From the NCBI RefSeq assembly GCF_000826525.2, contig NZ_LN651327.1, positions 62,001 through 126,000 on the forward strand: 64,000 nt of DNA. The letters are read 5' to 3'. This document shows positions 1-64,000 of this stretch, piece by piece; within the stretch, counting starts at the first letter, position 1; each line of letters opens with the position of its first letter. Both the position numbers and the translations under genes were made by a program. This DNA is from Mobilicoccus massiliensis (GTDB lineage Bacteria; Actinomycetota; Actinomycetes; Actinomycetales; Dermatophilaceae). Below the pieces are notes generated by a model. It made no database searches. It was not told the origin of the DNA and worked only from the letters and a program-made list of their open reading frames with translations.

Positions 1-428
1 AGGCCGGCGGTGAGCCCGCCGAACGTCTTGCCGTAGTCGCCGCTGATCTTGAGAGCGATGGACTGCGTCTTGCTCAGCTCCTGCGACAGGGGCACCGCCG
101 AACTCGACGCGTTCTTCATCTCGATCGCGCCGATGGGCGTGAACGTGTCCTGCACCTGGTAGATCACCGTGCGGTGGTCTTCGAGGGCGTTGCACACCGG
201 GCGCGGGTTGATGAGGTTGGGCTTGAGCCGGCTCGACGGACGCTTGACGTTGACGAGCGGGAGCAGCTCGTTGTTGTCGGGGGTGTTCGGCGTGGTGACG
301 TTGCCCGGCGAGGGGTCGGCGCCGGTGGACTCCGGCGTGGCCGCGAGGGCGGGAGCAAGGCCGGCGGCGACGATGGTCAGTGCCGACAGGGTGACGCCCG
401 CGGTTCGGGCGACGAGACGAGTGCGCAT
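1..428 (-). CDS. Secreted protein of unknown function (N-terminal part, cut by window edge)
   Basis: Open from the ATG at 428 to the left edge (142 residues seen). A good ribosome site (AAGGAG, 434-439) sits just upstream. Residues 1-29 form a Sec signal peptide (two Arg, hydrophobic stretch, ALA-A cleavage). It is followed by a Pro/Asn/Thr-rich linker to about residue 60 and then a polar region containing a lone Cys (RPVCNAL). The part after the Cys (YQVQDTFTPIGAIEMKN, then LSKTQSIALKISGD) resembles beta-rich secreted actinobacterial proteins that I cannot name. It probably acts outside the cell. Function unknown; the secretion call is firm, the family is not. Confidence 0.75.
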   Translation of the reverse strand, partial: MRTRLVARTAGVTLSALTIVAAGLAPALAATPESTGADPSPGNVTTPNTPDNNELLPLVNVKRPSSRLKPNLINPRPVCNALEDHRTVIYQVQDTFTPIGAIEMKNASSSAVPLSQELSKTQSIALKISGDYGKTFGGLTAG

Positions 429-993
429 CGCATCTCCTTGTGTGGTTTCGATGGATGGCGCGATTCGGGGGCGGGCGGGGTTGCCGGTAGCGGACCCGTT
501 CCGGCGCAGGTTCCCCCCGAAACCGCGCTAATGCACGGCGGACCAGAACACCCGGGATCCCGACCGGTGAGACGTGTCAGTGCCGCGGCGGACGTTACTG
601 GACGGTCCAGTAGCTTCGGTAGGTCTGCGTGGGTCGGGGTGTTGCCGTTGCGATCAGTTTCCAGGCGGTCTCTGAATGCCTGCGAACGGCACGTAACACG
701 TTGATCTGCAAGAGGTTTGGGGTGTTCTGAGGTTGGTTCTCACTCTGGTGTCCAGTGAGTAGACGTGATGCATCTCACTGTGCGAGCTCTTGAGCAGAGT
801 GACAGGCAGGTGGACGGCTGGTGGATGACGCGCCTCGCGGCCGTGTCCTGCCGGTGTCCTGGTGCTTCGTACATCTCGACGGGTGCAGCCGGGGCGCGGC
901 CTTCAGTTCGAGGCGGTCCGGACGATCGGCACCGCGAGGGCGGTCAGCGGATCTCCAGCCGGTCGGGGGAGCCTCGGATCGGGAGGGGGCGAC
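429..993. other. Intergenic region without a gene
   Basis: 565 bases between two divergent genes. Apart from the ribosome site of the left gene and a 17-bp perfect palindrome at 596-612 I see no coding pattern. Translations through it lack a ribosome site and resemble no family I know. Confidence 0.6.
596..612. promoter_or_regulatory. 17-bp palindrome, possible operator
   Basis: TACTGGAC-G-GTCCAGTA is a perfect 8-1-8 inverted repeat lying 168 bases upstream of the secreted-protein gene and about 380 bases upstream of the DUF4232 gene. TetR- and MerR-type regulators bind sites of this architecture. No regulator gene adjoins it, so the binding protein is unknown. Confidence 0.4.
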
Positions 994-1773
994 ATGAGAT
1001 CGAAGGACGACCTGCTGGTCCTGCATCCGGGACGCGGCCCGCGCCGCCGTGACCGCCAGCGGGGTCGGCGACGTCTGCACGCCGTGGCCGTGACGGTGAT
1101 GTGCGTCGCCGCGCTCGCGGTCGTCCTACCGTTCTGGCGACCGCTCCCGGAACGCAGCCCCGGGCGCGAACCCGCCTTCCCGCCCGAGGCGTTCACGACC
1201 GCGCCCGCACCGCCGGCCACGCCCACCTCACCGACACCCGCGTGGGATGCCGGCAGCCCGCAAGCCCATCCCCGCACGCTGCCCTCGCCGATCCGACCCG
1301 CGCAAGTCGCGGCTCCCACCGACGCCGGCCGGGAGTGCGATGTCGACGACCTGTCGATCGTCAACCACGGTTGGGACGCCTGGACCGGCAACACCGCGAC
1401 CTCGCTGACGGCGACGAACCTCGGGGACGACCCCTGCCTGTTGGGCGGTTGGCCGAGCCTTCGTCTCGACCAGGGCGGCCGCCCCCTGGCGTTGACGACG
1501 GAGCAGGTGACCCACGCCCTCGGTGGGCAGCCGGTTCCGCCGCGTCGGCTGCTGCTGCGCCCCGGGCAGAGCGCGACGACCCTGCTGACGTGGCGCGGTT
1601 ATCGCAACGCCGCCGACAGCGAGACCCCGCAGCGCCTCACCATTCGGCTGGGCTCGGTCGAGCGTCGCGAGGTGCCGCTCGAGCCACCGTCTCCCGGGCC
1701 GGCGCCGTTCGACCTGGTCGACGGAGGCGCGCTGCTCATCGGCGCTTGGCAGCCCGCAAACCCGGGCGAGTGA
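994..1773 (+). CDS. Membrane-anchored DUF4232-like protein
   Basis: 259 residues from the ATG at 994, chosen because GGGAGGGGG (981-989) is the only good ribosome site; an in-frame extension upstream looks non-coding. A basic N-terminus (1-27) precedes one membrane segment (about 28-46). Then come a Pro/Ala/Thr-rich stretch (55-110) and a domain with two Cys (115 and 148). The second Cys lies in TNLGDDPCLLGGWPSLRLD, which matches the DUF4232 pattern (Asn-x-Gly, then Cys before a Gly-x-Pro and a beta strand). These domains are found outside the membrane in actinobacteria and have no assigned activity. The Cys pair probably forms a disulfide. It stands alone and converges with hipA 3 bases away. 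Confidence 0.7.
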   Translation: MRSKDDLLVLHPGRGPRRRDRQRGRRRLHAVAVTVMCVAALAVVLPFWRPLPERSPGREPAFPPEAFTTAPAPPATPTSPTPAWDAGSPQAHPRTLPSPIRPAQVAAPTDAGRECDVDDLSIVNHGWDAWTGNTATSLTATNLGDDPCLLGGWPSLRLDQGGRPLALTTEQVTHALGGQPVPPRRLLLRPGQSATTLLTWRGYRNAADSETPQRLTIRLGSVERREVPLEPPSPGPAPFDLVDGGALLIGAWQPANPGE

Positions 1774-1776
1774 GGG

Positions 1777-2985
1777 TCAGGCGAGCATCTCGTGGCGCCG
1801 TCGCAGCACACGGCGGAGGTCGCGTGCCACGTGGGGCGGCATCGGGAAGGCATCGGCGAGCCGGTCGTCGAGATCGGCAGTGGCGACCAACACCTCGTCG
1901 AGTGCCCGCTCGGCCGCGCGCTGCGGCAAGCCCGTGCCGTCGGCGAGGCCGAGCCAGCGCTTGCGCGACAGCGAGTCGTCCCGCCCCGCCACCGTGAGCG
2001 CGAGGCGGTGATCACCGTAGGGAAGCGTCGAGGGAATGTCGTAGATCGGCGACGGGCGCCACTCGCCGCGGTCTCGCACGAGTGAGATGTTCTTCGCGTG
2101 CAGGTCGCCGTTGCCGGTGAGCCACGCCAACGCAACCTGCTGGAGGAGCGCCCGCATCGCCGGAATGCGTGCCGCGGTCCCCTCGCCGACGCGAGTGAGC
2201 AACGCCTCGGTCGTCACCGCGTACTTGTCGGCGGGGTAGCGACCCATGAGCTGAGCGGCGTCCTCGACGGCAAGCCGCCGGACCCGTCCCGCCTCCGCGA
2301 CTCGGTCGAAACGCGTGACGAGCAGCCCGGTCCGACCTTCGCGGTCGCGCACGACCTCGGTCTCGACGACCGGTTGGCGCAGCCTGCGGGCCACCGAGAG
2401 GAAGAACGCCTCGTTGTCGACGACGTTCGGGTACTCCGGGGGGTTGAGTTTGAGCAGGTGGAAGCGCCCGCCATGCACGAGGGGCAGGGTGAGCATGCGC
2501 CCGGAGACCTTGTCCTGAACCCCGGCCAGTGCCCCGGGATCGACGCCCGAGGCCGCCGCCAGTTCGGTGAAATCGACGTCGTCCCACGTGGATTCGGTGG
2601 TCACCGGCGCCGGTGGCGACGTGTTCGCGTCATCCTCGGCCCGCACCTGAACGTCGCCCACCGGATCGGACCCCACGGCGAGCAGCAGCGACAGTTCGTC
2701 GTCGGCCGACGTCTTGACGGCCGTGCGCAGGGCGGTGAGCCGACGGCCCTCCGGGAGGAGGCCGGAGAAGAACGGCGGCAGCGCCCCGCCGACGATCCGC
2801 AGGGGTTCGTCGGTGAGCGGCAGGGTGGTGGCGACGGGCCGGCCGCCCGACTCCACGTGCTCGGGAAGGTACGTGAACTCGATGCCTCCGTGCTCCCGCG
2901 CCAACGTGGCCACCGGGGTGCCGTCGAGCAGGACCTCTGCGCGTTGCACGCGCCGGGGGTCGGTGGCCATGCCGCGGCTGCTCAC
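1777..2985 (-). CDS. hipA: HipA-family serine/threonine kinase toxin
   Basis: 402 residues. HipA kinases phosphorylate cellular targets (glutamyl-tRNA synthetase in E. coli) and are held in check by HipB. The N-subdomain motif (FFSGLLPEG, 72-80), an ATP lysine (LLKL, 177-180), the catalytic loop GNGDLHAKN (Asp294, Asn299) and the metal-binding YDI (Asp316) are all present, so it is probably active. The P-loop residue equivalent to the autophosphorylated Ser150 of E. coli HipA is Ala152 (GALAGVQDK). The GTG start at 2985 overlaps the hipB stop by 4 bases (GTGA), giving translational coupling; ATG at 2970 is an alternative. Expressed after hipB from the same promoter. Confidence 0.88.
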   Translation of the reverse strand: MSSRGMATDPRRVQRAEVLLDGTPVATLAREHGGIEFTYLPEHVESGGRPVATTLPLTDEPLRIVGGALPPFFSGLLPEGRRLTALRTAVKTSADDELSLLLAVGSDPVGDVQVRAEDDANTSPPAPVTTESTWDDVDFTELAAASGVDPGALAGVQDKVSGRMLTLPLVHGGRFHLLKLNPPEYPNVVDNEAFFLSVARRLRQPVVETEVVRDREGRTGLLVTRFDRVAEAGRVRRLAVEDAAQLMGRYPADKYAVTTEALLTRVGEGTAARIPAMRALLQQVALAWLTGNGDLHAKNISLVRDRGEWRPSPIYDIPSTLPYGDHRLALTVAGRDDSLSRKRWLGLADGTGLPQRAAERALDEVLVATADLDDRLADAFPMPPHVARDLRRVLRRRHEMLA

Positions 2986-3185
2986 GCGTCGGTCCTGCGC
3001 AACTCGGCCCGTAGTTCGAGTCCGAGGACATCGAGGACGGCGGTGACCTTGTCGAGCCTGAGCGTGGGTTTGTCGTGTTCGAGGTCGCGGACGAAGCGTT
3101 CGGAGGCGCCGGCCATGTCGGCGACATCGGTCTGCAGCAGGCCGAGCGTGCGGCGACGTTCACGGACGTCGGTTCCCAGTGTCAC
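2982..3185 (-). CDS. hipB: HipB-like antitoxin, XRE-type DNA-binding protein
   Basis: 67 residues, a bare helix-turn-helix of the Cro/C1 (XRE) class with the motif LGLLQTDVADMAGASERF followed by the typical ExxK-like helix (FVRDLEHDKPTLRLDKV). It pairs with HipA, blocks the kinase and represses the operon. The start is the GTG at 3185, which has GAGGAG 6 bases upstream and gives the usual short HipB length; longer versions would run through the operator region. Two near-identical inverted repeats at 3267-3286 and 3327-3348 probably bind it. Confidence 0.85.
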   Translation of the reverse strand: MTLGTDVRERRRTLGLLQTDVADMAGASERFVRDLEHDKPTLRLDKVTAVLDVLGLELRAELRRTDA

Positions 3186-3266
3186 CGTTGCTCCTCGACG
3201 CTCCGACCGGCTCGATCGCGCCGGTTCTATCGTTCGCACCCTCCGCGTGCTGCGAATCTTCACCTT

Positions 3267-3286
3267 ACCGGCAAGATCATGCCGGT
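3267..3286. promoter_or_regulatory. Putative HipB operator O1
   Basis: ACCGGC-N8-GCCGGT, a perfect 6-8-6 inverted repeat centred about 91 bases upstream of the hipB start. The N8 spacer equals that of the known E. coli HipB site (TATCC-N8-GGATA). It differs from the second copy (3328-3347) at only two spacer positions. Confidence 0.65.
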
Positions 3287-3326
3287 GCCCGCCTTGTGAC
3301 TGGCGTCCTCCGGCATTCTCGCCGGG

Positions 3327-3348
3327 AACCGGCACGATCACGCCGGTT
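3327..3348. promoter_or_regulatory. Putative HipB operator O2
   Basis: AACCGGC-N8-GCCGGTT, a perfect 7-8-7 inverted repeat, 61 bases (about six helical turns) centre to centre from O1. A third related but shorter repeat, CCGGC-N6-GCCGG, lies between them at 3310-3325 and may be a degenerate site. Confidence 0.65.
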
Positions 3349-3512
3349 ACGGAAGTCCTCGTCATGGCAGGCGTCGTGGAAGACCTCGTGGCAACACGGC
3401 GGGGGTGATGACCCCGGACTCGCTGCCATCCCATCTGCCGTCTCGGGTCGGGCGGCCTGACGACGAGAAGTCGAGAGGGGAGGTGAAGGAGGGGGGAGCG
3501 TGGGCAAGGTGT

Positions 3513-4436
3513 TCAGCGAGCCGGGACGACCTCGCCGTCGAGCGGGGTGAGTTCGCCGGGACGCCGGGGGCCGCGGGATCCGTAGAGCACGCCTCCGATG
3601 ACGATGACGCCGCCGAGGATCTCGACGGGGTTCGGCACCTCGCCGAGCACCAGCCATGCGGTCGAGAGCCCGACGACCGGCACGAGCATCGAGAACGGCG
3701 CGACACGGCTCGCCGGGTGGGCCTTCATCAACCACGTCCAGATGCCACCGGCGAGCACCGTCGCGACGAGGCACGTGTAGGCGAGGCCGAGCAGAGCGGG
3801 AACGGCACCCGGGGTCAGCGCGGTCGCGAGCGACGAGGTGACGGCGTCGGGGCCTTCGACGAGCCACGACAGGGCGAACATCGGCAGCGGTGGGACCACC
3901 GACATCCACAACGTGAGGTGCAGCGGGTTCTGCGGCCTGGCCTGCCGTGAGGCGAGGTTGCCGAGCGCCCAGCCCAGGCCGCCTGCGACCGTCAGGAGGA
4001 ACGGCCAGAGGGTCGCCCCGCCGAACCGCTGGGATCCGACGATCGCCAGGCCCCCGACCGCGATGGCCGCGCCGAGCATCGCGGTGCGCGAGAGATGTTC
4101 GCGCAGCAGCACGGCACCGAGGATCACGGTGAACGGTGCGGAGCTCTGGAGGACGAGCGAGGCCAGCCCCGTCGGCATGCCGATGGCCATCGCCCAGTAG
4201 AGAAAGACGAACTGGAGGATGCCGAAGCCGACGCCGTATCCGATGAGCCACCGCGCCCGCACTCGCGGCCGGGGCACGAACAGCATGGTGGGAACGGCGA
4301 GGAGCGCCCACCGCAACGCCACGCAGAGGAACGGCGGAAAGTGCTCGAGCGAGGCGTGGATGGCGAGGAAGTTGAGGCCCCACAGCACCGCGACGAGCCC
4401 GGCGAGCAGTCGGTGGCGAATCGGCATGGGCCACAT
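3513..4436 (-). CDS. EamA-family (DMT superfamily) transporter
   Basis: About 307 residues with ten hydrophobic segments arranged as two five-helix EamA halves. The first half starts LLAGLVAVLWGLNFLAI and carries the family's PFLCVALRW after helix 1. The second half starts at the WLMK/ASRVAPFSMLVPV segment. Such carriers export small metabolites or amino acids across the inner membrane; the substrate is unknown. The start is uncertain: ATG at 4436 or 4427, neither with a clear ribosome site. An upstream in-frame extension would run through a terminator hairpin and the merR relic and is rejected. Confidence 0.82.
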   Translation of the reverse strand: MWPMPIRHRLLAGLVAVLWGLNFLAIHASLEHFPPFLCVALRWALLAVPTMLFVPRPRVRARWLIGYGVGFGILQFVFLYWAMAIGMPTGLASLVLQSSAPFTVILGAVLLREHLSRTAMLGAAIAVGGLAIVGSQRFGGATLWPFLLTVAGGLGWALGNLASRQARPQNPLHLTLWMSVVPPLPMFALSWLVEGPDAVTSSLATALTPGAVPALLGLAYTCLVATVLAGGIWTWLMKAHPASRVAPFSMLVPVVGLSTAWLVLGEVPNPVEILGGVIVIGGVLYGSRGPRRPGELTPLDGEVVPAR

Positions 4437-4514
4437 CGTGGCGAGACCGGCGATCCGGAACAAGCGTCGTCCACGGGACATGCGGTACACGCACGGGCCA
4501 CCTCGGCATGGAGC

Positions 4515-4553
4515 GGCCTCGGACAACAGGCTTCCCCACTGTCGTCCGAGGCC
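4515..4553 (-). terminator. Hairpin terminator behind the merR relic
   Basis: GGCCTCGGAC at 4515-4524 pairs perfectly with 4544-4553, and ACAG pairs with CTGT after one mismatch, giving a 14-bp stem with a 9-base loop. No U tract follows, as is common in GC-rich actinobacteria. It would end transcription from the relic promoter before the EamA gene. Confidence 0.55.
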
Positions 4554-4618
4554 ACCTTCATCGTGCGTTGCGAACCGCCCCGCCCATGGGCGCCACGCCG
4601 GGCGCGGCTCGCAACCCG

Positions 4619-4713
4619 TCAGCTCCGCATGGGTTGCTGGAGCTCGGTGACCCAGTCGGACGCAGCATCCGGACCGACACCTGCCCGAGTCGAGCGAAGT
4701 CTCCGATCGACAT
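4619..4713 (-). pseudogene. Relic of a MerR-family regulator with a large internal deletion
   Basis: From the ATG at 4713 the frame reads MSIGDFARLGQVSVRML, a textbook start of the MerR DNA-binding domain of the GyrI-fused subfamily, which normally continues RHYD and on for 250 or more residues. Here it breaks immediately. The next 48 bases, in another frame, read AASDWVTELQQPMRS and stop at 4619, resembling the usual C-terminal end of the same family's GyrI-like effector domain. So the middle of the gene is gone and the ends are fused out of frame. The promoter (4720-4750) and the downstream hairpin (4515-4553) are both still there. Family naming is by recognition; the frame break is directly visible. 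Confidence 0.7.
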
Positions 4714-4719
4714 GACACC

Positions 4720-4750
4720 GTTCTCCCGCCTCACGCGGTGTCAGGGTCAA
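4720..4750 (-). promoter_or_regulatory. MerR-type promoter with 19-bp spacer (relic)
   Basis: On the minus strand TTGACC (4750-4745) and GAGAAC (4725-4720) are separated by 19 bases, the long spacer typical of MerR-activated promoters. The spacer holds an 8-1-8 palindrome (4729-4745, 6 of 8 pairs). The ATG of the relic lies 6 bases after the -10, so its mRNA would have been leaderless. It is close in sequence to the TipAL promoter at 12112-12142. Confidence 0.55.
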
Positions 4751-4787
4751 CACCGGATGAGCCGCACATGCCCGTCCGTGGCCCGGG

Positions 4788-6422
4788 TCACACCTTGAAG
4801 CCGCTGACCAGGGCGCGTAGTTCATCGGCGCTGCCGGTGAGGTGGTCGATGTCGCCCATCATCTCGTCGGCGATGTCGGAGGAGGAGCGGGCGTCGCCGG
4901 CGCTGCGCTGGATGCTCTCGGCGATGCGTCCGGCACCACTCGCGGCGTCGGCGACACTGCGACTCATCTCGTTGGTCGTCGCGGTCTGCTCCTCGACCGC
5001 GGAGGCGATCGTCGACTGGGAGTCGTTGATGCGGGTGATGATCGCACCGATCTGCGTGATCGCCGTGACGGCGGCCTCGGTGTCGAGCTGGATGGCCTCG
5101 ACCCGACGGCCGATGTCCTCGGTGGCCTTGGAGGTTTCCTGAGCGAGGTCCTTGACCTCGTTGGCGACGACCGCGAAGCCCTTGCCGGCCTCACCGGCGC
5201 GTGCCGCCTCGATCGTCGCGTTGAGGGCGAGCAGGTTGGTCTGTTCCGCGATGCTCGTGATCGCCTTGACGACCTCTCCGATCTGGGCGGAGCTCGTGCC
5301 GAGTTGGCCGATCGTCGCGTTCGTCGTCTCGGCCACCTGCACGGCCTGGGCCGCGACGCCGGCGGCGTCGTTCGTCGACTGGGCGATCTCGCGGATCGAC
5401 GAGGTCATCTGCTCGGTGCCCGCGGCGACCGTCTGGATGTTGTGCGAGACGTCGTCGGCCTCGCCCGCGGTGGCGCCGAGGGCGGTCGAGCTGTCGACGG
5501 CTCGGGTGCCGATGCGGCGCGAGCGCTCGGTCATCGTCTCCGCCTCACGGGCGACGCTCTCCGCAGCCTCCTTGACCCGGCCGATGATGCCGAGAATGGA
5601 CTGCCGCGAGTGCTCGAGAGCCTGCGCCGTCTCGCCCACCTCGTCGCCCGTCGTGACCTCGGCGGGCACCGTGAGGTCGTCGTCGGCCATGGCCCGCAGC
5701 GAGTCACGCACCGAGCGCAGGGAACGCTGGATCGGCCGGGCGACCGCGCGGGCCACGAGGAGGATGACGACCGGGAGCACGAGCGTCGCGACCACGACGA
5801 TCCAGATCGTGCGGGCGATCGCCGCGTCGATCTCGTCGGAGACGGCGTCCGCGCGGGCGTCGATCGACTTCTGCAGGGCCCCGGTGGCCTCGCTGATGCG
5901 GCCGTTGGCCTCACCGCTGGCGCCGCCGTTGATGGAGTCCGACGCCTGCGCCATCTTGGCCCGATCGCCGGTCGCGAGGAGTTCGCGAGCGGCCTGGTCG
6001 GCGGCGAAGAAGTCCTGATAGCCGGCGCGTGCGGCCTGGAGCCGGCCGGCCTCCTCCTCGGTGAGTGCTTCGGTGGGGAACTGCGCGAGGTGCTTGTCGA
6101 CGTTGGCCTTGGCCTCCTCGAATCCCTGAAGGTTGTAGGCCTCTTCGCCGCTCAGGGCCTTCTTCGAGCCGATGCGGTAGACGTCGCCGAGGATTCCGAG
6201 CTGCCAGCCGCTGACGTCGGAGTTGTCGAGTTCGAGTCCCGCGGCGGCCTCCCTCGCGGTGAGAATCTGGGTGCGATCGTGCACGCGACTCTGCACATCG
6301 AGCAGGTTCGCGAGAGCGATACCTCCGACGAGTACGGCACCGAGGAGGCCCACGAGGCCGACGCCGGTGATCTTGCCGAAGATGCCGAGGGAACGACGGG
6401 AGGTGGATACGGGAACGCTCAT
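4788..6422 (-). CDS. Methyl-accepting chemotaxis protein
   Basis: 544 residues. Membrane segment 1 (about 17-38), a periplasm-side four-helix-type sensor region (39-203) without a recognisable ligand pocket, membrane segment 2 (about 206-225), a HAMP linker (226-275), then the long signalling coiled coil to the C-terminus. The highly conserved hairpin tip ([19 protein letters not shown] and [13 protein letters not shown]) that contacts CheA and CheW is intact. No CheR-binding pentapeptide is present at the end (…SGFKV). No che or flagellar genes are in the window, so it is an orphan receptor here. ATG at 6422; no strong ribosome site. Confidence 0.92.
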
Positions 6423-6584
6423 GGGGCCGCCTTTGACCGTGTCCGGCGGGACGGGTCTCGCCTATCTGGACGCCTGAGTACGCGCCCTGCTGGACGCTCT
6501 TCCTCCTTCGGCAGCAGGACGACCGTTCTGAGGACCTCTCTCGTAGACGTTCGAGGACGTTCCCGTCGGAACCCCCGTGTGAGA

Positions 6585-6627
6585 CGCCGTGGCGCCGACC
6601 CCGTTTCGGCAGGGCGGCGCCACGGCG
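6585..6627 (-). terminator. Strong hairpin terminator after the GH13 gene
   Basis: CGCCGTGGCGCCG (6585-6597) and its exact complement (6615-6627) form a 13-bp GC stem with a 17-base loop that itself contains CCC/GGG pairs. It lies 31 bases past the stop of the glycosidase gene and upstream of the chemoreceptor gene. Confidence 0.65.
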
Positions 6628-6657
6628 GGATGTGTCATTACGGCGTTCGGTGCGAGG

Positions 6658-8343
6658 TCAGTACAGCCTCGTGTCGTCCTCGCTCTGCACCCGCAGCCAG
6701 CGATAGCCGTACCCGTCGAGTTGGATCTCGAAGGGCTTGGTGGGGTCGTCCTCGACGGAGTCCTGGGCCCACAGATCGACGAGCTTGGACCCGGGGTCGA
6801 TGTCGTCGAGCTTCACCTCGATCGTGCGACCCTCCTGGCCGAGGTTGTGTGCGGTGACGACCGTGGCCTCGTCGCCACGAGCCGCGAGCACGAGCACCGC
6901 CGGGTCACCGACGTCGATGACCTCGACGTCCGCCCAACCGAGTTCGGGGTGGCGGCGGTGCAGGAAGATGAGGCCGCGGATGAAGGAGTAGAGCGAGTCC
7001 GGGTCGCTGCGCTGGTCGGCGACGTTGACGTGGTCGGGGCCGTAGCCGCCGTCGGCTAGCGGCGCGATGAGCTTGTTCGCCTTCGCGCTGGAGAAGCCGG
7101 TCGAGTCCTCCGACGTCCACTGCATGGGGGTACGCACCGCCATGCGCCCGGTCTCGGCGAGGTTCTCGCCCATGCCGATCTCCTCGCCGTAGAAGATCGA
7201 CGGGGTACCGGGCAACGCGAACATGAGGCTGTAGGCCATCCGGATGCGGCGCGGGTCGCCGGCGAGCATCGTCGGCAGTCGACGCTTGAGCCCGCGGTCG
7301 AAGACCTGCATCTCCTTCTCGGGGCCGAACGCGTCGAACACCTCCTGACGTTCGGAATCCGTGAGCTTGTCGAGGGTGAGCTCGTCGTGGTTGCGCAGGA
7401 AGTTGGCCCACTGCGTCTCGCGGGCGAGGGGGTACTTGCCCCGCTCGGTGAGGGCCTTGACGATCGGGCGCGCGTCGTGCCGGGCCATCGCGAGGTACAG
7501 CGCCTGCATGCCGATGAAGTCGAACTGCAGCGAGAGCCCGTCGCCGTTCTCGGCACCGAAGAACTGGTACTGGTCCTTGTACGGCACGTTGACCTCGCCG
7601 AGGAGGATGCCGTCGCCCGTGCGGCGCCGCAGGAACGCGCACGTCTGGCGGAGGAAGTTCATCGGGTCGCCGAGCTCCTTCTTCTCCTGCGCCGTGTAAC
7701 CCGTCGTCTCGAGGATGAACGGCACCGCGTCGACCCGGAACCCGTCGACGCCGAGCTGCGTCCAGAACCCGATGATGCGCGCGATCTCCTCACGCACCTC
7801 GGGGTTGGCGATGTTGAGGTCGGGCTGGAACTTGTAGAAGTTGTGCAGGTACCACTCGCCGGTCTTGTCGTCCTTCTCCCAGAGCGAGTCCTCGACGTCG
7901 GGAAAGACGACCTTGTCGGAGGTGTCCGGCGGTTCGGTGTCGCGCCACACGTACCAGTCGCGGAACGGGTTGTCCTTGCTCTTGCGTGCCTCCTTGAACC
8001 ACGGGTGCTCGTCGGAGGTGTGGTTGAGCACGAGGTCGACGATGACCCGCATGCCGCGGTCGTGCGCGGTGCGGATGAACTCGACGAAGTCACCGAGGGA
8101 GCCCAGGCGTGGGTCGACGGTGTAGAAGTCGGTGATGTCGTATCCGTCGTCCTTGTCGGGGGAGGGGTAGAACGGCATGAGCCACAGGGTCGTCACTCCG
8201 AGCTCGGCCAGGTAGTCGATGCGGCGGGCAAGGCCGGCGAAGTCGCCGATCCCGTCACCGTTGCCGTCCTGGTACGTCTCCACGTCCAGGCTGTAGATCA
8301 CGGCGTTCTTCCACCACAGGTCACTCGTGTCGGTGATGCGCAT
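6658..8343 (-). CDS. GH13 alpha-glucan enzyme, trehalose-synthase/alpha-glucosidase-like
   Basis: 561 residues, a TIM-barrel glycoside hydrolase of family 13. The four family motifs are present: DLVLNH (around 103-108), GFRVDAVP with nucleophile Asp205, LLGEV with acid/base Glu250, and FLRNHDE with Asp320. The N-terminus ([20 protein letters not shown]) and [13 protein letters not shown] resemble trehalose synthases (maltose-trehalose interconversion), but a strict maltase cannot be ruled out. Cytoplasmic, no signal peptide. GAGGAG precedes the ATG. The flavin oxidoreductase gene lies 76 bases upstream on the same strand and may share its mRNA. Confidence 0.85.
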
Positions 8344-8419
8344 GCAGGCTCCTCGAGGTCGCGTTCTCGTCGGGTTGATCGAACGTGTCGGGCGGTCGTC
8401 GGGGGATGTCAGAGGGGTG

Positions 8420-9373
8420 TCAGCGCAGGCCGGGCAGGACGTGCTCGGCGGCGGCGTCGATCCACGGCCGCTGCTGCTGGGAGACCTGGTGGAGGTAGAC
8501 CGCGTCGAAGCCGAGGTCGGCCATCTCGCGGATGCGTTCGGTCAGTCGGCCGAGGTCGGATTCCACGAGGCACGCGTCCTGGATCTGCTCGTCGGTGGAG
8601 GCCTCGCCGAGGGCGTCGAGGTGCTCGGTGAGCACGTCGGTGGCGACGGCGGTGGGAAAGACGTTGCTGCTCCACTGGTCCCGCGCGATCGCGCGGGCCT
8701 CGTCGTCGGTGGGCGCCCAGGCGACGTGGACCTGGAGGATCATCCGGCCGTCGCCCCCCGCACCACGGTAGGCGTCGACGATCTCGCGCAGGCGATCCAT
8801 CGGCTGGTTGATCGTCGCGATGCCGTCTGCCCAGCGGGCGCCCTGGGCGGCGCTGCGCGGAGACAGGGTGGGCTGGAAGAGCTGCGGCGGCTCCTGCGGC
8901 AGCGTCCACAACTTTGCGTCCTCGACCGTGACGTGCCCGTGGTGGGTGACGGTCTCGCCGCGGTGCAGCCGCCGGATGATGTCGGCGCACTCGAGCAGTC
9001 GCTCGTCGCGGACCTCCTTGCGCGGCCACTTCTCGCCGGTGACGTACTCGTTCATGTACTGGCCGGTGCCGAGGCACATCCAGAACCGGCCGGGGAACAT
9101 CGAGGCCAGCGTGGCCGACGCCTGGGCGATGATCGCCGGGTGGTACCGCTGGCCGGGGGCGTTGACCGTGCCGAACGTGAGGCCGGTCGTCGCCATCGCG
9201 GCTCCGAGCCACGACCACGTGAACCCCGCCTCGCCCTGCCGCGAGCTCCACGGCGCGAAGTGGTCGGAGCACATCGCCGCGTCGAAGCCGGCCTGCTCGG
9301 CGAGCTGGACGTCCTCGAGCAACTGCCCGGGCGGGATCTGTTCGTGCGAGGCGTGAAAGCCGACGAGAGTCAT
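8420..9373 (-). CDS. Luciferase-like flavin-dependent oxidoreductase (LLM class, TIGR03885-like)
   Basis: 317 residues from ATG 9373. The start [11 protein letters not shown], the block [16 protein letters not shown], then [19 protein letters not shown] and [14 protein letters not shown] match the luciferase-like monooxygenase fold and specifically the subfamily first described as non-F420 members (probably FMN). The substrate is unknown. A longer version starting at 9493 would overlap the divergent ligase promoter and is not preferred. It lies directly upstream of the GH13 gene, so a joint role in a carbohydrate-linked process is possible but unproven. Confidence 0.85.
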
Positions 9374-9517
9374 ACCCTCATTCAAACCGAGGAGGTGGCC
9401 GTGGTCACACCGGTCGGTGACGACGGGAGCACTCGGGCAGTGGCGCACCGGGTCGACGGCCCGCGGTCGAACGACGAGGAGCAGTGTGGGCATGACGGAT
9501 TCGAGACAGGGGCGCGC

Positions 9518-11050
9518 GTGAGACTCGCCGACGTCGTCGCCACCTCCGCGCGTGTCGGCGCGACCAGATCGCGGACGGCCAAGATCGCCGCCGTCGCCGA
9601 GGCGTTGCGCGAGGCCGGGTCCGACGCTGCGCGGATCGTCGCGTTCTACCTCTCCGGGGCGTTGCCGCAGCGCCGGACCGGCGTGGGCTGGCGAGGGCTC
9701 GCGTCGCTGCCCGCACCGGCGGAGCAGCCGACGCTAACGGTCGCCGAGGTCGACGCCGCTCTCGAGGACATCTCTGCGCTCGCCGGGACCGGCTCGGCGG
9801 GGCGGCGTCGTGAAGCCGTGAACGACCTGTTCGCCCGCGCGACCGCCGACGAGCAGGCGTTCCTGCGGGGGCTGCTCACCGGCGAGGTTCGCCAGGGCGC
9901 ACTCGACGGGGTGTTGCAGGCGGCGATCGCCGAGGCCGCCGCTGTTCCCGCTGCCGCCGTGCGGCGCGCGGTCATGCTCGCCGGGTGGTCGGCCGATGTC
10001 GCTGCTGCGGCCCTGGCGCACGGTGAGGCGGGCCTCGCCGAGATCGGCCTCGTCGTCGGAAGACCCCTGCGGCCCATGCTCGCCGGATCGGCACCTGACG
10101 TCGCGGCGGCGCTCGCCACGGTGGGCGGAGGAGAGCCGGTGGCGGTCGAGCGCAAACTCGACGGCATCCGGTTGCAGGCGCACAAGGACGGCGACGACGT
10201 GCGCCTGTTCACCCGCTCGCTCGACGAGATCACCGAACGGCTGCCCGAGGTCGTCGAACTCGTGCGCTCGCTGCCGGCCGAGCGGCTCGTCCTCGACGCC
10301 GAGGCGATCGCGTTGCGACTCGACGGGCGCCCACACCCGTTCCAGGTCACCGGCGCTCGCACCGCGAGCCGGGCCGATCCCGCCGCTCTCGCCGAGCGGA
10401 CCCCGGTGACGACGTACGCCTTCGACCTCCTGCACGTCGACGGGGAGGATCTTCTCGACCTGCCCGCTCGCGAGCGCTTCGCCCGTCTGGCCGACGTCGC
10501 ACCCGAGTCCCGCGTGCCCCGGCTCGTCACCGCCGAGGAGGACGAGGCGGCCGCGTTCTTCGCCGATCAGATCGCCGCCGGGCACGAAGGGGTCGTGGTC
10601 AAGAGCCTCGATGCGCCCTACGCCGCCGGCCGGCGGGGAGCGGGCTGGGTCAAGGTGAAACCGCGACACACCCTCGACCTCGTCGTGCTCGCCGTCGAAT
10701 GGGGCAGCGGTCGCCGGCGTGGAAAGCTCTCGAACATCCACCTCGGGGCGCGGGATGCCGCCTCGCCCACGGGGTTCACCATGCTCGGCAAGACGTTCAA
10801 GGGCATGACCGACGAGATCCTCGAGTGGCAGACCCGCCGGTTCCTCGACCTCGAGACCCATCGCGAGGGACACGTCGTGTTCGTGCGACCCGAACAGGTC
10901 GTCGAGATCGCGTTCGACGGATTGCAGACGTCGACCCGCTACCCCGGCGGCCTGGCCCTGCGGTTCGCGCGGGTGCTGCGCTACCGCGACGACAAGGGCG
11001 CGGCCGAGGCCGACACGATCGAGACCGTCCGCGCCCTCGCGGCGACCTGA
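9518..11050 (+). CDS. ligB: ATP-dependent DNA ligase (LigB type)
   Basis: 510 residues, equal to mycobacterial LigB (about 507). An N-terminal helical DNA-binding domain (1-190) is followed by the adenylation domain with nucleophile Lys213 in ERKLDGIR, then [33 protein letters not shown] and GWVKVKP (motifs III-V). The OB-fold domain ends with [19 protein letters not shown]. It seals nicks using ATP and accompanies the essential NAD-dependent ligase as a repair enzyme. The GTG at 9518 was chosen; everything further upstream in frame is the antisense of the flavin oxidoreductase. It is transcribed away from that gene. Confidence 0.93.
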
Positions 11051-11067
11051 GCCGCCCCTGCCACGAA

Positions 11068-11185
11068 CGACGTCGGCCCGCACTCACGCTGCTCCGAAGG
11101 CCCGCGCAACAACGAATGGTCGTCACCGACGTCGGCCCGCACTCACGCTGCCCGAAAGACTCGCGCAACAAGGACCGGTCAGTCC
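11068..11185. repeat. Imperfect 59-bp tandem duplication
   Basis: CGACGTCGGCCCGCACTCAC plus four more bases is repeated exactly at 11068-11091 and 11127-11150. The remaining 35 bases of each unit are related but diverged and both contain CGCGCAACAA, the core of the inverted-repeat arm of the adjoining element. The unit therefore seems to be a partial duplication of that element's left side. Confidence 0.7.
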
Positions 11186-11277
11186 GACGGCCGATTTCGC
11201 CGGCAGCCCCCTGACCAGCGGTGATGCCGGTGGCGGCCGATGAGAGGTCGTCGGTGACCGGTCTTTGTTGCGCGAGT
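11159..11277. repeat. Inverted-repeat element, copy 1 (119 bp)
   Basis: Two 23-base arms, 11159-11181 and 11255-11277, are reverse complements at 22 of 23 positions (core CGCGCAACAAAGACCGGT). They flank a 73-base centre. The same arms recur at 25170-25290. The centre of copy 1 read backwards shares GCTGGTCAG-N-GGG-N-TGC with the centre of copy 2. It lies between convergent ligB and the TipAL gene. It may be a repeated intergenic palindrome (REP-like) or a bidirectional terminator. Confidence 0.75.
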
Positions 11278-11288
11278 TCTGCGTTGCC

Positions 11289-12104
11289 TCACTGCCAGAC
11301 GGCGGTCTCGGGGTCGACTCCCTGGGCACTCGCGTTCTGAGCGATCGCGTCGTGCAGCCACTGCGTGAGACCGGGCTGCACCGCCTCGTAGCGGTCGGTG
11401 AACCGCTGGTCGGCGAGGTACATCCGGGCCAGGCACACCTGCATCGAGTACGAGCAGTCGTAGAACCGGTCGATCGACGCGCGATGGCGCTCGGCGAGGG
11501 CGTTCGCCGTGTCGGAACCGGGGGCGACGCCGTCGCGGACGGCCGCGGCCATGTCGGCGTCGAGCGCGTCGCTCTCGGCCTTGACCCGTTCCCAGTCCTC
11601 ACGTGACATCTGCTTCGAGCGGGCCTGCGACTGCGCCCACTGCTCGGTGTCGCCCCAGCGTTCCTCGGCCTCGACCTGGTACTCGGGGTTCCACTCCTGA
11701 CCGAAGATCTCGCTCATCTCGGCCGGGGTGAGGTTCGTGTCGTTCATCTCTGCCTCCATCAACACATCCACTGCGGAGACCATCTCCTGCAGGCGAGAGA
11801 TGCGGCCTTCGAGCAGTTCCCGCTGGCGACGCAGGTGGGCGACCTGATCGACCGTGGGGTCGTCGAGGAGTTCGCCGATCTGCGCGAGCGGGATCCCCAC
11901 CTCCCGGTAGACGAGCACCCGATGGATCCGCGCGACGTCGTCGCGCGAGTACACCCGGTAGTCGGAGTTCGTACGCCCGCTCGGGTGCACGAGGCCGATC
12001 TCGTCCCAGTGGTGGAGGGTCCGCACGCTCACCCCGACCAACGCCGCCGTGGCGCCGACCGTCAGCTCGTCGTGCGGTGTGCTCACCGTTGCAGCATCTC
12101 TCAC
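11289..12104 (-). CDS. tipA: TipAL-type MerR-family transcriptional activator
   Basis: About 271 residues. An N-terminal MerR helix-turn-helix (VGATAALVGVSVRTLHHWDE), a dimerising coiled coil (about 85-120), then a TipAS antibiotic-binding domain (about 125-271). The domain has the paired Cys of DCSYSMQVC (Cys217 and Cys224), with the 7-residue spacing of the Cys that trap thiopeptides in Streptomyces TipA. It probably activates its own promoter when it binds a drug. Its promoter (12112-12142) has the TipA-type palindrome in a 19-bp spacer. The -10 is 7 bases before the GTG at 12104, suggesting a leaderless start; GTG 12086 (265 residues) is the alternative. No drug pump adjoins it. Confidence 0.88.
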   Translation of the reverse strand: MRDAATVSTPHDELTVGATAALVGVSVRTLHHWDEIGLVHPSGRTNSDYRVYSRDDVARIHRVLVYREVGIPLAQIGELLDDPTVDQVAHLRRQRELLEGRISRLQEMVSAVDVLMEAEMNDTNLTPAEMSEIFGQEWNPEYQVEAEERWGDTEQWAQSQARSKQMSREDWERVKAESDALDADMAAAVRDGVAPGSDTANALAERHRASIDRFYDCSYSMQVCLARMYLADQRFTDRYEAVQPGLTQWLHDAIAQNASAQGVDPETAVWQ

Positions 12105-12111
12105 ACCCACG

Positions 12112-12142
12112 ACGATTCCGCCTCACGCCGCGTGAGGGTCAA
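12112..12142 (-). promoter_or_regulatory. TipAL autoregulated promoter and operator
   Basis: On the minus strand TTGACC (12142-12137) and AATCGT (12117-12112) are 19 bases apart. The palindrome CCTCACGC-C-GCGTGAGG (12121-12137) is perfect over 8-1-8 and resembles the tipA operator of Streptomyces as I remember it. A MerR dimer would untwist this over-long spacer to activate. Confidence 0.75.
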
Positions 12143-12289
12143 GCCACATCGCGACACCGTGTGACCGGCCGCGGCCCAGCCTCGTGCCGACCGCGTGACC
12201 GGCGGGTGGATCCGCGGGTGGGTAGCGACCCGGCTCCAGTGCCCCGCAGGCAGACTGGCGGGATCGGACCGAATGCATGAAAGGACGTC

Positions 12290-12961
12290 ATGTTCGATCT
12301 CGCCTCGTTCGCGTTCACCTCCAACGACCCCTCGGTGACACCCGAGAACTTTCTCGACTTCGGTATCCACCTCGTCGTCGATCTCGCCGCCGTGCTCGTG
12401 CTGGCGTTCGGGATCTACCTGCGGCACGGCCGTCGTGACATCGTCACGTGCCTGCTCTGCTTCAACCTCGCGCTCTTCGTCGTGCTCGCGGTCATCGACG
12501 TGCGCAGCGTCGACCTCGGGTTCGGGTTCGGCCTGTTCGCGCTGCTGTCGATCATCAGCCTGCGCAGTGAGACGTTCTCGACGATCGAGCTGGCGTACTT
12601 CTTCTGCGGGATCGTGCTGGGGGTGGTCAACGCGCTCGAGGTGGGCGGCACGGTGCTCAACTGGTCCAACGAGCTCTTCGCGATCCTGTTGAGCGCGACC
12701 ATCGTCCTCGGGGTCTATCTCGTGGATCATCCGCGGCTGCGCCCGGCGGCGGGCCACGTGCAGATCACGCTCGACACGGTGCACCGCGACCCGGTGATGC
12801 TGCGCAACGACCTGGAGGATCGGCTCGGGGTCGACGTGACGACCGCGACCGTGCTCCACGCCGATTACGTCCAGGACACGATGCTCGTCGACGTGCGCTA
12901 CGTGGCCCCTGACGGCGCGCGTGGACAGGTGGCGGGTGTCGCGACGCTCGACCAGCCGTGA
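12290..12961 (+). CDS. DUF4956 integral membrane protein
   Basis: 223 residues with four membrane helices in the first 145 residues (VVDLAAVLVLAFGIYLRHG, LLCFNLALFVVLAVI, GFGLFALLSIISLRSE, ELFAILLSATIVLGVYLV) and a soluble C-terminal domain. The family motif FGLFALLSIISLRSETFS is present. DUF4956 proteins are regularly encoded next to VTC polyphosphate-polymerase-type genes, as here, and may form a membrane partner. AAAGGA lies 7 bases before the ATG. The VTC gene begins 7 bases after its stop, so the two form an operon. Confidence 0.85.
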   Translation: MFDLASFAFTSNDPSVTPENFLDFGIHLVVDLAAVLVLAFGIYLRHGRRDIVTCLLCFNLALFVVLAVIDVRSVDLGFGFGLFALLSIISLRSETFSTIELAYFFCGIVLGVVNALEVGGTVLNWSNELFAILLSATIVLGVYLVDHPRLRPAAGHVQITLDTVHRDPVMLRNDLEDRLGVDVTTATVLHADYVQDTMLVDVRYVAPDGARGQVAGVATLDQP

Positions 12962-12968
12962 GGTCGCC

Positions 12969-13886
12969 GTGAGTCGTCCCCGTGGCCACCACCTCGAGGA
13001 GATCGTCGGCCGCCTCGACCCCATCGATCTCACCGAGCTCAACGCCCGAGCCGCGCTGCAGACCAGAGCCGACTCGAAGTACGTCCTCGACCGGGCTCAG
13101 TTCGACGCGTTCGTCGCACGCCTCGAGGGCCGCTGCGACGTGCTCGAGATCGACGGGGTGCGTGGTCAGCAGTACGACACGACGTACTTCGACTCCGCGC
13201 AGCTGACGAGCTACCACGATCACCTGCAGCGACGCCGGTACACCTACAAGATGCGCACTCGCATCTACGTCGACACCGGTCTGAACGTCTTCGAGGTCAA
13301 ACTGCGCGACGGCCGCGGCCACACGGTCAAGCGCAAGATCGACCACGCCGATGACGCGGCGAACGTCGTGGGGCCGAGGGCGGACGCCTTCTTTCGGGAG
13401 GTGGTGCGCGAGGCGTACGGACTCGATGTCACGTATCCCGTGCAGCCGGTGCTGCGCAATCGGTACCGGCGGTTCACGCTCGCCTCGCGTGCGACGCCGG
13501 CCCGCACGACCGTCGACGTCGACCTGCACATGCTCCGTAGTGCCGACGTCGTCGCGTCGATGGATCCCACGCTCGCGCTCGTCGAGACCAAGAGCGCCCA
13601 CGGCAATGGCGAGATGGACCGGCTGTTGTGGGACCTGGGTATCCGGCCGATGCGGGTGAGTAAGTACTGTCTCGGGCTCGAACTGCTCCACCCGCACCTG
13701 TCGGTGAACCGCTACCTGCCCGCGATGACCCGGCTCTTCGGGCCCCCTCGACGACCGACCGTCACCGCCGTAGGCGAACGCGCCGCGACCGCCTATGTCT
13801 CCCTGGAGCGGCCGCCACGTGCCCCGCGGCCGCTTCGCCCGCCTCGCGCCCCGCGCGGACCCCGGCCACTGCATCCGGTGCGATGA
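12969..13886 (+). CDS. VTC-domain protein (polyphosphate polymerase-like)
   Basis: 305 residues from the GTG at 12969. The VTC domain forms a tunnel lined with basic residues that, in yeast Vtc4, makes polyphosphate from ATP. Here RADSKYVLD near the start, YDTTYFDS, RRRYTYKMRTRIY, FEVKLRDGRGHTVKRK and ALVETKSAH supply the expected alternating basic and acidic tunnel residues. The C-terminal 40 residues are Pro/Arg-rich and disordered. It is coupled to the DUF4956 gene. Polyphosphate synthesis is the family expectation, not shown here. Confidence 0.83.
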   Translation: MSRPRGHHLEEIVGRLDPIDLTELNARAALQTRADSKYVLDRAQFDAFVARLEGRCDVLEIDGVRGQQYDTTYFDSAQLTSYHDHLQRRRYTYKMRTRIYVDTGLNVFEVKLRDGRGHTVKRKIDHADDAANVVGPRADAFFREVVREAYGLDVTYPVQPVLRNRYRRFTLASRATPARTTVDVDLHMLRSADVVASMDPTLALVETKSAHGNGEMDRLLWDLGIRPMRVSKYCLGLELLHPHLSVNRYLPAMTRLFGPPRRPTVTAVGERAATAYVSLERPPRAPRPLRPPRAPRGPRPLHPVR

Positions 13887-13899
13887 CCGGGGGCCGGCC

Positions 13900-14841
13900 T
13901 CAGCACCGGGGCCAGGCGTAGGACTCCTGGGCGCCGGCTCGCTGGACGGCCTTCGCGGCGGCGGCGTTGCCGGCGCGGGCGGCGTCCTCGAGTGAGTCCC
14001 CTTCGGCGAGGCGGGCGGCGACGGTACCGACGAAGCAGTCGCCGGCGCCGGTGGTGTCGACGACCTCCACCTTCTCGCCCTCGCACACCGTCGTCCCGGC
14101 GCTCGTCGACACGACGGCGCCCGCTGCGCCGAGGGTGATGACGACCGAGTCGACCCCGTGGGCGCGCAGGGACTCACCGAGGGCGGAGGCCTCGTCGAGG
14201 GTCATCTCGGCGTCCTCCGTCGTCATGTCGTCGTCGGCCGCAGCGGGGTCGTCGGCCTCGAGCATGGCCGCGGCGGCACGGGCCTCGTGCTCGTTGACGA
14301 TGAGCGGGTCGGCGGCTCGAAGGGTGTCGGGCGCGAGGGCGACGACGGGCGCGAGGTTGACGACGAGGCGCGTCCCGAGGTCGGTGCAGACCCGCGCGGC
14401 CTCGTCGACGACGTCGGTGGGGATCTCGCCCTGGACGACCACGACGTCCTCTGCCGTGAGCGCGGCCGCACGCACGTCGTCTACGGTCACCTGCGCGTTC
14501 GCCCCCGGGATGACGATGATCGAGTTCTCGCCGGCGTCGGAGACCGTGATGAGCGCGATCCCGGTGGGGGTGTCTTCGACCCTTCGCACGCCGGAGAGGT
14601 CGACACCCGCCTTCTCCAGCAGCGAGGTCGCGATCGCGCTGTCCTCGCCGATGCAGCCGACCATCGCGGTCGGTGCTCCAGCGAGGGCCGCGGCCACGGC
14701 CTGGTTCGCGCCCTTGCCGCCGGCCTTGCGGGAGCCGTCCTCACCGAGCACGGTCTCGCCGGGGCGCGGATGCGTGCGCACGCGGGCGAAGAGGTCGACG
14801 TTGATCGAACCGATGACGACGACGCGCGACGGGGTGTCCAT
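13900..14841 (-). CDS. rbsK: Ribokinase (PfkB family)
   Basis: 313 residues. The N-terminal motif [11 protein letters not shown], the GG dipeptide region [14 protein letters not shown], and the C-terminal signature [11 protein letters not shown] with catalytic base Asp268 identify a ribokinase-type sugar kinase (ribose to ribose 5-phosphate). An acidic insertion ([19 protein letters not shown], about residues 192-210) sits in the middle and is longer than in usual RbsK. TAGGGT lies 7 bases before the ATG, so the mRNA is probably leaderless. No ribose transporter adjoins it. It diverges from selO across 58 bases. Confidence 0.87.
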
Positions 14842-14899
14842 GGCCTCGACCCTACGCAGGACGCGGTTGCCCGGCGCGCGACCGGGGCATAGGGCAGGT

Positions 14900-16408
14900 A
14901 TGAGTGCACCCACCTTCGAGCAGACGTACGCGGCCGACGTGCCGGAGTTGTCGACGGCGTGGCGGGCAGCGGTCGTGGAGGAGCCGAGCCTGCTCGTGTT
15001 CGACGACGACCTCGCGACCGAGCTCGGGCTCGATGCCGCGTGGCTGCGCACCCCCGACGGGGTGCGGATGCTCGCAGGGCAGGTGCCGGAATCCTGGCCG
15101 ACGTACGCGCAGGCCTATGCCGGCCACCAGTTCGGTTCGTACTCACCGGTGCTCGGCGACGGTCGGGCGTTGCTCCTCGGTGAGTTCGTCGATCCTGCCG
15201 GTCGACGTCATGACCTGCACCTCAAGGGGTCGGGCCGCACCCCCTACGCCCGCGGAGGCGACGGCAACGCCGCGGTCGGGCCGATGCTGCGCGAGTACCT
15301 CGTGAGCGAGGCGATGGACGCGCTCGGCATCCCGACGACCCGCTCGCTCGCGGTCGTCGGCACCGGCCGGACGATCATGCGTGAGCGGCCGCTGCCGGGC
15401 GCGATCCTCGCGCGGGTCGCGAGCAGCCACCTGCGGGTCGGCACGTTTCAGTACGCGGCCTCCCTCGGCCGCCTCGACGTGCTCCGCGCTCTCGCCGACC
15501 ACGCGATCGACCGGCACCACCCCACGGCACGAGAGGCCGACGACCCCTACCTCGCGCTCTTCGAGGCGGTCGCGACCGCGCAGGCCCGGCTCGTCGCCCG
15601 GTGGATGGGCGTCGGATTCATCCACGGCGTGATGAACACCGACAACATGACGATCAGCGGCGAGACCATCGACTACGGCCCCTGCGCCTTCCTCGACGCC
15701 CACGACCCGCGCGCGGTGTTCAGCTCGATCGACCACGGTGGCCGGTACGCCTACGGCAATCAGCCGGGCATCGCGCAGTGGAACCTCGCGCGGCTCGGCG
15801 AGGCGCTGCTGCCGCTGATCGGCCGCGGGCCGGGCGGGGGTGAGGACGAGTCGGGTGAGGACGAGTCGACGCCACGGCCGTGGCCCGAACCGGCCGAGGC
15901 GGCGGTCGAGGCCGCCACCGGGGTCCTCGCCGGGTTCGCCGAGACCTACGACGCGGCGTTCCACGAGGTCATGGCGGCCAAACTCGGCGTGCGCACCGGT
16001 GCGGAGGACGACCCGGAGGTACGCACCCTCGTCAGCGACGTCCTCGCTCTGCTGACCCGCGAGCGCATCGACCACACGCAGTTCTTCCGGGCGCTCACCG
16101 ACGGATCGGCTCGGGAGCTCGTCGACGACGCCGCGCCGTTCGACGTCTGGCTCGAGCGACGCAGCGCGCTGCTCGATCCGGACACTGCGGCGAGGGAGGC
16201 GAGGATGAACGCCGCCAACCCCGTCTACATCCCGCGCAATCACGTCGTCGAGGACGTGCTCGGTGCCGCGACCGAGGGTGATCTCGCGCCGTTCATGCGA
16301 GTTCTCCCGGCGTTGCGCACGCCGTTCACGCGCCGCGACGGGTTCGAGGATCTCGCACGTCCCGCGCCGGCCGGAACGCCGCAGCACATCACGTACTGCG
16401 GCACCTGA
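14900..16408 (+). CDS. selO: Protein adenylyltransferase SelO (YdiU family)
   Basis: 502 residues, a pseudokinase-fold enzyme that transfers AMP from ATP to Ser, Thr or Tyr of target proteins in redox stress. Family blocks are intact: [78 protein letters not shown] and NPVYIPRNH. The C-terminus YCGT has Cys where eukaryotic SelO has selenocysteine. A tandem 15-bp duplication (15838-15867) encodes the acidic repeat [10 protein letters not shown] in a loop. The ATG at 14900 has CATAGG 6 bases before it, perhaps a leaderless start. Confidence 0.93.
15838..15867 (+). repeat. 15-bp tandem duplication inside selO
   Basis: GGGTGAGGACGAGTC occurs twice head to tail, in frame, adding five residues to an acidic surface loop of SelO. 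The copies are identical, so the duplication is recent or kept homogeneous. Confidence 0.85.
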
Positions 16409-16556
16409 GGCACCGCGCAATCGTGATCCGGTGAACACGTGCGCGGCTTTCCGCCACGAGAGAACGTTCTGGGCCTAGCCTGACAATCACGCAGAACTCC
16501 ACCACCCGGCTACGCCGGTGACCTCATCGGCGAGGTGTGAGCGAAAGAGGCACTCG

Positions 16557-18143
16557 ATGGACGAGTTGATCGAAGCGTGCGGGCAAGGGCTCGACCAGTG
16601 CACCGGTGCGATCGCCGGAGCCTTGTGGAGCAACTGGCTCATCTATCTCGTGCTCTTCAGCGGGATCCTTTACACCATCGTGCTCAAGGCCCCGCAGCTT
16701 CTTCGCATTCGTGAGATGGTCGCCCAGCTCATGGGTGGCGGTGATTCCTCCCGGGGTGTCTCCTCGTTCGAGGCCTTCGCCATGGCCCTCGGCGGGCGGG
16801 TGGGTGTCGGCAACATCATGGGCGTCGCAACCGCCATTCATTTCGGTGGTCCTGGAGCGATGTTCTGGATGTGGATCACGGCGTTGCTCGGCGCGGGCAT
16901 CGCGGTGGTCGAGTCCTCGCTCGCGCAGGTCTACAAGGTCGAGGTCAACGGTGAATACCGCGGTGGCCCGGCCTATTACATGACCAGGGGAATCAAGTGG
17001 CCGCTGGTCGGCACGATCCTCGGATTCGTCTACGCCTGTGCGGCGATTCTCGCGTTCACCGTCACCGGGCCGACGATCCAGTCGAACAGCATCGCGATGT
17101 CGATGGAGGGTGCGTGGAACATTCCGCCGGCCGCCACGGGAATCGTCGTCGCGATTCTCTTCTGCCTCGTGATCTTCGGTGGCATGAAGCGCATCGGCAA
17201 GGTCTGCGGATTCCTCGTGCCGTTCATGGCCGCCGCGTACATCCTGCTCGGTCTGGTCATTCTCGTCCTGGACGCCGACGAGGTGCCCGAGATGTTCCGG
17301 CTGATCTTCTCCGCCGCGTTCGGCCAGGAGGCGATGTTCGGCGGCATGCTCGGCGCCATCATCATGTGGGGCGTCAAGCGAGCCGTCTACTCCTCCGAGG
17401 CCGGCACCGGTTCGGGTGCGCAGGCCTCCGCCGCCGCCGAGGTGTCGCACCCGATCAAGCAGGGCCTGGCCCAGGGATTCTCGGTCTACATCGACACGAC
17501 CTTCGTGTGCACGATCACCGGACTCATGATCCTGGTCACCGGCCAGTACAACGTCGTGGCGCCGGACGAGACGACCCAGATCATCAACAACCTCCCCGGT
17601 GTCGAGAACGCCCAGTACACCCAGAGCGCGATCGACTCGGTGTTCCCCGGGTTCGGCGCCGGGTTCGTCGCGATCGCGATGTTCCTCTTCGCGTTCACGA
17701 CGCTGCTCTCGTTCGGCTTCTACGCCGACACGAACATCGCCTTCCTCTTCCGTGGCGGCCGCAAGGCGCGCATCGCCAACATCGTCGTCCAGCTCGTGCT
17801 CACGGCGTCGATCATCATCGGAGCCATCCGCAAGTCCGACTTCGCATGGAACATGGCCGATATCGGCGTCGGTCTCTACTCGTGGATCAACCTCATCGGT
17901 CTGCTGTTCCTCGTCGGCACGGCGATGAAGGTGATGAAGGACTACGCCCAGCAGCGCAAGGAGGGCCTGGACCCGGTCTTCGACCCCGCTCGAGTCGGCA
18001 TCCACGACGTGCCGCTGTGGAACGAGATCGCCACCCGGTATCGCACCGAGCACGCGAACGACGGCACGGCCCTCATCGGCGTTCCGGGCGACGACGAGAC
18101 GCCCGGTGGAGCCACCGCGGCCGGAGTCACGACGGATCGGTGA
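16557..18143 (+). CDS. Alanine/glycine:cation symporter (AGCS family)
   Basis: 528 residues with about ten to eleven membrane helices. The AGCS signature SSFEAFAMALGGRVGVGNI and the blocks GPGAMFWMWITALLGAG, GGPAYYM and VKRAVYSSEAGTGSGAQASA place it with Na+- or H+-coupled importers of alanine, glycine or related amino acids. ATG 16557 has AAAGAGG about 8 bases upstream; an earlier in-frame ATG at 16518 lacks one. The stop overlaps the convergent Lrp gene by 17 bases, and Lrp proteins often control amino-acid uptake, so regulation by its neighbour is plausible. Confidence 0.92.
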   Translation: MDELIEACGQGLDQCTGAIAGALWSNWLIYLVLFSGILYTIVLKAPQLLRIREMVAQLMGGGDSSRGVSSFEAFAMALGGRVGVGNIMGVATAIHFGGPGAMFWMWITALLGAGIAVVESSLAQVYKVEVNGEYRGGPAYYMTRGIKWPLVGTILGFVYACAAILAFTVTGPTIQSNSIAMSMEGAWNIPPAATGIVVAILFCLVIFGGMKRIGKVCGFLVPFMAAAYILLGLVILVLDADEVPEMFRLIFSAAFGQEAMFGGMLGAIIMWGVKRAVYSSEAGTGSGAQASAAAEVSHPIKQGLAQGFSVYIDTTFVCTITGLMILVTGQYNVVAPDETTQIINNLPGVENAQYTQSAIDSVFPGFGAGFVAIAMFLFAFTTLLSFGFYADTNIAFLFRGGRKARIANIVVQLVLTASIIIGAIRKSDFAWNMADIGVGLYSWINLIGLLFLVGTAMKVMKDYAQQRKEGLDPVFDPARVGIHDVPLWNEIATRYRTEHANDGTALIGVPGDDETPGGATAAGVTTDR

Positions 18144-18612
18144 GCGCCCGCGCCCCGCGTCGGGACTCGAAGATCAACGAGGTCTCGGCGTGGGCCACGC
18201 CCGGGCGGTTCGTGAGGTGGTCGAGCACGAAATCGCGCAGGTCGTGGGCGTTCGGGCACGCGACGTGGACGTAGAAGTCGGTCGCCCCCGACACGTGGAA
18301 GAGGCTGAGCACGCCGGGTAGCCGCGGCACCTGTTCGGTGAACTCCTCGATATGAGAGCGCTCGTGGCCGCTGAACCGCACGGCGACCATCGCCTCGACC
18401 GGTCGCCCGACGGCCACGGGATCGACGTCGGCGTGGACCCCGCGGATCACGCCGCGCTCACGCAGTGTGCGCATCCGGGCCAGACACGTCGACTCCGCGA
18501 TGCCGGCCGCCCGGGCGAGCTGCGCGTTGGTCGCCCGGCCGTCCTCCTCGAGCAGGTTCAGCAGGGCGCGGTCGACGTCGTCGAGAGGTCGCGGGTCGTC
18601 CTGGCGCGACAT
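18127..18612 (-). CDS. Lrp/AsnC-family transcriptional regulator
   Basis: 161 residues. An N-terminal helix-turn-helix (LDDVDRALLNLLEEDGRA, then AQLARAAGIAESTCLARMRTL; about 10-60) and a C-terminal RAM/AsnC effector domain (about 70-150: VAVRFSGHERSHIEEF, VSGATDFYVHVACPN, VAHAETSLIFE). These proteins sense amino acids and form octamers. It diverges from the trans-sulfuration gene across a shared 164-base promoter region and converges with the AGCS symporter, so both are candidate targets. Confidence 0.92.
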   Translation of the reverse strand: MSRQDDPRPLDDVDRALLNLLEEDGRATNAQLARAAGIAESTCLARMRTLRERGVIRGVHADVDPVAVGRPVEAMVAVRFSGHERSHIEEFTEQVPRLPGVLSLFHVSGATDFYVHVACPNAHDLRDFVLDHLTNRPGVAHAETSLIFESRRGARALTDPS

Positions 18613-18776
18613 GGGTGCTCCTTGGGTGCCGGGCGTAGGCGCGGGTGGTGCGAGAAACTCTCAGCGTAACCACGGTGACCAGGAGGATCGTTCGGTCTCA
18701 TTGACCGTTCACCGCAGGATCTACAGACTAGGTGGTGTCCACCGCCAGATCCCGTCGACGATGCCGGAGTCCGCCG

Positions 18777-19949
18777 ATGCCACAGCACCCCCACCTCGCG
18801 TTCGACACGATGGCCGTTCACGGTGCCCGCGAGGACCTCGCGGGCCTGGGCGCCCACGTTCCTCCCATCGACCTGTCGAGCACGGCGCCGCTGCCCGATG
18901 TCGAATCCGGCGGCGACTCCTACGAGAACCTCGCAGGCGGTGGAGTGCTCGAGCAGGGGCATTCCCCGGTCTACCAGCGATTGTGGAATCCGACGGTCGC
19001 GCGGTTCGAGGAGGCCCTGGCCGGGCTCGAGCGCGCCGAGCAGTCGGTGGCATACGCCTCCGGTATGGCGGCGCTCAGCGCGGTGCTGCTCGCGATGGTG
19101 CAGAGCGGCAAGCGTCACGTCGTCGGCGTGCGTCCGCTCTACGGCGGCACCGACCACGTGCTCGCCACGAACCTGCTCGGTACCCACGTGAGCTGGGCGA
19201 AGGCCGACGGGGTGGGCGCGGCGATCACCCGCGACACCGGTCTCGTCGTCATCGAGTCACCCGGCAACCCGACCCTCGAACTCGTCGACATCGCCGACGT
19301 CGTGCGCCAGGCCGGCGACGTGCCCGTGCTCGTCGACAACACGTTCGCCACCCCCGTGCTGCAGCGGCCGCTCGAGCTCGGAGCCAGGCTCGTCATGCAC
19401 TCGGCGACGAAGTACCTCGGCGGCCACGGCGACGTGCTCGCAGGCATCGTCGCGACCGACGCCGAGTGGGCCGCCCGCCTGCGCGGGGTGCGGGCGCTGA
19501 CCGGCGGCATCCTCCACCCGCTCTCGGCGTATCTCGCGCACCGTGGCCTGCAGACGCTGCCGATCCGCGTGCGTGCGCAGCAGGAGAACGCGATGGCGGT
19601 GGCCGCGTGGCTCGCCGAGCAGCCGCAGGTGAAGAACGTCTACTACCCCGGCGCACCGGGCTGCGACCCCGCGGGCCTCGTCGGCCGGCAGATGTCGGGG
19701 CCGGGCTCGATCCTCGCCTTCGACATGGGCGACTACGCACGCGCCGCGCACGTCGCCGAGCACGTGGAGCTCATCACCCATGCCGTCTCTCTCGGCGGGG
19801 TCGACTCGCTCATCCAACACCCGGCGTCCTTGACCCACCGCCCCGTCGCGCCCGAGGCGCGTCCGGTGCCGGGCGTATTGCGCCTCTCGGTCGGTCTCGA
19901 GGATCCGGCCGACCTCATCGCCGACCTCGAGCGGGCGATGCGCGGCTGA
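18777..19949 (+). CDS. Trans-sulfuration family PLP enzyme (cystathionine gamma-synthase/lyase-like)
   Basis: 390 residues, fold type I PLP enzyme of the Cys/Met metabolism family. The PLP lysine is Lys212 in HSATKYLGGHGD. YASGMAAL, LYGGTDHVL, SPGNPTLELVDI and VDNTFATP are the family blocks. The substrate Cys of methionine gamma-lyases (LYGCT) is Gly here, which argues for cystathionine gamma-lyase or -synthase activity rather than a lyase acting on methionine; which of the two cannot be read from sequence. The ATG at 18777 has GGAG 8 bases upstream. It diverges from the Lrp gene, its probable regulator. Confidence 0.85.
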   Translation: MPQHPHLAFDTMAVHGAREDLAGLGAHVPPIDLSSTAPLPDVESGGDSYENLAGGGVLEQGHSPVYQRLWNPTVARFEEALAGLERAEQSVAYASGMAALSAVLLAMVQSGKRHVVGVRPLYGGTDHVLATNLLGTHVSWAKADGVGAAITRDTGLVVIESPGNPTLELVDIADVVRQAGDVPVLVDNTFATPVLQRPLELGARLVMHSATKYLGGHGDVLAGIVATDAEWAARLRGVRALTGGILHPLSAYLAHRGLQTLPIRVRAQQENAMAVAAWLAEQPQVKNVYYPGAPGCDPAGLVGRQMSGPGSILAFDMGDYARAAHVAEHVELITHAVSLGGVDSLIQHPASLTHRPVAPEARPVPGVLRLSVGLEDPADLIADLERAMRG

Positions 19950-20021
19950 CCTCGGTCCCGTCGGCGACGAACCGGCCGGGGGCGCGGCCGGGATGTCGGT
20001 GCCCGTCCCTACGCTGAGCTC

Positions 20022-21701
20022 GTGCCGGAGTTCGCAGCCCTCGTCGTCGGGCCGAGCGCGGCGGACGCGTGGGGCGCGCCCGCCTCGCCTCGGGTCGCGA
20101 TCGTCGGTGACGGGCTGCGCCGCGTGGTGCCGCTCGACGAGTTGCCCGGGCACGCACGCGAGGTCGGGGCCACGTCGGCGCGGTGGGTGTGGTGGTCGGC
20201 CGCCGAGGGGGCACGTCCGCTGGTCGACGCGGGGATCGGCATCGCGCGGGCCTGGGACGTCGCCGAGGCGCATCGGTTGCTCGCCGGCGGGTGGGAGGCC
20301 GGGCCGGGTCTGGCCTGGGCGGCCGCACGAGGACTCGACCCGGCGACGCTGCCCGAACGCCACCGCGGCGACCTGCTCGACCTGCTCGGCGGGGAGGACG
20401 ACGACGATCCGGAGAACCCGGTGCGCCGCGACGGGCACCTGCGCGCCGATGCCGTGGCGGGCGATTGGGCCGTCACCGACGACCGTCTCCTGGCCTGGGC
20501 CGACGTACTGCTCTCCTGCGCTCAGGCCCAGCACGAGCGGGCCGAGGCTCTCGGGCCGCGGCTGGTGGCGACCGTCCACTCGGAGTCGGCGGCGGCGGTG
20601 CTCTGCGAAGAACTGCGTCACGACGGGCTCCCGGTCGACCGGACCGCGCTGCTCGACATCGTCGGACCGATGTGCGGGCCGCCGGCCGAACGCGACGCCG
20701 CCGTGCTCGCGCACGTGCCCGGGCGGGAGGGCACCGACCTGCGCAATCCCGCGTCGGTCCGTGAGCTGCTCGGAGCCGTCGGCATCGACGTGCCCTCGAC
20801 GCGCAAACACGTGCTCGAGGCGTACGTCCACGTGCATCCGGTCGTGCCGGCGCTGCTGCACTGGCGCGCCGAGGAACGCATCGCCACGACGTACGGTCTG
20901 CGGTGGATCGACGAGCACATCGGGCCCGACGATCGGCTGCGCGGCGAATGGCGGGCCTGTGACGGCGGCGCGGGACGCATGACCGCGGCCGGTGGGTTGC
21001 ACAACCTGCCCGCGGTACTGCGGCCGGCGGTGGCCGCCCATCCCGGGCACCTCTTCGTGCGCGCCGACCTCGGCCAGATCGAGCCACGCGTCCTCGCCGT
21101 CGTCTCCGGCGACCCGGCCTTCGTCGCCGCGACCCGCGCCGACGACCTGTACGCGCCCGTCGCCGAACGACTCGGGGTGGAGCGGGCGGTGGCCAAGGTC
21201 GCGGTGCTCTCGGCGATGTACGGCGGCCGCGCGGGGCAGGCCGCGGCGGCGCTGCAGGGGCTCGAGCGCGAATACCCGGTCGCGATTCGGCTCCTGGAGG
21301 AGGCGTCCTCGGCCGGGATGCGCGGGGAATCGGTGCGTACCTACGGCGGTCGGCTCGTTCCGACCGCGCGCCTCATGGGTGGCGACCGTCCTGGAGCGAA
21401 CCCGCAGCTCGACGCGGCCCGAGGTCGCTTCGCGCGCAACGCGATCATCCAGGGGGCGGCGGCGGAGTTCTTCAAGGCGTGGGCGGCCACGGTTCGCGCG
21501 ACCACCGCTCACCTGGGCGCGCGGATCGTCCTCTGCCTGCACGACGAGCTCCTCATCCACGTTCCCGCCGAGCACGCCCAGCAGGTCGCCGCGCTCGTCG
21601 ATCGGGCACTCGAGGACGCCGCTCGTCGCTGGGCCGGCGGCCGGGCCCGATTCGTCACCGACACCCAGATCGTGGCGCGCTGGTCGGAGGCAAAGGGTTG
21701 A
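20022..21701 (+). CDS. Bifunctional 3'-5' exonuclease/DNA polymerase (family A, actinobacterial type)
   Basis: 559 residues, a short PolA relative. The N-terminal third is a degraded exonuclease-like domain without clear catalytic DEDD residues. The C-terminal half keeps polymerase motif A (RADLGQIEPRVLAVVSGD), motif B (RAVAKVAVLSAMYGG, a variant of RxxxKxxxFxxxYG) and motif C (CLHDELL). The usual DYSQIELR and VHDE are changed to DLGQIEPR and LHDE. It may be a repair polymerase. The GTG start at 20022 has TACGCT 6 bases upstream, typical of leaderless mRNA. It stands alone. Confidence 0.85.
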   Translation: MPEFAALVVGPSAADAWGAPASPRVAIVGDGLRRVVPLDELPGHAREVGATSARWVWWSAAEGARPLVDAGIGIARAWDVAEAHRLLAGGWEAGPGLAWAAARGLDPATLPERHRGDLLDLLGGEDDDDPENPVRRDGHLRADAVAGDWAVTDDRLLAWADVLLSCAQAQHERAEALGPRLVATVHSESAAAVLCEELRHDGLPVDRTALLDIVGPMCGPPAERDAAVLAHVPGREGTDLRNPASVRELLGAVGIDVPSTRKHVLEAYVHVHPVVPALLHWRAEERIATTYGLRWIDEHIGPDDRLRGEWRACDGGAGRMTAAGGLHNLPAVLRPAVAAHPGHLFVRADLGQIEPRVLAVVSGDPAFVAATRADDLYAPVAERLGVERAVAKVAVLSAMYGGRAGQAAAALQGLEREYPVAIRLLEEASSAGMRGESVRTYGGRLVPTARLMGGDRPGANPQLDAARGRFARNAIIQGAAAEFFKAWAATVRATTAHLGARIVLCLHDELLIHVPAEHAQQVAALVDRALEDAARRWAGGRARFVTDTQIVARWSEAKG

Positions 21702-21744
21702 CGGTTTCGGGGTGCGCAGGCCGTGTGCGGACTCGCGCCGGTGA

Positions 21745-22842
21745 TCAGCGCGACGGCAGGGCGCGTTCCAGCTCGCGCTGCCAGGGTTCGATCCGCCAGC
21801 CCTTGGCGGCGACCCAGTCGTCGTCGTAGTAAGTGGTCGCGTAGCGGTCACCGGAGTCGCAGAGCAGGGTGACGATCGAGCCGGTCTCGCCGAGGCGGCG
21901 CATCTCGTCGACGATCGCGGCGACGCCGACGATGTTCGTGCCGGTCGAGGCGCCGACGCGACGTCCGAGCCGGTCGGAGAGGAACCGTGCGCCGGCGATC
22001 GACGCCTCGTCGGGCACCTGGATCATCCGGTCGACCGTGTGCCGGATGAAGCTCGGCTCCACCCGCGGCCGTCCGATGCCCTCGATCGACGAGCTGCCCT
22101 CGCAGGTCAGGTCGCGGTCGTCCTCGACCCAGCCGTCGAAGAACGCGGAGTTCTCGACGTCGACGACGCACAGGCGCGTGTCGAGGCGGTGATAGCGCAG
22201 GTAGCGGCCCACGGTGGCGCTCGTGCCGCCGGTGCCGGCCCCGACGACGACCCACGACGGGTCGGGGTGTCGCTCCTCGGCGAGCTGGTCGAGGATCGAG
22301 TCGGCGATGTTGTTGTTGCCCCGCCAGTCGGTGGCGCGTTCGGCGTAGGTGAACTGGTCGAGGAAGTGGCCGCCGTGCTCGGTGGCGAGGCGGTGGGACT
22401 CGGCGCACATCTGGTCGGCGCGGTCGACGAAGTGGCAGCGTCCGCCCTGCGCCTCGATGAGCCGGACCTTCGCGGTGCTCGTCGAGCGGGGCATGACCGC
22501 GACGAACGGCAGGTCCAGCATCCGCGCGAAATGCGCCTCGCTCACCGCGGTCGAACCCGACGACGCCTCGACGACGAGGGTCTCCGGCCCGAGCCACCCG
22601 TTGACCAGCGCGTACATGAACAGCGACCGGGCGAGCCGGTGCTTGAGACTGCCGGTGGGGTGGGTCGACTCGTCCTTGAGGTAGAGGTCGATGCCCCAGT
22701 CGACGGGCAGTTCCACCCGCCAGAGGTGGGTGTCGGCCGAGCGGCGGGCGTCGGCGTCGAGCCGGCGGATGCGCTCGGTCACCCACGCACGGTTCTCGGC
22801 GTCGAAGCGGTTCACGTCGTTGAGGCCGGCCACGAGTCCCAT
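21745..22842 (-). CDS. PLP-dependent cysteine synthase-fold enzyme (Cds1-like L-cysteine desulfhydrase)
   Basis: 365 residues, fold type II PLP enzyme. The PLP lysine is Lys67 in [11 protein letters not shown]. The phosphate-binding loop is [12 protein letters not shown], and [13 protein letters not shown] binds the substrate. The overall plan, with the start [15 protein letters not shown] and the WRIEPW end, matches mycobacterial Cds1, which splits cysteine into pyruvate, ammonia and hydrogen sulfide. ATG 22842 has AAGGAGAG upstream. A cystathionine synthase-type role is the alternative. It stands close to another sulfur-amino-acid enzyme (18777-19949). Confidence 0.85.
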
Positions 22843-22948
22843 CGCACTCTCCTTCGTCAGGGCTTCGATTGTCGCCGGGTCGTCGTGTCGGTGCGGCACG
22901 ATTCGGCGGGATGTGAGGATGAGTCGGCGAGCACGGGAGGGGACGGCG

Positions 22949-23788
22949 ATGACGGTGCGGCTGACCGCGATCGGAATTCACCCGGTGAAGAGCACGGCGA
23001 TCCGGCGTGTGGCGCAGGCCGACGTCGGATTCGCGGGGCTGCGCGGCGACCGGGAGTGGATGGTCGTCGACGAGACCGGGGAGATGATCTCGGCCCGGGT
23101 CGAGCCACGCCTGTTCACGATCACGGCGAGCACCCCGGCCACGGGCGACACCGCCGCCGACCTGCTGCTCGAGGCACCCGGGCTCTCGCCGCTCGAGGTC
23201 TCGCACCCGCAGGCCGACGCCGTCGACGTGCGGCTGTTCCGCACGAAAGAACTCGTCGCGCGCCCGGCCGGGGCGGAGGCGGACGCGTGGATCCGGCAGG
23301 CCGTCGGCCGCGACGACCTGCGACTCGTCTGGTGTCACGACCCGCGCCGCCGCCGCCTCCGCCGTGGACGCGAGGGTGATCACGCCGCGTTCCAGGACGG
23401 ATATCCGGTCACGCTGCTCTCTGAGGAGTCCGTCGCGCAGGTCGACGCGTGGATGGGCGAGGACGCCCGAGCCCGCGGTGAGACGCCTCCGGCTCCGATC
23501 TCCGCGCGGCGCTTTCGGCCGAACCTGCTGGTCGAGGGCGCGCCGGCGGCGTTCGCCGAGGACGACTGGGAGCGGGTCCGCATCGGCGACGTCGTGCTGC
23601 GGCGCGCCAAGCTCGTCGATCGATGCGTGATGACGACGATCGACCCCGACGACCTCTCCCGCGGCAAGGACCCCATCCGCACGCTCGCCGCCCACCGCCG
23701 CTGGGACGGGTCGACGTGGTGCGCCGTGCACTACATCCCCGAAGCGACGGGCCGAGTCGGTGTGGGCGACAGGGTGATCCCGTTCTGA
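22949..23788 (+). CDS. MOSC domain protein
   Basis: 279 residues. An N-terminal MOSC beta-barrel domain (about 1-120; [26 protein letters not shown]) and a C-terminal MOSC domain with [10 protein letters not shown] and the Cys-bearing block [10 protein letters not shown], where the Cys would bind a molybdenum cofactor or sulfur. Relatives (YcbX, mARC) reduce N-hydroxylated compounds. ATG 22949 is preceded by GGGAGGGGA. It diverges from the Cds1-like gene across about 106 bases. Confidence 0.9.
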
Positions 23789-23868
23789 GGGTGGCCCGCG
23801 GTTGAGCGCATCGGCCCGCGGGCAAGGGCACGGCAGGTATCGCATCGTCCGCCACCGAAGGAGACCCG

Positions 23869-25269
23869 ATGGCATCCGACCGGGAGTTCGACCTCGTCCT
23901 CGTAGGAGCGACCGGCTTCGTGGGCCGGCTCACCGCCGCGCACCTGGCCCGCAACGCCGGAGAGGCCCGCATCGCGCTCGCCGGCCGCAACCGGGGCCGG
24001 CTCGAGAAGACCCGGGCCCATCTGCCCGCCGGCGCCCGCGGCTGGACGCTCATCGAGACCGATGTCACCGACGCCGAGCAGGCCGCCGCGCTCGCCGCTC
24101 GCACCACCGCGGTGTGCTCGACCGTGGGCCCGTACGAGGAGTACGGCAAGCGCCTCGTCGCCGCCTGCGCCAAGTACGGCACGCACTACTGCGACCTCTC
24201 CGGTGAGGTGTCGTTCGTCAAGTGGTCGATCGAGGCGAACGAGTCGTCCGCGGCTCGCAGCGGTGCCCGCATCGTCCACTCGTGCGGATTCGATTCCATC
24301 CCTTCCGATCTCGGCGTGTTCGAGACGGCTCGCGCCGCGCGCGACGGCGGCGACGGCACGCTCACCGACACCGTCACCCACGTGCGATCCATGCGGGGAG
24401 GCCTGAGCGGCGGCACGTTCGCGTCGATGTTCGGGCAGTTCGAGCGTGCCGACGAGGACCCCGGCCAGGCGCGTCTGTTCGGTGACCCCTACGCGCTGCT
24501 GTCCGCCCGGGAGGCCGCTCGGGCCGGCGACTCCGAGCCGCGCCGAGCGGGCACGTCTGAAGGGAACGGGGAGACCTTCGGCGTCACGCGCGATCGGGCC
24601 ACCGACCGGTGGGAGGCGCCGTTCTTCATGTCGACCTACAACCGGCAGGTCGTGTGGTGGAGCAACGCGCGCAGCGGCTGGTCCTACGGCCCCGGATTCC
24701 GGTACGCGGAGGTGATGGACACCGGCCGCGGCGTCGCGGGCGCGGCACGGGCGGCCGCGGTCTCGCTGGTCACCGGAGCCGCGTTCCGGGGCATGCGGAT
24801 TCCCGCCGTGCGAGACGTGTTCCGCCGGCTCATGCCCGCGGCCGGGGAGGGGCCGAGCCAGAAATCCATGGACGAGGGGCGGTTCGCCGTCGACGTCGAC
24901 GCCGTGACGACCTCCGGCGCGCGGTACCGCACCCGCATCGCCGACCAGCGCGACCCGGGCTACACCGGCACCGCGGTGATGCTCGGCGAGAGCGCCCTCG
25001 CCCTCGCGCTCGACGACCTCGGCTCGGTCACGACATCGGGCGGGGTCTACAGCCCGGCCGTCGGCCTCGGTGAGTTGCTCGTGAGGCGGCTGCGCGACCA
25101 CGGGTTCCGCATCGAGTCGGGGCGCCTCCACGGGGCTGTGGTCGGGGTCGGTCTGGAAGGGCTCGGCAGGATTCGCGCAACAAAGACCGGTGATTGGTGG
25201 CCCCGCGGCCCCGGTGTTCGGCGTCGGTGCTGGTCAGAGGGTTGCAGCGTGACCAGGTCCCGTCGCTGA
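23869..25269 (+). CDS. Saccharopine dehydrogenase-like NAD(P)-binding protein (trans-acting enoyl reductase type)
   Basis: 466 residues. A Rossmann N-terminus (VLVGATGFVGRLTAAHLAR) with LAGRNRGRLEK, then YGKRLVAACAKYGTHYCDLSGE, SCGFDSIPSDLGV and VTHVRSMRGGLSGGT, matches the saccharopine-dehydrogenase-like family typified by mycobacterial Rv2449c. Those proteins work in lipid or polyketide reduction; the substrate is unknown here. The conserved part ends near LLVRRLRDHGFRIESG. The last 32 residues (from about 435) and the stop codon come from the inverted-repeat element at 25170-25290, so the original C-terminus has probably been replaced. GAAGGAG lies just before the ATG. Confidence 0.85.
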   Translation: MASDREFDLVLVGATGFVGRLTAAHLARNAGEARIALAGRNRGRLEKTRAHLPAGARGWTLIETDVTDAEQAAALAARTTAVCSTVGPYEEYGKRLVAACAKYGTHYCDLSGEVSFVKWSIEANESSAARSGARIVHSCGFDSIPSDLGVFETARAARDGGDGTLTDTVTHVRSMRGGLSGGTFASMFGQFERADEDPGQARLFGDPYALLSAREAARAGDSEPRRAGTSEGNGETFGVTRDRATDRWEAPFFMSTYNRQVVWWSNARSGWSYGPGFRYAEVMDTGRGVAGAARAAAVSLVTGAAFRGMRIPAVRDVFRRLMPAAGEGPSQKSMDEGRFAVDVDAVTTSGARYRTRIADQRDPGYTGTAVMLGESALALALDDLGSVTTSGGVYSPAVGLGELLVRRLRDHGFRIESGRLHGAVVGVGLEGLGRIRATKTGDWWPRGPGVRRRCWSEGCSVTRSRR

Positions 25270-25290
25270 CCGGTCTTTGTTGCGCGAGAT
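25170..25290. repeat. Inverted-repeat element, copy 2 (121 bp)
   Basis: Arms 25170-25193 and 25267-25290 share CGCGCAACAAAGACCGGT as perfect reverse complements with partial matching beyond. They flank a 73-base centre containing GCTGGTCAG. It is the same element as at 11159-11277. The left side runs inside the reading frame of the saccharopine-like gene and the right arm ends 9 bases from the stop of ogt, again between convergent genes. Confidence 0.75.
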
Positions 25291-25298
25291 CTCGGCGC

Positions 25299-25805
25299 TC
25301 AGTGGTGGGTGCGGCGGCGTTCCAGATCGAGGAGGGTCTGTTTGCGTTCGAGGCCGCCGCCGTAACCGGTCATCGCCCCGTTCGCGCCGACGACGCGGTG
25401 GCACGGCACGACGATGCTGAGAGGGTTGCGCCCGTTGGCCAGGCCGACCGCGCGGGAGGCCCGGGGATTGCCGATCCGTTCGGCGAGCCGGCCATAGCTC
25501 CACGTCTCGCCGTACGGGATCGTCGCCAACATCTCCCAGACGCGGCGCTGGAACTCGGTGCCGACGGGGGCGAGCGGCAGGTCGAACTCCGTTCTCTCGC
25601 CTGCGAAGTACTCGCCGAGCTGGGTGCGGGCCGCGGCGAACGGTGTGGCGTCGTCGTCACGTTCGCCGAACGTCGTCTGGTCCGGGCGGTGCCGGTGTTC
25701 GGTCATGTAGACGCCGACGAGGTGGGTGCCGTCGGAGACGAGGGTGAGTTCGCCGATGGGGCTGTCGACGGTGGTGTGGACGCGGGTGGGGGCGGGGGCC
25801 TTCAT
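25299..25805 (-). CDS. ogt: Methylated-DNA--protein-cysteine methyltransferase
   Basis: 168 residues. The suicide enzyme moves the methyl group from O6-methylguanine to its own Cys135 in the signature [10 protein letters not shown]. The DNA-binding helix-turn-helix ([18 protein letters not shown]) with its Arg finger is intact. The start ATG (25805) overlaps the alkA stop by 4 bases (ATGA), so it is translated with alkA in one alkylation-repair operon. Confidence 0.95.
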
Positions 25806-27298
25806 GGTTCCTCCGGCATGCGGGTGATCGGGTGGTCGAGGCATCCCCACAGGTGGAGGACGGCGTAGGAGCGCCAGGGCCGCCACGCTCCGGCGCGGGT
25901 GGTGAGGGCGGCGGGCGTGGTCGGTAGGTCGAGTGTGGCAGCGGCGCGGCGGACTCCGAGATCACCGGCGACGAAGACGTCGGGATCCCCGAGGGCACGC
26001 ATCGCGATGGTGTCCACCGACCACGGGCCCAGCCCGGGCAGCGCGGTGAGGTGCGCGCGGGCACGGTCGCGGTCGGCGCCCGGGCCGAGATCGAGATCTC
26101 CGGTGGCGAGGGCCTCGGCCAGTCGGAGGAGGGTGTCACGTCGCCGGGCGGGCATGGCCAGGCAGGCGGTGGGGTCGTCGTCACCGAGGCCGGCGACGGC
26201 CTCGGCCGACGGGAACAGGTGAGTCAGGCCCCCGTTCAGATCGTCCACGGCCACACCGAGACTCGTGACGAGACGGCCGGCGAGCGTGCGGGCCGCGGCG
26301 GTCGAGACCTGTTGCCCGAGGACGACGCGCAGCGCGAGTTCGGCCGGATCGGGGGTTCGTGGAACGCGACGGCCGGGAGCACGGGCGACGAGCCGCGCGA
26401 GCACGGGGTCGGCCGACAGGGCGGTGTCGATCGCGACGGGGTCGGCGTCGAGGTCGAGCAGCCGGCGGCACCGGGCCACGGCCGCGCCCGCGTCGCGTAG
26501 GTCGGTGAGTCGAAGATCTGCGGCCACATGATCCACCCGGGGGCGCAGCGTGACGATGCCCGGCCCGCCGGGCAGGTCGAGCGTGCGCCGGTAAGCACCG
26601 CCTCGCCACTCCTCGACGCCGGGCACCGCGGTCTCGACGAGGTGGCCGAAGAGGTCGTCCGGGTGGAACGGGCGGCGGAAGGGCAGCCGCACGGAGAGGC
26701 TCCCCGCCGCGATCCCTGTGCCCGGGTGTCGCGAGCGCAACCGCAGATCGCGGGGGGTCGCCGCGTAGACCTGCCGCATCGTGTCGTTGAAGCTGCGGAC
26801 GCTGGCGAACCCGGCGGCGAACGCGACGTCGGCGAGCGGCATCGCCGTCGACTCGATGAGCGTCCGCGCCGTCTGCGCGCGGCCCGCCCGGACGATCGCG
26901 AGGGGCCCGGCACCGAGTTCCGCGCGCAGGGTCCGCTCGATCTGCCGGACGCTGTACCCGAGCCGGGCGGCCAGGCCCGGCACGCCCTCGCGGTCGACGA
27001 CCCCGTCGGCGATGAGCCGCATGGCGCGCGCGACGACGTCGGCGCGCACGTCCCACTCCGGCGAACCCGGGCTCGCGTCGGGCCGGCAGCGCTTGCACGC
27101 GCGAAACCCGGCCCGTTGCGCGGCTGCCGCGGTGGGGTAGAAGTCGACGTTCGAGGCCCGCGGCGTCATCGCCGGGCAGCTCGGGCGGCAGTAGATCCCC
27201 GTCGTGCGCACGGCGGTGACGAACCAGCCGTCGAACCGCGTGTCGCGTCCGGCGACCGCGCGCAGACAACCGTCGCGGTCGAGGTGGGTGATCGTCAT
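25802..27298 (-). CDS. alkA: Ada-AlkA fusion: alkylation-response activator and 3-methyladenine DNA glycosylase
   Basis: 498 residues in three parts. (1) Ada zinc domain, 1-80, with the four Cys (37, 41, 68, 71) of GIYCRPSCP and FRACKRC; Cys37 is the expected methyl-phosphotriester acceptor. (2) AraC-type helix-turn-helix, about 90-180. (3) AlkA N-terminal and HhH-GPD glycosylase domains, about 195-498, with the hairpin [23 protein letters not shown] and its catalytic Asp. Methylation of Cys37 should switch on the operon while the C-terminus removes alkylated bases. GATACT lies 7 bases before the ATG, suggesting a leaderless, self-regulated mRNA. Longer frames upstream lack support. Confidence 0.93.
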
Positions 27299-27501
27299 GC
27301 GTTCGAGTATCACCGCTGACCCGAGACCCGTCTGGCAGGAATGCGACATCGCCGTCGTGCGACTTCCACGTTGAAACGGCGGGGGTTCTTCGGACCCTCC
27401 GTGGCGGGCCAGGGTCAGGTGATTCCGATGACCAGGGTGTCGGCCCGGCATGCCGTCAGGTCGGGTGAGGCGAGTCGGTCGGTACGCAGCATGGGTGAGC
27501 A

Positions 27502-27532
27502 TTGAGTCTCGGGTGACCCGAGAGTCGAGGAT
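27502..27532 (+). promoter_or_regulatory. MerR-type promoter of the MerR-VOC gene
   Basis: TTGAGT (27502-27507) and GAGGAT (27527-27532) with a 19-base spacer. The palindrome TCTCGGGT-G-ACCCGAGA (27507-27523) is perfect over 8-1-8. The GTG start codon at 27539 is 6 bases past the -10, so the transcript would be leaderless. Autoregulation is likely. Confidence 0.65.
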
Positions 27533-27538
27533 GGGGTC

Positions 27539-28237
27539 GTGGATGACTTGATGGAGATCGGCAAGTTCGCGACCGCCTCTGGACTGTCGGTCGATGCCCT
27601 CCGGTATTACGACGAGGTCGATGTCCTCAAGCCGGCCTCGGTGGACCCACGGACCTCGTATCGCCGTTATCGCCCGGACCAACTCCGCCACGCTCGTCTG
27701 ATATGCCACCTGCGAGGTGTCGACCTGCCGGTCGACGAGGTTCGCGCGGTGTTGCAGGCAGACGACTCGGAACACACCCAGGCCGTACTGCATCGACACC
27801 GGCGTCGGCTGGCCGAGCGCGCCGACGCGCTGGAGCGCATGTTGACCACGTCAGCGGCGTATGTCGACCGGGGCGTGCCGGTGCCCCCACCGGTCGGCGC
27901 CCGGGTCGTGCAGGTGATCTTGGCAACCCGCGACCTCGACGAGTCGATCCGCTTCTACACCGAAGTGTTCGGGCTCGAGTTCAGCCCCGAGATCTCCTCT
28001 TTCGTGCTCGGAGCATGGCAGACCGATTCATTCTTCCTGCTCACGGTCGAGAACCCGTTCGACAGCGTGACGCCGTCAGCGTTCGGGCTTTTGGTCGACG
28101 CCGTGGACATGCGCCACACGCGCGCGCTCGAGCACGGCGCCACGCAGGTCGCGCCCCCGACAGACTTCGAATGGAAGCCGCGATCTTCGGTGGTGGACGA
28201 TCCGAGCGGTAACCGTATCCAGCTCTCGCAGGGGTGA
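27539..28237 (+). CDS. MerR-family regulator fused to a VOC (glyoxalase-fold) domain
   Basis: 232 residues. MerR helix-turn-helix and wing (1-75; EIGKFATASGLSVDALRYYDE, SYRRYRPDQLRHARLICHL), a coiled coil (80-115), and a VOC domain (about 123-230) that begins VVQVILATRDLDESIRFYTEVFGLEF and ends VVDDPSGNRIQL. The VOC part probably senses a small ligand, replacing the usual GyrI domain. GTG 27539 is placed by the MerR-type promoter; ATG 27551 is an alternative. By eye the base composition is less GC-rich than its neighbours, perhaps acquired. It converges with the ArsO-like gene. Confidence 0.85.
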   Translation: MDDLMEIGKFATASGLSVDALRYYDEVDVLKPASVDPRTSYRRYRPDQLRHARLICHLRGVDLPVDEVRAVLQADDSEHTQAVLHRHRRRLAERADALERMLTTSAAYVDRGVPVPPPVGARVVQVILATRDLDESIRFYTEVFGLEFSPEISSFVLGAWQTDSFFLLTVENPFDSVTPSAFGLLVDAVDMRHTRALEHGATQVAPPTDFEWKPRSSVVDDPSGNRIQLSQG

Positions 28238-28275
28238 TGCGGTGCCGCGCGAATTAACAAGCGATGAGGCGCTGA

Positions 28276-28342
28276 CTGAGCTGACCGACGTTCCGTTAAG
28301 GGGATCGGCAACCAGCTCAGAGATTGCGACGGAGCGTCGCAA
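28276..28342. terminator. Two hairpins between convergent genes
   Basis: CTGAGCTG (28276-28283) pairs with 28313-28320 with inner CCGA/TCGG pairs, and TTGCGAC (28324-28330) pairs with 28336-28342 over a 5-base loop. They lie between the stops of the MerR-VOC gene (28237) and the monooxygenase gene (28400), where transcription from both sides must end. Confidence 0.5.
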
Positions 28343-28399
28343 GGGAACCTGCCATTCATCGGCGAAAGTCACACCGTCGAGCCCCCACAGCGGCGGAGG

Positions 28400-29485
28400 T
28401 CAGGGTCGCGCCGTGTCTCCGCGATCTGAGACGGCGCCGTGGTCGAGGTGGGCGACGATGTCGTCGACCGCCGCACGGGCCCACTGCCCGACGCCGATGA
28501 GGGTGGCCGACGCGGCTCCCGTCCAGTCGCCGTAACCGACGAGGTAGAGCCCCGGTTCGCTCACGACGCGGGGGCCGTCGGTGGCGACGTGCGCTCCTTC
28601 GCGTGGCAGGTCGAGCCCGTCGAGGTGGCGCAGCGCCGGCCGGAATCCCGTGCACCAGAGGATGTCGTCGAACTCGAGGGTCGTGCCGTCGGCCCACACC
28701 GCTCCGGCCCGGGTGAAGCGCTCGGGCATCTCGTGCCGCACGAGCAGCCCGGCGTCACGGGCATCGCGCACCGGCGGCACGACGACGATGTCGCCGAGCC
28801 CCGCGACACCACCCGCGCCCTCGTCCCCCCGCACTCGTGCGGAGGCGATGCGGAACAGCTCTCGGCCGTCGACCTCGTCGGGCAGGAACGCGAGCTCGTC
28901 GAGTGTGCACCAGCAGACCTCGGCCACGGGCGCGAGATCGGCGGCGATCTGCGCACCGGAGTTCGCGCCGCCGACGACCATGACGCGATGCCCCTCGTAC
29001 GAGGACGGGGAGGTGTAGTGCGAACTGTGGCACTGTCGCCCGAGAAAGCTCGCGCGGCCGGGGTAGGCCGGGACGAAGGGACGCGACCACGTGCCGGTGG
29101 CGCTGACGACCGCGCCGGCGCGGTGCGTGACGTGCTCACCGGTGCGCTGGTTCATGCCCTCGACGAGGAACCCGCCCGCCACCCGGCTCACCGAGTGCAC
29201 GGCGACGGGCCGTTCGACGGGGATCTCGTAGCGGCGTTCGTATTCGGCGAGGTAGTCGACGACGTGGTCGGCGTCGGGATTGCCGCCGGTGCTCGGCGGC
29301 ATGCGCCAGCCCGGCAGCGAGGAGTACTCGGCGGGGGAGAACAGACGCATCGAGGACCAGGCGTGGTGCCACGCGCCGCCGGGCACCCGGTGTTCGTCGA
29401 GCACCACGTAGGTGAGCCCGGCCCGGCGCAGGTAGAACGCGGTCGCGAGCCCAGCCTGACCACCACCGACGACGACGACGTCCAT
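28400..29485 (-). CDS. ArsO-like flavin-containing monooxygenase
   Basis: 361 residues. An FAD Rossmann motif at the start (VVVVGGGQAGLATAFYLRRAG) and a second, NADPH-binding one (VMVVGGANSGAQIA, about 168-181). PGGAWHHAWSSMRLFSPAEY and the stretch SSLPGWRMPPSTGG are close to the ArsO subfamily found in arsenic operons, and LPDEVDGRELF also fits. The substrate is unproven; no arsR, arsC or arsenite pump is nearby. CAGGAT lies 6 bases before the ATG. Convergent with the MerR-VOC gene. Confidence 0.83.
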   Translation of the reverse strand: MDVVVVGGGQAGLATAFYLRRAGLTYVVLDEHRVPGGAWHHAWSSMRLFSPAEYSSLPGWRMPPSTGGNPDADHVVDYLAEYERRYEIPVERPVAVHSVSRVAGGFLVEGMNQRTGEHVTHRAGAVVSATGTWSRPFVPAYPGRASFLGRQCHSSHYTSPSSYEGHRVMVVGGANSGAQIAADLAPVAEVCWCTLDELAFLPDEVDGRELFRIASARVRGDEGAGGVAGLGDIVVVPPVRDARDAGLLVRHEMPERFTRAGAVWADGTTLEFDDILWCTGFRPALRHLDGLDLPREGAHVATDGPRVVSEPGLYLVGYGDWTGAASATLIGVGQWARAAVDDIVAHLDHGAVSDRGDTARP

Positions 29486-29618
29486 CGCCCCATCCTGTCA
29501 CTCACACCGGTCGCGGGGAATGCGATCGCGCGTCGTTCCCACGGTCCCGGCGCCCGATCCACGCCGTGCATCATCCGGACGGCCTCGACCGGGATCGTCG
29601 ACCCGATACGGTCAGGAC

Positions 29619-30014
29619 ATGGCCGACGCAGAGCGCAACGTCCACGGCGGAGAACTGCAGGAGTGCGGCACCGACCCGGTCACCGGGTTCTATCGCGACG
29701 GGTGCTGCCACACGGGACCGCAGGATCTGGGCAGTCACACGGTGTGCGCGGTGATGACCGAGGAGTTCCTCGCCCATCAGCGGTCGGTGGGCAACGATCT
29801 CGTGACTCCGCGCCCGGAATGGCAGTTCCCGGGCCTCGCCCCCGGCGACCGGTGGTGCGTCGTCGCGGCGCGCTGGCTGCAGGCCCACCACGACGGCGCG
29901 GCCGCCCCGGTCGTGCTCGCCGCCACCCACGAGCGCACGCTCGAGATCGTGCCGATGGAGATCCTGCGCGGCTACGCCGTCGACGTGCCCGACGATCTGG
30001 GCGGCCTCGTCTGA
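29619..30014 (+). CDS. DUF2237 family protein
   Basis: 131 residues. NVHGGELQECGTDPVTGFYRDGCC followed by VCAVMTEEFLAHQRSVGNDL and GDRWCVVAARWLQA is the complete DUF2237 pattern, including its conserved Cys. Small cytoplasmic protein of unknown activity, common in bacteria. TACGGT (29607-29612) lies 6 bases before the ATG, so the mRNA is probably leaderless. It converges with the polyprenyl synthase gene 4 bases away. Confidence 0.9.
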   Translation: MADAERNVHGGELQECGTDPVTGFYRDGCCHTGPQDLGSHTVCAVMTEEFLAHQRSVGNDLVTPRPEWQFPGLAPGDRWCVVAARWLQAHHDGAAAPVVLAATHERTLEIVPMEILRGYAVDVPDDLGGLV

Positions 30015-30018
30015 GGAG

Positions 30019-31146
30019 TCACGACGCGCGCCAGGCGATGGAGCGCGTCATGGCGACCAGGCCGGTGACGCCGGCGGGCGCGAGCAGGTGCTGTGACTGC
30101 ATGAGCACGGTGATCGCGCGGTCGACGCCGTCGGCGATCGTGCGTTCCGAGCGTTCCAGGACGCCGGCGGAGACCATCGCGTCCTGCAGCGCGGCGACGT
30201 CGCCGGGTCGTTCCCGCGGCGTACCGACCCGGTCGAGCAGGGCGCGCCCACGCCGGTCGAGGCGGGCCGAAGCGTCCACCCACAGGGTCGTCGGTTTGCG
30301 TTGTCGCAGGTCGTCACCGCTGGGCTTGCCGGTCTCGGCCGGATCACCCCACACACCGAGGATGTCGTCGCGCGCGGCGAACACCCCGCCGAGCTCGTGG
30401 CCGAAGCGTTCGAGCACGTCGAGGACGGCCGGCCCAGCGTCGCCGGCGATCGCACCGAGCTGCAACGGGCGGGTCACCGTGTAGGCACCCGACTTGATCC
30501 TCGCGATGCGCTGCGCTCGCGCGAGCCCGCCGGCGTCGGTCGCTGCACCCGACAGATCCTCCCGTTGCCCGGCGATGAGCTCGATCTGCAGCTCGAACCA
30601 CCGGCGTCGGATGCGCGGACCGAGCTCCGCGACGAGCGCGTCGGCCGCCGTGTGCGCGAGGTCTCCCAGCAGGATTGCCATCGACTCCCCGTACCGCTCC
30701 GGTGACCCCTGCGCGCCCGCGCGGCGGTGGGAGAGCGTCGCCGCGTGATGCGCGGAAGGCCTGCCGCGACGCGTGTCGGACTCGTCCATGACGTCGTCGT
30801 GGATCAGCGCGAACGCGTGGAGCAGTTCGAGTGCGGCACCGACGCGGACGGCGGCGTCACGACCGGCCGGGCTGTCGTCGCCGGAGCACTCGTATCCCCA
30901 GTGACACATGAGCGGTCGTAGGCGTTTGCCGCCCGAGCGCAGGACGCCGTCGAGCCGGGTCGGTAGATCGTCGTCGCCGAGGATGTCGTCGACCGCGCCC
31001 GCGAGGGCCGCGCGCCATTGGGAACGCACATCGGCGAGGAGCTCCGCGATCACCGCGTCGACGTGGCCGAGCATCGTGTCGGCCGCGTGCGGGGAGGACG
31101 AGGCGAGAGCACTGCGGAGGTCGTGTCCTCCGGCGGTGCTCGTCAT
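30019..31146 (-). CDS. Polyprenyl diphosphate synthase (geranylgeranyl type)
   Basis: 375 residues, trans-isoprenyl diphosphate synthase. The first Asp-rich motif is HDDVMDESDTRRG; the second is RDDILGVWGD, the variant usual in actinobacterial GGPP synthases, followed by GKPSGDDLRQRKPT. GGKRLRPLMC and LELLHAFALIHD are family blocks. It condenses isopentenyl diphosphate with allylic primers to C15-C25 chains for carotenoids, menaquinone or archaeal-like lipids; chain length cannot be read with confidence. TAGGCT (31158-31153) lies 6 bases before the ATG, a likely leaderless start. Confidence 0.92.
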   Translation of the reverse strand: MTSTAGGHDLRSALASSSPHAADTMLGHVDAVIAELLADVRSQWRAALAGAVDDILGDDDLPTRLDGVLRSGGKRLRPLMCHWGYECSGDDSPAGRDAAVRVGAALELLHAFALIHDDVMDESDTRRGRPSAHHAATLSHRRAGAQGSPERYGESMAILLGDLAHTAADALVAELGPRIRRRWFELQIELIAGQREDLSGAATDAGGLARAQRIARIKSGAYTVTRPLQLGAIAGDAGPAVLDVLERFGHELGGVFAARDDILGVWGDPAETGKPSGDDLRQRKPTTLWVDASARLDRRGRALLDRVGTPRERPGDVAALQDAMVSAGVLERSERTIADGVDRAITVLMQSQHLLAPAGVTGLVAMTRSIAWRAS

Positions 31147-31296
31147 GCCAGAAGCCTAGGCGTTTCAGCCGTGTGCGCACGTCGAGCGGTTTCGGGGCGA
31201 TCCACGGGTCGGCCCTACGGCGTTCATAACCTCCTGACAGGTTCGGGCCCGAACGTGAAGTGGTCAGCACGACACACCACAGAGAAGGGCCACGTC

Positions 31297-32058
31297 ATGG
31301 TCAGCAGGAACACGCTCGTCACGGCCGCTGCGGCGCTCGTGAGTACCGGATCCCTCGCGTTCGCGGGAGCCACCCTCGCCTCGGCCGACACCTCGACGGG
31401 AGAGTCGAGCACCGCGACCGCCACGGCCGCCCAGCAGGACGGCCGTGAGTGCGGACCCGGCGGTCACGCCCACACCCAGGTCACCGGCGCAGAGGCGACC
31501 AAGGTCACCCAGGCCGTGACGAAGAAGGACTCGGCCGTCACCGTCGAGAGGGTGATGAAGGACGCCGACGGCTCCTACGACGTCATGGGCACGAAATCGG
31601 GCGAGCGGGTCATGGTCGAGGTGAGCAAGGATCTCGCCACGATCGAGGTCCGTGAGGGTGTCGGCCCGGGAGGACATGGAGGGCGCGAGGGGCGTGGCGG
31701 GCACGGCCCGATGAACCTCACGGAGGTCACGGGGGCCGAGAAGACGAAGGTCGTCGCCGCGCTCCAGGCGAAGGACTCGACCTTCACCCCCGAGGACGTG
31801 CGCAAGGACGACCAGGGCACCTACCTCGTCATGGGCGCCAAGGGCGGCGAGCGGGCGATGGCGCGGGTCAGCGCCGACCTGAAGACGATCGAGGTGCACA
31901 CCGGCCGGCCGGATGGCCCGCGAGGCGACTCGGGCGCCGCACCGAACGCTCCGGCCACGGTTCCCTCGACCGGCACGAGTCCGACCGACGTGCCGAGCAC
32001 GAACTCGACGACGAGCACGACGTCGAACTCGGCCGCCGATACGACCCGGGCCGCCTGA
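31297..32058 (+). CDS. Secreted protein with two PepSY-like repeats
   Basis: 253 residues. A signal peptide (1-31, cleavage near LASADT), then two copies of a ~62-residue unit (about 58-119 and 138-199). Each starts T-x-VTGAE-x-TKV and continues to DGSYDVMGTKSGERVMVEV in copy 1 or QGTYLVMGAKGGERAMARV in copy 2. A Gly/His-rich linker (GPGGHGGREGRGGHG) joins them and may bind metal. The C-terminal 55 residues are Ser/Thr/Pro-rich. The unit looks like PepSY, found in peptidase inhibitors and extracellular sensors. It ends 22 bases before the 21-C tract. Confidence 0.75.
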   Translation: MVSRNTLVTAAAALVSTGSLAFAGATLASADTSTGESSTATATAAQQDGRECGPGGHAHTQVTGAEATKVTQAVTKKDSAVTVERVMKDADGSYDVMGTKSGERVMVEVSKDLATIEVREGVGPGGHGGREGRGGHGPMNLTEVTGAEKTKVVAALQAKDSTFTPEDVRKDDQGTYLVMGAKGGERAMARVSADLKTIEVHTGRPDGPRGDSGAAPNAPATVPSTGTSPTDVPSTNSTTSTTSNSAADTTRAA

Positions 32059-32080
32059 ACGCCCGGCCGGGTGCGATCCA

Positions 32081-32101
32081 CCCCCCCCCCCCCCCCCCCC
32101 C
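32081..32101 (+). repeat. Homopolymer of 21 C
   Basis: An uninterrupted run of 21 cytosines, 23 bases past the PepSY-gene stop and about 44 bases upstream of the predicted -35 of marR. Such runs slip during replication. It could tune marR expression, or it could be a sequencing or assembly length error. Confidence 0.95.
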
Positions 32102-32144
32102 GCCTTCCACGCGTACGCCCGTCCTGGGCTTGTGTCCCAGTCGG

Positions 32145-32173
32145 GTGACTAGATGACGCATCACTGTCATACT
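32145..32173 (+). promoter_or_regulatory. marR promoter with overlapping inverted repeat
   Basis: GTGACT (32145-32150), a 17-base spacer and CATACT (32168-32173), 6 bases before the ATG at 32180, point to a leaderless transcript. ATGAC-N8-GTCAT (32153-32170) overlaps the spacer and -10; MarR proteins commonly repress their own gene through such a site. Confidence 0.6.
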
Positions 32174-32179
32174 GGGTCA

Positions 32180-32653
32180 ATGACCGAATCGCCATGGCTG
32201 GACGAGCCCAGCCAACACGTCTGGCGCCGTTGGCTTCACGTCACGAGCCGTCTGCCGGGGGCGATCAGCGCGCAGCTGCAGGCCGACTCCAACCTGTCGT
32301 CGGCCGATTTCTCCGTCCTCGTCCAGCTCAGCGAGGCCCCCGGCGAGCGTTACCGCATCGCCGAGCTCGCCGACACGTTGCAGTGGGAGCGCAGCAGGCT
32401 CTCTCACCAGCTCACCCGCATGCAGAAGCGTGGGCTCGTGCGTCGCGAGGAGTGCGAGCACGACGGCCGCGGAGCCTTCGCGGTGCTCACCGACGAGGGT
32501 CGTGAGCGCATCACGCAGGCGGCCCCCGGGCACGCCCGGCTCATTCACTGCCTCTTCTTCGAGGACCTCCCGGCCGAGGAGCTCGAGGCACTCGACCGCA
32601 TCCTCACCAGGCTCGCCACGCGTATCGACGAGGCCGCGCCCTCCGGGGCCTGA
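32180..32653 (+). CDS. MarR-family transcriptional regulator
   Basis: 157 residues. The winged helix (about 30-110) has SADFSVLVQLSEAPG, IAELADTLQWERSRLSHQLTRMQKRGLVRRE and the wing DGRGAFAVLTDEGRERI. ATG 32180 is placed by the promoter 6 bases before it; the in-frame ATG at 32153 would start inside the promoter and operator. MarR proteins respond to phenolic or oxidative signals. The likely target is its own gene; the convergent lipoprotein operon ends 16 bases downstream. Confidence 0.9.
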   Translation: MTESPWLDEPSQHVWRRWLHVTSRLPGAISAQLQADSNLSSADFSVLVQLSEAPGERYRIAELADTLQWERSRLSHQLTRMQKRGLVRREECEHDGRGAFAVLTDEGRERITQAAPGHARLIHCLFFEDLPAEELEALDRILTRLATRIDEAAPSGA

Positions 32654-32669
32654 GCGTCGGCCGGTCTCG

Positions 32670-33404
32670 TCAGGGGCTCGGTGGTGCGAGCCGATCCGGG
32701 TCTTGCGGCGGGTCCTGGCGGCGCACCGTGTCCTGCGGCGGTGTCGGCAGCCCGCCGAGGTCGAGGGAGGAGTCGGCGAACTTGTCCTCGAGAAACCGGC
32801 CCTGGGCGTTGAGACGCGCGACGTCACCGGCGTACACGGCGGTCGCGATCTCGCCGAGCTCCCGCTCGAGCAGCGCCAACTGACTCAGCAGTTCCTCGTG
32901 GGCGGTGCGCTGGTTGTCGCCACGGTGACCGAGGGCGAAGCTGCGCGGCAGGTTGGCGTAGGTCTCCAGCGATGTCGGCAGGTAGTCGTTGATCGTGCGG
33001 CCGACGACGAACAGGTGGTCGGGGGAGGTGGCGAGTTCCTCCGCGCGAGCGAGGATCTCGCGCAGGCTCGCCTCGACGCGGTCGTACGCGGCGAGCACGT
33101 CGTCGGGCAGCCGCCGCTCGTGCCTGCGGACTCGCTCGCCGAGACGGTCGAGGTCGGCGCGCAGATTCTCGGCCCTGGCGAGCGCCGCGGTGTACCCGGA
33201 GTCGACGAGCTGCACCTTGTCGCGCGGGGTGACCAGCGCCGCGATGCCGTACACCCCACCGACGACGACGGGCCACAACGGCCCCGCCACGCCCGTCGGC
33301 ACGGTGGCCCCGAGGGCGGCGAGGCCCGCGACGGAGCCGACGATGTTCCGGTTGGACCCGAGGTAGGCGCCGGCACGCTGCCACCACGGCCTACTGGTAG
33401 CCAC
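32670..33404 (-). CDS. XpaC-like helical membrane protein of unknown function
   Basis: 244 residues. Two adjoining membrane segments (about 20-57: GSVAGLAALGATVPTGV, LWPVVVGGVYGIAALV) and then a long helical region (70-220) rich in Arg/Glu/Leu, with NDYLPTSLETYANLPRSF. This fits the XpaC/5-bromo-4-chloroindolyl-phosphate-hydrolysis family, which is encoded beside TelA-type toxic-anion proteins; the match is tentative. The GTG start has AAGGAG upstream and overlaps the end of the VWA gene by 14 bases, making it the last gene of a three-gene operon. The C-terminus is Pro-rich. Confidence 0.7.
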   Translation of the reverse strand: MATSRPWWQRAGAYLGSNRNIVGSVAGLAALGATVPTGVAGPLWPVVVGGVYGIAALVTPRDKVQLVDSGYTAALARAENLRADLDRLGERVRRHERRLPDDVLAAYDRVEASLREILARAEELATSPDHLFVVGRTINDYLPTSLETYANLPRSFALGHRGDNQRTAHEELLSQLALLERELGEIATAVYAGDVARLNAQGRFLEDKFADSSLDLGGLPTPPQDTVRRQDPPQDPDRLAPPSP

Positions 33405-35064
33405 GGATCTCCTTGAACACCGAATCGAGCGACGACGTGCGGGCGTCGAACACCTTGCCGCCGGTGGTCTGCGCGATGGTCTGCATCTCGGAGTCGTCGG
33501 AGTCGCCGAACAGCACCGTGAACGTCGGCACGGCCCGCACCTGCTCGGGCAACGCGCGGTAGTCGTCGACGAACGACTCCAGCGAGCGTCCCTCGGTCTT
33601 CTCCCCGTCGGTCATGAGCACGATGCTCGTGAACGCCTCGGGGCGGGCGGCGACCTCCTGCTGGGCCTGGGCGTAGGCGGTCGCCAGGCTGTCGTAGATG
33701 GCGGTGCCGCCGTTCGCGGCGAGCTCGTCGACCGAGGTGTTGATCTGGTCGAGGACGGGGCGCGGGTCGCCCTTGGGGACCTCGTACTGTTGCGCGGGCT
33801 GCGGCGTGCCGCTGAACGGGATGATCGTCACCCGTTCGCGGTTGCGGAACCGTGTGAACCCCTCGGCCTTGGTGACGTCCTTGCCCGAGAGCGTGGCGAA
33901 CGCCTGTTTGAGCTGTTGGAGGCGGTCTCCCGACATCGAACCGGAGGTGTCGATGACGTAGATCGTCTGGCTCGGGCGGGCCGCCTCGTCGAGGTAGGCC
34001 GTGATGAGCCCGTCGGCCGCGGCGCGCTGGGCGGGGAAGGGGAGCTCGACGAGCATCGTCTGCCCGAACTCGCCCGAGAGCGGCACCCCGGGCACGACGG
34101 GGCGGCGGTGAGTGCGCTCCATGATGAGCTTCTGTGCCTCAGGGGTGCGGAGCCAGTCGGCGAGTTTGGTGTAGGAGTCCCGTTTCTCGGGGGAGGCGCT
34201 CGCGAGTAGCGAGAGCGGGTAGTCGGCCGAGACGACGCCGTCGGAGGGGTACACGAGCGTGATGCCACCGGGCACCTCGTTGCGCGCCTTGAGGTCGAGC
34301 AGTACCGACTCGTAGTTGATGATCCCGTCCACGCCGGCGGAGGCGCCGTTCTTCACCTGTTCGACCCACCGGTCGGCGAGCCAGCCGGAGGAACCCGAGG
34401 TGAGTTTCTGCCCGGAGAAGAAGCTCGTGAGCTGTGGCGTCACCGTCTTGACCTGCGCGGGGTCGATGGCGTTGCCGCTGCCGGCCAGAGCCGTGGCGAC
34501 GCCGACGAGCGCGGAGAACCCACTGTTGCTCGACGCGGGGTTGGTCATGCCGTAGGTGAACCGGCCGGCCTTCGCCGCCGCGCCGATCTGCGCCCAGGTG
34601 GGTGCCTTGGTGTCCCATCCCAGCTTCTTCGCGCTCTCGGTGCGCAGGCCGAGGACGACGGGTGAGGCCATGACCTTGGTCGACGTGGTCAGGGCCTGGT
34701 TGCCCTTGGGGAGTAGCCCCAGGTAACGGTTGGAGGAGAACCACGTCGCGTCGTAGGACCCCCCGGCCGAGCCGTTCGCGACCTGTTCCGCGCCCTCGAG
34801 GGTGCCGGTGTAACCGAACGTCACCGCGATGCCCGTGGCCTTGCGGGCCTCCTCGAGCACCGGCTCCATGTCCCGCACCTCCGAGCCGGCGAGGACCCGC
34901 AGGGTGGTCGGGGCGTTGGGATCGGGCCCGCCTTCGCTCGTGCCGTCGTTGCCGCCCGTACATCCGGCGAGCAGGAGGACGAGGGCGATCGACGCGGCGA
35001 GGATTCCGTGGAGGCGTCGACGGGCGATCCCACTCGGGACGTTCGCGACGGTCGTGGTGGTCAT
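33391..35064 (-). CDS. Lipoprotein: substrate-binding domain fused to von Willebrand A domain
   Basis: 557 residues. The signal peptide has lipobox LLAGC (Cys35). Residues 50-350 form a type II periplasmic-binding domain (SBP_bac_11-like: LRVLAGSEVRDMEPVLEEA, YDATWFSSNRYL, GMTNPASSNSGFSAL, INYESVLLD). Residues 365-557 form a VWA domain with a complete metal site: DTSGSMS, the Thr of NGGTAIYD and the Asp of LMTDGEKTEG. It would sit outside the membrane and bind a ligand and a protein partner through Mg2+. There are no ABC permease genes, so this is not an ordinary uptake system. It follows the other binding protein by 11 bases. Confidence 0.85.
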   Translation of the reverse strand: MTTTTVANVPSGIARRRLHGILAASIALVLLLAGCTGGNDGTSEGGPDPNAPTTLRVLAGSEVRDMEPVLEEARKATGIAVTFGYTGTLEGAEQVANGSAGGSYDATWFSSNRYLGLLPKGNQALTTSTKVMASPVVLGLRTESAKKLGWDTKAPTWAQIGAAAKAGRFTYGMTNPASSNSGFSALVGVATALAGSGNAIDPAQVKTVTPQLTSFFSGQKLTSGSSGWLADRWVEQVKNGASAGVDGIINYESVLLDLKARNEVPGGITLVYPSDGVVSADYPLSLLASASPEKRDSYTKLADWLRTPEAQKLIMERTHRRPVVPGVPLSGEFGQTMLVELPFPAQRAAADGLITAYLDEAARPSQTIYVIDTSGSMSGDRLQQLKQAFATLSGKDVTKAEGFTRFRNRERVTIIPFSGTPQPAQQYEVPKGDPRPVLDQINTSVDELAANGGTAIYDSLATAYAQAQQEVAARPEAFTSIVLMTDGEKTEGRSLESFVDDYRALPEQVRAVPTFTVLFGDSDDSEMQTIAQTTGGKVFDARTSSLDSVFKEIRGYQ

Positions 35065-35075
35065 GCGAGTCCCCC

Positions 35076-36179
35076 TCAGCCGTAGAGCTTCTCGATGCCG
35101 ACGATGAGTTGTTCGAGCACCTCGAACGTCGGCGGTTCGACGACGTCGACGAGATCCGGCGGCGGAGTGATGCCGGCCTCGGTGACGGCCTGCGTGAACA
35201 CCTGGCGCTGGTTCGGGCGGAAGCCGTGTTGTGCGGCGAGGCGCACGAGCGTGGGATCGGTCCCGAGCAGCTCACCGAGCCGGCTGCCGCCGTCCTTGAA
35301 CGCGACGAGGGTGTGCTTGCTGAGGACGTCGGGTGTCGGGTACATGAGCACCATGTCGCCGGTGATCGATCCGTCCTTGCTCATCTGCCGGCCGAGGAAC
35401 TGCGACTCGTAGATCATCACCATCGGCGTCTTGCCCATGCCGGCGGCGAGGTAGTCCTCGAACGGCCCTTCACTCGACCCGCCGACGTAGCCCTGGTCGA
35501 GGAACAGCGGCGCGAGTTTGGGGACGACCGTCTGCACCTGCTTGGTGTCGGAGACGACGTTGCCGCCGTTGGCGACGTAGCTGGTCAGTGAGAGGTACAT
35601 CGCCGCGGAGTTCGAGCGGCGCACGTCGGTGGTGGTGACGAGCACGTTCTTGCGCGCCTTGTACGCCGTGTTGCCCGGGAGTTGATCCCAGCGGGTCTTC
35701 TTGGCGGCGAGCGCGTAGTACTTGTCCATGTCGAACATCCAGTGCTCGCCGCTCTTCGTGGCGATGCCCTGCTTGGCGAGGACGTCGACGATGGGCCGGT
35801 AGGTCGCGATGGCGAGCGGGGAGAAGAACGGGGCGTACACCCCGGCCGCTTTGCCCGTGCGTCGGATGCGGTCGGCGGCGGGCGCCGACGAGGGAAAGGC
35901 GAAGTCGTACCGCGCGAGGTCGGGCAGGTTCGCGATGTCGCGGGAGCCGACGGGCGTGACCTGCACCTGGAGGCCGTGGGCGGCCAGGGCGTCCTTGACT
36001 CGCTGGTCGCGGAAGAACGGCTCCTTCTCCGAGCCCACCACACCGGTGAGCGTCGTCAGCTGTTCCCCCTGGGTGGCACCGTCGTCGCCCCCTCGGCCCA
36101 GCCTGCCGCCCCAGACGATCGCACCCACGACCGCGACTGCGAGCAGGAGCACCAGCGCGATCCCGACGCCCTTTTTCAT
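35076..36179 (-). CDS. Membrane-anchored substrate-binding-like protein
   Basis: 367 residues from ATG 36179, chosen for AAGGGGGG upstream; the in-frame extension to 36230 starts before it. One N-terminal membrane anchor (about 5-25) is followed by a periplasmic-binding-type domain: LTTLTGVVGSEKEPFF, YDFAFPSSAPAADRI, MYLSLTSYVANGGNVV, MVMIYESQFLGRQ and VLMYPTPDVLSKHTLVAF. The strings GGSSEGPFEDYLAAGMGKTPMV and the end region parallel the binding half of the neighbouring VWA lipoprotein, so the two are paralogous. First gene of the three-gene operon; ligand unknown. Confidence 0.8.
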   Translation of the reverse strand: MKKGVGIALVLLLAVAVVGAIVWGGRLGRGGDDGATQGEQLTTLTGVVGSEKEPFFRDQRVKDALAAHGLQVQVTPVGSRDIANLPDLARYDFAFPSSAPAADRIRRTGKAAGVYAPFFSPLAIATYRPIVDVLAKQGIATKSGEHWMFDMDKYYALAAKKTRWDQLPGNTAYKARKNVLVTTTDVRRSNSAAMYLSLTSYVANGGNVVSDTKQVQTVVPKLAPLFLDQGYVGGSSEGPFEDYLAAGMGKTPMVMIYESQFLGRQMSKDGSITGDMVLMYPTPDVLSKHTLVAFKDGGSRLGELLGTDPTLVRLAAQHGFRPNQRQVFTQAVTEAGITPPPDLVDVVEPPTFEVLEQLIVGIEKLYG

Positions 36180-36397
36180 CCACGCCCCCCTTGGTCGAGT
36201 GGGGTCAGGATATGTCCGCCATTCGGCCACCGGGGGCGATCTCAGGTGAACGTTCGGCGACGATGCAGCAGGTCAGGGGCCGGATCGAGGCGGCTCTGGT
36301 CGCCCCACCCCTCGAAAGGACCGGCGTCGGCGATGGCCTCCGATGCGCCCGCCCGAGGCGTGCCCGTCCACGGCGACCGTCCCGTACAGTCCATCGC

Positions 36398-36763
36398 GTG
36401 GTGAGATTCCAGAATCCGGTCCTCGGCGTCGACGACCTCGACCGGGCCATCGCGTTCTGGAGTGCGTTCCTCGACTACCGCCCGATCGACGCCGGCCGAA
36501 CGGCGCGCTGGTGCACCCTCGTCCCTGCCGACGGTGACGGCCTACGCGTCGGCCTCATGCACAGCACGACCCCTGCCCGGGATCGACCGCGCGTCCATCT
36601 CGACTTCGCGGTCGACTCCGCGGAAGCGCAGGAGGACGCCGCGCGCCGTGCCTGCGAGCTCGGCGGCGAACGCGTCGACTGGCCCGATTACCCCGACGAC
36701 GCCGACTTCGTCGTCCTCGCCGACACCGAGGGCAACCGATTCTGCGTCGTCCGGCCACGCTGA
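36398..36763 (+). CDS. VOC family (glyoxalase-fold) protein
   Basis: 121 residues, a single VOC module of two beta-alpha-beta-beta-beta halves: FQNPVLGVDDLDRAIAFWSAFL in the first and VHLDFAVDSAEAQEDAARRACELGG with FVVLADTEGNRFCVV in the second. The Glu of DTEGN is the usual metal-ligand position. Relatives include glyoxalases, antibiotic-binding proteins and dioxygenases; no specific substrate can be inferred. TACAGT (36385-36390) lies 7 bases before the first of two adjacent GTG codons, supporting a leaderless start at 36398. Confidence 0.85.
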   Translation: MVRFQNPVLGVDDLDRAIAFWSAFLDYRPIDAGRTARWCTLVPADGDGLRVGLMHSTTPARDRPRVHLDFAVDSAEAQEDAARRACELGGERVDWPDYPDDADFVVLADTEGNRFCVVRPR

Positions 36764-36819
36764 CCGCGTTCCCCCGGCCGCTCGTTGATCCGGACCACGT
36801 CCCGCCCCTTCATCGTGCG

Positions 36820-36883
36820 CTCGCCGACGTCGTTGGGTCGCGAGCCCGGGGCAGGTCTTGACCGGCGGTGACAGGTCGGCGAG
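36820..36883. terminator. Long-loop inverted repeat between convergent genes
   Basis: CTCGCCGAC (36820-36828) and its perfect complement (36875-36883) are separated by 46 bases in the 144-base spacer between the converging VOC and DinB genes. The loop is long, so the terminator role is weakly supported. Confidence 0.3.
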
Positions 36884-36907
36884 ACGGGCCCGCGTCGATC
36901 GTGCAGC

Positions 36908-37456
36908 TCAGTGCGTCCGCAGCAGCATTCCCTTGACGTAGGCGGCCTGGCCGATGTGGGCGGTGATGTCGTTGAGCACGGAGACCAGGCGGGCGGCCGC
37001 CGTGACCGGCGGGTCGAAGTTCTCGTCGACGACGCGGGTGTAGTCCTCGGCCTTCAACCGCCCGAGGACCTCGAGGGTGAGTTCGTGGACCCCCTCGTGG
37101 TACTTGGTGAGCTGAGCCGGGGACTTGACGGTGAAGGCGCCGACCTGCTCGCTGGTCTGCCCGTAACCGATGTCGTCGGGGTCGTAGGGCAGGTCGAACT
37201 GGTCGCGCCACCGGCTCCACACCTGATCACAGGGGTCGCCGAGGGCCCCTGCGAGCCCGGCCATGTGGTCGTCCTGCACCCGCGTGAGGTGCCAGAGCAG
37301 CCAGCCGACGGAGTTCGCGTCGGCGTCCGGCCGCCAGCACAGCTCCGCGACCGACAACCGCTCGACGACCTGCGGAAACTCCTCGTGGACGCGCTCGAAC
37401 CCGTCGACGAGCAGATCGTGGGCGAGCGTGGCGGGCTGGGTGTCGTCGGTAGCCAT
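36908..37456 (-). CDS. DinB-like/mycothiol transferase family protein (DUF664 type)
   Basis: 182 residues, a four-helix DinB bundle. The three metal-binding His are plausible in WLLWHLTRVQDDH and NDITAHIGQAAYVKG. WRPDADANSVGWLLWH is the family's entry motif. In actinobacteria such proteins are thiol-dependent S-transferases using mycothiol; the substrate is unknown. The in-frame extension beyond ATG 37456 looks non-coding. A second, more distant relative (TIGR03086) is at 41834-42403. Confidence 0.85.
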   Translation of the reverse strand: MATDDTQPATLAHDLLVDGFERVHEEFPQVVERLSVAELCWRPDADANSVGWLLWHLTRVQDDHMAGLAGALGDPCDQVWSRWRDQFDLPYDPDDIGYGQTSEQVGAFTVKSPAQLTKYHEGVHELTLEVLGRLKAEDYTRVVDENFDPPVTAAARLVSVLNDITAHIGQAAYVKGMLLRTH

Positions 37457-37775
37457 GGCGCCAGTCTCGACGCTCGCGACGATCCTCACCACCCGGACGG
37501 CGCGGACACGCTCGTGCCGACCTCGAAGACGTTCCGCGCAGGGCCGCGGGAGGTCGAGTTCGCATGCCGTCCCCTGGCCGAACTGAACACCAGCGAGCCC
37601 CGCCGAGGACGCGGCCTGCATTTGTGAACCTCACAAGGCTCAACGCCTCCTGCGCACCGTCAGTGATGCCGCCGCCTTAGCGTGGAGGAGACACGACGTC
37701 CCGGTCGCACCCGGCCCACGAGGCCGCACGATGGTGCACCGCGTGCCTCGTCCTCCGAGCAGGAATGAGCAAGTC
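37457..37775. other. Divergent promoter region
   Basis: 319 bases between the DinB gene (leftward) and the unknown three-domain gene (rightward). It contains an inverted repeat TTGTGA-ACC-TCACAA at 37622-37636, a possible operator of unknown binding protein, and no coding pattern that I can support. Confidence 0.5.
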
Positions 37776-39167
37776 ATGCCGTTGGAGCTGTATGTGGGCC
37801 CGCTGCCGCAGCCTGGGCAGTCGGTCTATGACGCCTACGCGAGCCATGACGACCCTCGCCCCGCGGACGATTCGGCCACGTCCGTGATGCGGGCCTTCGT
37901 TGAAGAGGTCCGCGAACGTGTGGGCCTCGACGATCGCCTGTGGCTCGACTCCCACGATGCGCTGGAGAACGCCGTCGCCCAAGGCAACGCGTACCTCTCC
38001 ATTCGCGCGGATGAGAATCTTGCGGAGCGGATCCACACGGTAGTGCGGGAGGTCTCGGCCGACCTTCAGCTGATGGTGTACGACCCGCTCGGGATGGTGG
38101 CGTGGCTGCCCAGGCACGACTCACCGGTCGATGGGCAGCCACCGTCTGAGGGGCCGTACGGCCCGTTCGACCAGATCGAGGTCTTCGTCTCGTCCGAACC
38201 CGCCGACGCGCGGCCCGCGTACGAGATCTATGACGAGTGGTGCCGGCGGAAGTGGTTGGACGGCGGGCCGGACGCCGAGCCCGACGAGCGCATCCTCGCC
38301 CTGGTCGACGCGATCCGCGACCGCCTCGGAGTCCCCGACGAGTCCTACACCGCCGAACAGACGTCGCTGCTCTCCTACGTCCACGGCACCGCGCTTTATC
38401 TACGGCTGCACGACACCGGGGGGCTACGGCGCTGGGAGACGATCTTCACCGTCGTCCGCCGACAGGCCCAGGCCCTGGGGTTGCTCTATTACGATCCGAT
38501 CCGGCACATCGCCGTCCTGCCGGGCCGGCCCGAGGCCGTACCGTGTGAGCGACCCGAGCCGGACCCCGCGACGTTCGAGCCCATGCCCGAGCCTCTGACC
38601 GCCGAGGAATGGCACCGCACGGGCAGCGCGTCGCTGATGGAGGACCTCGGCGATGTCGACCCCGCGCCGGGATGGCCGCACCACCTCGACGATTCCCCCG
38701 TGCTGGCGGTGCTGGACCAGATGAGCGCCGGTGGCCACGCCCCGCACATCGATCTGCGGCTGTGTGTGCGGGTCACCGACGGCGCCACCGGCGCACCCGT
38801 CCAGGCCAGGATCGACGCCTGGCGGTGCCGCCCGGACGGCACGTTCGACGAACGCACCGACGCGCCGTGGGAGATGGAGAATCGCGGTTGGACTCGGGTC
38901 GACCAGGACGGGGTCTGGAGGCTGATCACCTGGCTGAATCGCCCCGGAGCAGACCCCGACCTCGACGACGCACGCACCTGGATCCACATCGGAGTACGAG
39001 CGCCCGATCACCACAGCGAATACCGACGCGTGCTGCTGCTCGACCCGCGGGCACCCATCCACGTCGACCTGGAGGCGCCCGATGTCCTGCCCACCCTGTC
39101 CGAAGACTCGACGCAGACCATCGACATCGGCCTGCGACGAGTTGAACGCACGGAACAGGGCCGGTGA
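37776..39167 (+). CDS. Unknown protein: duplicated alpha/beta domain plus intradiol-dioxygenase-like C-terminal fold
   Basis: 463 residues, no signal or membrane segment. Residues 3-112 and 133-250 are diverged copies of one domain: ELYVGPLPQPGQSVYDAY with FVEEVRERVGLDDR, and EVFVSSEPADARPAYEIYDE with LVDAIRDRLGVPDES. Both end in a YDP strand (LMVYDPLGMVAWLP; LLYYDPIRHIAVLPG). Residues about 320-445 resemble the transthyretin-like fold of intradiol dioxygenases: LRLCVRVTDGATGAPVQARI, DAWRCRPDGTF, GWTRVDQDGVWRL and TWIHIGVRAPDHHSEY. Of the two Tyr and two His that bind iron in those enzymes only one His is evident, so catalysis is unlikely. ATG 37776 was preferred to 37731. Single gene. Confidence 0.75.
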   Translation: MPLELYVGPLPQPGQSVYDAYASHDDPRPADDSATSVMRAFVEEVRERVGLDDRLWLDSHDALENAVAQGNAYLSIRADENLAERIHTVVREVSADLQLMVYDPLGMVAWLPRHDSPVDGQPPSEGPYGPFDQIEVFVSSEPADARPAYEIYDEWCRRKWLDGGPDAEPDERILALVDAIRDRLGVPDESYTAEQTSLLSYVHGTALYLRLHDTGGLRRWETIFTVVRRQAQALGLLYYDPIRHIAVLPGRPEAVPCERPEPDPATFEPMPEPLTAEEWHRTGSASLMEDLGDVDPAPGWPHHLDDSPVLAVLDQMSAGGHAPHIDLRLCVRVTDGATGAPVQARIDAWRCRPDGTFDERTDAPWEMENRGWTRVDQDGVWRLITWLNRPGADPDLDDARTWIHIGVRAPDHHSEYRRVLLLDPRAPIHVDLEAPDVLPTLSEDSTQTIDIGLRRVERTEQGR

Positions 39168-39365
39168 GGGCCAGCCAGGACTCGGGTGCCACCGCGCCTG
39201 CCTGACGGCATGGTCTCCGACGTGCTGACCACCGGTCATGCCGCACCTTGCTCGGCAACCGTCGGTCTCTGGCATCCGCGAGGCAGACTGAGCCGCTGAC
39301 CGAATCCCTGACGCCGCGGCACCCACCCGCCTCGTGTCGCAGACGTCGACCATGAAGGAGCCCCT

Positions 39366-40781
39366 ATGACGACGCTCGCGGCGGCGGCACCGATCCTCCT
39401 CGCCTGCGTCGCACTGGCCCTCGGCGTCTCCTCCCTGCGATCGTCGCTGCTCGGCCTCGCCGCCGCGTTCGCCCTCACACCGCTCGCGTTCCCCATGCCT
39501 GCCGCCGACCTGCTCGCGGTCGTCGGCGGATGGTTGCCGACGCTGCTCGAGGTGCTCCTCATCCTTGCCGGCGGCATCCTGCTCTCGCGTCTGCTCGAGG
39601 CGTCCGGCGGGCAGCGCGTGCTCGCCGGTCACCTCGCCGAACTCGCCGCGGGCCGTGTGGCCGCGATCCTCCTCGTCGTGCACGGCGCGGTGCCGTTCGC
39701 GGAGTCGGTCACGGGGTTCGGGGTCGGGGTCATGGTCGGGGTGCCGCTCCTGCTCGCCCTCGGGGTCTCGCCGATGCGCGCCGCGATCATCGCGCTGCTC
39801 GGCCTCGTCGTCGTGCCGTGGGGATCGCTCGGGCCGGGCACGCTCGTCGCGGCTCGCATGGGCGGTCTCGACCTCACGCAGTTCGGCGTCGAGACCGCCA
39901 TCGTCAACGGGGTCGTGTTCGTCGTGTCGGGGGTGGCCGCGGTCGTCGTCGCCTTCGGGCGCGCGCGACCGGTCGAGGTCATCGGCGGGAGCCTCTCGGG
40001 GCTCGCGCTCTGGGGTGCGGTGTGGGCGGCGAACGTGCTGGTGGGAACGCCGCTGGCCGGAGTCATCGGCAGCGTGGCCGTCATCGCTGCTCACGTCGGC
40101 CTCGGGCTCGCGACCGGACGCCGGTTACCGCGCACCGACGACCTCGCCGGTGATGTGGGTCTGGTCCGCGCACTCACGCCGTACGCCACGCTCGTCGCCG
40201 GTCTGCTCGTGATGAGCCTCGCCCTCGGCGCCACGGACGGGCTCGCCTCCTGGCTGCGCTCGCCGGGGTTGTGGCTGCCGCTCACGTGCCTGGTCGCGGT
40301 TCTCGTGTTGCCGTTCGAGCCGGGGCAGGTGCGTGGAGTCGTCGGGGAGGCTGCGCGCACGTGGCTCGGGGTGGGTGTTCCGACGGGAGCGTTCCTGCTG
40401 CTCGGCGTCGTCATGGCGGCGACCGGGATGGCGGGGGCGCTCGCCGCGGCCGTCGCGACGCTCGGCCCGGCCTACCTCGTCGTCGGGCCGTGGATCGGTG
40501 CGCTCGGCGGGTTCGTCACCGGCTCCAACACCGGCGCGAACTCGATGTTCGCCGTGGCCCAGGCCGAGGCGGCGCGCGGGCTCGGCGTCTCGGTCCTCAC
40601 ATTCCTCGCGCTCACCAACAGCGCGGCCGCCGCGTGGACGATGGCCGCGCCCTCGCGCATCGAGATGGCCGTCCGCCTCGCGGGCGAGCAGCTCGACCGA
40701 CGCCGCATCATGCTCGTCGTCCTCGCCGTCGACGTCGTCATCGCGATCGGCCTGTCGCTCGTCGCCCTCGCCCGGCTCTGA
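39366..40781 (+). CDS. L-lactate permease family transporter
   Basis: 471 residues, about 12-13 membrane helices. PFAESVTGFGVGVMVGVPLLLALG, GLVVVPWGSLGPGTLVAA and GFVTGSNTGANSMFAVAQ are the conserved blocks of the LctP family, which import lactate or glycolate with protons. It is shorter than the usual 530-550 residues of LctP, as is common in actinobacterial members. AAGGAG is 6 bases before the ATG. No lactate dehydrogenase is next to it. Convergent with the AraC gene. Confidence 0.88.
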   Translation: MTTLAAAAPILLACVALALGVSSLRSSLLGLAAAFALTPLAFPMPAADLLAVVGGWLPTLLEVLLILAGGILLSRLLEASGGQRVLAGHLAELAAGRVAAILLVVHGAVPFAESVTGFGVGVMVGVPLLLALGVSPMRAAIIALLGLVVVPWGSLGPGTLVAARMGGLDLTQFGVETAIVNGVVFVVSGVAAVVVAFGRARPVEVIGGSLSGLALWGAVWAANVLVGTPLAGVIGSVAVIAAHVGLGLATGRRLPRTDDLAGDVGLVRALTPYATLVAGLLVMSLALGATDGLASWLRSPGLWLPLTCLVAVLVLPFEPGQVRGVVGEAARTWLGVGVPTGAFLLLGVVMAATGMAGALAAAVATLGPAYLVVGPWIGALGGFVTGSNTGANSMFAVAQAEAARGLGVSVLTFLALTNSAAAAWTMAAPSRIEMAVRLAGEQLDRRRIMLVVLAVDVVIAIGLSLVALARL

Positions 40782-40802
40782 CCGGTCGTCTCGGAAGCGA
40801 CG

Positions 40803-41759
40803 TCAGTCGGGGCGTTGTGCGCGGGCGTAGGCGGCCGGCGACGTCCCGATGTTCGCGGTGAAGTCGCGCACGAGGTGGGCCTGGTCGGAGTAGCCGAGGT
40901 CCGCGGCCACGGCCGACCACTCGACGTGCTCCCCGTCACGCACGAACTCGGCCGCCTCGAGCAACCGGAACCGGCGGATCACCCACGTCGGCGACACCCC
41001 GGCGTACCGCGCGAACAAGCGCTGCAGCGTGCGCGGGGTGCTTCCGGCCAGCGCCGCGAGATCGGCGACGCGACGGATCGTGCGATCGGTCTCCGCGACC
41101 CGCGCGATGCGTGCGACCTCCCGGGCCGTGGCGATGCGCTCCTCCGGCCGATCGTGCAGGGCACCGAGCAGCCCGCTGGCGAGGACGTCGACGGCGGCGG
41201 AGAGGCTCGTGCGTGCGGCGTCCGCGATGTCGCGCGCGAGGGTGTCGCCCAACGGGATGATTCCCGCCGCGGGCAAGGTGGTGTCGGTGAGGGCGGAGAC
41301 GTCGTCGATCCAGGCGCCGAACCCGCCCGTCGTCGACTTCGCCGCGAGGTTGAAGCCGCGGCCCGACAGCGCGCGGGTCGTCATCCGCGTCGCCACTCCG
41401 TCGACCATCACCGTGAGCGGCCATGGCCCCGGCGGCGGATCGTCGCCCGGGGGAGGGGAGGTGCCGACGCTGACGTTGACCCCCGGCTGGGTGAGCACAC
41501 GTTGCCGGTGCACCACGCCGCTCGGCAGATCCCATTCGACGCACCAGAACCAGTCGACCAGCCCCGCGAGCTCGACCTGCGCCTCGAACCGGCTCAACGT
41601 GGCGAACTCCGGCATGCGGCGCGGCGCCATGATCCCGCGAGTGTCGTGGTCGACAGGGCGCGTCGGGTGATCGCGAAGACCGTCGCCGTTCACCGTGTCT
41701 TGCGAGCCTGGGGTGACTCCGGTGCTCTCGGCGGGCACCGTCGCGGGTCGGGCGGTCAC
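40803..41759 (-). CDS. AraC-family transcriptional regulator
   Basis: 318 residues if started at GTG 41759, where TAGGGT lies 6 bases upstream (leaderless pattern); ATG 41630 (275 residues) would drop an N-terminal tail of no obvious fold. The central part (VDWFWCVEWDLPSG, VLTQPGVNVSVG, GFNLAAKSTTGGFGAWI) is the DUF6597-like sensor domain. The C-terminus has the double helix-turn-helix: RVADLAALAGSTPRTLQRLFARYAG and VAADLGYSDQAHLVRDFTANIG. It diverges from the TIGR03086 gene, a common gene pair and a likely target. Confidence 0.88.
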   Translation of the reverse strand: MTARPATVPAESTGVTPGSQDTVNGDGLRDHPTRPVDHDTRGIMAPRRMPEFATLSRFEAQVELAGLVDWFWCVEWDLPSGVVHRQRVLTQPGVNVSVGTSPPPGDDPPPGPWPLTVMVDGVATRMTTRALSGRGFNLAAKSTTGGFGAWIDDVSALTDTTLPAAGIIPLGDTLARDIADAARTSLSAAVDVLASGLLGALHDRPEERIATAREVARIARVAETDRTIRRVADLAALAGSTPRTLQRLFARYAGVSPTWVIRRFRLLEAAEFVRDGEHVEWSAVAADLGYSDQAHLVRDFTANIGTSPAAYARAQRPD

Positions 41760-41833
41760 ACATCGACCCTAGACCGAGCACGTGTCGCGAATCTTCAATC
41801 CCGTCGACGCCGAGCGTTCGTATCGTCACGGCC

Positions 41834-42403
41834 ATGACGACCGATCGACAGCTTCACGCTGTGCTCCTCGACCTCGCCGACCTCCTCGACGACATCGACA
41901 CCTCGCAGGACGACGACCCCACGCCCTGCTCGGAGTGGGACGTCGCTGCGCTCCGGCAGCACGCCATCAGCTGGCTCTCCGCGTTCACCGACGGCTACAC
42001 GAGCAGCGACGGACTCTGCTCGGATCCCGAATCCGTGACCGTCGAAGGCCGGGGCGGCGACCAGGTGCGTGAACTCGCCCGTCGACTGGAGCAGGTGCTG
42101 CCGGAGGCCACGTCACGACCGCTGTACATCGGCGAGGCGGGGATGCCGGGCGACATGGCGCTGTCGATGATCCTGTGGGAGTACCAGATGCACGGCTGGG
42201 ACCTCGCCCGCGCGACGGGCCGGCCGTGGTCCCCGGCGGAGGACGGAATCGAGGCCTCCTTGGCGTTCGCCCCGAACATGCTCACCGAGGACTTCCAGGG
42301 CGAGGGCAAGTCGTTCGGCCCGCGCGTCGAGATCGGCGACGACGCTCCGGCGATCGACCGTCTCGTCGCGCTCTCCGGTCGCGACCCGGCCTGGTCGGCC
42401 TGA
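41834..42403 (+). CDS. TIGR03086 family metal-binding protein (mycothiol-dependent DinB-like)
   Basis: 189 residues, a four-helix DinB/MDMPI bundle. DDPTPCSEWDVAALRQHAI supplies the first His, and MILWEYQMHGWDLARATGR gives the second His region. The family is typical of actinobacteria and related to mycothiol-dependent maleylpyruvate isomerase; the substrate is unknown. TATCGT (41821-41826) lies 7 bases before the ATG, a leaderless pattern, and 74 bases separate it from the divergent AraC gene. Confidence 0.9.
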   Translation: MTTDRQLHAVLLDLADLLDDIDTSQDDDPTPCSEWDVAALRQHAISWLSAFTDGYTSSDGLCSDPESVTVEGRGGDQVRELARRLEQVLPEATSRPLYIGEAGMPGDMALSMILWEYQMHGWDLARATGRPWSPAEDGIEASLAFAPNMLTEDFQGEGKSFGPRVEIGDDAPAIDRLVALSGRDPAWSA

Positions 42404-42409
42404 AACGAA

Positions 42410-42464
42410 CGCTCGGACAGGCGGTTCCACCTCGTGCAATCGAGTGGAACCGCCTGCCCGAGCG
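42410..42464. terminator. Bidirectional hairpin terminator
   Basis: Arms 42410-42430 and 42444-42464 pair over 21 bases with one mismatch and a 13-base loop. It lies between the convergent stops at 42403 and 42489 and is the strongest hairpin seen in the window. Confidence 0.8.
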
Positions 42465-42488
42465 CGGAGACCGGCGACCGAGGGCGCG

Positions 42489-43859
42489 TCAGACCTGGCG
42501 AATGAGCTTCTTGTTGGCGAACTCGTCCATGCCGAACTGGGCGAGTTCACGGCCGTAACCGGAGCGCTTGACGCCACCGAACGGAAGCTCGGGCAGCGTC
42601 GTGCCGTGCTCGTTGACGTACGCCATGCCGACGTCGAGGCGATCGGCGACGGAGCGACCGAGATCCGCGTCCTGGGTCCACACCGACCCGGAGAGGCCGA
42701 AGGCGCTCGCGTTGGCGAAGGCGATGGCGTCCTCCGCGGAGGAGACCTTGTAGACCATCGCCACCGGGCCGAACAACTCTTCGGTGTACGCACGCATCTC
42801 CGGCGTGACGTCGGTGAGCACCGTGGGCTGCATGAACGCGCCCGGCCCGTCGACCCGATCGCCGCCGGTGCGCACGGTCACGCCCTTCTTCTTCGCGTCC
42901 TCGACCTGCTCGAGCAGCGTCTCCAACGCCCCCGCCGACGACATCGGACCCATGCGCGTGCCGTCGGCCAGCGGGTCCCCCGGCTTCGTGTTCTCGAACG
43001 CCGCCGTGAGCCCGGCGACGAAGTCGTCGTAGAGGTCTTCGACGACGAGCATGCGCTTGGGCGAGTTGCACGCCTGCCCGGCGTTCGCCAGACGTGCGAA
43101 CGCCGCCGTCTTGACCATCTTCTCCATGTCGGCGACGTCGAGGACGATCATCGCGTCGGAGCCGCCGAGTTCGAGCACGCACTTCTTGAGGTTGCGGCCC
43201 GCGGCCTCGGCCACCGCCGCCCCGGCGCGCTCGCTGCCGGTGAGCGAGACGCCCTGCACCCTCGGATCGGCGATGACGTCGGCGGCCTGCTCGTTGGAGA
43301 GGTACACGTTGACGTAGGCGCCCTCGACCAGACCCGCCTGAGTGAAGATCTCCTCCATGACCTGCGCCGACTTCGCGCAGATCGCAGCGTGCTTGAGCAG
43401 GATCGTGTTGCCGAGCATGAGGTTGGGAGCCGCGAAGCGCGCCACCTGGTAGTACGGAAAGTTCCACGGCATGATCCCGAGCAACACCCCCACCGCATCG
43501 CGCACGACGAGTGAGGTGCCCTGACCGGGGACGTTGAGGACCTCTTCGGTGAGCGCGGCCACGCCGTGCTCGGCGTAGTAGCGATAGATGCTCGACACGA
43601 GGCCGACCTCGCCGAGCCCCTGCTTGACGGGCTTGCCCATCTCGCGGGCGATGATCTCCGCCAGCTCCTGGGCACGCTCGTCGTAGATGTCGGCGACCCG
43701 CGCGAGCACCGCCGCGCGCTCCTTCGGGTCGGTGGTGCGCCACGTGTCGAAGGCGTCCGCGGCCCGGTCGATCGCGGCCTTCACGCCGGCGTCGTCGAGA
43801 CTCTCGAACTCCTCGACGATCTCGCCGGTGGCCGGGTTCTCGGTGCGGTATTCGCTCAC
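42489..43859 (-). CDS. gabD: Succinate-semialdehyde dehydrogenase (aldehyde dehydrogenase family)
   Basis: 456 residues. Catalytic Cys264 in NAGQACNSPKR, Glu230 in KKCVLELGGSDA, the cofactor-binding stretch GIMPWNFPYYQVARF, and the C-terminal ELPFGGVKRSGYGRELAQFG. Length and motifs fit the short NAD(P)-dependent succinate-semialdehyde dehydrogenases that finish GABA or putrescine breakdown to succinate. The GTG start at 43859 has AAGGAG 7 bases upstream; earlier starts do not. It lies downstream of the arc operon but is separated by a terminator. Arginine-derived putrescine and GABA could feed it. Confidence 0.9.
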   Translation of the reverse strand: MSEYRTENPATGEIVEEFESLDDAGVKAAIDRAADAFDTWRTTDPKERAAVLARVADIYDERAQELAEIIAREMGKPVKQGLGEVGLVSSIYRYYAEHGVAALTEEVLNVPGQGTSLVVRDAVGVLLGIMPWNFPYYQVARFAAPNLMLGNTILLKHAAICAKSAQVMEEIFTQAGLVEGAYVNVYLSNEQAADVIADPRVQGVSLTGSERAGAAVAEAAGRNLKKCVLELGGSDAMIVLDVADMEKMVKTAAFARLANAGQACNSPKRMLVVEDLYDDFVAGLTAAFENTKPGDPLADGTRMGPMSSAGALETLLEQVEDAKKKGVTVRTGGDRVDGPGAFMQPTVLTDVTPEMRAYTEELFGPVAMVYKVSSAEDAIAFANASAFGLSGSVWTQDADLGRSVADRLDVGMAYVNEHGTTLPELPFGGVKRSGYGRELAQFGMDEFANKKLIRQV

Positions 43860-43986
43860 GGTGAACTCCTTCTCCCTCGTGCTTCCAAGACGATTCGTCG
43901 CCACCGTAGGCACAGCCCGAGGAGTCCCGCGACAGGGACGAGGCCCGGGAGGATCGACGGGCGACGGGCCACGCCACCGAACGCGG

Positions 43987-44016
43987 CACAGGCGGACCCG
44001 CGTGGATCCGCCTGTG
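43987..44016 (-). terminator. Terminator of the arcABC operon
   Basis: CACAGGCGGA (43987-43996) and its exact complement (44007-44016) with inner CC/GG pairs and a GCGT loop, 36 bases past the arcC stop. Confidence 0.7.
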
Positions 44017-44051
44017 TCACACATTGATCGGCGGCCGAAGCCGCAGTCGAC

Positions 44052-45017
44052 TCACACGTCGAGAGTGAGCTCGTGACGGGGGTTGAGGTCGCCGGGCCCG
44101 CCGTAGTTGCCGCCGGGCGTGATGATCGTGCCGGCCTCACCGTCGAGCATCTTGACGGCGTCGTCGAGCTTGCCGATGGCCGCGAGGTCACCCGTGAGCT
44201 CGACGAACCGGCAGGCCGCCTCGATCTTCGGACCCATCGAACCGGCCGGAGCACCGAGACTGCGCAGGTACCCGGGCGTCGTCGTCGTGATGGCCTCGGC
44301 GTGATCGGTGCCGAAGTCCTTCATGACGTTGGGCACGTCGGTGAGGATGATGAGCGCGTCGGCCTCGAGGGACTCGGCCAGACGACCGGCCGACAGATCC
44401 TTGTCGATCACCGCCTCGACACCCTTGAGCTTGCCGCGCTCGTCACGCACCACCGGAATGCCACCACCACCGGAGCACACCACCACCGCACCGGAGGACA
44501 ACAGCAACCGGATGATGCGCGTCTCCACCACCCGCTGCGGCTCCGGCGAGGCAACGACACGACGCCACTTCGGGCCATCCGGCTTGACGACCCAACCCAT
44601 CTCCTCGGCCTTCTGCCGAGCAGTGGCCTCGTCGTACACCTCACCCACGAACTTCGTCGGATTCTCGAACGCCGGATCGTGCGCCATGACCAGCGTCTGG
44701 TTGATCAACGAGGCAACCTGCCGACCCGGCAGGTTGTTCTGCAACGACTGCAACAACCAATACCCGATCATGCCCTGCGTCTCGGCACCGATCGTGTCCA
44801 ACGGATACGGCTCCGACAACGACGGATCCTTGGCCGACTCCAACGCCAACACACCCACCTGCGGGCCGTTGCCGTGAGTGATGACCAACTCGTGCTCCTC
44901 CGCCAACGGCGCCAGAGCCTTCATCGCCTTCTCCGCGTTCGCCCGCTGCGTCTCGGCATCCGGCTTCTGACCGCGCTCCAACAAGGCGTTCCCACCCAAC
45001 GCGACGACAATGCGCAT
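44052..45017 (-). CDS. arcC: Carbamate kinase
   Basis: 321 residues. Last step of the arginine deiminase route: carbamoyl phosphate plus ADP gives ATP, CO2 and ammonia. MRIVVALGGNALLERG, THGNGPQVGVLALE, VVCSGGGGIPVV, AVIDKDLSAGRLAESLEAD and the C-terminal FVELTGDLAAIGKLDDA are the family blocks with the ATP and carbamate contacts. ATG 45017 has GAGAGGAT upstream. It follows arcB after a 404-base gap filled with three tandem repeats, unlike the tight arcA-arcB junction. Expression probably depends on read-through from arcB. Confidence 0.95.
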   Translation of the reverse strand: MRIVVALGGNALLERGQKPDAETQRANAEKAMKALAPLAEEHELVITHGNGPQVGVLALESAKDPSLSEPYPLDTIGAETQGMIGYWLLQSLQNNLPGRQVASLINQTLVMAHDPAFENPTKFVGEVYDEATARQKAEEMGWVVKPDGPKWRRVVASPEPQRVVETRIIRLLLSSGAVVVCSGGGGIPVVRDERGKLKGVEAVIDKDLSAGRLAESLEADALIILTDVPNVMKDFGTDHAEAITTTTPGYLRSLGAPAGSMGPKIEAACRFVELTGDLAAIGKLDDAVKMLDGEAGTIITPGGNYGGPGDLNPRHELTLDV

Positions 45018-45067
45018 GACAATCCTCTCGCTCACTCTTACCGGTCGGCCGTGTGTTCCGGGTGACG

Positions 45068-45429
45068 TGCCGTTCGTTCCTCGTCAGTCAGCCGCTTCTT
45101 TCTGGGTGACTTCCTGGACCTCAAGGCCCGGGAGGACCCGCGACTTCGTCGGGAGTCCTACCGTGCCGTTCGCTTCTCGTCAGTCACCATGCCGTTCCTT
45201 CTTCGTCAGCCAGCCATTTCTTCTGGGTGACTTCCTCGACCTCACGGCCCGGCAGGACCCGCGACTTCGTCGGGGGCCCTACCGTGCCGTTCGCTTTTCG
45301 TCAGTCACCATGCCGTTCGCTCCTCGTCAGTCAGCCACTTCTTCTGGGTGACTTCCTCGACCTCTCGGCCCGGCAGGACCCGCGACTTCGTCGGGAGTCC
45401 TACCGTGCCGTTCGCTCTTCGTCAGTCAC
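45068..45429. repeat. Three tandem ~121-bp repeats between arcB and arcC
   Basis: Units start at 45068, 45190 and 45311, each opening TGCCGTTC and carrying TCTGGGTGACTTCCT, then GACCCGCGACTTCGTCGGG. They agree at roughly 90 percent by eye. The last unit ends inside the arcB stop region (45422-45429), so the unit looks derived from the arcB 3' end plus downstream spacer. Each holds a GC hairpin (copy 1 at 45134-45158) and, on the transcribed strand, the first two units' borders carry a ten-codon mini-frame MVTDEKRTAR. Confidence 0.85.
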
Positions 45430-46423
45430 CCAAGGTCGCGACCATCACGGCCTTGATCGTGTGCATCCGGTTCTCGGCCTGGTCGAAGACGATCGAGGCG
45501 TCGGACTCGAAGACGTCGTCGGTGACCTCGAGAGCCTCCATACCCGTCTTCTCGTAGATGTCCTCACCGACCTTGGTGTTGCGGTCGTGGAACGCGGGCA
45601 GGCAGTGCATGAACTTGGTGTTCGGGTTGCCGGTGGCGGCCATCGTCTCGGCGTTGATCTGGTAGTCCTTCAGCAGCCCGATGCGCTCGTCCCAGACCTC
45701 CTTGGGTTCGCCCATCGAGACCCACACGTCGGTGTACAGGTAGTCCGCGCCCTCGACGCCCTTCTTGACGTCGTCGGTGACGGTGATGCGCGCACCCGTC
45801 TTCTCGGCGATCTTGCGGGCCTGCGCGACGATCTCGCCCTCGTTCTGCAGCGACGCGGGCGCGACCATGCGCACGTCCATGCCGGCCATCGCGCCGGAGA
45901 TCAGCAGGGAGTTGCCGACGTTGTTACGGGCATCGCCGAGGTAGGCGAACGCGATCTGCGACAGCGGCTTGTCGGAGTGCTCCATCATCGTGAGCTGGTC
46001 GGCGAGCATCTGGGTGGGGTGCCACTCGTCGGTCAGGCCGTTCCACACCGGCACCCCGGCGTACTCACCGAGGGTCTCGACGAGCTCCTGCTTGGAGCCG
46101 CGGTACTCGATGCCGTCGTACATGCGCCCCAGCACGCGGGCCGTGTCCTTCATCGACTCCTTGTGCCCGATCTGAGAACCGGAGGGGTCGAGGTAGGTGA
46201 CCCCGGCGCCCTGGTCGTAGGCCGCGACCTCGAAGGCGCAGCGGGTGCGGGTGGAGGTCTTCTCGAAGATGAGGGCCACGTTCTTGCCGGTGAGGCGCCG
46301 CTGCTCGGTACCGGCGTACTTCGCGGCCTTGAGATCGGCCGACAGACGCAGCAGGAACGCCCATTCCTGCGGGGTGAAGTCGAGCTCCTTGAGGAAATTG
46401 CGGTTACGCAGGTTGAAGGCCAT
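45422..46423 (-). CDS. arcB: Ornithine carbamoyltransferase (catabolic)
   Basis: 333 residues. It turns citrulline and phosphate into ornithine and carbamoyl phosphate in the deiminase pathway. The carbamoyl-phosphate loop [15 protein letters not shown], the block [11 protein letters not shown], and MHCLPAFHD, where Cys and His bind the substrate, are intact. Its place between arcA and arcC marks it as the catabolic enzyme. ATG 46423 lies 5 bases after the arcA stop. Its 3' end overlaps the third unit of the tandem repeat. Confidence 0.95.
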
Positions 46424-46428
46424 GACTC

Positions 46429-47652
46429 TCAGACGTCCTCTCTCTGGATGGGGCAACTCATGCAACGGGGGCCACCGCGGCCACGGCCGAGCTCACCGCC
46501 GGCGATGGTGTGGACCTCGACCCCGTTCTCACGCAGGTAGGTGTTGGTGACGGTGTTGCGTTCGTAGGCGACGACGACACCCGGTCGCACCGTGAGCACG
46601 TTGCAGCCGTCGTCCCACTGCTCGCGTTCGGCGGCGGCCTCGTCCTGGTCGGCGGTGAGCAGGCGCACCGAGTCGGCGCCGATGGCCTCGGCGAGCACGG
46701 TGCGCATCTGCTCGGGCTCGTGGCTGGAGACCGAGAAGCCCACCTCGCTGTCGTCGGGTCGAAGGACGAACGAACGCAGTTGCGGCAGGTTGGCGTAGTA
46801 GGTGAACGAGTTCGCGTCGACCATCGACATCACCGTGTCGAGGTGCATGACCGCCCGGTACTTCGGCATCTCGAGGCCGATGACCTGCGTCGCCGCCTTC
46901 TGGGCGAACAGCGCGCGGGCGAGGCGTTCGACGGCCTGCGGGGTGGTGCGTTCGCTCATGCCGACCATCACGGCGCCGTTGCCGATGACGTGGACGTCGC
47001 CGCCCTCCATCGTGGCCTGTCCCTGGCCGAGGCCGTCGCCCCAGTAGTCGAAGGAGGCGTTCTGCATGCGCGGGTGCCAGCGGTAGATCGCCTGGTAGTT
47101 GAGGGACTCCCGCATGCGGGCGACCTTCTGCATCGAGTTGATCGAGACGCCGCCGTAGACCCAGCAGGAGGTGTCACGGGTGAAGAGGTGGTTGGGCAGC
47201 GGCGGGAGGATGAAGTCCTTGTCGGCCATCGAGCCCAGCAGCACCGAGGACGTCGACAGATCGCCGTACTCGCGCGCCTCGGCCAGGGTCATGCCCCCGA
47301 TGAGCATCTCGGCCAGCGTGTGGTCGTCCATGCCCGAGAGGATCCCCATGAGCGGGTCGATCGCGCCGGGCCCGAAGACGTCCTCGTCGAGGAGCCGGGT
47401 GAGCAGGAAGTCGCGGGCGTCGTCCACGGCGAGAGTCTCTTCGAGGAGCTTCTCGAGGTAGAACACCTCGACCCCGAGGTTGCGCAGCACGTCGGCGAAC
47501 TGGTCGTGCTCCTCCTGCGCCTTCGGAACCCAGGGGAGCTCGTCGAACAGCAGCCCCTCCTTGTTCGTCGGGGTGAGGCGCTCCAGCTCGCGGCCGGGCC
47601 GGTGGAGGATGACCTGTTGAAGCTGCCCCACTTCGGAGCCGACGTACGACAT
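46429..47652 (-). CDS. arcA: Arginine deiminase
   Basis: 407 residues. It hydrolyses arginine to citrulline and ammonia, giving ATP without oxygen and protecting from acid. Catalytic Cys397 in [11 protein letters not shown], the active-site Asp/His region [17 protein letters not shown] and the [10 protein letters not shown] block are present. It is first of arcA-arcB-arcC. No arginine/ornithine antiporter (arcD) and no ArgR- or FNR-type regulator gene is in the window, so the transporter must be elsewhere. Confidence 0.96.
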
Positions 47653-48025
47653 GCACTTCCCCTTTCGTGGGTGCTGACCGGGCAGAGTCGTGCCCGACCA
47701 GCGGTGATGCCTGGGTGCACGATCAGGCTAACGTGGCGCGACCCGCGCGCGTGAGGGGTTCGGCGATCATCCACGGCTGCTCTCGGGCCGGTGCGCGTTC
47801 CGGTCTCGACGCGTGATCGTGACGGGGTGCGAACGGCGCCGGAAACGACGGCTGTCTCGGCGTCAGGGGTCCGGGACGGGTAGTCCGTGGGGTTCGTGTC
47901 GGGCCTGCTCACAGGGGTTGTCGGTGGCGGCACCTACGCTCGGTGGTGACGAGAGCGACGGCGAGTCTGCACGAGCCGGCGCACGGGTTCGAAGACGACA
48001 TATCGGACGCACGCGAGGAGGCTGC
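47653..48025. other. Divergent promoter region of arcABC and recCBD
   Basis: 373 bases between two operons transcribed away from each other. GAGGAGG just before recC is its ribosome site. I see a possible TAGCCT -10 for arcA on the minus strand (47728-47723) but no convincing -35, ARG box or FNR site. No coding pattern is supported. Confidence 0.5.
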
Positions 48026-51000
48026 ATGACCCTGCACCTGCACCGGGGGACCGACACCTCCGCGCTCGCCCGCGGGCTGGCCGGCATGCTCGCCGAGCCC
48101 TTGCCCGATCCGCTGGCTCAGGAGCTCGTCGTCGTCCCGGCCAAGGGCACCGAACGGTGGCTCACCCAGCGCCTCTCGCACCACCTCGGCACCTCCGGCG
48201 GCACGGCCCTCGGCGCCGATGGTGTCTGCGCCGGCGTGCGGTTCGTCTCCCCGGCCTCGCTCGTCGGGTTGCTCACCGGGCGACGCTCCACGTTCTCCGG
48301 CAGCGGAGCCGACGACCCGTACGCGGTGGACCGGCTGACCTGGACGGTGCTCGACGTCATCGACACCCATCTCGACGAGCCCTGGCTGCGCACCGTCGCC
48401 CGGCACCTGGGGCGCGAGCATTCCGGGCTGGAGGCCGAGCTGCGCCTCGGCCGCCGGTACGCGGTCGCCCGCCACCTCGCCGTGCTGTACGCCGACTACG
48501 CCCTGCAGCGACCCGGGCTGCTGACCACTTGGCGCGAGGGCCGGCTCGACGGGAGCGAGGGTGACCTGGAGTGGCAGGCCCGGCTGTGGACGCTCGTCGT
48601 CGACGAGATCGGCGCGGCGGCAGGTGCGGCGGCTCCCGCGACTGCCTCCGGGCTCGGCGGGGAGCTCGCGCCGCACACACCGCCCGACGTTCGGCACGCG
48701 GCGGTGGTGCGGGCGCTCCGTGAGACCCCAGGGACGTTCGACCTGCCCCCGCGGCTCTCGATGTTCGGCCACACCCGCCTGGCCGCCACCGAGATCGAAC
48801 TGCTCGGCGCGCTCGCGACGCACCGCGACGTGCATCTCTGGCTTCCGCAGGCCTCACCGGTCGCGTGGGATCGGGTCGCCGAAGCCGTCGCCGAGGGGCC
48901 GGTGCGCCGCGCCGACGACACCTCGGCTCGGCTCGTGCGGCATCCCCTGCTCGCCTCGCTCGGTCGCGACGCCCGCGAACTGCAGCGCAGTCTCGCCGGC
49001 ACGGGTGCGGTCGACCACGGTCCGCAGCCCGCCGACCCTGCACGGGAGCGGCACGGCGACGTCTTGGCGTGGCTGCAGCACGACCTCGCGGCCGACGCGC
49101 CGGGCGACGCCGCCTCGACGCGCGTGTTCGACGAGAACGACGACTCGGTGCGCATCCACGCCTGCCACGGGCCGGCGAGGCAGGTGGAGGTGCTGCGCGA
49201 CGTCCTCACCGGCCTGCTGCAGGACGACCCGACGCTCGAGCCGCGCGACATCCTCGTCATGTGCCCCGACATCGAGGAGTACGCGCCCCTGTTCGGTGCC
49301 GCGTTCGGCCTCGGTGAGGAGGTCGGTGGGTTCGCCCACCCCGCCCACGGGTTCCGGGTGCGCCTCGCCGACCGGTCGCTCGTCGCCACCAACCCGCTCT
49401 TCGGCGTCACCCTCGCCCTGCTCGACCTCGCCGGCGGCCGGGTGACCGTCTCGCAGGTCGTCGACCTCGCCACGCATCCGGCGGTGTCACGTCGGTTCCG
49501 GTTCGACGACGACGCGCTCGAGAAGATCGAGGCGTGGATCGAGCAGGCGGGCATCCGCTGGGGGCTCGACGCCGAGCATCGCGCGGGCTATCAGCTCTCG
49601 TCCTTCGGGCAGAACACCTGGCGCGCCGGGCTCGACCGGCTCCTGCTCGGCGTGACGATGGCCGAGGGCGTGGCGGCCGACGACGCCACGGGTGGGTTCG
49701 CTCGCCGCCACCTCGGCGAGGTACTGCCGGTGGACGACGTGGGCAGCGGCGACATCGACCTCGTGGGTCGGTTCGTCGAGTTCACCGACCGGATGACTGC
49801 CACCCTCGAGGCCCTCCTCGCGGCCGGCGGGGTGCGGGAATGGATGACGGCTCTGCGCGCCGGTGTCGCCTCCCTCACCTCGGTGGCCACCGTCGACGAG
49901 TGGCAGCAGGCCCAGCTCGACCGGGAGCTCGCCATGGTGGCCGACTCGGCGCGCACCGACACCCGGATGCGTCTCGCCGACGTACGCCGGCTGCTCGACC
50001 GGCGCCTCGGTGGGCGTCCGACCAGGGCGAACTTCCGTACCGGCACCCTGACGATCTGCACGATGGTGCCGATGCGCTCGGTGCCGCACCGGGTCGTCGC
50101 ACTCGTCGGCCTCGATGACGGCGTGTTCCCCCGCGCCGAGACCGTCGACGGTGACGACGTGCTGGCCCGTGACCCGCGCACCGGCGAGCGCGACCGGCGC
50201 AGCGAAGACCGCCAGCTCCTTCTCGACGCGGTCATGGCGGCGCGCGAGCACCTCGTCATCACCTACAGCGGGGCGAGCGACCTCGACGGCTCGACCAGAC
50301 CGCCCGCCGTGCCCGTCGGCGAGCTCATCGACGCGGTGCACGCCGTGGCGCCCGGGATCGTCGACGAGGAGGGCCGTTCTCGCATCGTCCACACTCATCC
50401 GCTCCAGCCGTTCGACCCGCGCCTGCTGCGTCAGGAGTCGCCGCAGACGTTCGACCGGGCGGCCTACTCCGGCGCTCAGGCGCTCGCCGGGCCCAGGGCC
50501 CCCAAGGACCCGTTCCTCGCCGGCGCCCTGCCCCCGCGACCCGAGACCGACGGCGACGTCGCCCTCGACGACCTGCAGGCCTTCTTCGCCAACCCCGCTC
50601 GCGCGTTCCTCCGCGACCGCCTCGACGTGCTCCCCATGCGCGAGGAGGAGACCGAACTCGACGCGATGCCGGTCGAACTCGACTCGCTGGGCAAGTGGGG
50701 AGTGGGCGATCGGATGCTGCGTGACGCCCTCGCCGGCCTCCACCCCGACGACGCCGTCGCCGCGGAGGCCGCGCGCGGCCTCGTGCCACCGGCGCGGCTC
50801 GGCGAGCGCACGGTGACCGACGTCGTCGGGGTCGTCTCCGCGCTCATGCGCACGGCCGGACCTCTGCGCGTCGAACCAGCCCGAGCCGTCGACCTCACCG
50901 TCGAGCTGCCCGGCACGGGCGGACGGCGGCTCACGGGCACGGTCTCGGGGGTGCACGGCAACGACGTCGTCACGGTGTCCTACTCCGCCCTCTCGGCCAG

Positions 51001-51529
51001 GTCACGCATGCGGGCCTGGATCGACCTGCTCGCGCTCACCGTGGCCCGGCCCGAGGTGCCGTGGGTCGCGCACGTCGTGGCCCGCCACCGCGGCGGGGCC
51101 GTCCACCGCGTCTGGGGGCCACTGCCTCCTACCGCCGCCGCGCAGTGGCTCGCGGACCTCGTCGACGTGCGCGATCGCGGCCTGTGTGAGCCGATTCCCT
51201 TGCCGCCGAAGGCTTCTCTCGCGTTCGCCGAGGCCGCCTCGCGGCGTCGCGACCGCCAGGCCGACGACCCGTACGCCTCGACGCGCGACGACGGGTCGCC
51301 GATCGACGCCGCGCGTGCGGCGTGGGAGACCGACCGCAGGCGGTCGGATCCGTTCCCCGGCGAGCACGCCGATCCCGCCTTCGCCCGCATCCACGGCGAA
51401 GGCGCCGCGCTCGAGGTGCTCTTCGCCGGCTCGGCGCCCGACGAGACGTGGAACTCCGAGCCCACCCGGTTCGGCCGGTACGCGGTGCGGGTGTGGGAGC
51501 CCGAGATCACCAACGGCAGGAGGGTGTGA
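48026..51529 (+). CDS. recC: Exodeoxyribonuclease V subunit gamma
   Basis: 1167 residues. RecC holds the split DNA, scans for Chi and contains inactive helicase and nuclease folds. The start LHLHRGTDTSALARGLA with ELVVVPAKGTERWLTQRLSHHLG, the block NFRTGTLTICTMVPMRSVPHRVVALVGLDDGVFPR, and DPRTGERDRRSEDRQLLLDAVMAAREHLVITYSG are diagnostic of RecC. ATG 48026 has GAGGAGG 7 bases upstream; the longer in-frame start is not supported. Its stop overlaps the recB start (TGATG). Confidence 0.95.
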   Translation: MTLHLHRGTDTSALARGLAGMLAEPLPDPLAQELVVVPAKGTERWLTQRLSHHLGTSGGTALGADGVCAGVRFVSPASLVGLLTGRRSTFSGSGADDPYAVDRLTWTVLDVIDTHLDEPWLRTVARHLGREHSGLEAELRLGRRYAVARHLAVLYADYALQRPGLLTTWREGRLDGSEGDLEWQARLWTLVVDEIGAAAGAAAPATASGLGGELAPHTPPDVRHAAVVRALRETPGTFDLPPRLSMFGHTRLAATEIELLGALATHRDVHLWLPQASPVAWDRVAEAVAEGPVRRADDTSARLVRHPLLASLGRDARELQRSLAGTGAVDHGPQPADPARERHGDVLAWLQHDLAADAPGDAASTRVFDENDDSVRIHACHGPARQVEVLRDVLTGLLQDDPTLEPRDILVMCPDIEEYAPLFGAAFGLGEEVGGFAHPAHGFRVRLADRSLVATNPLFGVTLALLDLAGGRVTVSQVVDLATHPAVSRRFRFDDDALEKIEAWIEQAGIRWGLDAEHRAGYQLSSFGQNTWRAGLDRLLLGVTMAEGVAADDATGGFARRHLGEVLPVDDVGSGDIDLVGRFVEFTDRMTATLEALLAAGGVREWMTALRAGVASLTSVATVDEWQQAQLDRELAMVADSARTDTRMRLADVRRLLDRRLGGRPTRANFRTGTLTICTMVPMRSVPHRVVALVGLDDGVFPRAETVDGDDVLARDPRTGERDRRSEDRQLLLDAVMAAREHLVITYSGASDLDGSTRPPAVPVGELIDAVHAVAPGIVDEEGRSRIVHTHPLQPFDPRLLRQESPQTFDRAAYSGAQALAGPRAPKDPFLAGALPPRPETDGDVALDDLQAFFANPARAFLRDRLDVLPMREEETELDAMPVELDSLGKWGVGDRMLRDALAGLHPDDAVAAEAARGLVPPARLGERTVTDVVGVVSALMRTAGPLRVEPARAVDLTVELPGTGGRRLTGTVSGVHGNDVVTVSYSALSARSRMRAWIDLLALTVARPEVPWVAHVVARHRGGAVHRVWGPLPPTAAAQWLADLVDVRDRGLCEPIPLPPKASLAFAEAASRRRDRQADDPYASTRDDGSPIDAARAAWETDRRRSDPFPGEHADPAFARIHGEGAALEVLFAGSAPDETWNSEPTRFGRYAVRVWEPEITNGRRV

Positions 51530-54500
51530 TGACGCCGGTCATGGGCACGTTCGACATCACCGCCCCGCTGCCGGAGGGCACGGTGCTGCTGGAGGCGAGC
51601 GCGGGCACGGGCAAGACCTGGACCATCGGGGCGCTCGTCACCCGGTTCGTCGCCGAGGGCCGCGCCGAGCTCGATGAGATGCTCGTCGTCACGTTCGGTC
51701 GCGCCGCCAGCCAGGAACTGCGGGCCCGGGTGCGTGAGCATCTCGTCGAGGCCGCGCGGGCGCTCGCCGATCCCGCCGGTGTCGAGGACCCCGACCCTGT
51801 CGTCAGGTTGCTCCTCGACGCCGACGAGGCCGAACTCGCGAACCGTCGAACGCGGATCATCGACGCGTTGGCCACGTTCGACTCTGCGACCATCGCGACG
51901 ACGCACCAGTTCTGCCAGACCGTGTTGCGCTCGCTCGGTGTCGCCGGTGACACCGAGCGTGACGCCCAGCTCGTCGACGACGTCAGCGACCTGCTGCGCG
52001 AGGTCGTCGACGACCTGTACCTGCGCGGATTCGCCCGTGACGAGGCGACGCCGATCTTCTCGCTCGCCGAGGCCCGAGCCATCGCGCACGACGTCATGCT
52101 CGACCCGCAGGCCCGCATCGTGCCCGCCGATGCTCCGGCGGGCAGCCCGGCCGCGCGGCGGGTCGGGTTCGCGCGCAAGGTGCGTGAGGAGATGGCGGTC
52201 CGCATGCGCCGTGGCGGCCTGCTCGGCTACGACGACCTGCTCAGCCGGCTCGCCGATGCCCTCGACGCGCCCGAGTCACCGGCCGCCGAGCGCATGCGGC
52301 AGCGGTGGTCGGTCGTGCTCGTCGACGAGTTCCAGGACACCGACCCGGTGCAGTGGGCCGTGCTCGACCGCGCGTTCCGGAAGCACGCGACGCTCGTGCT
52401 CATCGGCGACCCCAAGCAGGCCATCTACGCGTTCCGCGGGGGCGACATCGTCACCTACCTCGACGCCGCCCGCACCGCGACCACCCGCCAGACCCTCGGA
52501 CGCAACTTTCGTACCGACGGCACGTTGCTCGCACCGCTGCAGGTCGCGCTCCGCGGCGCCCAACTGGGCGAGGAGGGCATCGTCGTGCACGACGTCGACG
52601 CCGCCCATCCCGGTCCGCGGCTGCGCGGGGCCCCGTCGAGCGACCCGTTCCGGGTGCGCGTCCTCGACCGCGCGACGCTGAACTGGCGGGCCGAGCGGCT
52701 GCCGAGCGTCGGCAAGATCCGTCCGATCGTCGCCGACGACGTCGCCTCCGAGATCGCCGCGCTGCTCGCCGCGAAACCGACCTTCGACGACCCGAAACGC
52801 CCACTGCGACCGATGTGCCCCGCTGACGTGGCCGTGCTCGCGCACACGTCCCGGCAACTGCAGTACGTGCGAGAAGCGTTGCAGAGCAGGGGGATTCCAG
52901 CGGTGCTCGCCGGCACCGGCAGTGTGTTGGAGACGCCGGCCGCTGCCGACTGGCTCACCGTGCTCCTCGCGATGGACGCCCCGCACCGCACCGGGCTCGT
53001 GCGTGCCGCCGCCCTCACCGATCTCCTCGGCTACTCGGCCGCAGCCCTCGACGCCGGCGGTGACGCACTCACCGACGAGCTCGCCGGGCGGCTGCGACGG
53101 TACGCCGAGCTGTTCGCGGCCCGCGGGCTCGCCGCGGTGATGGCGATGATCGACGCCGAAGGCCTCTCGGCCCGCATGCTCTCCCGGCTCGGGGGCGAGC
53201 GCGAGCTCACCGACCTGCGCCACCTCGCCGAGATCCTCCACACCGAGGCCCACGACGACCGGTTGGGGCTGGTCGCCCTCATCACCCGACTCACCGACCT
53301 ACGCGACGACGCCCGGCGTACCGGAACGTCCACCCGTCGTCGGCGTCTCGACAGCGATGCCGAGGCCGTTCAGCTCGTCACCATCCACGGCAGCAAGGGG
53401 CTGCAGTACGACGTCTGCTTCGTGCCCTACCTCTGGGACCGGTGGGTGCCCGACGAGCCCGAGCGACCCACCTTTCACCTGCCGCCCGACGAGAACGGCC
53501 ATCGGGCGCGGGCCATCGACGTCGGCGGCAAGCGCGGCGACCGCAAGGCGGTGCTGGCCGCCCACGCGCAGGAGGAGGCGGGGGAGTCGCTGCGCCTCGC
53601 CTACGTCGCGCTCACCCGGGCCCGGGCCCAGGTCGTCGCGTGGTGGGCACCGACCGTCAACACCTGCCGGTCGCCGTTGCACCGTCTGCTGCTCGGACGC
53701 ACGGCGGGTGAGGCCGAAGTGCTCGACGTGGTCCCGATCGCCTCGGACGCCGAGATCGTCTCCCACCTGCGCGGATGGCAGGAGGCGGGTGGTCCGGTGA
53801 TCGAGCCCGCCCGGCACGCCGACGTCGTCGAGGCCGAGCCGGCCTCCGGCATCGGCGCGCTCGGCGTGCGGGAGTTCACCCGGCAGATCGACCTCGCGTG
53901 GCGCCGCACGAGCTACAGCTCCCTCACCCGCGAGGCCGGGGTGCACGCGCTCGGGGCCGTCGTCACGAGCGAGCCGGAGACACTCGGGACCGACGACGAG
54001 TCCCCGTTGCCGGTGGAGGAACCGGCCCCGCTCGCAGGCGACCTGCCCTCGCCGATGGCCGGCCTGCCCGTCGGCGCCCGGTTCGGCTCGCTCGTCCACG
54101 CCGTGCTCGAGGAGGCCGACCCGCAGGCCGCCGACCTGCGCACCGAGTTCCTCGACCGCATCGAGGAACTGCGGGTCGCCTGGCCGGTCGACCTCGACGC
54201 CGACGTGCTCGCCGACGCCCTCGTCGCGGTGTGCGACAGCCCGCTGGGGCCGCTCGCCGGAGTCACGCTGCGCGACATCGCTCGCGGCGACCGGCTGTGC
54301 GAGGCCGAGTTCGAGCTCCCGCTCGCCGGGGGCGACGAGCCCGGTGGCGACGCGCTCGCCGAGGTACGTCTCGGGCAGATCGCCGCCCTCCTGCGTGCCC
54401 ATCTGCCCGAGGACGACCCGATCCGCCCGTACGCCGACGAGCTCGACCGCCCCGAACTCGGCGGTCAGTTGCTGCGCGGATACCTCACCGGCTCCCTCGA

Positions 54501-54867
54501 CCTGATCCTGCGCGTCGGCGAGCGGTACCTCGTGGCCGACTACAAGACCAACTGGCTCGGCCCGTTCGACGAGCCGCTCACCGCCGCGTCCTACGTGCCG
54601 GAGAGTCTCGATGCGGCGATGGGGCACTCCGACTATCCCCTGCAGGCGCTGCTCTACGCCGTCGTCCTCCATCGCTATCTGCGGTGGCGGCTGCCCGGCT
54701 ACGACCCGGCGACCCATCTGGGCGGGGTGCTGTACCTCTACGTCCGGGGAATGTGCGGCCCGCGGACTCCGCTCGTCGACGGGCGACCCTGCGGCGTCTT
54801 CTCCTGGCAGCCCCCGCCGGCGCTCATCGAGAAGATCTCGGCCCTGCTCGACGGAGGTGTCGCATGA
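51529..54867 (+). CDS. recB: Exodeoxyribonuclease V subunit beta (helicase/nuclease)
   Basis: 1112 residues, superfamily 1A 3'-5' helicase with a C-terminal nuclease. Walker A EASAGTGKTWTIG (about 24-36), Walker B VVLVDEFQDTDPVQW, motif IV-VI regions LIGDPKQAIYAFRGGDI, VTIHGSKGLQYDVCFVPYLWD and RLAYVALTRAR. The nuclease core has FGSLVHAVLEE and GSLDLILRVGERYLVADYKTNW, giving the metal-binding Asp and the active Lys. It loads RecA on the 3' strand during double-strand-break repair. Start and stop both overlap neighbours (TGATG, ATGA), so the subunits are made in coupled amounts. Confidence 0.96.
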   Translation: MTPVMGTFDITAPLPEGTVLLEASAGTGKTWTIGALVTRFVAEGRAELDEMLVVTFGRAASQELRARVREHLVEAARALADPAGVEDPDPVVRLLLDADEAELANRRTRIIDALATFDSATIATTHQFCQTVLRSLGVAGDTERDAQLVDDVSDLLREVVDDLYLRGFARDEATPIFSLAEARAIAHDVMLDPQARIVPADAPAGSPAARRVGFARKVREEMAVRMRRGGLLGYDDLLSRLADALDAPESPAAERMRQRWSVVLVDEFQDTDPVQWAVLDRAFRKHATLVLIGDPKQAIYAFRGGDIVTYLDAARTATTRQTLGRNFRTDGTLLAPLQVALRGAQLGEEGIVVHDVDAAHPGPRLRGAPSSDPFRVRVLDRATLNWRAERLPSVGKIRPIVADDVASEIAALLAAKPTFDDPKRPLRPMCPADVAVLAHTSRQLQYVREALQSRGIPAVLAGTGSVLETPAAADWLTVLLAMDAPHRTGLVRAAALTDLLGYSAAALDAGGDALTDELAGRLRRYAELFAARGLAAVMAMIDAEGLSARMLSRLGGERELTDLRHLAEILHTEAHDDRLGLVALITRLTDLRDDARRTGTSTRRRRLDSDAEAVQLVTIHGSKGLQYDVCFVPYLWDRWVPDEPERPTFHLPPDENGHRARAIDVGGKRGDRKAVLAAHAQEEAGESLRLAYVALTRARAQVVAWWAPTVNTCRSPLHRLLLGRTAGEAEVLDVVPIASDAEIVSHLRGWQEAGGPVIEPARHADVVEAEPASGIGALGVREFTRQIDLAWRRTSYSSLTREAGVHALGAVVTSEPETLGTDDESPLPVEEPAPLAGDLPSPMAGLPVGARFGSLVHAVLEEADPQAADLRTEFLDRIEELRVAWPVDLDADVLADALVAVCDSPLGPLAGVTLRDIARGDRLCEAEFELPLAGGDEPGGDALAEVRLGQIAALLRAHLPEDDPIRPYADELDRPELGGQLLRGYLTGSLDLILRVGERYLVADYKTNWLGPFDEPLTAASYVPESLDAAMGHSDYPLQALLYAVVLHRYLRWRLPGYDPATHLGGVLYLYVRGMCGPRTPLVDGRPCGVFSWQPPPALIEKISALLDGGVA

Positions 54868-56879
54868 GTTCGTCGTTGACCATCGCTCCAAGCACCGGCA
54901 GCGGCACCGGCACAGTTACCGGCACCGATGTCGATGTGCGGCACGCCCTGCGCGCCCCGGAGCCGCTCGCGACGTTCAACCGGGCGGGTTACCTGCGGGC
55001 GGCCGACGCCCACGTCGCCACCCGGCTCTCGTCCCTCGTCGGCGAGACCGATCCCGACGTCGTCCTGGCGTTCGCGTTGCTCGTTCGGGTGGTGCGCGAC
55101 GGGTCGACGTGCCTGCGACTCGAGACGGCACGCGAGCTCGCACCCGAGGTCGTCGACGATCCGGACGCCGACGACGAGGCGGCACCCGAGGCGGTACCGG
55201 CGGGGGTGCCCGTGCCGGAGCTGCCGTGGCCCGACGCGACGACGTGGGTCGGACGGGTCGTCGCGAGTCCCCTGGTCGCGGGCGGCGTGCTGCGTCACGA
55301 CGACGGCCTGCTCTACCTCGACCGGTACTGGGGCGAGGAGCGCAGCGTGTGCAGCGACCTGCTGCAACGGCGACAGACCCGGCCGCCGGAGGTCGACGAC
55401 GAGCGTCTGGAGGCGAGCCTGCGGCGGATCTTCCCCGGCGAGGGGTATGCCGAGCAGCGCGAGGCCGTCGGGCGCCTCGTGCGCTCCACCACCGGCGTGC
55501 TCACCGGCGGCCCCGGCAGCGGCAAGACGACGACGGTCGCCGGCTTCCTCGCCGTGCTCGTCGACCAGATCACCGCAGACGGCGGGCTCCCGCCGCGCAT
55601 CGCCCTCACCGCGCCGACCGGCAAGGCCGCGGCGCGCCTGCAGGAGGCCGTCGCGTCGGCCTCCGCTCGCTTCCCCGAGGACGCCCGCGCGGCTCTCGCC
55701 GGCCTCGAGGCCTCGACACTGCACCGCCTGCTCGGGTGGCGGCCCGGATCACGGACCCGCTTTCGTCACGACCGCGCCAACACGTTGCCGCACGACGTCG
55801 TGGTCGTCGACGAGTCCTCGATGCTCTCGCTCACGCTCACCGCGCGACTGCTCGAGGCGCTGCGGCCCACGACCCGGCTCGTCCTCGTCGGCGACGCCGA
55901 CCAGCTCGCCTCGGTCGACGCCGGTGCGGTGCTCGGCGACCTCGTCGGCGGTCTCGGCCGCGCAGACGACACGTGCAGCACCGATGCCGCCGGCGCCGCC
56001 GATGCCGCTCCCGCCTCCGATGTCGACCCCGCCTCCGATGTCGATCCGGCCCCCGGCGACGCCGACGCTCCCGACGCTCCTCCCGAGACCGACCCACGTG
56101 CCCTGGAGGCGGCCGACGTCGCCACCGTCGTGCGGCTCACCGGTTCGCACCGCTACACCGGGGCGATCGGTGAGCTGGCGCGAGCGGTGCGGGCGGGCGA
56201 CGCCGACACGGTGATCGACGTGCTCCGCAGCGGCGAGGGCATGCGACTCGTCGAGGACGAGGATCCGGCGACCGTCGTGCGGCCGCGTCTCGTCTCGCAC
56301 GCCGTGGCCGTCCGCGCCGCGGCCCGTGCGGGCGAGGCCGAGGAGGCACTCGACCTGCTGGGGCGACACCGCGTGCTGTGCGCCCACCGCGCGGGCCCGT
56401 TCGGGGTGCGCACGTGGAACCGACGCATCGAGTCCTGGCTCACCGAGGAGACCGGCGACGCGCTGTACGACCTCATGTACGTTGGCCGGCCACTGCTCAT
56501 CACGACGAACGACCACACCCTCGGCCTCTACAACGGCGACACCGGCGTCGTCGTCGCCCCCGCCGAGCCCGGCACGCCCCCGACGGCGGTCCTCGCGGGT
56601 GCGGCGGGCACGGTGCGCATGGCCGCGACCCGCCTCGCCGACGTCGAGACCATGCACGCGATGACCGTGCACAAGGCACAGGGCAGCGAGGTCGACGACA
56701 TCACGGTCATGCTCCCGCCGGGCGACTCGGCCCTGCTCACCCGCGAGTTGCTCTACACCGCGGTCACCCGCGCTCGCCGCTCCGTCACGGTCGTCGGCAG
56801 CGAAGAGGTCATCCGCGACGCACTCGCCCGCCGTGCCCGCCGAGCGAGCGGCTTGGCGGGTCGGTTGCGCCGGGGCTGA
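54864..56879 (+). CDS. recD: Exodeoxyribonuclease V subunit alpha (5'-3' helicase)
   Basis: 671 residues. Walker A GVLTGGPGSGKTTTVAGF (about 207-224), Walker B VVVDESSMLSL, motif III LVLVGDADQLASVDAG and the C-terminal MTVHKAQGSEVDDI with LYTAVTRAR define RecD. An acidic, Ala/Asp/Pro-rich insertion of about 45 residues (from CSTDAAGAAD to APPETDP), with an 18-bp DNA duplication at 56013-56048, splits the helicase domain between motifs III and IV. It forms a flexible loop not found in E. coli RecD. ATG overlaps the recB stop by 4 bases. Confidence 0.95.
   Translation: MSSSLTIAPSTGSGTGTVTGTDVDVRHALRAPEPLATFNRAGYLRAADAHVATRLSSLVGETDPDVVLAFALLVRVVRDGSTCLRLETARELAPEVVDDPDADDEAAPEAVPAGVPVPELPWPDATTWVGRVVASPLVAGGVLRHDDGLLYLDRYWGEERSVCSDLLQRRQTRPPEVDDERLEASLRRIFPGEGYAEQREAVGRLVRSTTGVLTGGPGSGKTTTVAGFLAVLVDQITADGGLPPRIALTAPTGKAAARLQEAVASASARFPEDARAALAGLEASTLHRLLGWRPGSRTRFRHDRANTLPHDVVVVDESSMLSLTLTARLLEALRPTTRLVLVGDADQLASVDAGAVLGDLVGGLGRADDTCSTDAAGAADAAPASDVDPASDVDPAPGDADAPDAPPETDPRALEAADVATVVRLTGSHRYTGAIGELARAVRAGDADTVIDVLRSGEGMRLVEDEDPATVVRPRLVSHAVAVRAAARAGEAEEALDLLGRHRVLCAHRAGPFGVRTWNRRIESWLTEETGDALYDLMYVGRPLLITTNDHTLGLYNGDTGVVVAPAEPGTPPTAVLAGAAGTVRMAATRLADVETMHAMTVHKAQGSEVDDITVMLPPGDSALLTRELLYTAVTRARRSVTVVGSEEVIRDALARRARRASGLAGRLRRG
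56013..56048 (+). repeat. 18-bp tandem duplication inside recD
   Basis: GCCTCCGATGTCGACCCC at 56013-56030 is followed by a copy with three changes at 56031-56048, encoding ASDVDP twice in the acidic loop of RecD. Confidence 0.8.
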
Positions 56880-56906
56880 TCCCACCCCCGGCCAGGCCGG
56901 ATCAGC
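56875..56906. terminator. Bidirectional hairpin overlapping two stops
   Basis: GCTGATCC (56875-56882) and GGATCAGC (56899-56906) pair perfectly and enclose a GGCC-A-GGCC loop. The stem contains the recD stop codon and the end of the converging aldo/keto reductase gene. Confidence 0.6.
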
Positions 56907-57909
56907 AGGGACGCGTCGCCGGAGCCCGCTCGGCGGTCTTGCCCGGGTCGCGCTCGGCCACGCCTGCGAGGGTCTGCTCGACGCGCGCCATGATGCTCTC
57001 GTCGAGCGAGACACCGACCGCCTTGACGTTCTCCTCGAGTTGCTCGGGGCGTGACGCGCCGACGATCGCGGAGGCGACGTCGTCGTGCTGCAGCACCCAG
57101 GCCAGCGCGAGCGCGGGCATCGAGAGTCCGGCGTCCTCGGCGATGGGCCGCAGTTCCTGCACGGCGGTGAGCAACTCGTCGTTCATGAACGACGACATCG
57201 ACTCGCCGACCTCGGAGTCGGCCGCGCGCGTGCCCTCCTTCGGAGCCTGCCCGGGCAGGTACTTGCCCGAGAGGATGCCCTGCGCCATCGGCGACCACAC
57301 GATCTGCGAGACACCCAGCTCGCGACAGGTGGGAACCACCTCGTCCTCGATGACCCGCCACAGCATCGAGTACTGCGGCTGGTTGCTGATGAGCTGGATA
57401 CCGAGCTGCTGGGCGAGGGAGTGCCCGGCGCGGATCTGTTCGGCGGTCCACTCGCTCACACCGATGTAGAGGGCCTTGCCCGCGCGGACGACGTCGGCGA
57501 AGGCCTGCATCGTCTCCTCGAGCGGGGTCTCGGTGTCGTACCGGTGCGCCTGGTACAGGTCGACGTAGTCGGTCTGCAGCCGACGCAGGGAGGCGTCGAT
57601 CGACTCCATGATGTGCTTGCGGGAGAGGCCGCAGTCGTTGTGCCCGCCCGGGCCGGTGGGCCAGTACACCTTGGTGAAGATCTCGAGGGACTCGCGCCGT
57701 TCGCCCTTGAGCGCCTCGCCGAGGACCGTCTCCGCCTTCGTGTTGGCGTAGACGTCGGCGGTGTCGAACGTCGAGATGCCGAGGTCGAGCGCGGCCCGCA
57801 CACACCGGGTCGCGGTCTCGTTCTCGATCTGTGAGCCGTGGGTCAGCCAGTTGCCGTACGTGAGTGCACTGATCTTGAGGCCGCTGTTGCCGAGATGACG
57901 GAATTCCAT
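56902..57909 (-). CDS. Aldo/keto reductase (Kv-beta/YghZ-like)
   Basis: 335 residues, NADPH-dependent TIM-barrel reductase. The catalytic tetrad is recognisable: Asp and Tyr in FDTADVYAN, Lys in IFTKVYW, His in LYQAHRYD. IVWSPMAQGILSGKYLPG and the final SAIVGASRPEQLEENVKAV bind NADPH. It resembles voltage-gated potassium channel beta-subunit-like reductases such as YghZ, which reduce glyceraldehyde 3-phosphate or methylglyoxal. TAGCCT (57921-57916) lies 6 bases before the ATG (leaderless pattern). Divergent from the CapA-like gene across 64 bases. Confidence 0.92.
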   Translation of the reverse strand: MEFRHLGNSGLKISALTYGNWLTHGSQIENETATRCVRAALDLGISTFDTADVYANTKAETVLGEALKGERRESLEIFTKVYWPTGPGGHNDCGLSRKHIMESIDASLRRLQTDYVDLYQAHRYDTETPLEETMQAFADVVRAGKALYIGVSEWTAEQIRAGHSLAQQLGIQLISNQPQYSMLWRVIEDEVVPTCRELGVSQIVWSPMAQGILSGKYLPGQAPKEGTRAADSEVGESMSSFMNDELLTAVQELRPIAEDAGLSMPALALAWVLQHDDVASAIVGASRPEQLEENVKAVGVSLDESIMARVEQTLAGVAERDPGKTAERAPATRPC

Positions 57910-57915
57910 ACGGGC

Positions 57916-57966
57916 AGGCTATGCCCGGCGCTGTCCGCCGGCACGGCGGGAACACGGCAGTACTCT
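57916..57966. promoter_or_regulatory. Divergent leaderless promoters of the AKR and CapA-like genes
   Basis: Minus-strand TAGCCT (57921-57916) lies 6 bases before the reductase ATG. Plus-strand TACTCT (57961-57966) lies 7 bases before the CapA-like ATG. Both fit TANNNT with leaderless spacing; -35 boxes are not clear. Confidence 0.5.
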
Positions 57967-57973
57967 GAGCGCC

Positions 57974-59176
57974 ATGACGCGCCGCGCGTGGCCCCTCGTC
58001 GTTCTCGCCGTCGTGCTCGTCGGCTGTGCCGCTCCGGCGCCGGAGCCGTCGACACGCTCGATCCCGAACGCCGTCACCCCGGGTTCTCCGGTACCGATAC
58101 CGCCGTCGTCCTCGCCCTCGTCCGGCTCGTCGTCGGAGCCGTCCACGTCTGCGGAGCCGTCGACGCCTCCGGAGTCACCAGGGTCCCCGACGTCGCCGCA
58201 GCGCATCACCCTCGCCTTCGCGGGCGACGTCCACTTCGAACGCCAGCTCGCGCCGAGGCTGCGGGACTCCGACGAGGCCTGGTCGAGGCGTCTGCCCGAG
58301 CTGGCCGCGGCCGACTTCGCGATGGTCAACCTCGAGACGGCGATCACCGAACGCGGCAGGCCCGCGTCCAAGGCGTACACGTTCCGAGCCCCTGCGGTGG
58401 CCCTGGCCAAGCTGAAGGCCGCGGGCGTCGATGCGGTGAGCATGGCGAACAACCATGCCGCCGACTTCGGCCGCCAGGGCGTGGAGGACACGCTCGCGGC
58501 GGTGAAGGACAGCCCGATCCCCGTCGTCGGTTTCGGCGCGGACGAGCGCCAGGCCTACGCGCCCGCGACGTTCGACGTGCGCGGCGTCAAGGTGGGGGTG
58601 ATCTCCTCAATGGAGATTCCCGAGCAGACGTACGCGAACTGGTCGGCCGGGCCGGACAGTGCCGGCGTCGCGCAGAACGTACGCCGCGACCGTTTCACCC
58701 GGGCGGCGCAGGATGCCGTGGCGAACCACGACCTCGTGATCGCGTTCCTGCACTGGGGTACCGAGGGATCGACGTGTCCGAACGAGCGGCAGGTCGAGAC
58801 GGCACGCATCCTGCGCGACACCGGGGTCGACGTCATCGTCGGCACCCACGCCCACCGGCCACAGGGCTCGGGCTGGGACGGGCGGGCCTTCGTCGGCTAC
58901 GGCACCGGCAACTTCATCTGGTACAACACGAGCGCCGGGTCCCGCTCCTCCGGGATCCTCACCGTCTCGGTCGACGCCGACGCCGCCCGCGCACGAGGCG
59001 CCCAGGATGCGGCGGCGCGCGCGAACGGGCCCGGCCTCGTCCGCTCCTACACGTGGACGCCCAAGGTCATCTCCCCCGGCGGCCTTCCCGAGACCCCCAC
59101 CACGTCGCGACCTCGCCTCGAGCGCGCGGCCCAGAACGCGAGGTCGTGTTCGGGTCTGGCGCAGAGCCCCCAGTGA
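57974..59176 (+). CDS. CapA family lipoprotein (metallophosphoesterase-like)
   Basis: 400 residues. Lipobox VLVGC (Cys18), a Ser/Pro-rich linker (20-72), then a CapA fold: LAFAGDVHFERQL, MVNLETAITERG, VSMANNHAADFGRQGVEDTL, IAFLHWGTEG and VIVGTHAHRPQG, which supply the Asp, Asn and His of a calcineurin-like metal centre. Relatives take part in poly-gamma-glutamate synthesis, but no capBC genes are here, so a cell-wall hydrolase role is equally possible. Exported and membrane-anchored. Confidence 0.9.
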   Translation: MTRRAWPLVVLAVVLVGCAAPAPEPSTRSIPNAVTPGSPVPIPPSSSPSSGSSSEPSTSAEPSTPPESPGSPTSPQRITLAFAGDVHFERQLAPRLRDSDEAWSRRLPELAAADFAMVNLETAITERGRPASKAYTFRAPAVALAKLKAAGVDAVSMANNHAADFGRQGVEDTLAAVKDSPIPVVGFGADERQAYAPATFDVRGVKVGVISSMEIPEQTYANWSAGPDSAGVAQNVRRDRFTRAAQDAVANHDLVIAFLHWGTEGSTCPNERQVETARILRDTGVDVIVGTHAHRPQGSGWDGRAFVGYGTGNFIWYNTSAGSRSSGILTVSVDADAARARGAQDAAARANGPGLVRSYTWTPKVISPGGLPETPTTSRPRLERAAQNARSCSGLAQSPQ

Positions 59177-59269
59177 GGGTCGCGTGTCTGCGCCGGGAGC
59201 GGCGCACGACGCGACCCGGCTCTCTCCCAGCCTCGTGATCGATCGTTCACGGCGTCGATCGGAGCCGTC

Positions 59270-60430
59270 ATGAGTCTCACCAGCCCACTGTTCACGTGGT
59301 TCGTCCGGGTCGCGCTCGTCGTGGTCCTCCTCTGGGTGGTGGTGCGGTGGGGTGCGGCCGCCCGCACCACCGTCCTCGGGGTCCTCAAGCGCGTCCTGAG
59401 TCTCGTCGTCGTCATGGTGCTCGCCGTGCTCAACGTGCTCGTCCCGATCAACGCCGAGTACGGCTGGTACAGCTCGTGGAGCGACGTCTGGAGCGACCTC
59501 ACCGGCAACTCCGCGGTCGTGCCCGCCGGGCAGACGCGCGGCCTGGGCCCGGGTGAGTCGACCCGCGCGCACGTCGGGCAGAGTCCGCTCGCGACGCTGC
59601 CGACCTCGGCACGTGACCGGGTTCCGCTCCAGCTCACGAACACCGCGGTCGGCGGCTACCAGACCTTTGAGGTCCCCGGACCCAAGAGCAAGTACACGGG
59701 CCAGGTCACCGTGTGGTTCCCGCCGGAGTACCGGCGTCAGAGCAGCGCGACGTTTCCCGTGCTCGAGATCTTTCACGGCTACCTGCCGGCCCCGCTCGCG
59801 ACCTTCCGGGTCTTCCACATGGACCAGGTCCTGCACCGCCTGAGCGAGAAGGGCCGGATCCGGCTGCCCATCCTCGTCATTCCGCACTGGGCGCCCGACC
59901 GGCTCGACACCGAATGCGTCGACGGAGGACGGCCCGGCACGCCCGCGATGGAGACGTGGCTGACGCAGGACGTGCCCGCGTGGATCTACGAGAACTTCCG
60001 CGTCCCCGCCTCGCGCGAGGCGTGGGCGACGATGGGCTACAGCGCCGGCGGCTGGTGTTCGCTCATGGCGACGATGCTGCATCCCACCACGTACAGCGCA
60101 GCGATCTCGCTCGGCGGGTACGCGCGGCCCGACTTCGACCCGCCGTACGTCCCGTTCGGCAAGGACACCCCGGCCTGGCAGCGCTACGACCTGGTGCGAC
60201 TCGTCCAGCACAAGCCGCCGGCGGTCGCGGCGTGGACCCTGACCTCGGCGCCCGACAAGCTTTCGGCCCCGTCGACGACCGCACTGACCCAGGCGGCGCG
60301 GCCCCCGTTCTCGGTGACCCCCACCGTGTTGACCACCGGGGCGCACCGCGCCGAGGTCTGGGAGCCCTACATCGAACCGTCGCTGGCATGGTTGGGGCAC
60401 GCGAGTCCCGGGTTCTCCTCGACCCGGTGA
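59270..60430 (+). CDS. Membrane-anchored esterase (alpha/beta-hydrolase, antigen 85-like)
   Basis: 386 residues. Two N-terminal membrane segments (about 8-28 and 40-60), then an extracellular alpha/beta-hydrolase of the esterase D/antigen 85 type. The nucleophile is Ser258 in ATMGYSAGGWCS, with Asp in SAPDKLS and His in TTGAHRAEVW completing the triad. VTVWFPPEYRR and FPVLEIFHGYLPAP are typical of the family. In related bacteria such enzymes acylate or deacylate cell-wall glycolipids; the substrate is unknown. It follows the CapA-like gene by 93 bases on the same strand. Confidence 0.88.
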   Translation: MSLTSPLFTWFVRVALVVVLLWVVVRWGAAARTTVLGVLKRVLSLVVVMVLAVLNVLVPINAEYGWYSSWSDVWSDLTGNSAVVPAGQTRGLGPGESTRAHVGQSPLATLPTSARDRVPLQLTNTAVGGYQTFEVPGPKSKYTGQVTVWFPPEYRRQSSATFPVLEIFHGYLPAPLATFRVFHMDQVLHRLSEKGRIRLPILVIPHWAPDRLDTECVDGGRPGTPAMETWLTQDVPAWIYENFRVPASREAWATMGYSAGGWCSLMATMLHPTTYSAAISLGGYARPDFDPPYVPFGKDTPAWQRYDLVRLVQHKPPAVAAWTLTSAPDKLSAPSTTALTQAARPPFSVTPTVLTTGAHRAEVWEPYIEPSLAWLGHASPGFSSTR

Positions 60431-60496
60431 CCGCGGCCCGGCTCGAGGCCTGACGCGACGACGCGTCGGGCGGCAATCGCATCGCAGGAGACCGCC

Positions 60497-61096
60497 ATGA
60501 TGTCGACCCTCCATCCGCTCCTCACCACCGGGCAGTTCGACGCCCTCATGAACGACCTGTTCACGATGGGTATCGGCCCGGTCGACAAGGTGGTGCGCAC
60601 GGTGTGCGTCTACCTCGGCATCGCCTTGTTGTTGCGGGTGGCCGGCAAGCGGCTCATGGCGCAGATGAACAGCCTCGACCTCGTCGTGGTCCTGCTGCTC
60701 AGCAACGTCGTGCAGAACGCGATCATCGGCGACGACAACTCCCTCTCCGGCGGCCTGCTCGGCGCGGTCGTGCTCGTCGTGGTCAACGCCGCTCTGGACC
60801 GGCTCTCGCATCGCAGCGCCCGCGTGCGGTGGCTTCTCGAGGGTTCGCCGACCGTGCTCGTCCGCGACGGCAACGTGGACGAGACCGCCCTCGCCCGGTT
60901 GGGCATCACCACCTCGGAGTTGCGGCAGGCGCTGCGTCGCCAGAGTGCGGACTCCGCCCGCGAGGTGAAGATCGCCCAGATCGACCCCGGCGGCGCGATC
61001 GTCGTCGACCTGCTCGCCGACGAGCAGAGCGTGAGCCGCGCCGAGCTTCGCGCCGCGGTGGCCGAGCTCTCCGAACTCATTCGAGAACGCCGCTGA
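60497..61096 (+). CDS. DUF421 membrane protein (YetF/YcaP-like)
   Basis: 199 residues. Three membrane helices in the first 100 residues, with the family blocks LLLRVAGKRLMAQMNSLDLVVVLLLSNVVQNAIIGDD, then a cytoplasmic domain containing GSPTVLVRDGNVDETALARLGIT and SELRQALRRQ. YetF-type proteins are spore or membrane proteins without a proven activity. AGGAG lies 6 bases before the ATG. It may be co-transcribed with the esterase gene, 66 bases upstream. Confidence 0.9.
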   Translation: MMSTLHPLLTTGQFDALMNDLFTMGIGPVDKVVRTVCVYLGIALLLRVAGKRLMAQMNSLDLVVVLLLSNVVQNAIIGDDNSLSGGLLGAVVLVVVNAALDRLSHRSARVRWLLEGSPTVLVRDGNVDETALARLGITTSELRQALRRQSADSAREVKIAQIDPGGAIVVDLLADEQSVSRAELRAAVAELSELIRERR

Positions 61097-61265
61097 CCTG
61101 CGCCGGAGCCGGGTACGGCATCGACCGCAGGGGCCGCTCGCAGCAGCGTCGTCCACAGTGCGATCGCACACCGGCGTGTCGTCCACAGGCAGGTTCGAGG
61201 CGTCGCTCATGCATGCTCCGCCGCAGTGCAATGGGGGCGACGAGCGGGCGAGCACGGGAGACGGC

Positions 61266-61583
61266 ATGGCGTGGACACAGGCGGAGAGCGGCCATTCGGC
61301 GGATGTCTCGGACATCCGCGCGGCGGGTGTCCGGTTGCGCGAGGTCGCGGCCGGGTCGGCCACGGCCCGCCGGTACGGGCCGCTGCGGGGTGCCGGCGAG
61401 GCGGCCGCGGTCGAGGCGGCGGCAGCGCGGTTCCGCACGTCGTGGACGGCGCGTCTGGGTGAGTGGGAGCGGACCGTCGGCGCCTTGGGCGAGGGGGTCA
61501 CGGTCATCGCGGCGACGATGGCCGAGCAGGACCGGCAGGCCGCGGAGCCCTGGCGGGTCCTGGCCGCGAGGGTCCCCCGATGA
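61266..61583 (+). CDS. Small WXG-like helical protein
   Basis: 105 residues from ATG 61266 (GGGAG 6 bases upstream). Almost entirely helical, Ala/Arg/Glu-rich, with a centre FRTSWTARLGEWERTVGALG. Size and plan resemble WXG100 or ESX-type secretion substrates and chaperones, but the exact W-x-G is absent (WTA), so the family call is weak. Its stop overlaps the start of the 568-residue gene by ATGA, so the two are made together and probably work as partners. Confidence 0.6.
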   Translation: MAWTQAESGHSADVSDIRAAGVRLREVAAGSATARRYGPLRGAGEAAAVEAAAARFRTSWTARLGEWERTVGALGEGVTVIAATMAEQDRQAAEPWRVLAARVPR

Positions 61584-63286
61584 GCGGGCTGCCGGAACTC
61601 GAGGCCGGAATGGCCTCGATCGCGGCCCTTCCGGAGGCGCTCTTTCACATCGACGCCTCGCCCGCGGCGCTGCGGGCCTCCGCCGTCGCCTACGGCGTCT
61701 TCGCGTCCCACGCCGTCGGTGCGCAGCAGGCCGTGGAGAGTCTGACGGTGCCGAGCTGGGCGGGCAGCGAGGGGGAGCTGTACCGGCGCCGACTCGCGTC
61801 GTACGCGCCGATGCCCGCCGCGGCGCAGGAATCTTTCGCTCGGTTGCACCGCGTGGTCGACGAGCTCGCGGGGCGTCTGGAAGATCTCGACCGTCGCATG
61901 ACCGTCCTGCGCGGCGCCGCCCGAATCGCCTGGCAACGGTGGGACGAGGCCCGGGCGTACCTCCTGGCCCGAGCCGGCGACAACCCCCTCCTTCGGCTCG
62001 ATCCCACGCTGTCCGGCCCCGGCCCCACGTTCCGCCTCCCGGGACTGCCGCCCGGGGTCGGAGACCTGCGCCGGGAATACGAGGCCTACGAGGAGCAGGC
62101 GCGACACCTGCATCGGCTGGTCGCGCAGGCAGCCCAGGAGGCCGCGACCGCCATCGACCTCGTGTCGACCCCTCCCGAGATGCCGGCACCGGTGTCGTCC
62201 ACGGCCGTCGCGGGCTCCGCCTTCGGACCGAGCGTAGTGGGCCGCACGACATCGAGGTTGCTGCTCGGGGGCACGGTGGGGGCCGTCGCCGGTGAATTTG
62301 GGGCCGAGACGCAGGTCGTCGAGCTCTCCGACGGCACCTGGGAGACACGGGTGACGCTCGACGGGTACGCCGGTGGGCGGGTGGGGTGGCAGGCTCCGTG
62401 GCTCGGAGACTCCGGCGGCACTCACGGCGGTTCGGGGCCGGCGGGCCCGTCCGGTGGAGCCGCGACCACGCCGGGTCTTGCCGTCGACCTCGACCAGCGT
62501 GAGCTCGGAGCCGAGGCCGCGGCGGGGCTCTCGACGGGGGCGACGCTCATCTGGGTGTCGACCTCCAAGGCGGAGGCCGAACGCAAACTCGCCGAGGCCG
62601 GCCGGATCCTCGCGACCCACCCGATGCTCACACCTCAGACGCTCGCGCGCCGCCTCGCGCCCGACGGCATCGCGACCACGGCCGCCGTGCAGGCGCGGGC
62701 CGAGGCCAGGGGTGGGCTGGGCGAGACGGCGGTCGGCGCGCACCTTCAGGGCCGGATCGGCGTCGGCCGGGAGGTACGCCGTGACGGCTCCGTCACCACG
62801 TCCTTCGAGGTCGGCGGCAGCGTCGGAGCCGAGCATCCGGTGGTCGACAAGGGCGTACGGCAGCAGACGTACGGCGCCGGAGCCGGTTTCAAGGCGGCGG
62901 TGCGAACCGACCGCAGTGGCGCCGGGGTGCTGACGGTGACGACTCGCACGGACGATCCGAAGTCGGGGACGTACGTGCTGGGCGACAAGTCCCGGCGTCT
63001 CACCCCCGCCGAGGTCAAGCAACTCGACAGGGCGGCCGCCGATCTGGCCACCGGCGGTCTCGACGGCCCGAGCGCGGACACCCGTCGCGCCCTCGACCTG
63101 CTGCGTCAAACGGCCGAGGCCGACCCGCTGTCCCCCGAGGTCCAGAGCGGGCAGATGGACTATCGCCGACAGACGTACGGGACGCGCTCCGACGGGTCGC
63201 CGTTCACGGTAGGGGTGGGGCCGCTCGAACTCGAGGTCGGCGCCGAGCGCACCGAGGAGTTCGCGCTGGATCGGGGCCGGTCATGA
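61580..63286 (+). CDS. Large protein with WXG/LXG-like helical N-terminus, function unknown
   Basis: 568 residues. The first ~210 residues are helical, with VPSWAGSEGELYRRRLASY, a W-x-G motif, and two long coiled-coil-like helices, the plan of LXG or ESX-linked proteins. A Pro/Ala/Ser linker (around 210-230) follows, then a beta-rich middle (VVELSDGTWETRVTLDGYAGG, Gly-rich linker) and a C-terminal half with KAEAERKLAEAGRILATHP and many short strands (HLQGRIGVGREVRRDGSVTT, FEVGGSVGAE). I do not recognise a toxin or enzyme motif. Coupled to the small gene before it by a 4-base overlap. Confidence 0.7.
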   Translation: MSGLPELEAGMASIAALPEALFHIDASPAALRASAVAYGVFASHAVGAQQAVESLTVPSWAGSEGELYRRRLASYAPMPAAAQESFARLHRVVDELAGRLEDLDRRMTVLRGAARIAWQRWDEARAYLLARAGDNPLLRLDPTLSGPGPTFRLPGLPPGVGDLRREYEAYEEQARHLHRLVAQAAQEAATAIDLVSTPPEMPAPVSSTAVAGSAFGPSVVGRTTSRLLLGGTVGAVAGEFGAETQVVELSDGTWETRVTLDGYAGGRVGWQAPWLGDSGGTHGGSGPAGPSGGAATTPGLAVDLDQRELGAEAAAGLSTGATLIWVSTSKAEAERKLAEAGRILATHPMLTPQTLARRLAPDGIATTAAVQARAEARGGLGETAVGAHLQGRIGVGREVRRDGSVTTSFEVGGSVGAEHPVVDKGVRQQTYGAGAGFKAAVRTDRSGAGVLTVTTRTDDPKSGTYVLGDKSRRLTPAEVKQLDRAAADLATGGLDGPSADTRRALDLLRQTAEADPLSPEVQSGQMDYRRQTYGTRSDGSPFTVGVGPLELEVGAERTEEFALDRGRS

Positions 63287-63323
63287 CGGCCGGAGGAGCG
63301 TGCCGTCTGACAGGATGCCGAGC

Positions 63324-64000
63324 ATGGCGTGCATGGACGAGTTCGGGCAGCCTGTGGGCCGCGCGGTGTCGTGGACCCCGCCCGCCACGTTGCCGGCGCT
63401 CACCGCCACCGGACGCACGGTCGCCATCGCACCCCTGGCGCTCGAGCACGCCGAAGGCCTCTGGGAGGCGCTGGGGCCCGGCAGATCCCAGTGGACGTAC
63501 ATGTCGGTGGAGCCGCCGACCGGCGTCGACGACCTCCGCCGCATCGTCGCCGGCTACCTCGAGGCCCCCGGCTGGGTTCCCCACGTGATCACCGGCCTCG
63601 ACGGTGGGGTTCTCGGAATGGCGAGCCTTCTGCGCATCCGGCCCGCGGAGGGCGCGGCCGAGATCGGCGCCATCAGCTACGGCGTTCGGCTACGGCGCGC
63701 CACGGCCGGTACCGAGGCGATGACGCTGCTCGCCGAACACGCCTTCTCCGCCGGGTACCGCCGCTACGAGTGGAAATGCGATGCCCTCAACGCGGCGTCC
63801 CGCGCCGCCGCCACGCGGCTCGGGTTTCGCTTCGAGGGGATCTGGCACAACGCGCTCGTCTACAAGGGGCGCAACCGCGACACGGCCTGGTACGCCATGA
63901 CCGATGACGACTGGCAGCGCATCCGGCCGGTCCACGAGGCGTGGATCGAGGGCACCGAGACCGGCGCGAACGGGCACCAGGCGTTCCGCCTCTCCGAGGC
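63324..64000 (+). CDS. GNAT family N-acetyltransferase (C-terminus beyond window)
   Basis: 225 residues seen with no stop before the right edge. RTVAIAPLALEHAEGLWEAL, then ITGLDGGVLGMASLLRIRPAEGAAEIGAISYG and FSAGYRRYEWKCDALNAASRAAATRLGFRFEG, is the GNAT fold of the RimJ/RimL type, including the acetyl-CoA end motif (NAASRAAATRLGF). It probably acetylates a small amine or a protein N-terminus. ATG 63324 is chosen because CAGGAT lies 7 bases upstream; ATG 63333 is possible. It begins 37 bases after the preceding gene. Confidence 0.88.
   Translation, partial: MACMDEFGQPVGRAVSWTPPATLPALTATGRTVAIAPLALEHAEGLWEALGPGRSQWTYMSVEPPTGVDDLRRIVAGYLEAPGWVPHVITGLDGGVLGMASLLRIRPAEGAAEIGAISYGVRLRRATAGTEAMTLLAEHAFSAGYRRYEWKCDALNAASRAAATRLGFRFEGIWHNALVYKGRNRDTAWYAMTDDDWQRIRPVHEAWIEGTETGANGHQAFRLSE

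Follow-up and report, generated by a model that had tools for sequence, protein, structure and literature searches.

The two inverted-repeat elements in the window (the whole 64,000-nucleotide stretch analysed here) belong to a family of 40 copies that is dispersed over the genome under study (G000, 3.84 Mb) and also brackets a gene for an AbiEi/Vsr-like nuclease. The elements share one fixed geometry, and the same arrangement, with other arms, is found around related nucleases in many actinobacterial genomes. We consider it likely, with a probability of roughly two in three, that the window copies are genome-wide short interspersed elements that act as DNA partners to a single nuclease gene on the chromosome, similar to REPIN/RAYT systems but with an unrelated enzyme. 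Together, elements and nuclease probably represent a small mobile DNA of a new kind.

The two copies reported in the initial annotation are real, although its limits included about three additional palindromic bases on each side. Their features are:

11162..11274, + (oriented via its centre): element copy 1, 113 bp, with a 73-bp region between 20-bp arms
11162..11181, +: left arm of copy 1, one mismatch to the consensus (AAGGACC)
11204..11227, +: centre of copy 1, CAGCCCCCTGACCAGCGGTGATGC, with the motif on the + strand at 11212
11255..11274, -: right arm of copy 1, inverted
11103..11120, +: partial arm near copy 1, 3 mismatches, inside a 59-bp tandem duplication; a probable relic
25174..25286, - (opposite orientation via its centre): element copy 2, 113 bp, with a 73-bp region between 20-bp arms
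25174..25193, +: left arm of copy 2, ending in GGTGA
25221..25244, -: centre of copy 2, with TGACC at 25236-25232 on the - strand
25267..25286, -: right arm of copy 2, inverted; bases 25267-25269, the first three of this arm, read TGA and form the stop codon of the upstream ORF 23869-25269

As had been described, in both copies the arms face each other over a 73-base centre, and the shared centre motif has opposite orientations (+ at 11212, - at 25236). The arms, given as the same, are nearly identical, but the left arm of copy 1 carries its one mismatch (AAGGACC) and copy 2 reads GGTGA. The 18-mer arm core has five matches in the window (at most 3 mismatches), compared with 0.07 expected. The placement claimed for both copies, between the ends of converging genes, holds for copy 1, which is flanked by the converging ligD (ending at 11050) and a MerR/TipAS gene (ending at 11289), whereas copy 2, whose neighbours are a saccharopine-dehydrogenase-like gene and one for a methylguanine methyltransferase, extends into the 3' end of the ORF upstream of it. 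This saccharopine-dehydrogenase-like ORF (23869-25269) runs into copy 2, and part of its run-on C-terminus of about 50 residues is encoded by the element. In 14 orthologs the protein ends about 50 residues sooner, and no arms are present in the 200 bases after their stops, so that copy 2 and the run-on tail are later additions. The tandem duplication adjoining copy 1 (window 11060-11180) includes a decayed arm piece.

The prediction that more copies would exist was borne out by a genome-wide search (at most 3 mismatches of 19), which gave 40 forward and 40 reverse arms in G000, compared with 0 matches for a reversed-control arm. Each arm listed in G000 has its partner at 112-114 bp, the total length of the elements, and none is unpaired. 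The distinct elements number 39, one of the 40 copies being an exact inverted duplicate on contig C3; there (G000:C3:1620 and C3:24097, L032 and L033) element and flanks are identical, inverted and 22 kb apart, the result of either a duplication or an assembly artefact. The arm is 20 bp long and inverted (CGCGCAASAAAGACCGGTCA), and the centre is asymmetric, reading TGACCWGS with TGACCWGSRNNGATGC as its best spelling. Oriented by the centre, an element consists of the left arm CGCGCAASAAAGACCGGTCA, a TGACC whose first letter is base 51 or 52, and the right arm in inverted form. The T, G, A, second C and the G following W are invariant in the 39 elements, with A or T at the W position in 39 of 39, and as these elements were collected via their arms and not their centre, the G000 consensus is free of search-pattern bias.

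Between these conserved parts the spacers have fixed lengths and sequences that are unrelated among the G000 copies, with an identity of 33-34%, at most slightly above the 30-31% for shuffled sequence, and no pair that stands out. The element interiors gave no covariation signal, no excess RNA folding (mean z -0.06) and no Rfam match. Changes in the arms affected a single arm in 26 cases, versus five that were matched in both, and being mostly uncompensated they show the arms behaving as double-strand protein sites. The fixed geometry, drifting spacers and uncompensated arms indicate three double-strand protein contact sites at a fixed helical spacing, and not an RNA hairpin.

The conservation in relatives that the initial annotation called for is found in the architecture, with arm sequences that differ from genome to genome. 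Apart from one place in G001, none of 57 relatives has exact G000 arms, and the four hits to paired G000 arms across GTDB R220 were unrelated and at chance level. The site in G001 has a decayed right arm and lies inside a 7-kb tract (G000:C20:143274-150207 versus G001:C90:92252-99180) that is 92.6% identical, compared with about 72-90% elsewhere between the species. The tract is an apparent recent gene transfer, and the G001 element within it looks like a copy that was transferred and then abandoned. The spacer of the element common to both genomes drifts at about the surrounding rate, and for this reason a guide-RNA-like reading of the spacers was dropped.

A de novo search of G001 brought to light elements that follow this design but carry different arms. 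Across 98 genomes, the centre motif is in strong excess over a reversed control in G000, G002, G003, G009, G059, G069 and G080, with a weaker excess in G001; the centre consensus derived from the relatives is biased by the search pattern. The inverted-arm families around these centres differ by genome, with several per genome; G003 has CGACACGAATGACGACAGATC plus three more, G002 has GAAGAACAACACGGACGACATCGA, G069 has three, and arms resembling GACGAAGTTGGCTTACATACTC occur in G009, whereas the G059 centres that were inspected showed no arms. Of two G069 elements that share their arms, one is longer by 10 bp, or one helical turn, to one side of the centre. Beside the same AIM24-family gene, G000 and G001 have elements with different arms, and a general position-conserved switching of arms between the two genomes was not retained as there are too few cases (this clear one and one near miss). 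In G003, an element of another arm family (L203, G003:C225:17996-18114) lies directly after ligD, as does copy 1 here.

A comparison across genomes of the genes adjoining elements gave one recurrent neighbour, an AbiEi/Vsr-like protein. The initial annotation had suggested looking for a linked transposase; there is indeed a linked enzyme, but it is an AbiEi-fold/Vsr-like nuclease and not a classical transposase. With the G000 protein as query, one or two strong homologs per genome were retrieved in six genomes. The G000 gene itself (G000:C21:586589-587572) is single and has a family element at both ends, and the G002 gene has an element on either side. The bracketing arms are those of a dispersed family of the same genome in G000, G002, G003, G069 (two genes) and for one G009 gene; in G001 and G080 the elements at the nuclease genes carry other arms. 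Elements occur just upstream of many nuclease genes and also at their 3' ends.

A profile search detected DUF559/MTES_1575 relatives with AbiEi-like heads in 93 of 98 actinobacterial genomes, and 20 of the 30 loci it returned have a strong inverted-arm element at a gene end, compared with a background of 6-7.5% of random gene-sized windows, drawn from two genomes. Among held-out high-scoring genes, 12 of 17 have a flanking element (four on both sides). The low-scoring DUF559 genes, meant as a negative control, behaved alike (10 of 20, seven on both sides; Fisher p = 0.18), so a linkage specific to the high-scoring subfamily is unsupported and the claim was widened beyond it. In total, 42 of 67 nuclease genes have an inverted-arm element (binomial p ~1e-30 for this pool, which mixes discovery and held-out sets; p ~1e-10 for the held-out genes alone), and for about a third of the nuclease genes no element was detected.

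The strongest single confirmation of the linkage is a second G000 nuclease gene, DUF559/AbiEi-like and one of the low-scoring genes taken as controls (C16:88390-89286), which is bracketed by a different palindrome family, B (CGCCGAGACAGCCGCCGTTTCCGG), seen as dispersed in G000 before its nuclease partner was found:

L344 (G000:C16:87790-89886) and G000:C20:107935, 217098 and 260527: palindrome family B, CGCCGAGACAGCCGYCGTTTCCGG, with a variable middle

A single family B arm is present in the window at 47842-47859. A third palindrome family of shorter span, AGATGGGATGGCAGC...GGGGTGATCACCCC, was observed on G000:C20 at about 81078, 94405, 155908, 175561 and 258756, and one arm resembling it lies at window position 3426. 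The similarity of the arms tracks that of the proteins weakly (Mantel rho 0.16, p = 0.07), and the two closest protein pairs also have the closest arms, which is only suggestive of coevolution between arm and protein.

The AlphaFold model of the G000 nuclease has a mean pLDDT of 89.5. In this predicted structure the N-terminal part resembles the AbiEi antitoxin 6y8q (E 5.5e-4) and Rv2827c, and the C-terminal part resembles the catalytic domain of the homing endonuclease I-Bth0305I (3r3p, TM 0.77-0.79). Among 28 members of the family, Pfam assigns MTES_1575 to 26, DUF559 to 24 and AbiEi_4 to 11, and the PADLOC AbiEi model recognises 25. The G000 protein alone scores below the Pfam MTES_1575 cut-off (17.9 versus 38.2 bits), and its assignment thus rests on family and fold. 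E212, D243 and H261 are invariant in all 28 diverse members and E254 is nearly so, a conservation that implies selection for catalysis. Vsr enzymes have sites of the CTWGG/CCWGG type, and the match of the invariant CCWG in the element centre to such sites is suggestive only.

The plasmid collection has no match to the G000 nuclease, and the phage collection has one, on an 8.6-kb faecal contig that is unannotated and lacks flanking elements. No viral-contig relative was confirmed and no paired arms were found in viral contigs. A phage or plasmid origin was rejected on account of these arm-free viral contigs, the missing plasmid match and the lone match in the phage collection. Single-copy chromosomal nucleases that are nearly absent from phage and plasmid collections would, by analogy, fit a domesticated RAYT-like enzyme.

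We propose that the nuclease binds the 20-bp arms through its AbiEi-like part. Pairs of 23-bp inverted repeats are bound by AbiEi proteins, with bending of the promoter DNA in the case of AbiEi (PMC7319586), which would make inverted arms of 20-24 bp a natural ligand. The arms lie about nine helical turns apart, and two subunits may bend the DNA at the phased spacers and bring the Vsr/homing-endonuclease-like catalytic domain onto the asymmetric centre TGACCWGS. Since nothing but the three contact sites would matter, the spacers would be free to drift. Recognition of the upstream element by the nuclease could autoregulate its gene, and the nuclease may spread or maintain solo elements at intergenic sites in trans, as has been proposed for REPINs and RAYTs (PMC3116915). 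The chances seem evenly balanced for the broader proposal that AbiEi-Vsr fusion nucleases (DUF559/MTES_1575), widespread in actinobacteria and each with its own private inverted-arm family, mobilise or maintain these elements through arm binding and centre nicking, in a new, transposition-like process whose parts have no homologues among known transposons and REP systems. No precise empty site is seen in any pair of strains, and near-identical arms with unrelated spacers are odd for a recently copied element, making a host function that conserves the arms possible.

The likeness to REPIN/RAYT systems (PMC3116915) is considerable, comprising an inverted pair of conserved ends of about 20 bp with a variable middle, an intergenic and dispersed distribution, and the presence of several families in one genome, each located next to a single-copy enzyme gene of its own. 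The flanking of the cognate enzyme gene by elements, a criterion for REPIN/RAYT systems, is also found here, with a different enzyme. However, the Y1 transposase (RAYT, PF01797) was detected in none of the seven genomes searched, with control genomes detected as expected, and its lack rules out membership. The enzyme here is an AbiEi-fold/Vsr-like nuclease, the centre is conserved and asymmetric, the arm mutations are not hairpin-compensated, and the G000 arm, read directly (CGCGCAACAAAGACCGGTCA), has no GTAG or CGTC tag. The AbiE type IV toxin-antitoxin operators (AbiEi/Rv2827c; PMC7319586) share with the present system the AbiEi-like DNA-binding fold and a long inverted-repeat pair upstream of the own gene (about 20-24 bp here, 23 bp there). 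In contrast, the repeats here are tens of base pairs apart instead of 3 or 13 bp, they are also found downstream and dispersed, and the protein carries a nuclease domain. The EDxHD/Vsr-like homing endonuclease I-Bth0305I has the same predicted catalytic fold (3r3p), but the present system lacks an intron, intein or split target, its gene is placed between whole elements, and the protein is an AbiEi-like fusion. MITEs, ERIC and Correia elements are likewise short intergenic inverted-repeat elements in tens of copies, whereas the elements described here have unrelated interiors, no IS partner, and a linked nuclease of another class.

The initial annotation had offered a REP/MITE-like element or a recurrent bidirectional terminator; the former, as a dispersed element, was broadly right, but the terminator is unsupported. 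The arms could make a stem of 20-24 bp and several copies are near gene 3' ends, but a recurrent bidirectional intrinsic terminator or RNA hairpin element is extremely unlikely given the gene context, the 26 uncompensated versus 5 matched arm changes, the 73-nt loop without fold signal and the absence of an Rfam match, on which grounds it was rejected. Only nine of the 40 copies lie between convergent genes, with nine between divergent and 21 between co-directional genes and one unclassified at a contig end (as assigned with a simple codon-based gene caller), which contradicts convergent placement as a rule; with 12 of the 49 adjacent gene pairs in the window convergent, such placement is ordinary and shows no enrichment. 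An ordinary MITE family, derived by internal deletion from a classical transposon that has these ends, would account for the inverted ends, uniform size and intergenic dispersal. It is disfavoured, and in our view very unlikely, because no transposase gene lies between or beside the arms, no arm in G000 is unpaired, the interiors are not copies of each other and the same centre is combined with many different arms. The direct repeats flanking elements do not make a convincing target-site duplication; those of 6 bp number six, versus 1.4 expected, and probably stem from a palindromic AGATCT flank. Two IS256-type copies near elements have other ends, which rules out a MITE of IS256; near-identical IS256-type insertion sequences (Transposase_mut) were observed at L044:628-2075 and L057, one of them inserted near an element.

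The main rival, which we regard as unlikely, is that nothing moves, and that the AbiEi-like nuclease acts as a repressor or as a nucleoid protein with about 40 fixed, looped operator sites that benefit the host, the arms being under selection and changing with the specificity of the protein. Arms that are kept while spacers are randomised, the fixed and helically phased spacing, the autoregulatory AbiEi precedents (PMC7319586), the element just upstream of many nuclease genes and the different-arm G001 element at the same AIM24-family gene all agree with such operators. However, the sites are not promoter-specific, they occur at nuclease-gene 3' ends too, congeners have almost no G000-type arms, copy 2 interrupted the 3' end of a gene that is free of it in relatives, and the catalytic residues are invariant. 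Those residues belong to a fold that matches the homing endonuclease I-Bth0305I and the nuclease gene sits between elements, as would be expected if the nuclease cut the element and the gene unit were copied into the cut sites, with solo elements as targets or footprints. We find homing distinctly improbable, since the gene lies between two whole elements, none of them split, and G000 has one such gene versus 40 elements, so that the gene has not spread into its targets.

The preferred reading, interspersed elements partnered with a nuclease, is by function a variant of the interspersed-element-plus-enzyme kind and by its parts has no known relative. In open-licence papers on DUF559, MTES_1575, AbiEi inverted repeats and REPIN/RAYT we found no description of the element-nuclease linkage, nor a role for DUF559/MTES_1575 nucleases with AbiEi-like heads. 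The linkage ties each nuclease gene to private DNA sites, which provides an immediately testable substrate, and accounts for scattered palindromes that otherwise resemble terminators. If the elements do move, this would be a partnership of the REPIN kind that evolved around another enzyme, and it would offer naturally occurring DNA readers of paired long sites together with their targets of 20-24 bp.

A centre-like motif, ACCTGACCWGCGANGAYG, was also observed without arms and directly adjoining tRNA genes in G001 (L136, G001:C4:215198; L154, G001:C42:113982), and further copies adjoin terminator-like hairpins (L142, L145); the element centre may have a wider role.

Follow-up and report, generated by a model that had tools for sequence, protein, structure and literature searches.

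A telA-less operon of two solute-binding-like proteins, a VWA domain and a helical membrane protein in Mobilicoccus massiliensis

The 64-kb stretch of the Mobilicoccus massiliensis genome analysed here (the window) carries on its minus strand three neighbouring ORFs in the order SBP-A (protein 1), SBP-VWA (protein 2) and XpaC-slot protein (protein 3), which bears out the three-gene operon of the original prediction. This operon represents a form of the TelA-XpaC-type system that has no telA, and its function is best read as that of an extracytoplasmic ligand or metal sensor, or a scaffold, of the TelA envelope-stress type. A more specific proposal, to which we give about even chances, is that the trio, which has no telA of its own, provides the extracytoplasmic and membrane-borne parts of a TelA-XpaC-type envelope-stress system and is coupled in trans to the TelA module of the genome. 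The two paralogous binding domains would lie external to the membrane, the first held by a helix and the second by lipid, the second also bearing a metal-dependent VWA adhesion domain; they may take a small ligand, possibly an oxyanion, plus a protein or wall partner. Protein 3 would form a membrane hairpin in a single complex with them, presenting its helical domain inside the cell, where its relatives meet TelA. The inside partner would most likely be the module of TelA, a soluble paralogue of protein 3 and an AAA+ protein encoded on another contig, which protein 3 may reach via a common C-terminal tail serving as a putative docking site, and the trio would serve in resistance against compounds that are toxic or act on membranes.

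A link to stress by tellurite or lantibiotics and to envelope stress exists for TelA and XpaC proteins, which the SBP/SBP-VWA pair would supply with extracytoplasmic input. In the TelA-XpaC pairs of the Firmicutes (xpaC-yaaN; lmo1966-lmo1967 of L. monocytogenes) TelA (PF05816) adjoins an XpaC-slot protein and a link to envelope stress is described; the cited sources state that xpaC-yaaN of B. subtilis is a member of the sigma-W regulon (PMC3498285) and that disruption of a TelA/YaaN-like gene of Listeria lowers nisin and tellurite tolerance (PMC12791056, citing Collins 2010). As named in these statements, the pairs come without binding proteins and without a VWA domain. The window operon differs from them in lacking telA and in having a protein 3 that the XpaC model does not detect, and resembles them in that protein 3 is homologous to proteins encoded beside telA. 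No description of an operon link of SBP-VWA with TelA and the XpaC-slot protein was found among the papers listed by the literature searches (titles and the starts of abstracts).

The operon and its genomic setting

For protein 1 the ATG at 36179 was taken as start, while the ORF list opens at GTG 36230. Among the SBP-VWA loci drawn from the best 80 of 207 relatives, a start codon placed so as to give the same overlap between the SBP-VWA gene and the XpaC-slot gene is present in 53 of the 78 loci having both, the window included. The GC content of the operon region (68.7-70.4% in 2-kb steps) is not distinct from its surroundings. Searches of the whole window with Rfam at the gathering score gave no match, and no tRNA was found in it.

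Relative to genome G002 of the same genus, the operon sits in a small extra segment (Table 1). The segment, which holds the operon and a glyoxalase-fold gene, is absent at the same site of G002, where the matches to the two flanks share 21 nt.

Table 1. Positions of the operon and associated features within the window
Feature	Positions	Strand	Size	Remarks
SBP-A (protein 1)	35076-36179	-	367 aa	solute-binding fold; one N-terminal hydrophobic helix as predicted anchor
SBP-VWA lipoprotein (protein 2)	33391-35064	-	557 aa	lipobox Cys35; SBP ~50-363; VWA ~365-557
XpaC-slot protein (protein 3)	32670-33404	-	244 aa	hydrophobic N-terminal helices, helical domain, proline-rich C-terminal tail
SBP-A / SBP-VWA gap	35065-35075	-	11 nt	telA-free here
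SBP-VWA / XpaC-slot gene overlap	33391-33404	-	14 nt	
LAPPSP tail codons and stop of protein 3	32670-32690	-		common with telA-adjacent paralogue on another contig
Segment absent from G002	32664-36882		~4.2 kb	limits approximate
Glyoxalase-fold gene	36401-36763			within the segment

Binding domains, the VWA metal site and the question of uptake

Protein 2 matches both SBP_bac_11 (E 6.9e-13) and VWA (E 1.5e-14) in Pfam. Its MIDAS residues D372, S374, S376, T454 and D486 (DxSxS...T...D) are invariant in all 63 aligned sequences, window included, which confirms the predicted VWA fusion with an intact metal site. The Cys35 column is equally invariant (63/63), classing protein 2 as a bacterial lipoprotein, and in 82 of 89 homologues, whose starts were chosen partly by lipobox, such a pattern lies within the 60 N-terminal residues. 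In the AlphaFold2 model (pLDDT 91.2) residues ~50-363 align to 1sbp with a VIA-align Z of 26.7 and to 2qry and 5um2, tied, with 26.6, and Foldseek ranks ferric-ion binders first. This region shares the fold of the type II binding proteins for sulfate, thiamine and ferric ion; protein 2 differs from 1sbp, 2qry and 5um2, to which it is 11-14% identical, in that it adds a C-terminal VWA domain and has no transporter adjoining. Sequences of solved structures match protein 2 in its VWA region only. The architecture corresponds to the NCBI product name "Substrate-binding and VWA domain-containing protein", which is borne by several plasmid homologues and has no function attached to it.

Protein 1 has no Pfam match of its own, a single match to solved-structure sequences at E 0.5 and none by profile at 0.1. 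A lipobox was looked for in it and not found; its N-terminal hydrophobic peak is 3.04. The protein 1 family aligns with the protein 2 profile at an hhalign probability of 98.8 (E 4e-17) over 300 columns, mostly of the binding domain, and the two are therefore paralogues, as had been predicted. The type II solute-binding fold of protein 2, which rests on SBP_bac_11 and the structural alignment, thereby extends to protein 1.

That these are orphan binding proteins feeding a transporter encoded elsewhere is very improbable. The structural neighbours of protein 2, which bind sulfate, thiamine and iron, would fit uptake, as would the conserved residues at helix starts in its family, and in one Olsenella locus (L032) an NMT1-type ABC importer (binding protein, permease and ATPase) lies directly upstream on the same strand. 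However, an ABC-ATPase-like family occurs in 16 of the 90 loci from the best 80 of 207 relatives, with no fixed place and at most three loci per position, and to our knowledge a VWA fusion and TelA/XpaC-slot partners are foreign to importers. Pfam detected no ABC permease or ATPase among the eight neighbouring ORFs at 30-42 kb of the window, in agreement with the original prediction. With no ABC genes adjoining and no fixed position for them elsewhere, an orphan transporter was set aside as unlikely, the Olsenella locus being the exception. Extracytoplasmic sensing or assembly, which had been preferred to uptake from the start, is supported by the want of a constant ABC transporter and by the invariant VWA metal site; neither of the two findings named beforehand as contrary to it, a variable metal site or orthologues always accompanied by an ABC transporter, was made.

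TerF and TerY are cytoplasmic, whereas the VWA domain of the window operon sits on a lipoprotein, fused to a binding domain, and is hence predicted to lie outside the membrane. The Ter systems share with the operon the possession of a VWA protein, and their network includes TelA (PMC7824862). According to a proposal in that paper, phages or xenobiotics are kept out by structures that TelA and TerF, a VWA protein, build beneath the membrane, and an anti-phage membrane barrier of this Ter/TelA type would suit the presence of one plasmid homologue near Wadjet jetA/jetB and the carriage of the operon in a segment absent from G002. We consider such a barrier improbable, given that PADLOC returned no convincing match (best for protein 2, TerY at E 0.0022; best for protein 3, ZacC at E 0.0093; protein 1 had none) and that, of the five plasmid regions viewed, four are annotated and one of those four has a defence neighbour.

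Protein 3 and the link to telA

The prediction of a helical XpaC-like membrane protein held in part. Protein 3 is predicted to be helical with hydrophobic N-terminal helices, the second peaking at 1.82 and the first being weaker, but the XpaC model PF10112 matches neither protein 3 nor anything in its own genome. Matches to PF10112 at E<=0.01 were obtained for four of 50 aligned members of the protein 3 family (best 1.3e-7), and the family aligns with the XpaC profile at an hhalign probability of 25.8 (E 7.3e-4). Four held-out XpaC proteins gave E 4.4e-5, 9e-4, 0.028 and no match, the best unrelated ORF reaching 0.078. Since there is no PF10112 match, the term "XpaC-like" denotes position and remote resemblance, and strict membership of the XpaC family is not claimed. 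A Foldseek search with the protein 3 model returned nothing below E 0.37, and its fold is uninformative. In all 30 genomes with a match, its own among them, a homologue of protein 3 is encoded no more than 1 kb from telA (32 of 41 matches). A hydrophobic segment is present in SBP-VWA-linked versions (64/77; 18/20) and in 1/31 AAA-linked versions.

Across the 90 SBP-VWA loci drawn from the best 80 of 207 relatives, a sample in which distant relatives are under-represented, telA lies within 6 kb in 67, in three arrangements, and between the SBP-A and SBP-VWA genes in 52; SBP-A accompanies SBP-VWA in 88 and the XpaC-slot protein in 78. Counted among these 90 are the window itself, a record present twice (L032 = L099) and a small number of genomes that contribute two loci; contig edges cut off the SBP-A side of L089 and L119 and the downstream side of L102. 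The SBP-A and SBP-VWA profiles cross-match, the better score giving the label. Counts were taken from HMM searches of six-frame ORFs because the gene caller misframed some high-GC genes. The neighbourhood survey called for in the original prediction thus names TelA as a usual and not a constant partner. The accompanying claim of "no TelA partner" is correct for the operon itself, which has no telA; it fails for the genome (3.84 Mb), where one telA lies on another contig, and, against the count above, as a trait of the system.

On plasmids of Variovorax and Sphaerotilus, the gene in the place of telA is annotated in RefSeq as encoding a toxic anion resistance protein, and all four genes were found by their own profiles in these regions and in Nonomuraea gerenzanensis. 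Sampling of telA places covered 57 plus G025, leaving out the streptomycete family f21, genomes already covered and fragments. In family f21 telA lies inside the SBP-VWA operons where seen.

It is possible, if doubtful, that the trio works without TelA, for instance as a scaffold for assembling the cell wall or lipoproteins, with its tail a product of ancestry or turnover. SBP-A and the XpaC-slot protein are more constant than TelA in the loci from the best 80 of 207 relatives, and a Deinococcus plasmid stretch has the trio with telA absent. In the same sample of relatives, 10 of the 16 genomes with a telA-less SBP-VWA locus (completeness unreported) have no telA anywhere, as do four of the eight among them with the same trio, and TelA is therefore not obligatory. 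Against self-sufficiency stand the adjacency of protein 3 homologues to telA in all 30 genomes with a match and a tail match with the telA-side paralogue that is unique in the genome.

The resident telA module and the common tail

The resident telA is followed by a soluble paralogue of protein 3 and by an AAA+ ATPase (domains AAA and AAA_lid_6), which we take to be of the CbxX/SpoVK type. Both protein 3 and this telA-adjacent paralogue end in LAPPSP, and a search of the genome assembly for L-A-P-P-x-P-stop gives exactly two matches, the two paralogue ends, against none in the reversed control. For the coupling in trans proposed above, the common tail yields a concrete prediction, namely that protein 3 would bind the telA-side module.

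In the own genome and near relatives, LxPP tails are found in 17 of 21 TelA-linked homologues with an adjoining AAA+ gene and in none of 10 without. The class-wide sample has none in 10 AAA-linked homologues, so that the link of tail and AAA+ is local to the own lineage; overall LxPP is absent from 14 of 31 AAA-linked homologues. Fisher's test of LxPP against AAA+ (p 2.8e-10) pools the near-relative and class-wide sets and ignores kinship, and among the 59 loci scored "no AAA+" the flank is shorter than 1 kb in six. In a telA-less proteobacterial locus (L105) there is an LLPP tail, yet no AAA+ gene was found beside the telA of that genome.

We tentatively suggest, as a possibility rather than an expectation, that LxPP at the C-terminus of the XpaC-slot protein might be a lineage-specific docking code for the AAA+ protein of the telA locus, and that a telA-less SBP-VWA sensor, gained with the segment, might have taken on the tail and by this means joined the TelA-AAA machine of the genome as its ligand- and metal-sensing front end. 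The tails have GCA and CCA codons in common, both rare (across 42 called genes, 4.3% of Ala and 3.4% of Pro codons), a hint that the tail may have been acquired by copying DNA of the resident gene.

Layout and predicted topology of the operon

The window operon encodes SBP-A (protein 1, 367 aa), the lipoprotein SBP-VWA (protein 2, 557 aa) and protein 3 (244 aa), which occupies the slot of XpaC (PF10112), a label that is positional and remote. We file the operon as a TelA-XpaC-type system (TelA being a stress protein of family PF05816) with its own telA missing and with a predicted extracytoplasmic binding/VWA front end, and it is this addition and this absence that set it apart from such systems. 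NCBI has a product name for the SBP-VWA architecture but gives it no function, and no description of an SBP-VWA/TelA operon was found in the literature searched.

Features of the operon and of the segment that carries it
Feature	Position in window	Strand	Remark
SBP-A gene	36179 to 35076	minus	ORF in window
SBP-VWA gene	35064 to 33391	minus	11 nt after SBP-A
protein 3 gene	33404 to 32670	minus	14-nt overlap with SBP-VWA
glyoxalase-fold gene	36401-36763	plus	inside same extra segment as operon

The three genes are tightly packed on one strand. Relatives of SBP-VWA came from a scan of one genome per species (84,980 species), and 90 loci were examined, namely the best 80 of 207 relatives and ten further, window included. 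Because a start codon is present at the identical 14-nt overlap in 53 of the 78 loci that hold both SBP-VWA and XpaC-slot genes, window counted, the arrangement points to conserved translational coupling. At L033, L110 and L117 an ORF for a different single-helix membrane protein starts at this same overlap; it replaces the XpaC-slot gene in a well-supported SBP-VWA clade, and likely also at L109, L113, L114 and L118.

The N-terminus of SBP-A is a strong hydrophobic helix, which is found in 82 of 88 homologues, and a lipobox pattern was matched in none of the 88; the lipobox cysteine of SBP-VWA is kept in all 63 aligned sequences. At its N-terminus protein 3 carries hydrophobic helices, the first weaker and the second peaking at 1.82, ahead of a predicted helical domain. 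Charges flanking membrane helices indicate the cytoplasmic side (the positive-inside rule), and those next to the helices of protein 3 suggest that both its ends are cytoplasmic.

In protein 2 Pfam detects SBP_bac_11 and a VWA domain, and in protein 1 it has no match; the two are paralogues because their family profiles (58 and 63 sequences) align over 300 columns with a probability of 98.8 (E 4e-17). In VIA-align searches with residues about 50-363 of the protein 2 structure model (mean pLDDT 91.2), two sulfate-binding proteins and one thiamine-binding protein tied best (Z 26.7/26.6/26.6), ahead of sugar-phosphate binders (25) and ferric-ion binders (23); Foldseek placed ferric-ion binders on top. 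Residues S61 (57/63), N180 (59/63), S226 (63/63) and E252 (62/63) lie where helices are predicted to start or beside such points, and their conservation is in keeping with a functional binding pocket. From the fold and the TelA context, an oxyanion would be our guess for the ligand. The MIDAS residues D372, S374, S376, T454 and D486 are unchanged in all 63 aligned sequences.

Association with telA

Gene arrangements at the 90 loci (best 80 of 207 plus ten) were read within 6 kb. The order SBP-A, telA, SBP-VWA, XpaC-slot was found at 52, SBP-A, SBP-VWA, XpaC-slot, telA at 11, and SBP-VWA, XpaC-slot, SBP-A, telA at four; the trio without telA occupies nine, window included, SBP-A and SBP-VWA stand alone at 12 (one ending at a contig end), and SBP-VWA with XpaC-slot at two, both at contig edges. 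Gene by gene, SBP-A is present at 88, the XpaC-slot gene at 78 and telA at 67. Profiles found the four-gene set in Variovorax, Sphaerotilus and Nonomuraea gerenzanensis, and the trio alone in a Deinococcus plasmid stretch; on the Variovorax and Sphaerotilus plasmids RefSeq annotates a 'toxic anion resistance protein' at the telA place. The Variovorax plasmid operon (L149:1-13467) has flotillin/OB-fold genes on one side and, on the other, the defence genes jetA/jetB of Wadjet, and in Olsenella (L032:12410-15085) the SBP-A gene is immediately preceded, on its own strand, by an ABC importer of the NMT1 type (ATPase, binding protein, permease).

The presence of telA switches at least eight times across a quickly built tree of 85 SBP-VWA rows; 26 of its 81 inner branches are weak, and the window's branch is placed without support. 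Of 16 genomes with telA-less SBP-VWA loci, six carry telA elsewhere (G461 and G463 in a further SBP-VWA operon) and ten have none; the eight same-trio genomes among them divide four and four.

The genome's single telA lies on another contig, C21, immediately followed by a protein 3 paralogue without a strong hydrophobic segment and by an AAA+ ATPase with AAA_lid_6. This succession of telA, soluble XpaC-slot paralogue and AAA+ ATPase is a recurring module (e.g., L038:4281-8036), an AAA+ gene of this kind being present at 33 of the 95 telA loci read. Protein 3 homologues occur in 30 of 58 genomes, own included, with 32 of the 41 matches within 1 kb of telA. Since at least one lies within that distance in all 30, we take protein 3 to be a predicted membrane form of a TelA-side helper. 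Five of 35 telA genomes showed no such neighbour in that search, and in three of these (G012, G046, G054) later searches placed a homologue or a PF10112 protein at telA. A hydrophobic segment (mean of 1.6 or more over 17 residues) occurs in 64 of 77 homologues linked to SBP-VWA, and in a second set of these in 18 of 20; the counts are 1/31 for AAA-linked homologues and 6/40 for those linked to neither.

A shared C-terminal tail

Protein 3 ends in RLAPPSP and its C21 paralogue in PLAPPSP. The pattern L-A-P-P-x-P-stop matches exactly twice in the assembly (3.84 Mb, 21 contigs), at these two ends, and its reversed control gave no match. A common DNA origin of the tails is hinted at because both use GCA and CCA, uncommon codons in this genome (across 42 called genes, 4.3% of those for Ala and 3.4% of those for Pro). 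C-termini were read at 95 telA loci, five of which lack a homologue, and similar tails were sought in their final 25 residues as [RPSTK]LxPP. In our genome and its relatives the motif was present in 17 of 21 homologues with an adjoining AAA+ gene and 0/10 without; in the class draw (57 of the listed telA places plus G025) it was absent with AAA+ (0/10), with SBP-VWA (0/18) and with neither (0/26), as it was from five further telA loci of genomes with telA-less loci (0/5). Pooled, this gives 17/31 with AAA+ against 0/59 without, six of the latter having less than 1 kb of flank (Fisher p 2.8e-10, sets pooled and kinship ignored). Because the class draw gave 0/10 with AAA+, the motif-AAA+ link is a trait of the wider lineage to which the window belongs and does not extend to telA loci in general. 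Among the other SBP-VWA-linked homologues (77, from the best 80 of 207 plus ten loci) a similar tail occurs in L105 only, and the nearest of these homologues by identity (Streptosporangiaceae) stop short of it. The simplest inference is that the AAA+ ATPase, or partners of it, would dock at this tail.

Proposed mechanism and origin

TelA-XpaC pairs are placed in envelope-stress regulons by passages of PMC3498285 and a table in PMC3139573; a passage of PMC12791056, citing Collins 2010, has nisin and tellurite sensitivity rising upon disruption of a Listeria TelA/YaaN-like gene, and in PMC7824862 TelA is proposed to build, with a VWA protein, sub-membrane structures excluding phages or xenobiotics. 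The SBP-A/SBP-VWA/protein 3 set may add extracytoplasmic input to such a stress system. Beyond what gene content and motif provide, we infer that two binding domains and the VWA domain would lie outside, held at the membrane through one helix and one lipid anchor, that a protein 3 hairpin would cross it, and that the helical domain of protein 3 would lie inside, where in relatives it would meet TelA.

A 478-aa ORF without a Pfam match lies nearby (window 37731-39167, plus strand). No close SBP-VWA homologue was found in three same-genus or 32 same-family genomes searched, one of which gave a partial VWA-like match. In the same-genus genome G002 the flanks corresponding to window 31690-32663 and 36883-37426 adjoin with a 21-nt overlap, leaving the window with an extra segment of ~4.2 kb that comprises the operon and the glyoxalase-fold gene. 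We consider it more likely that this segment was gained by transfer than that it was lost repeatedly.
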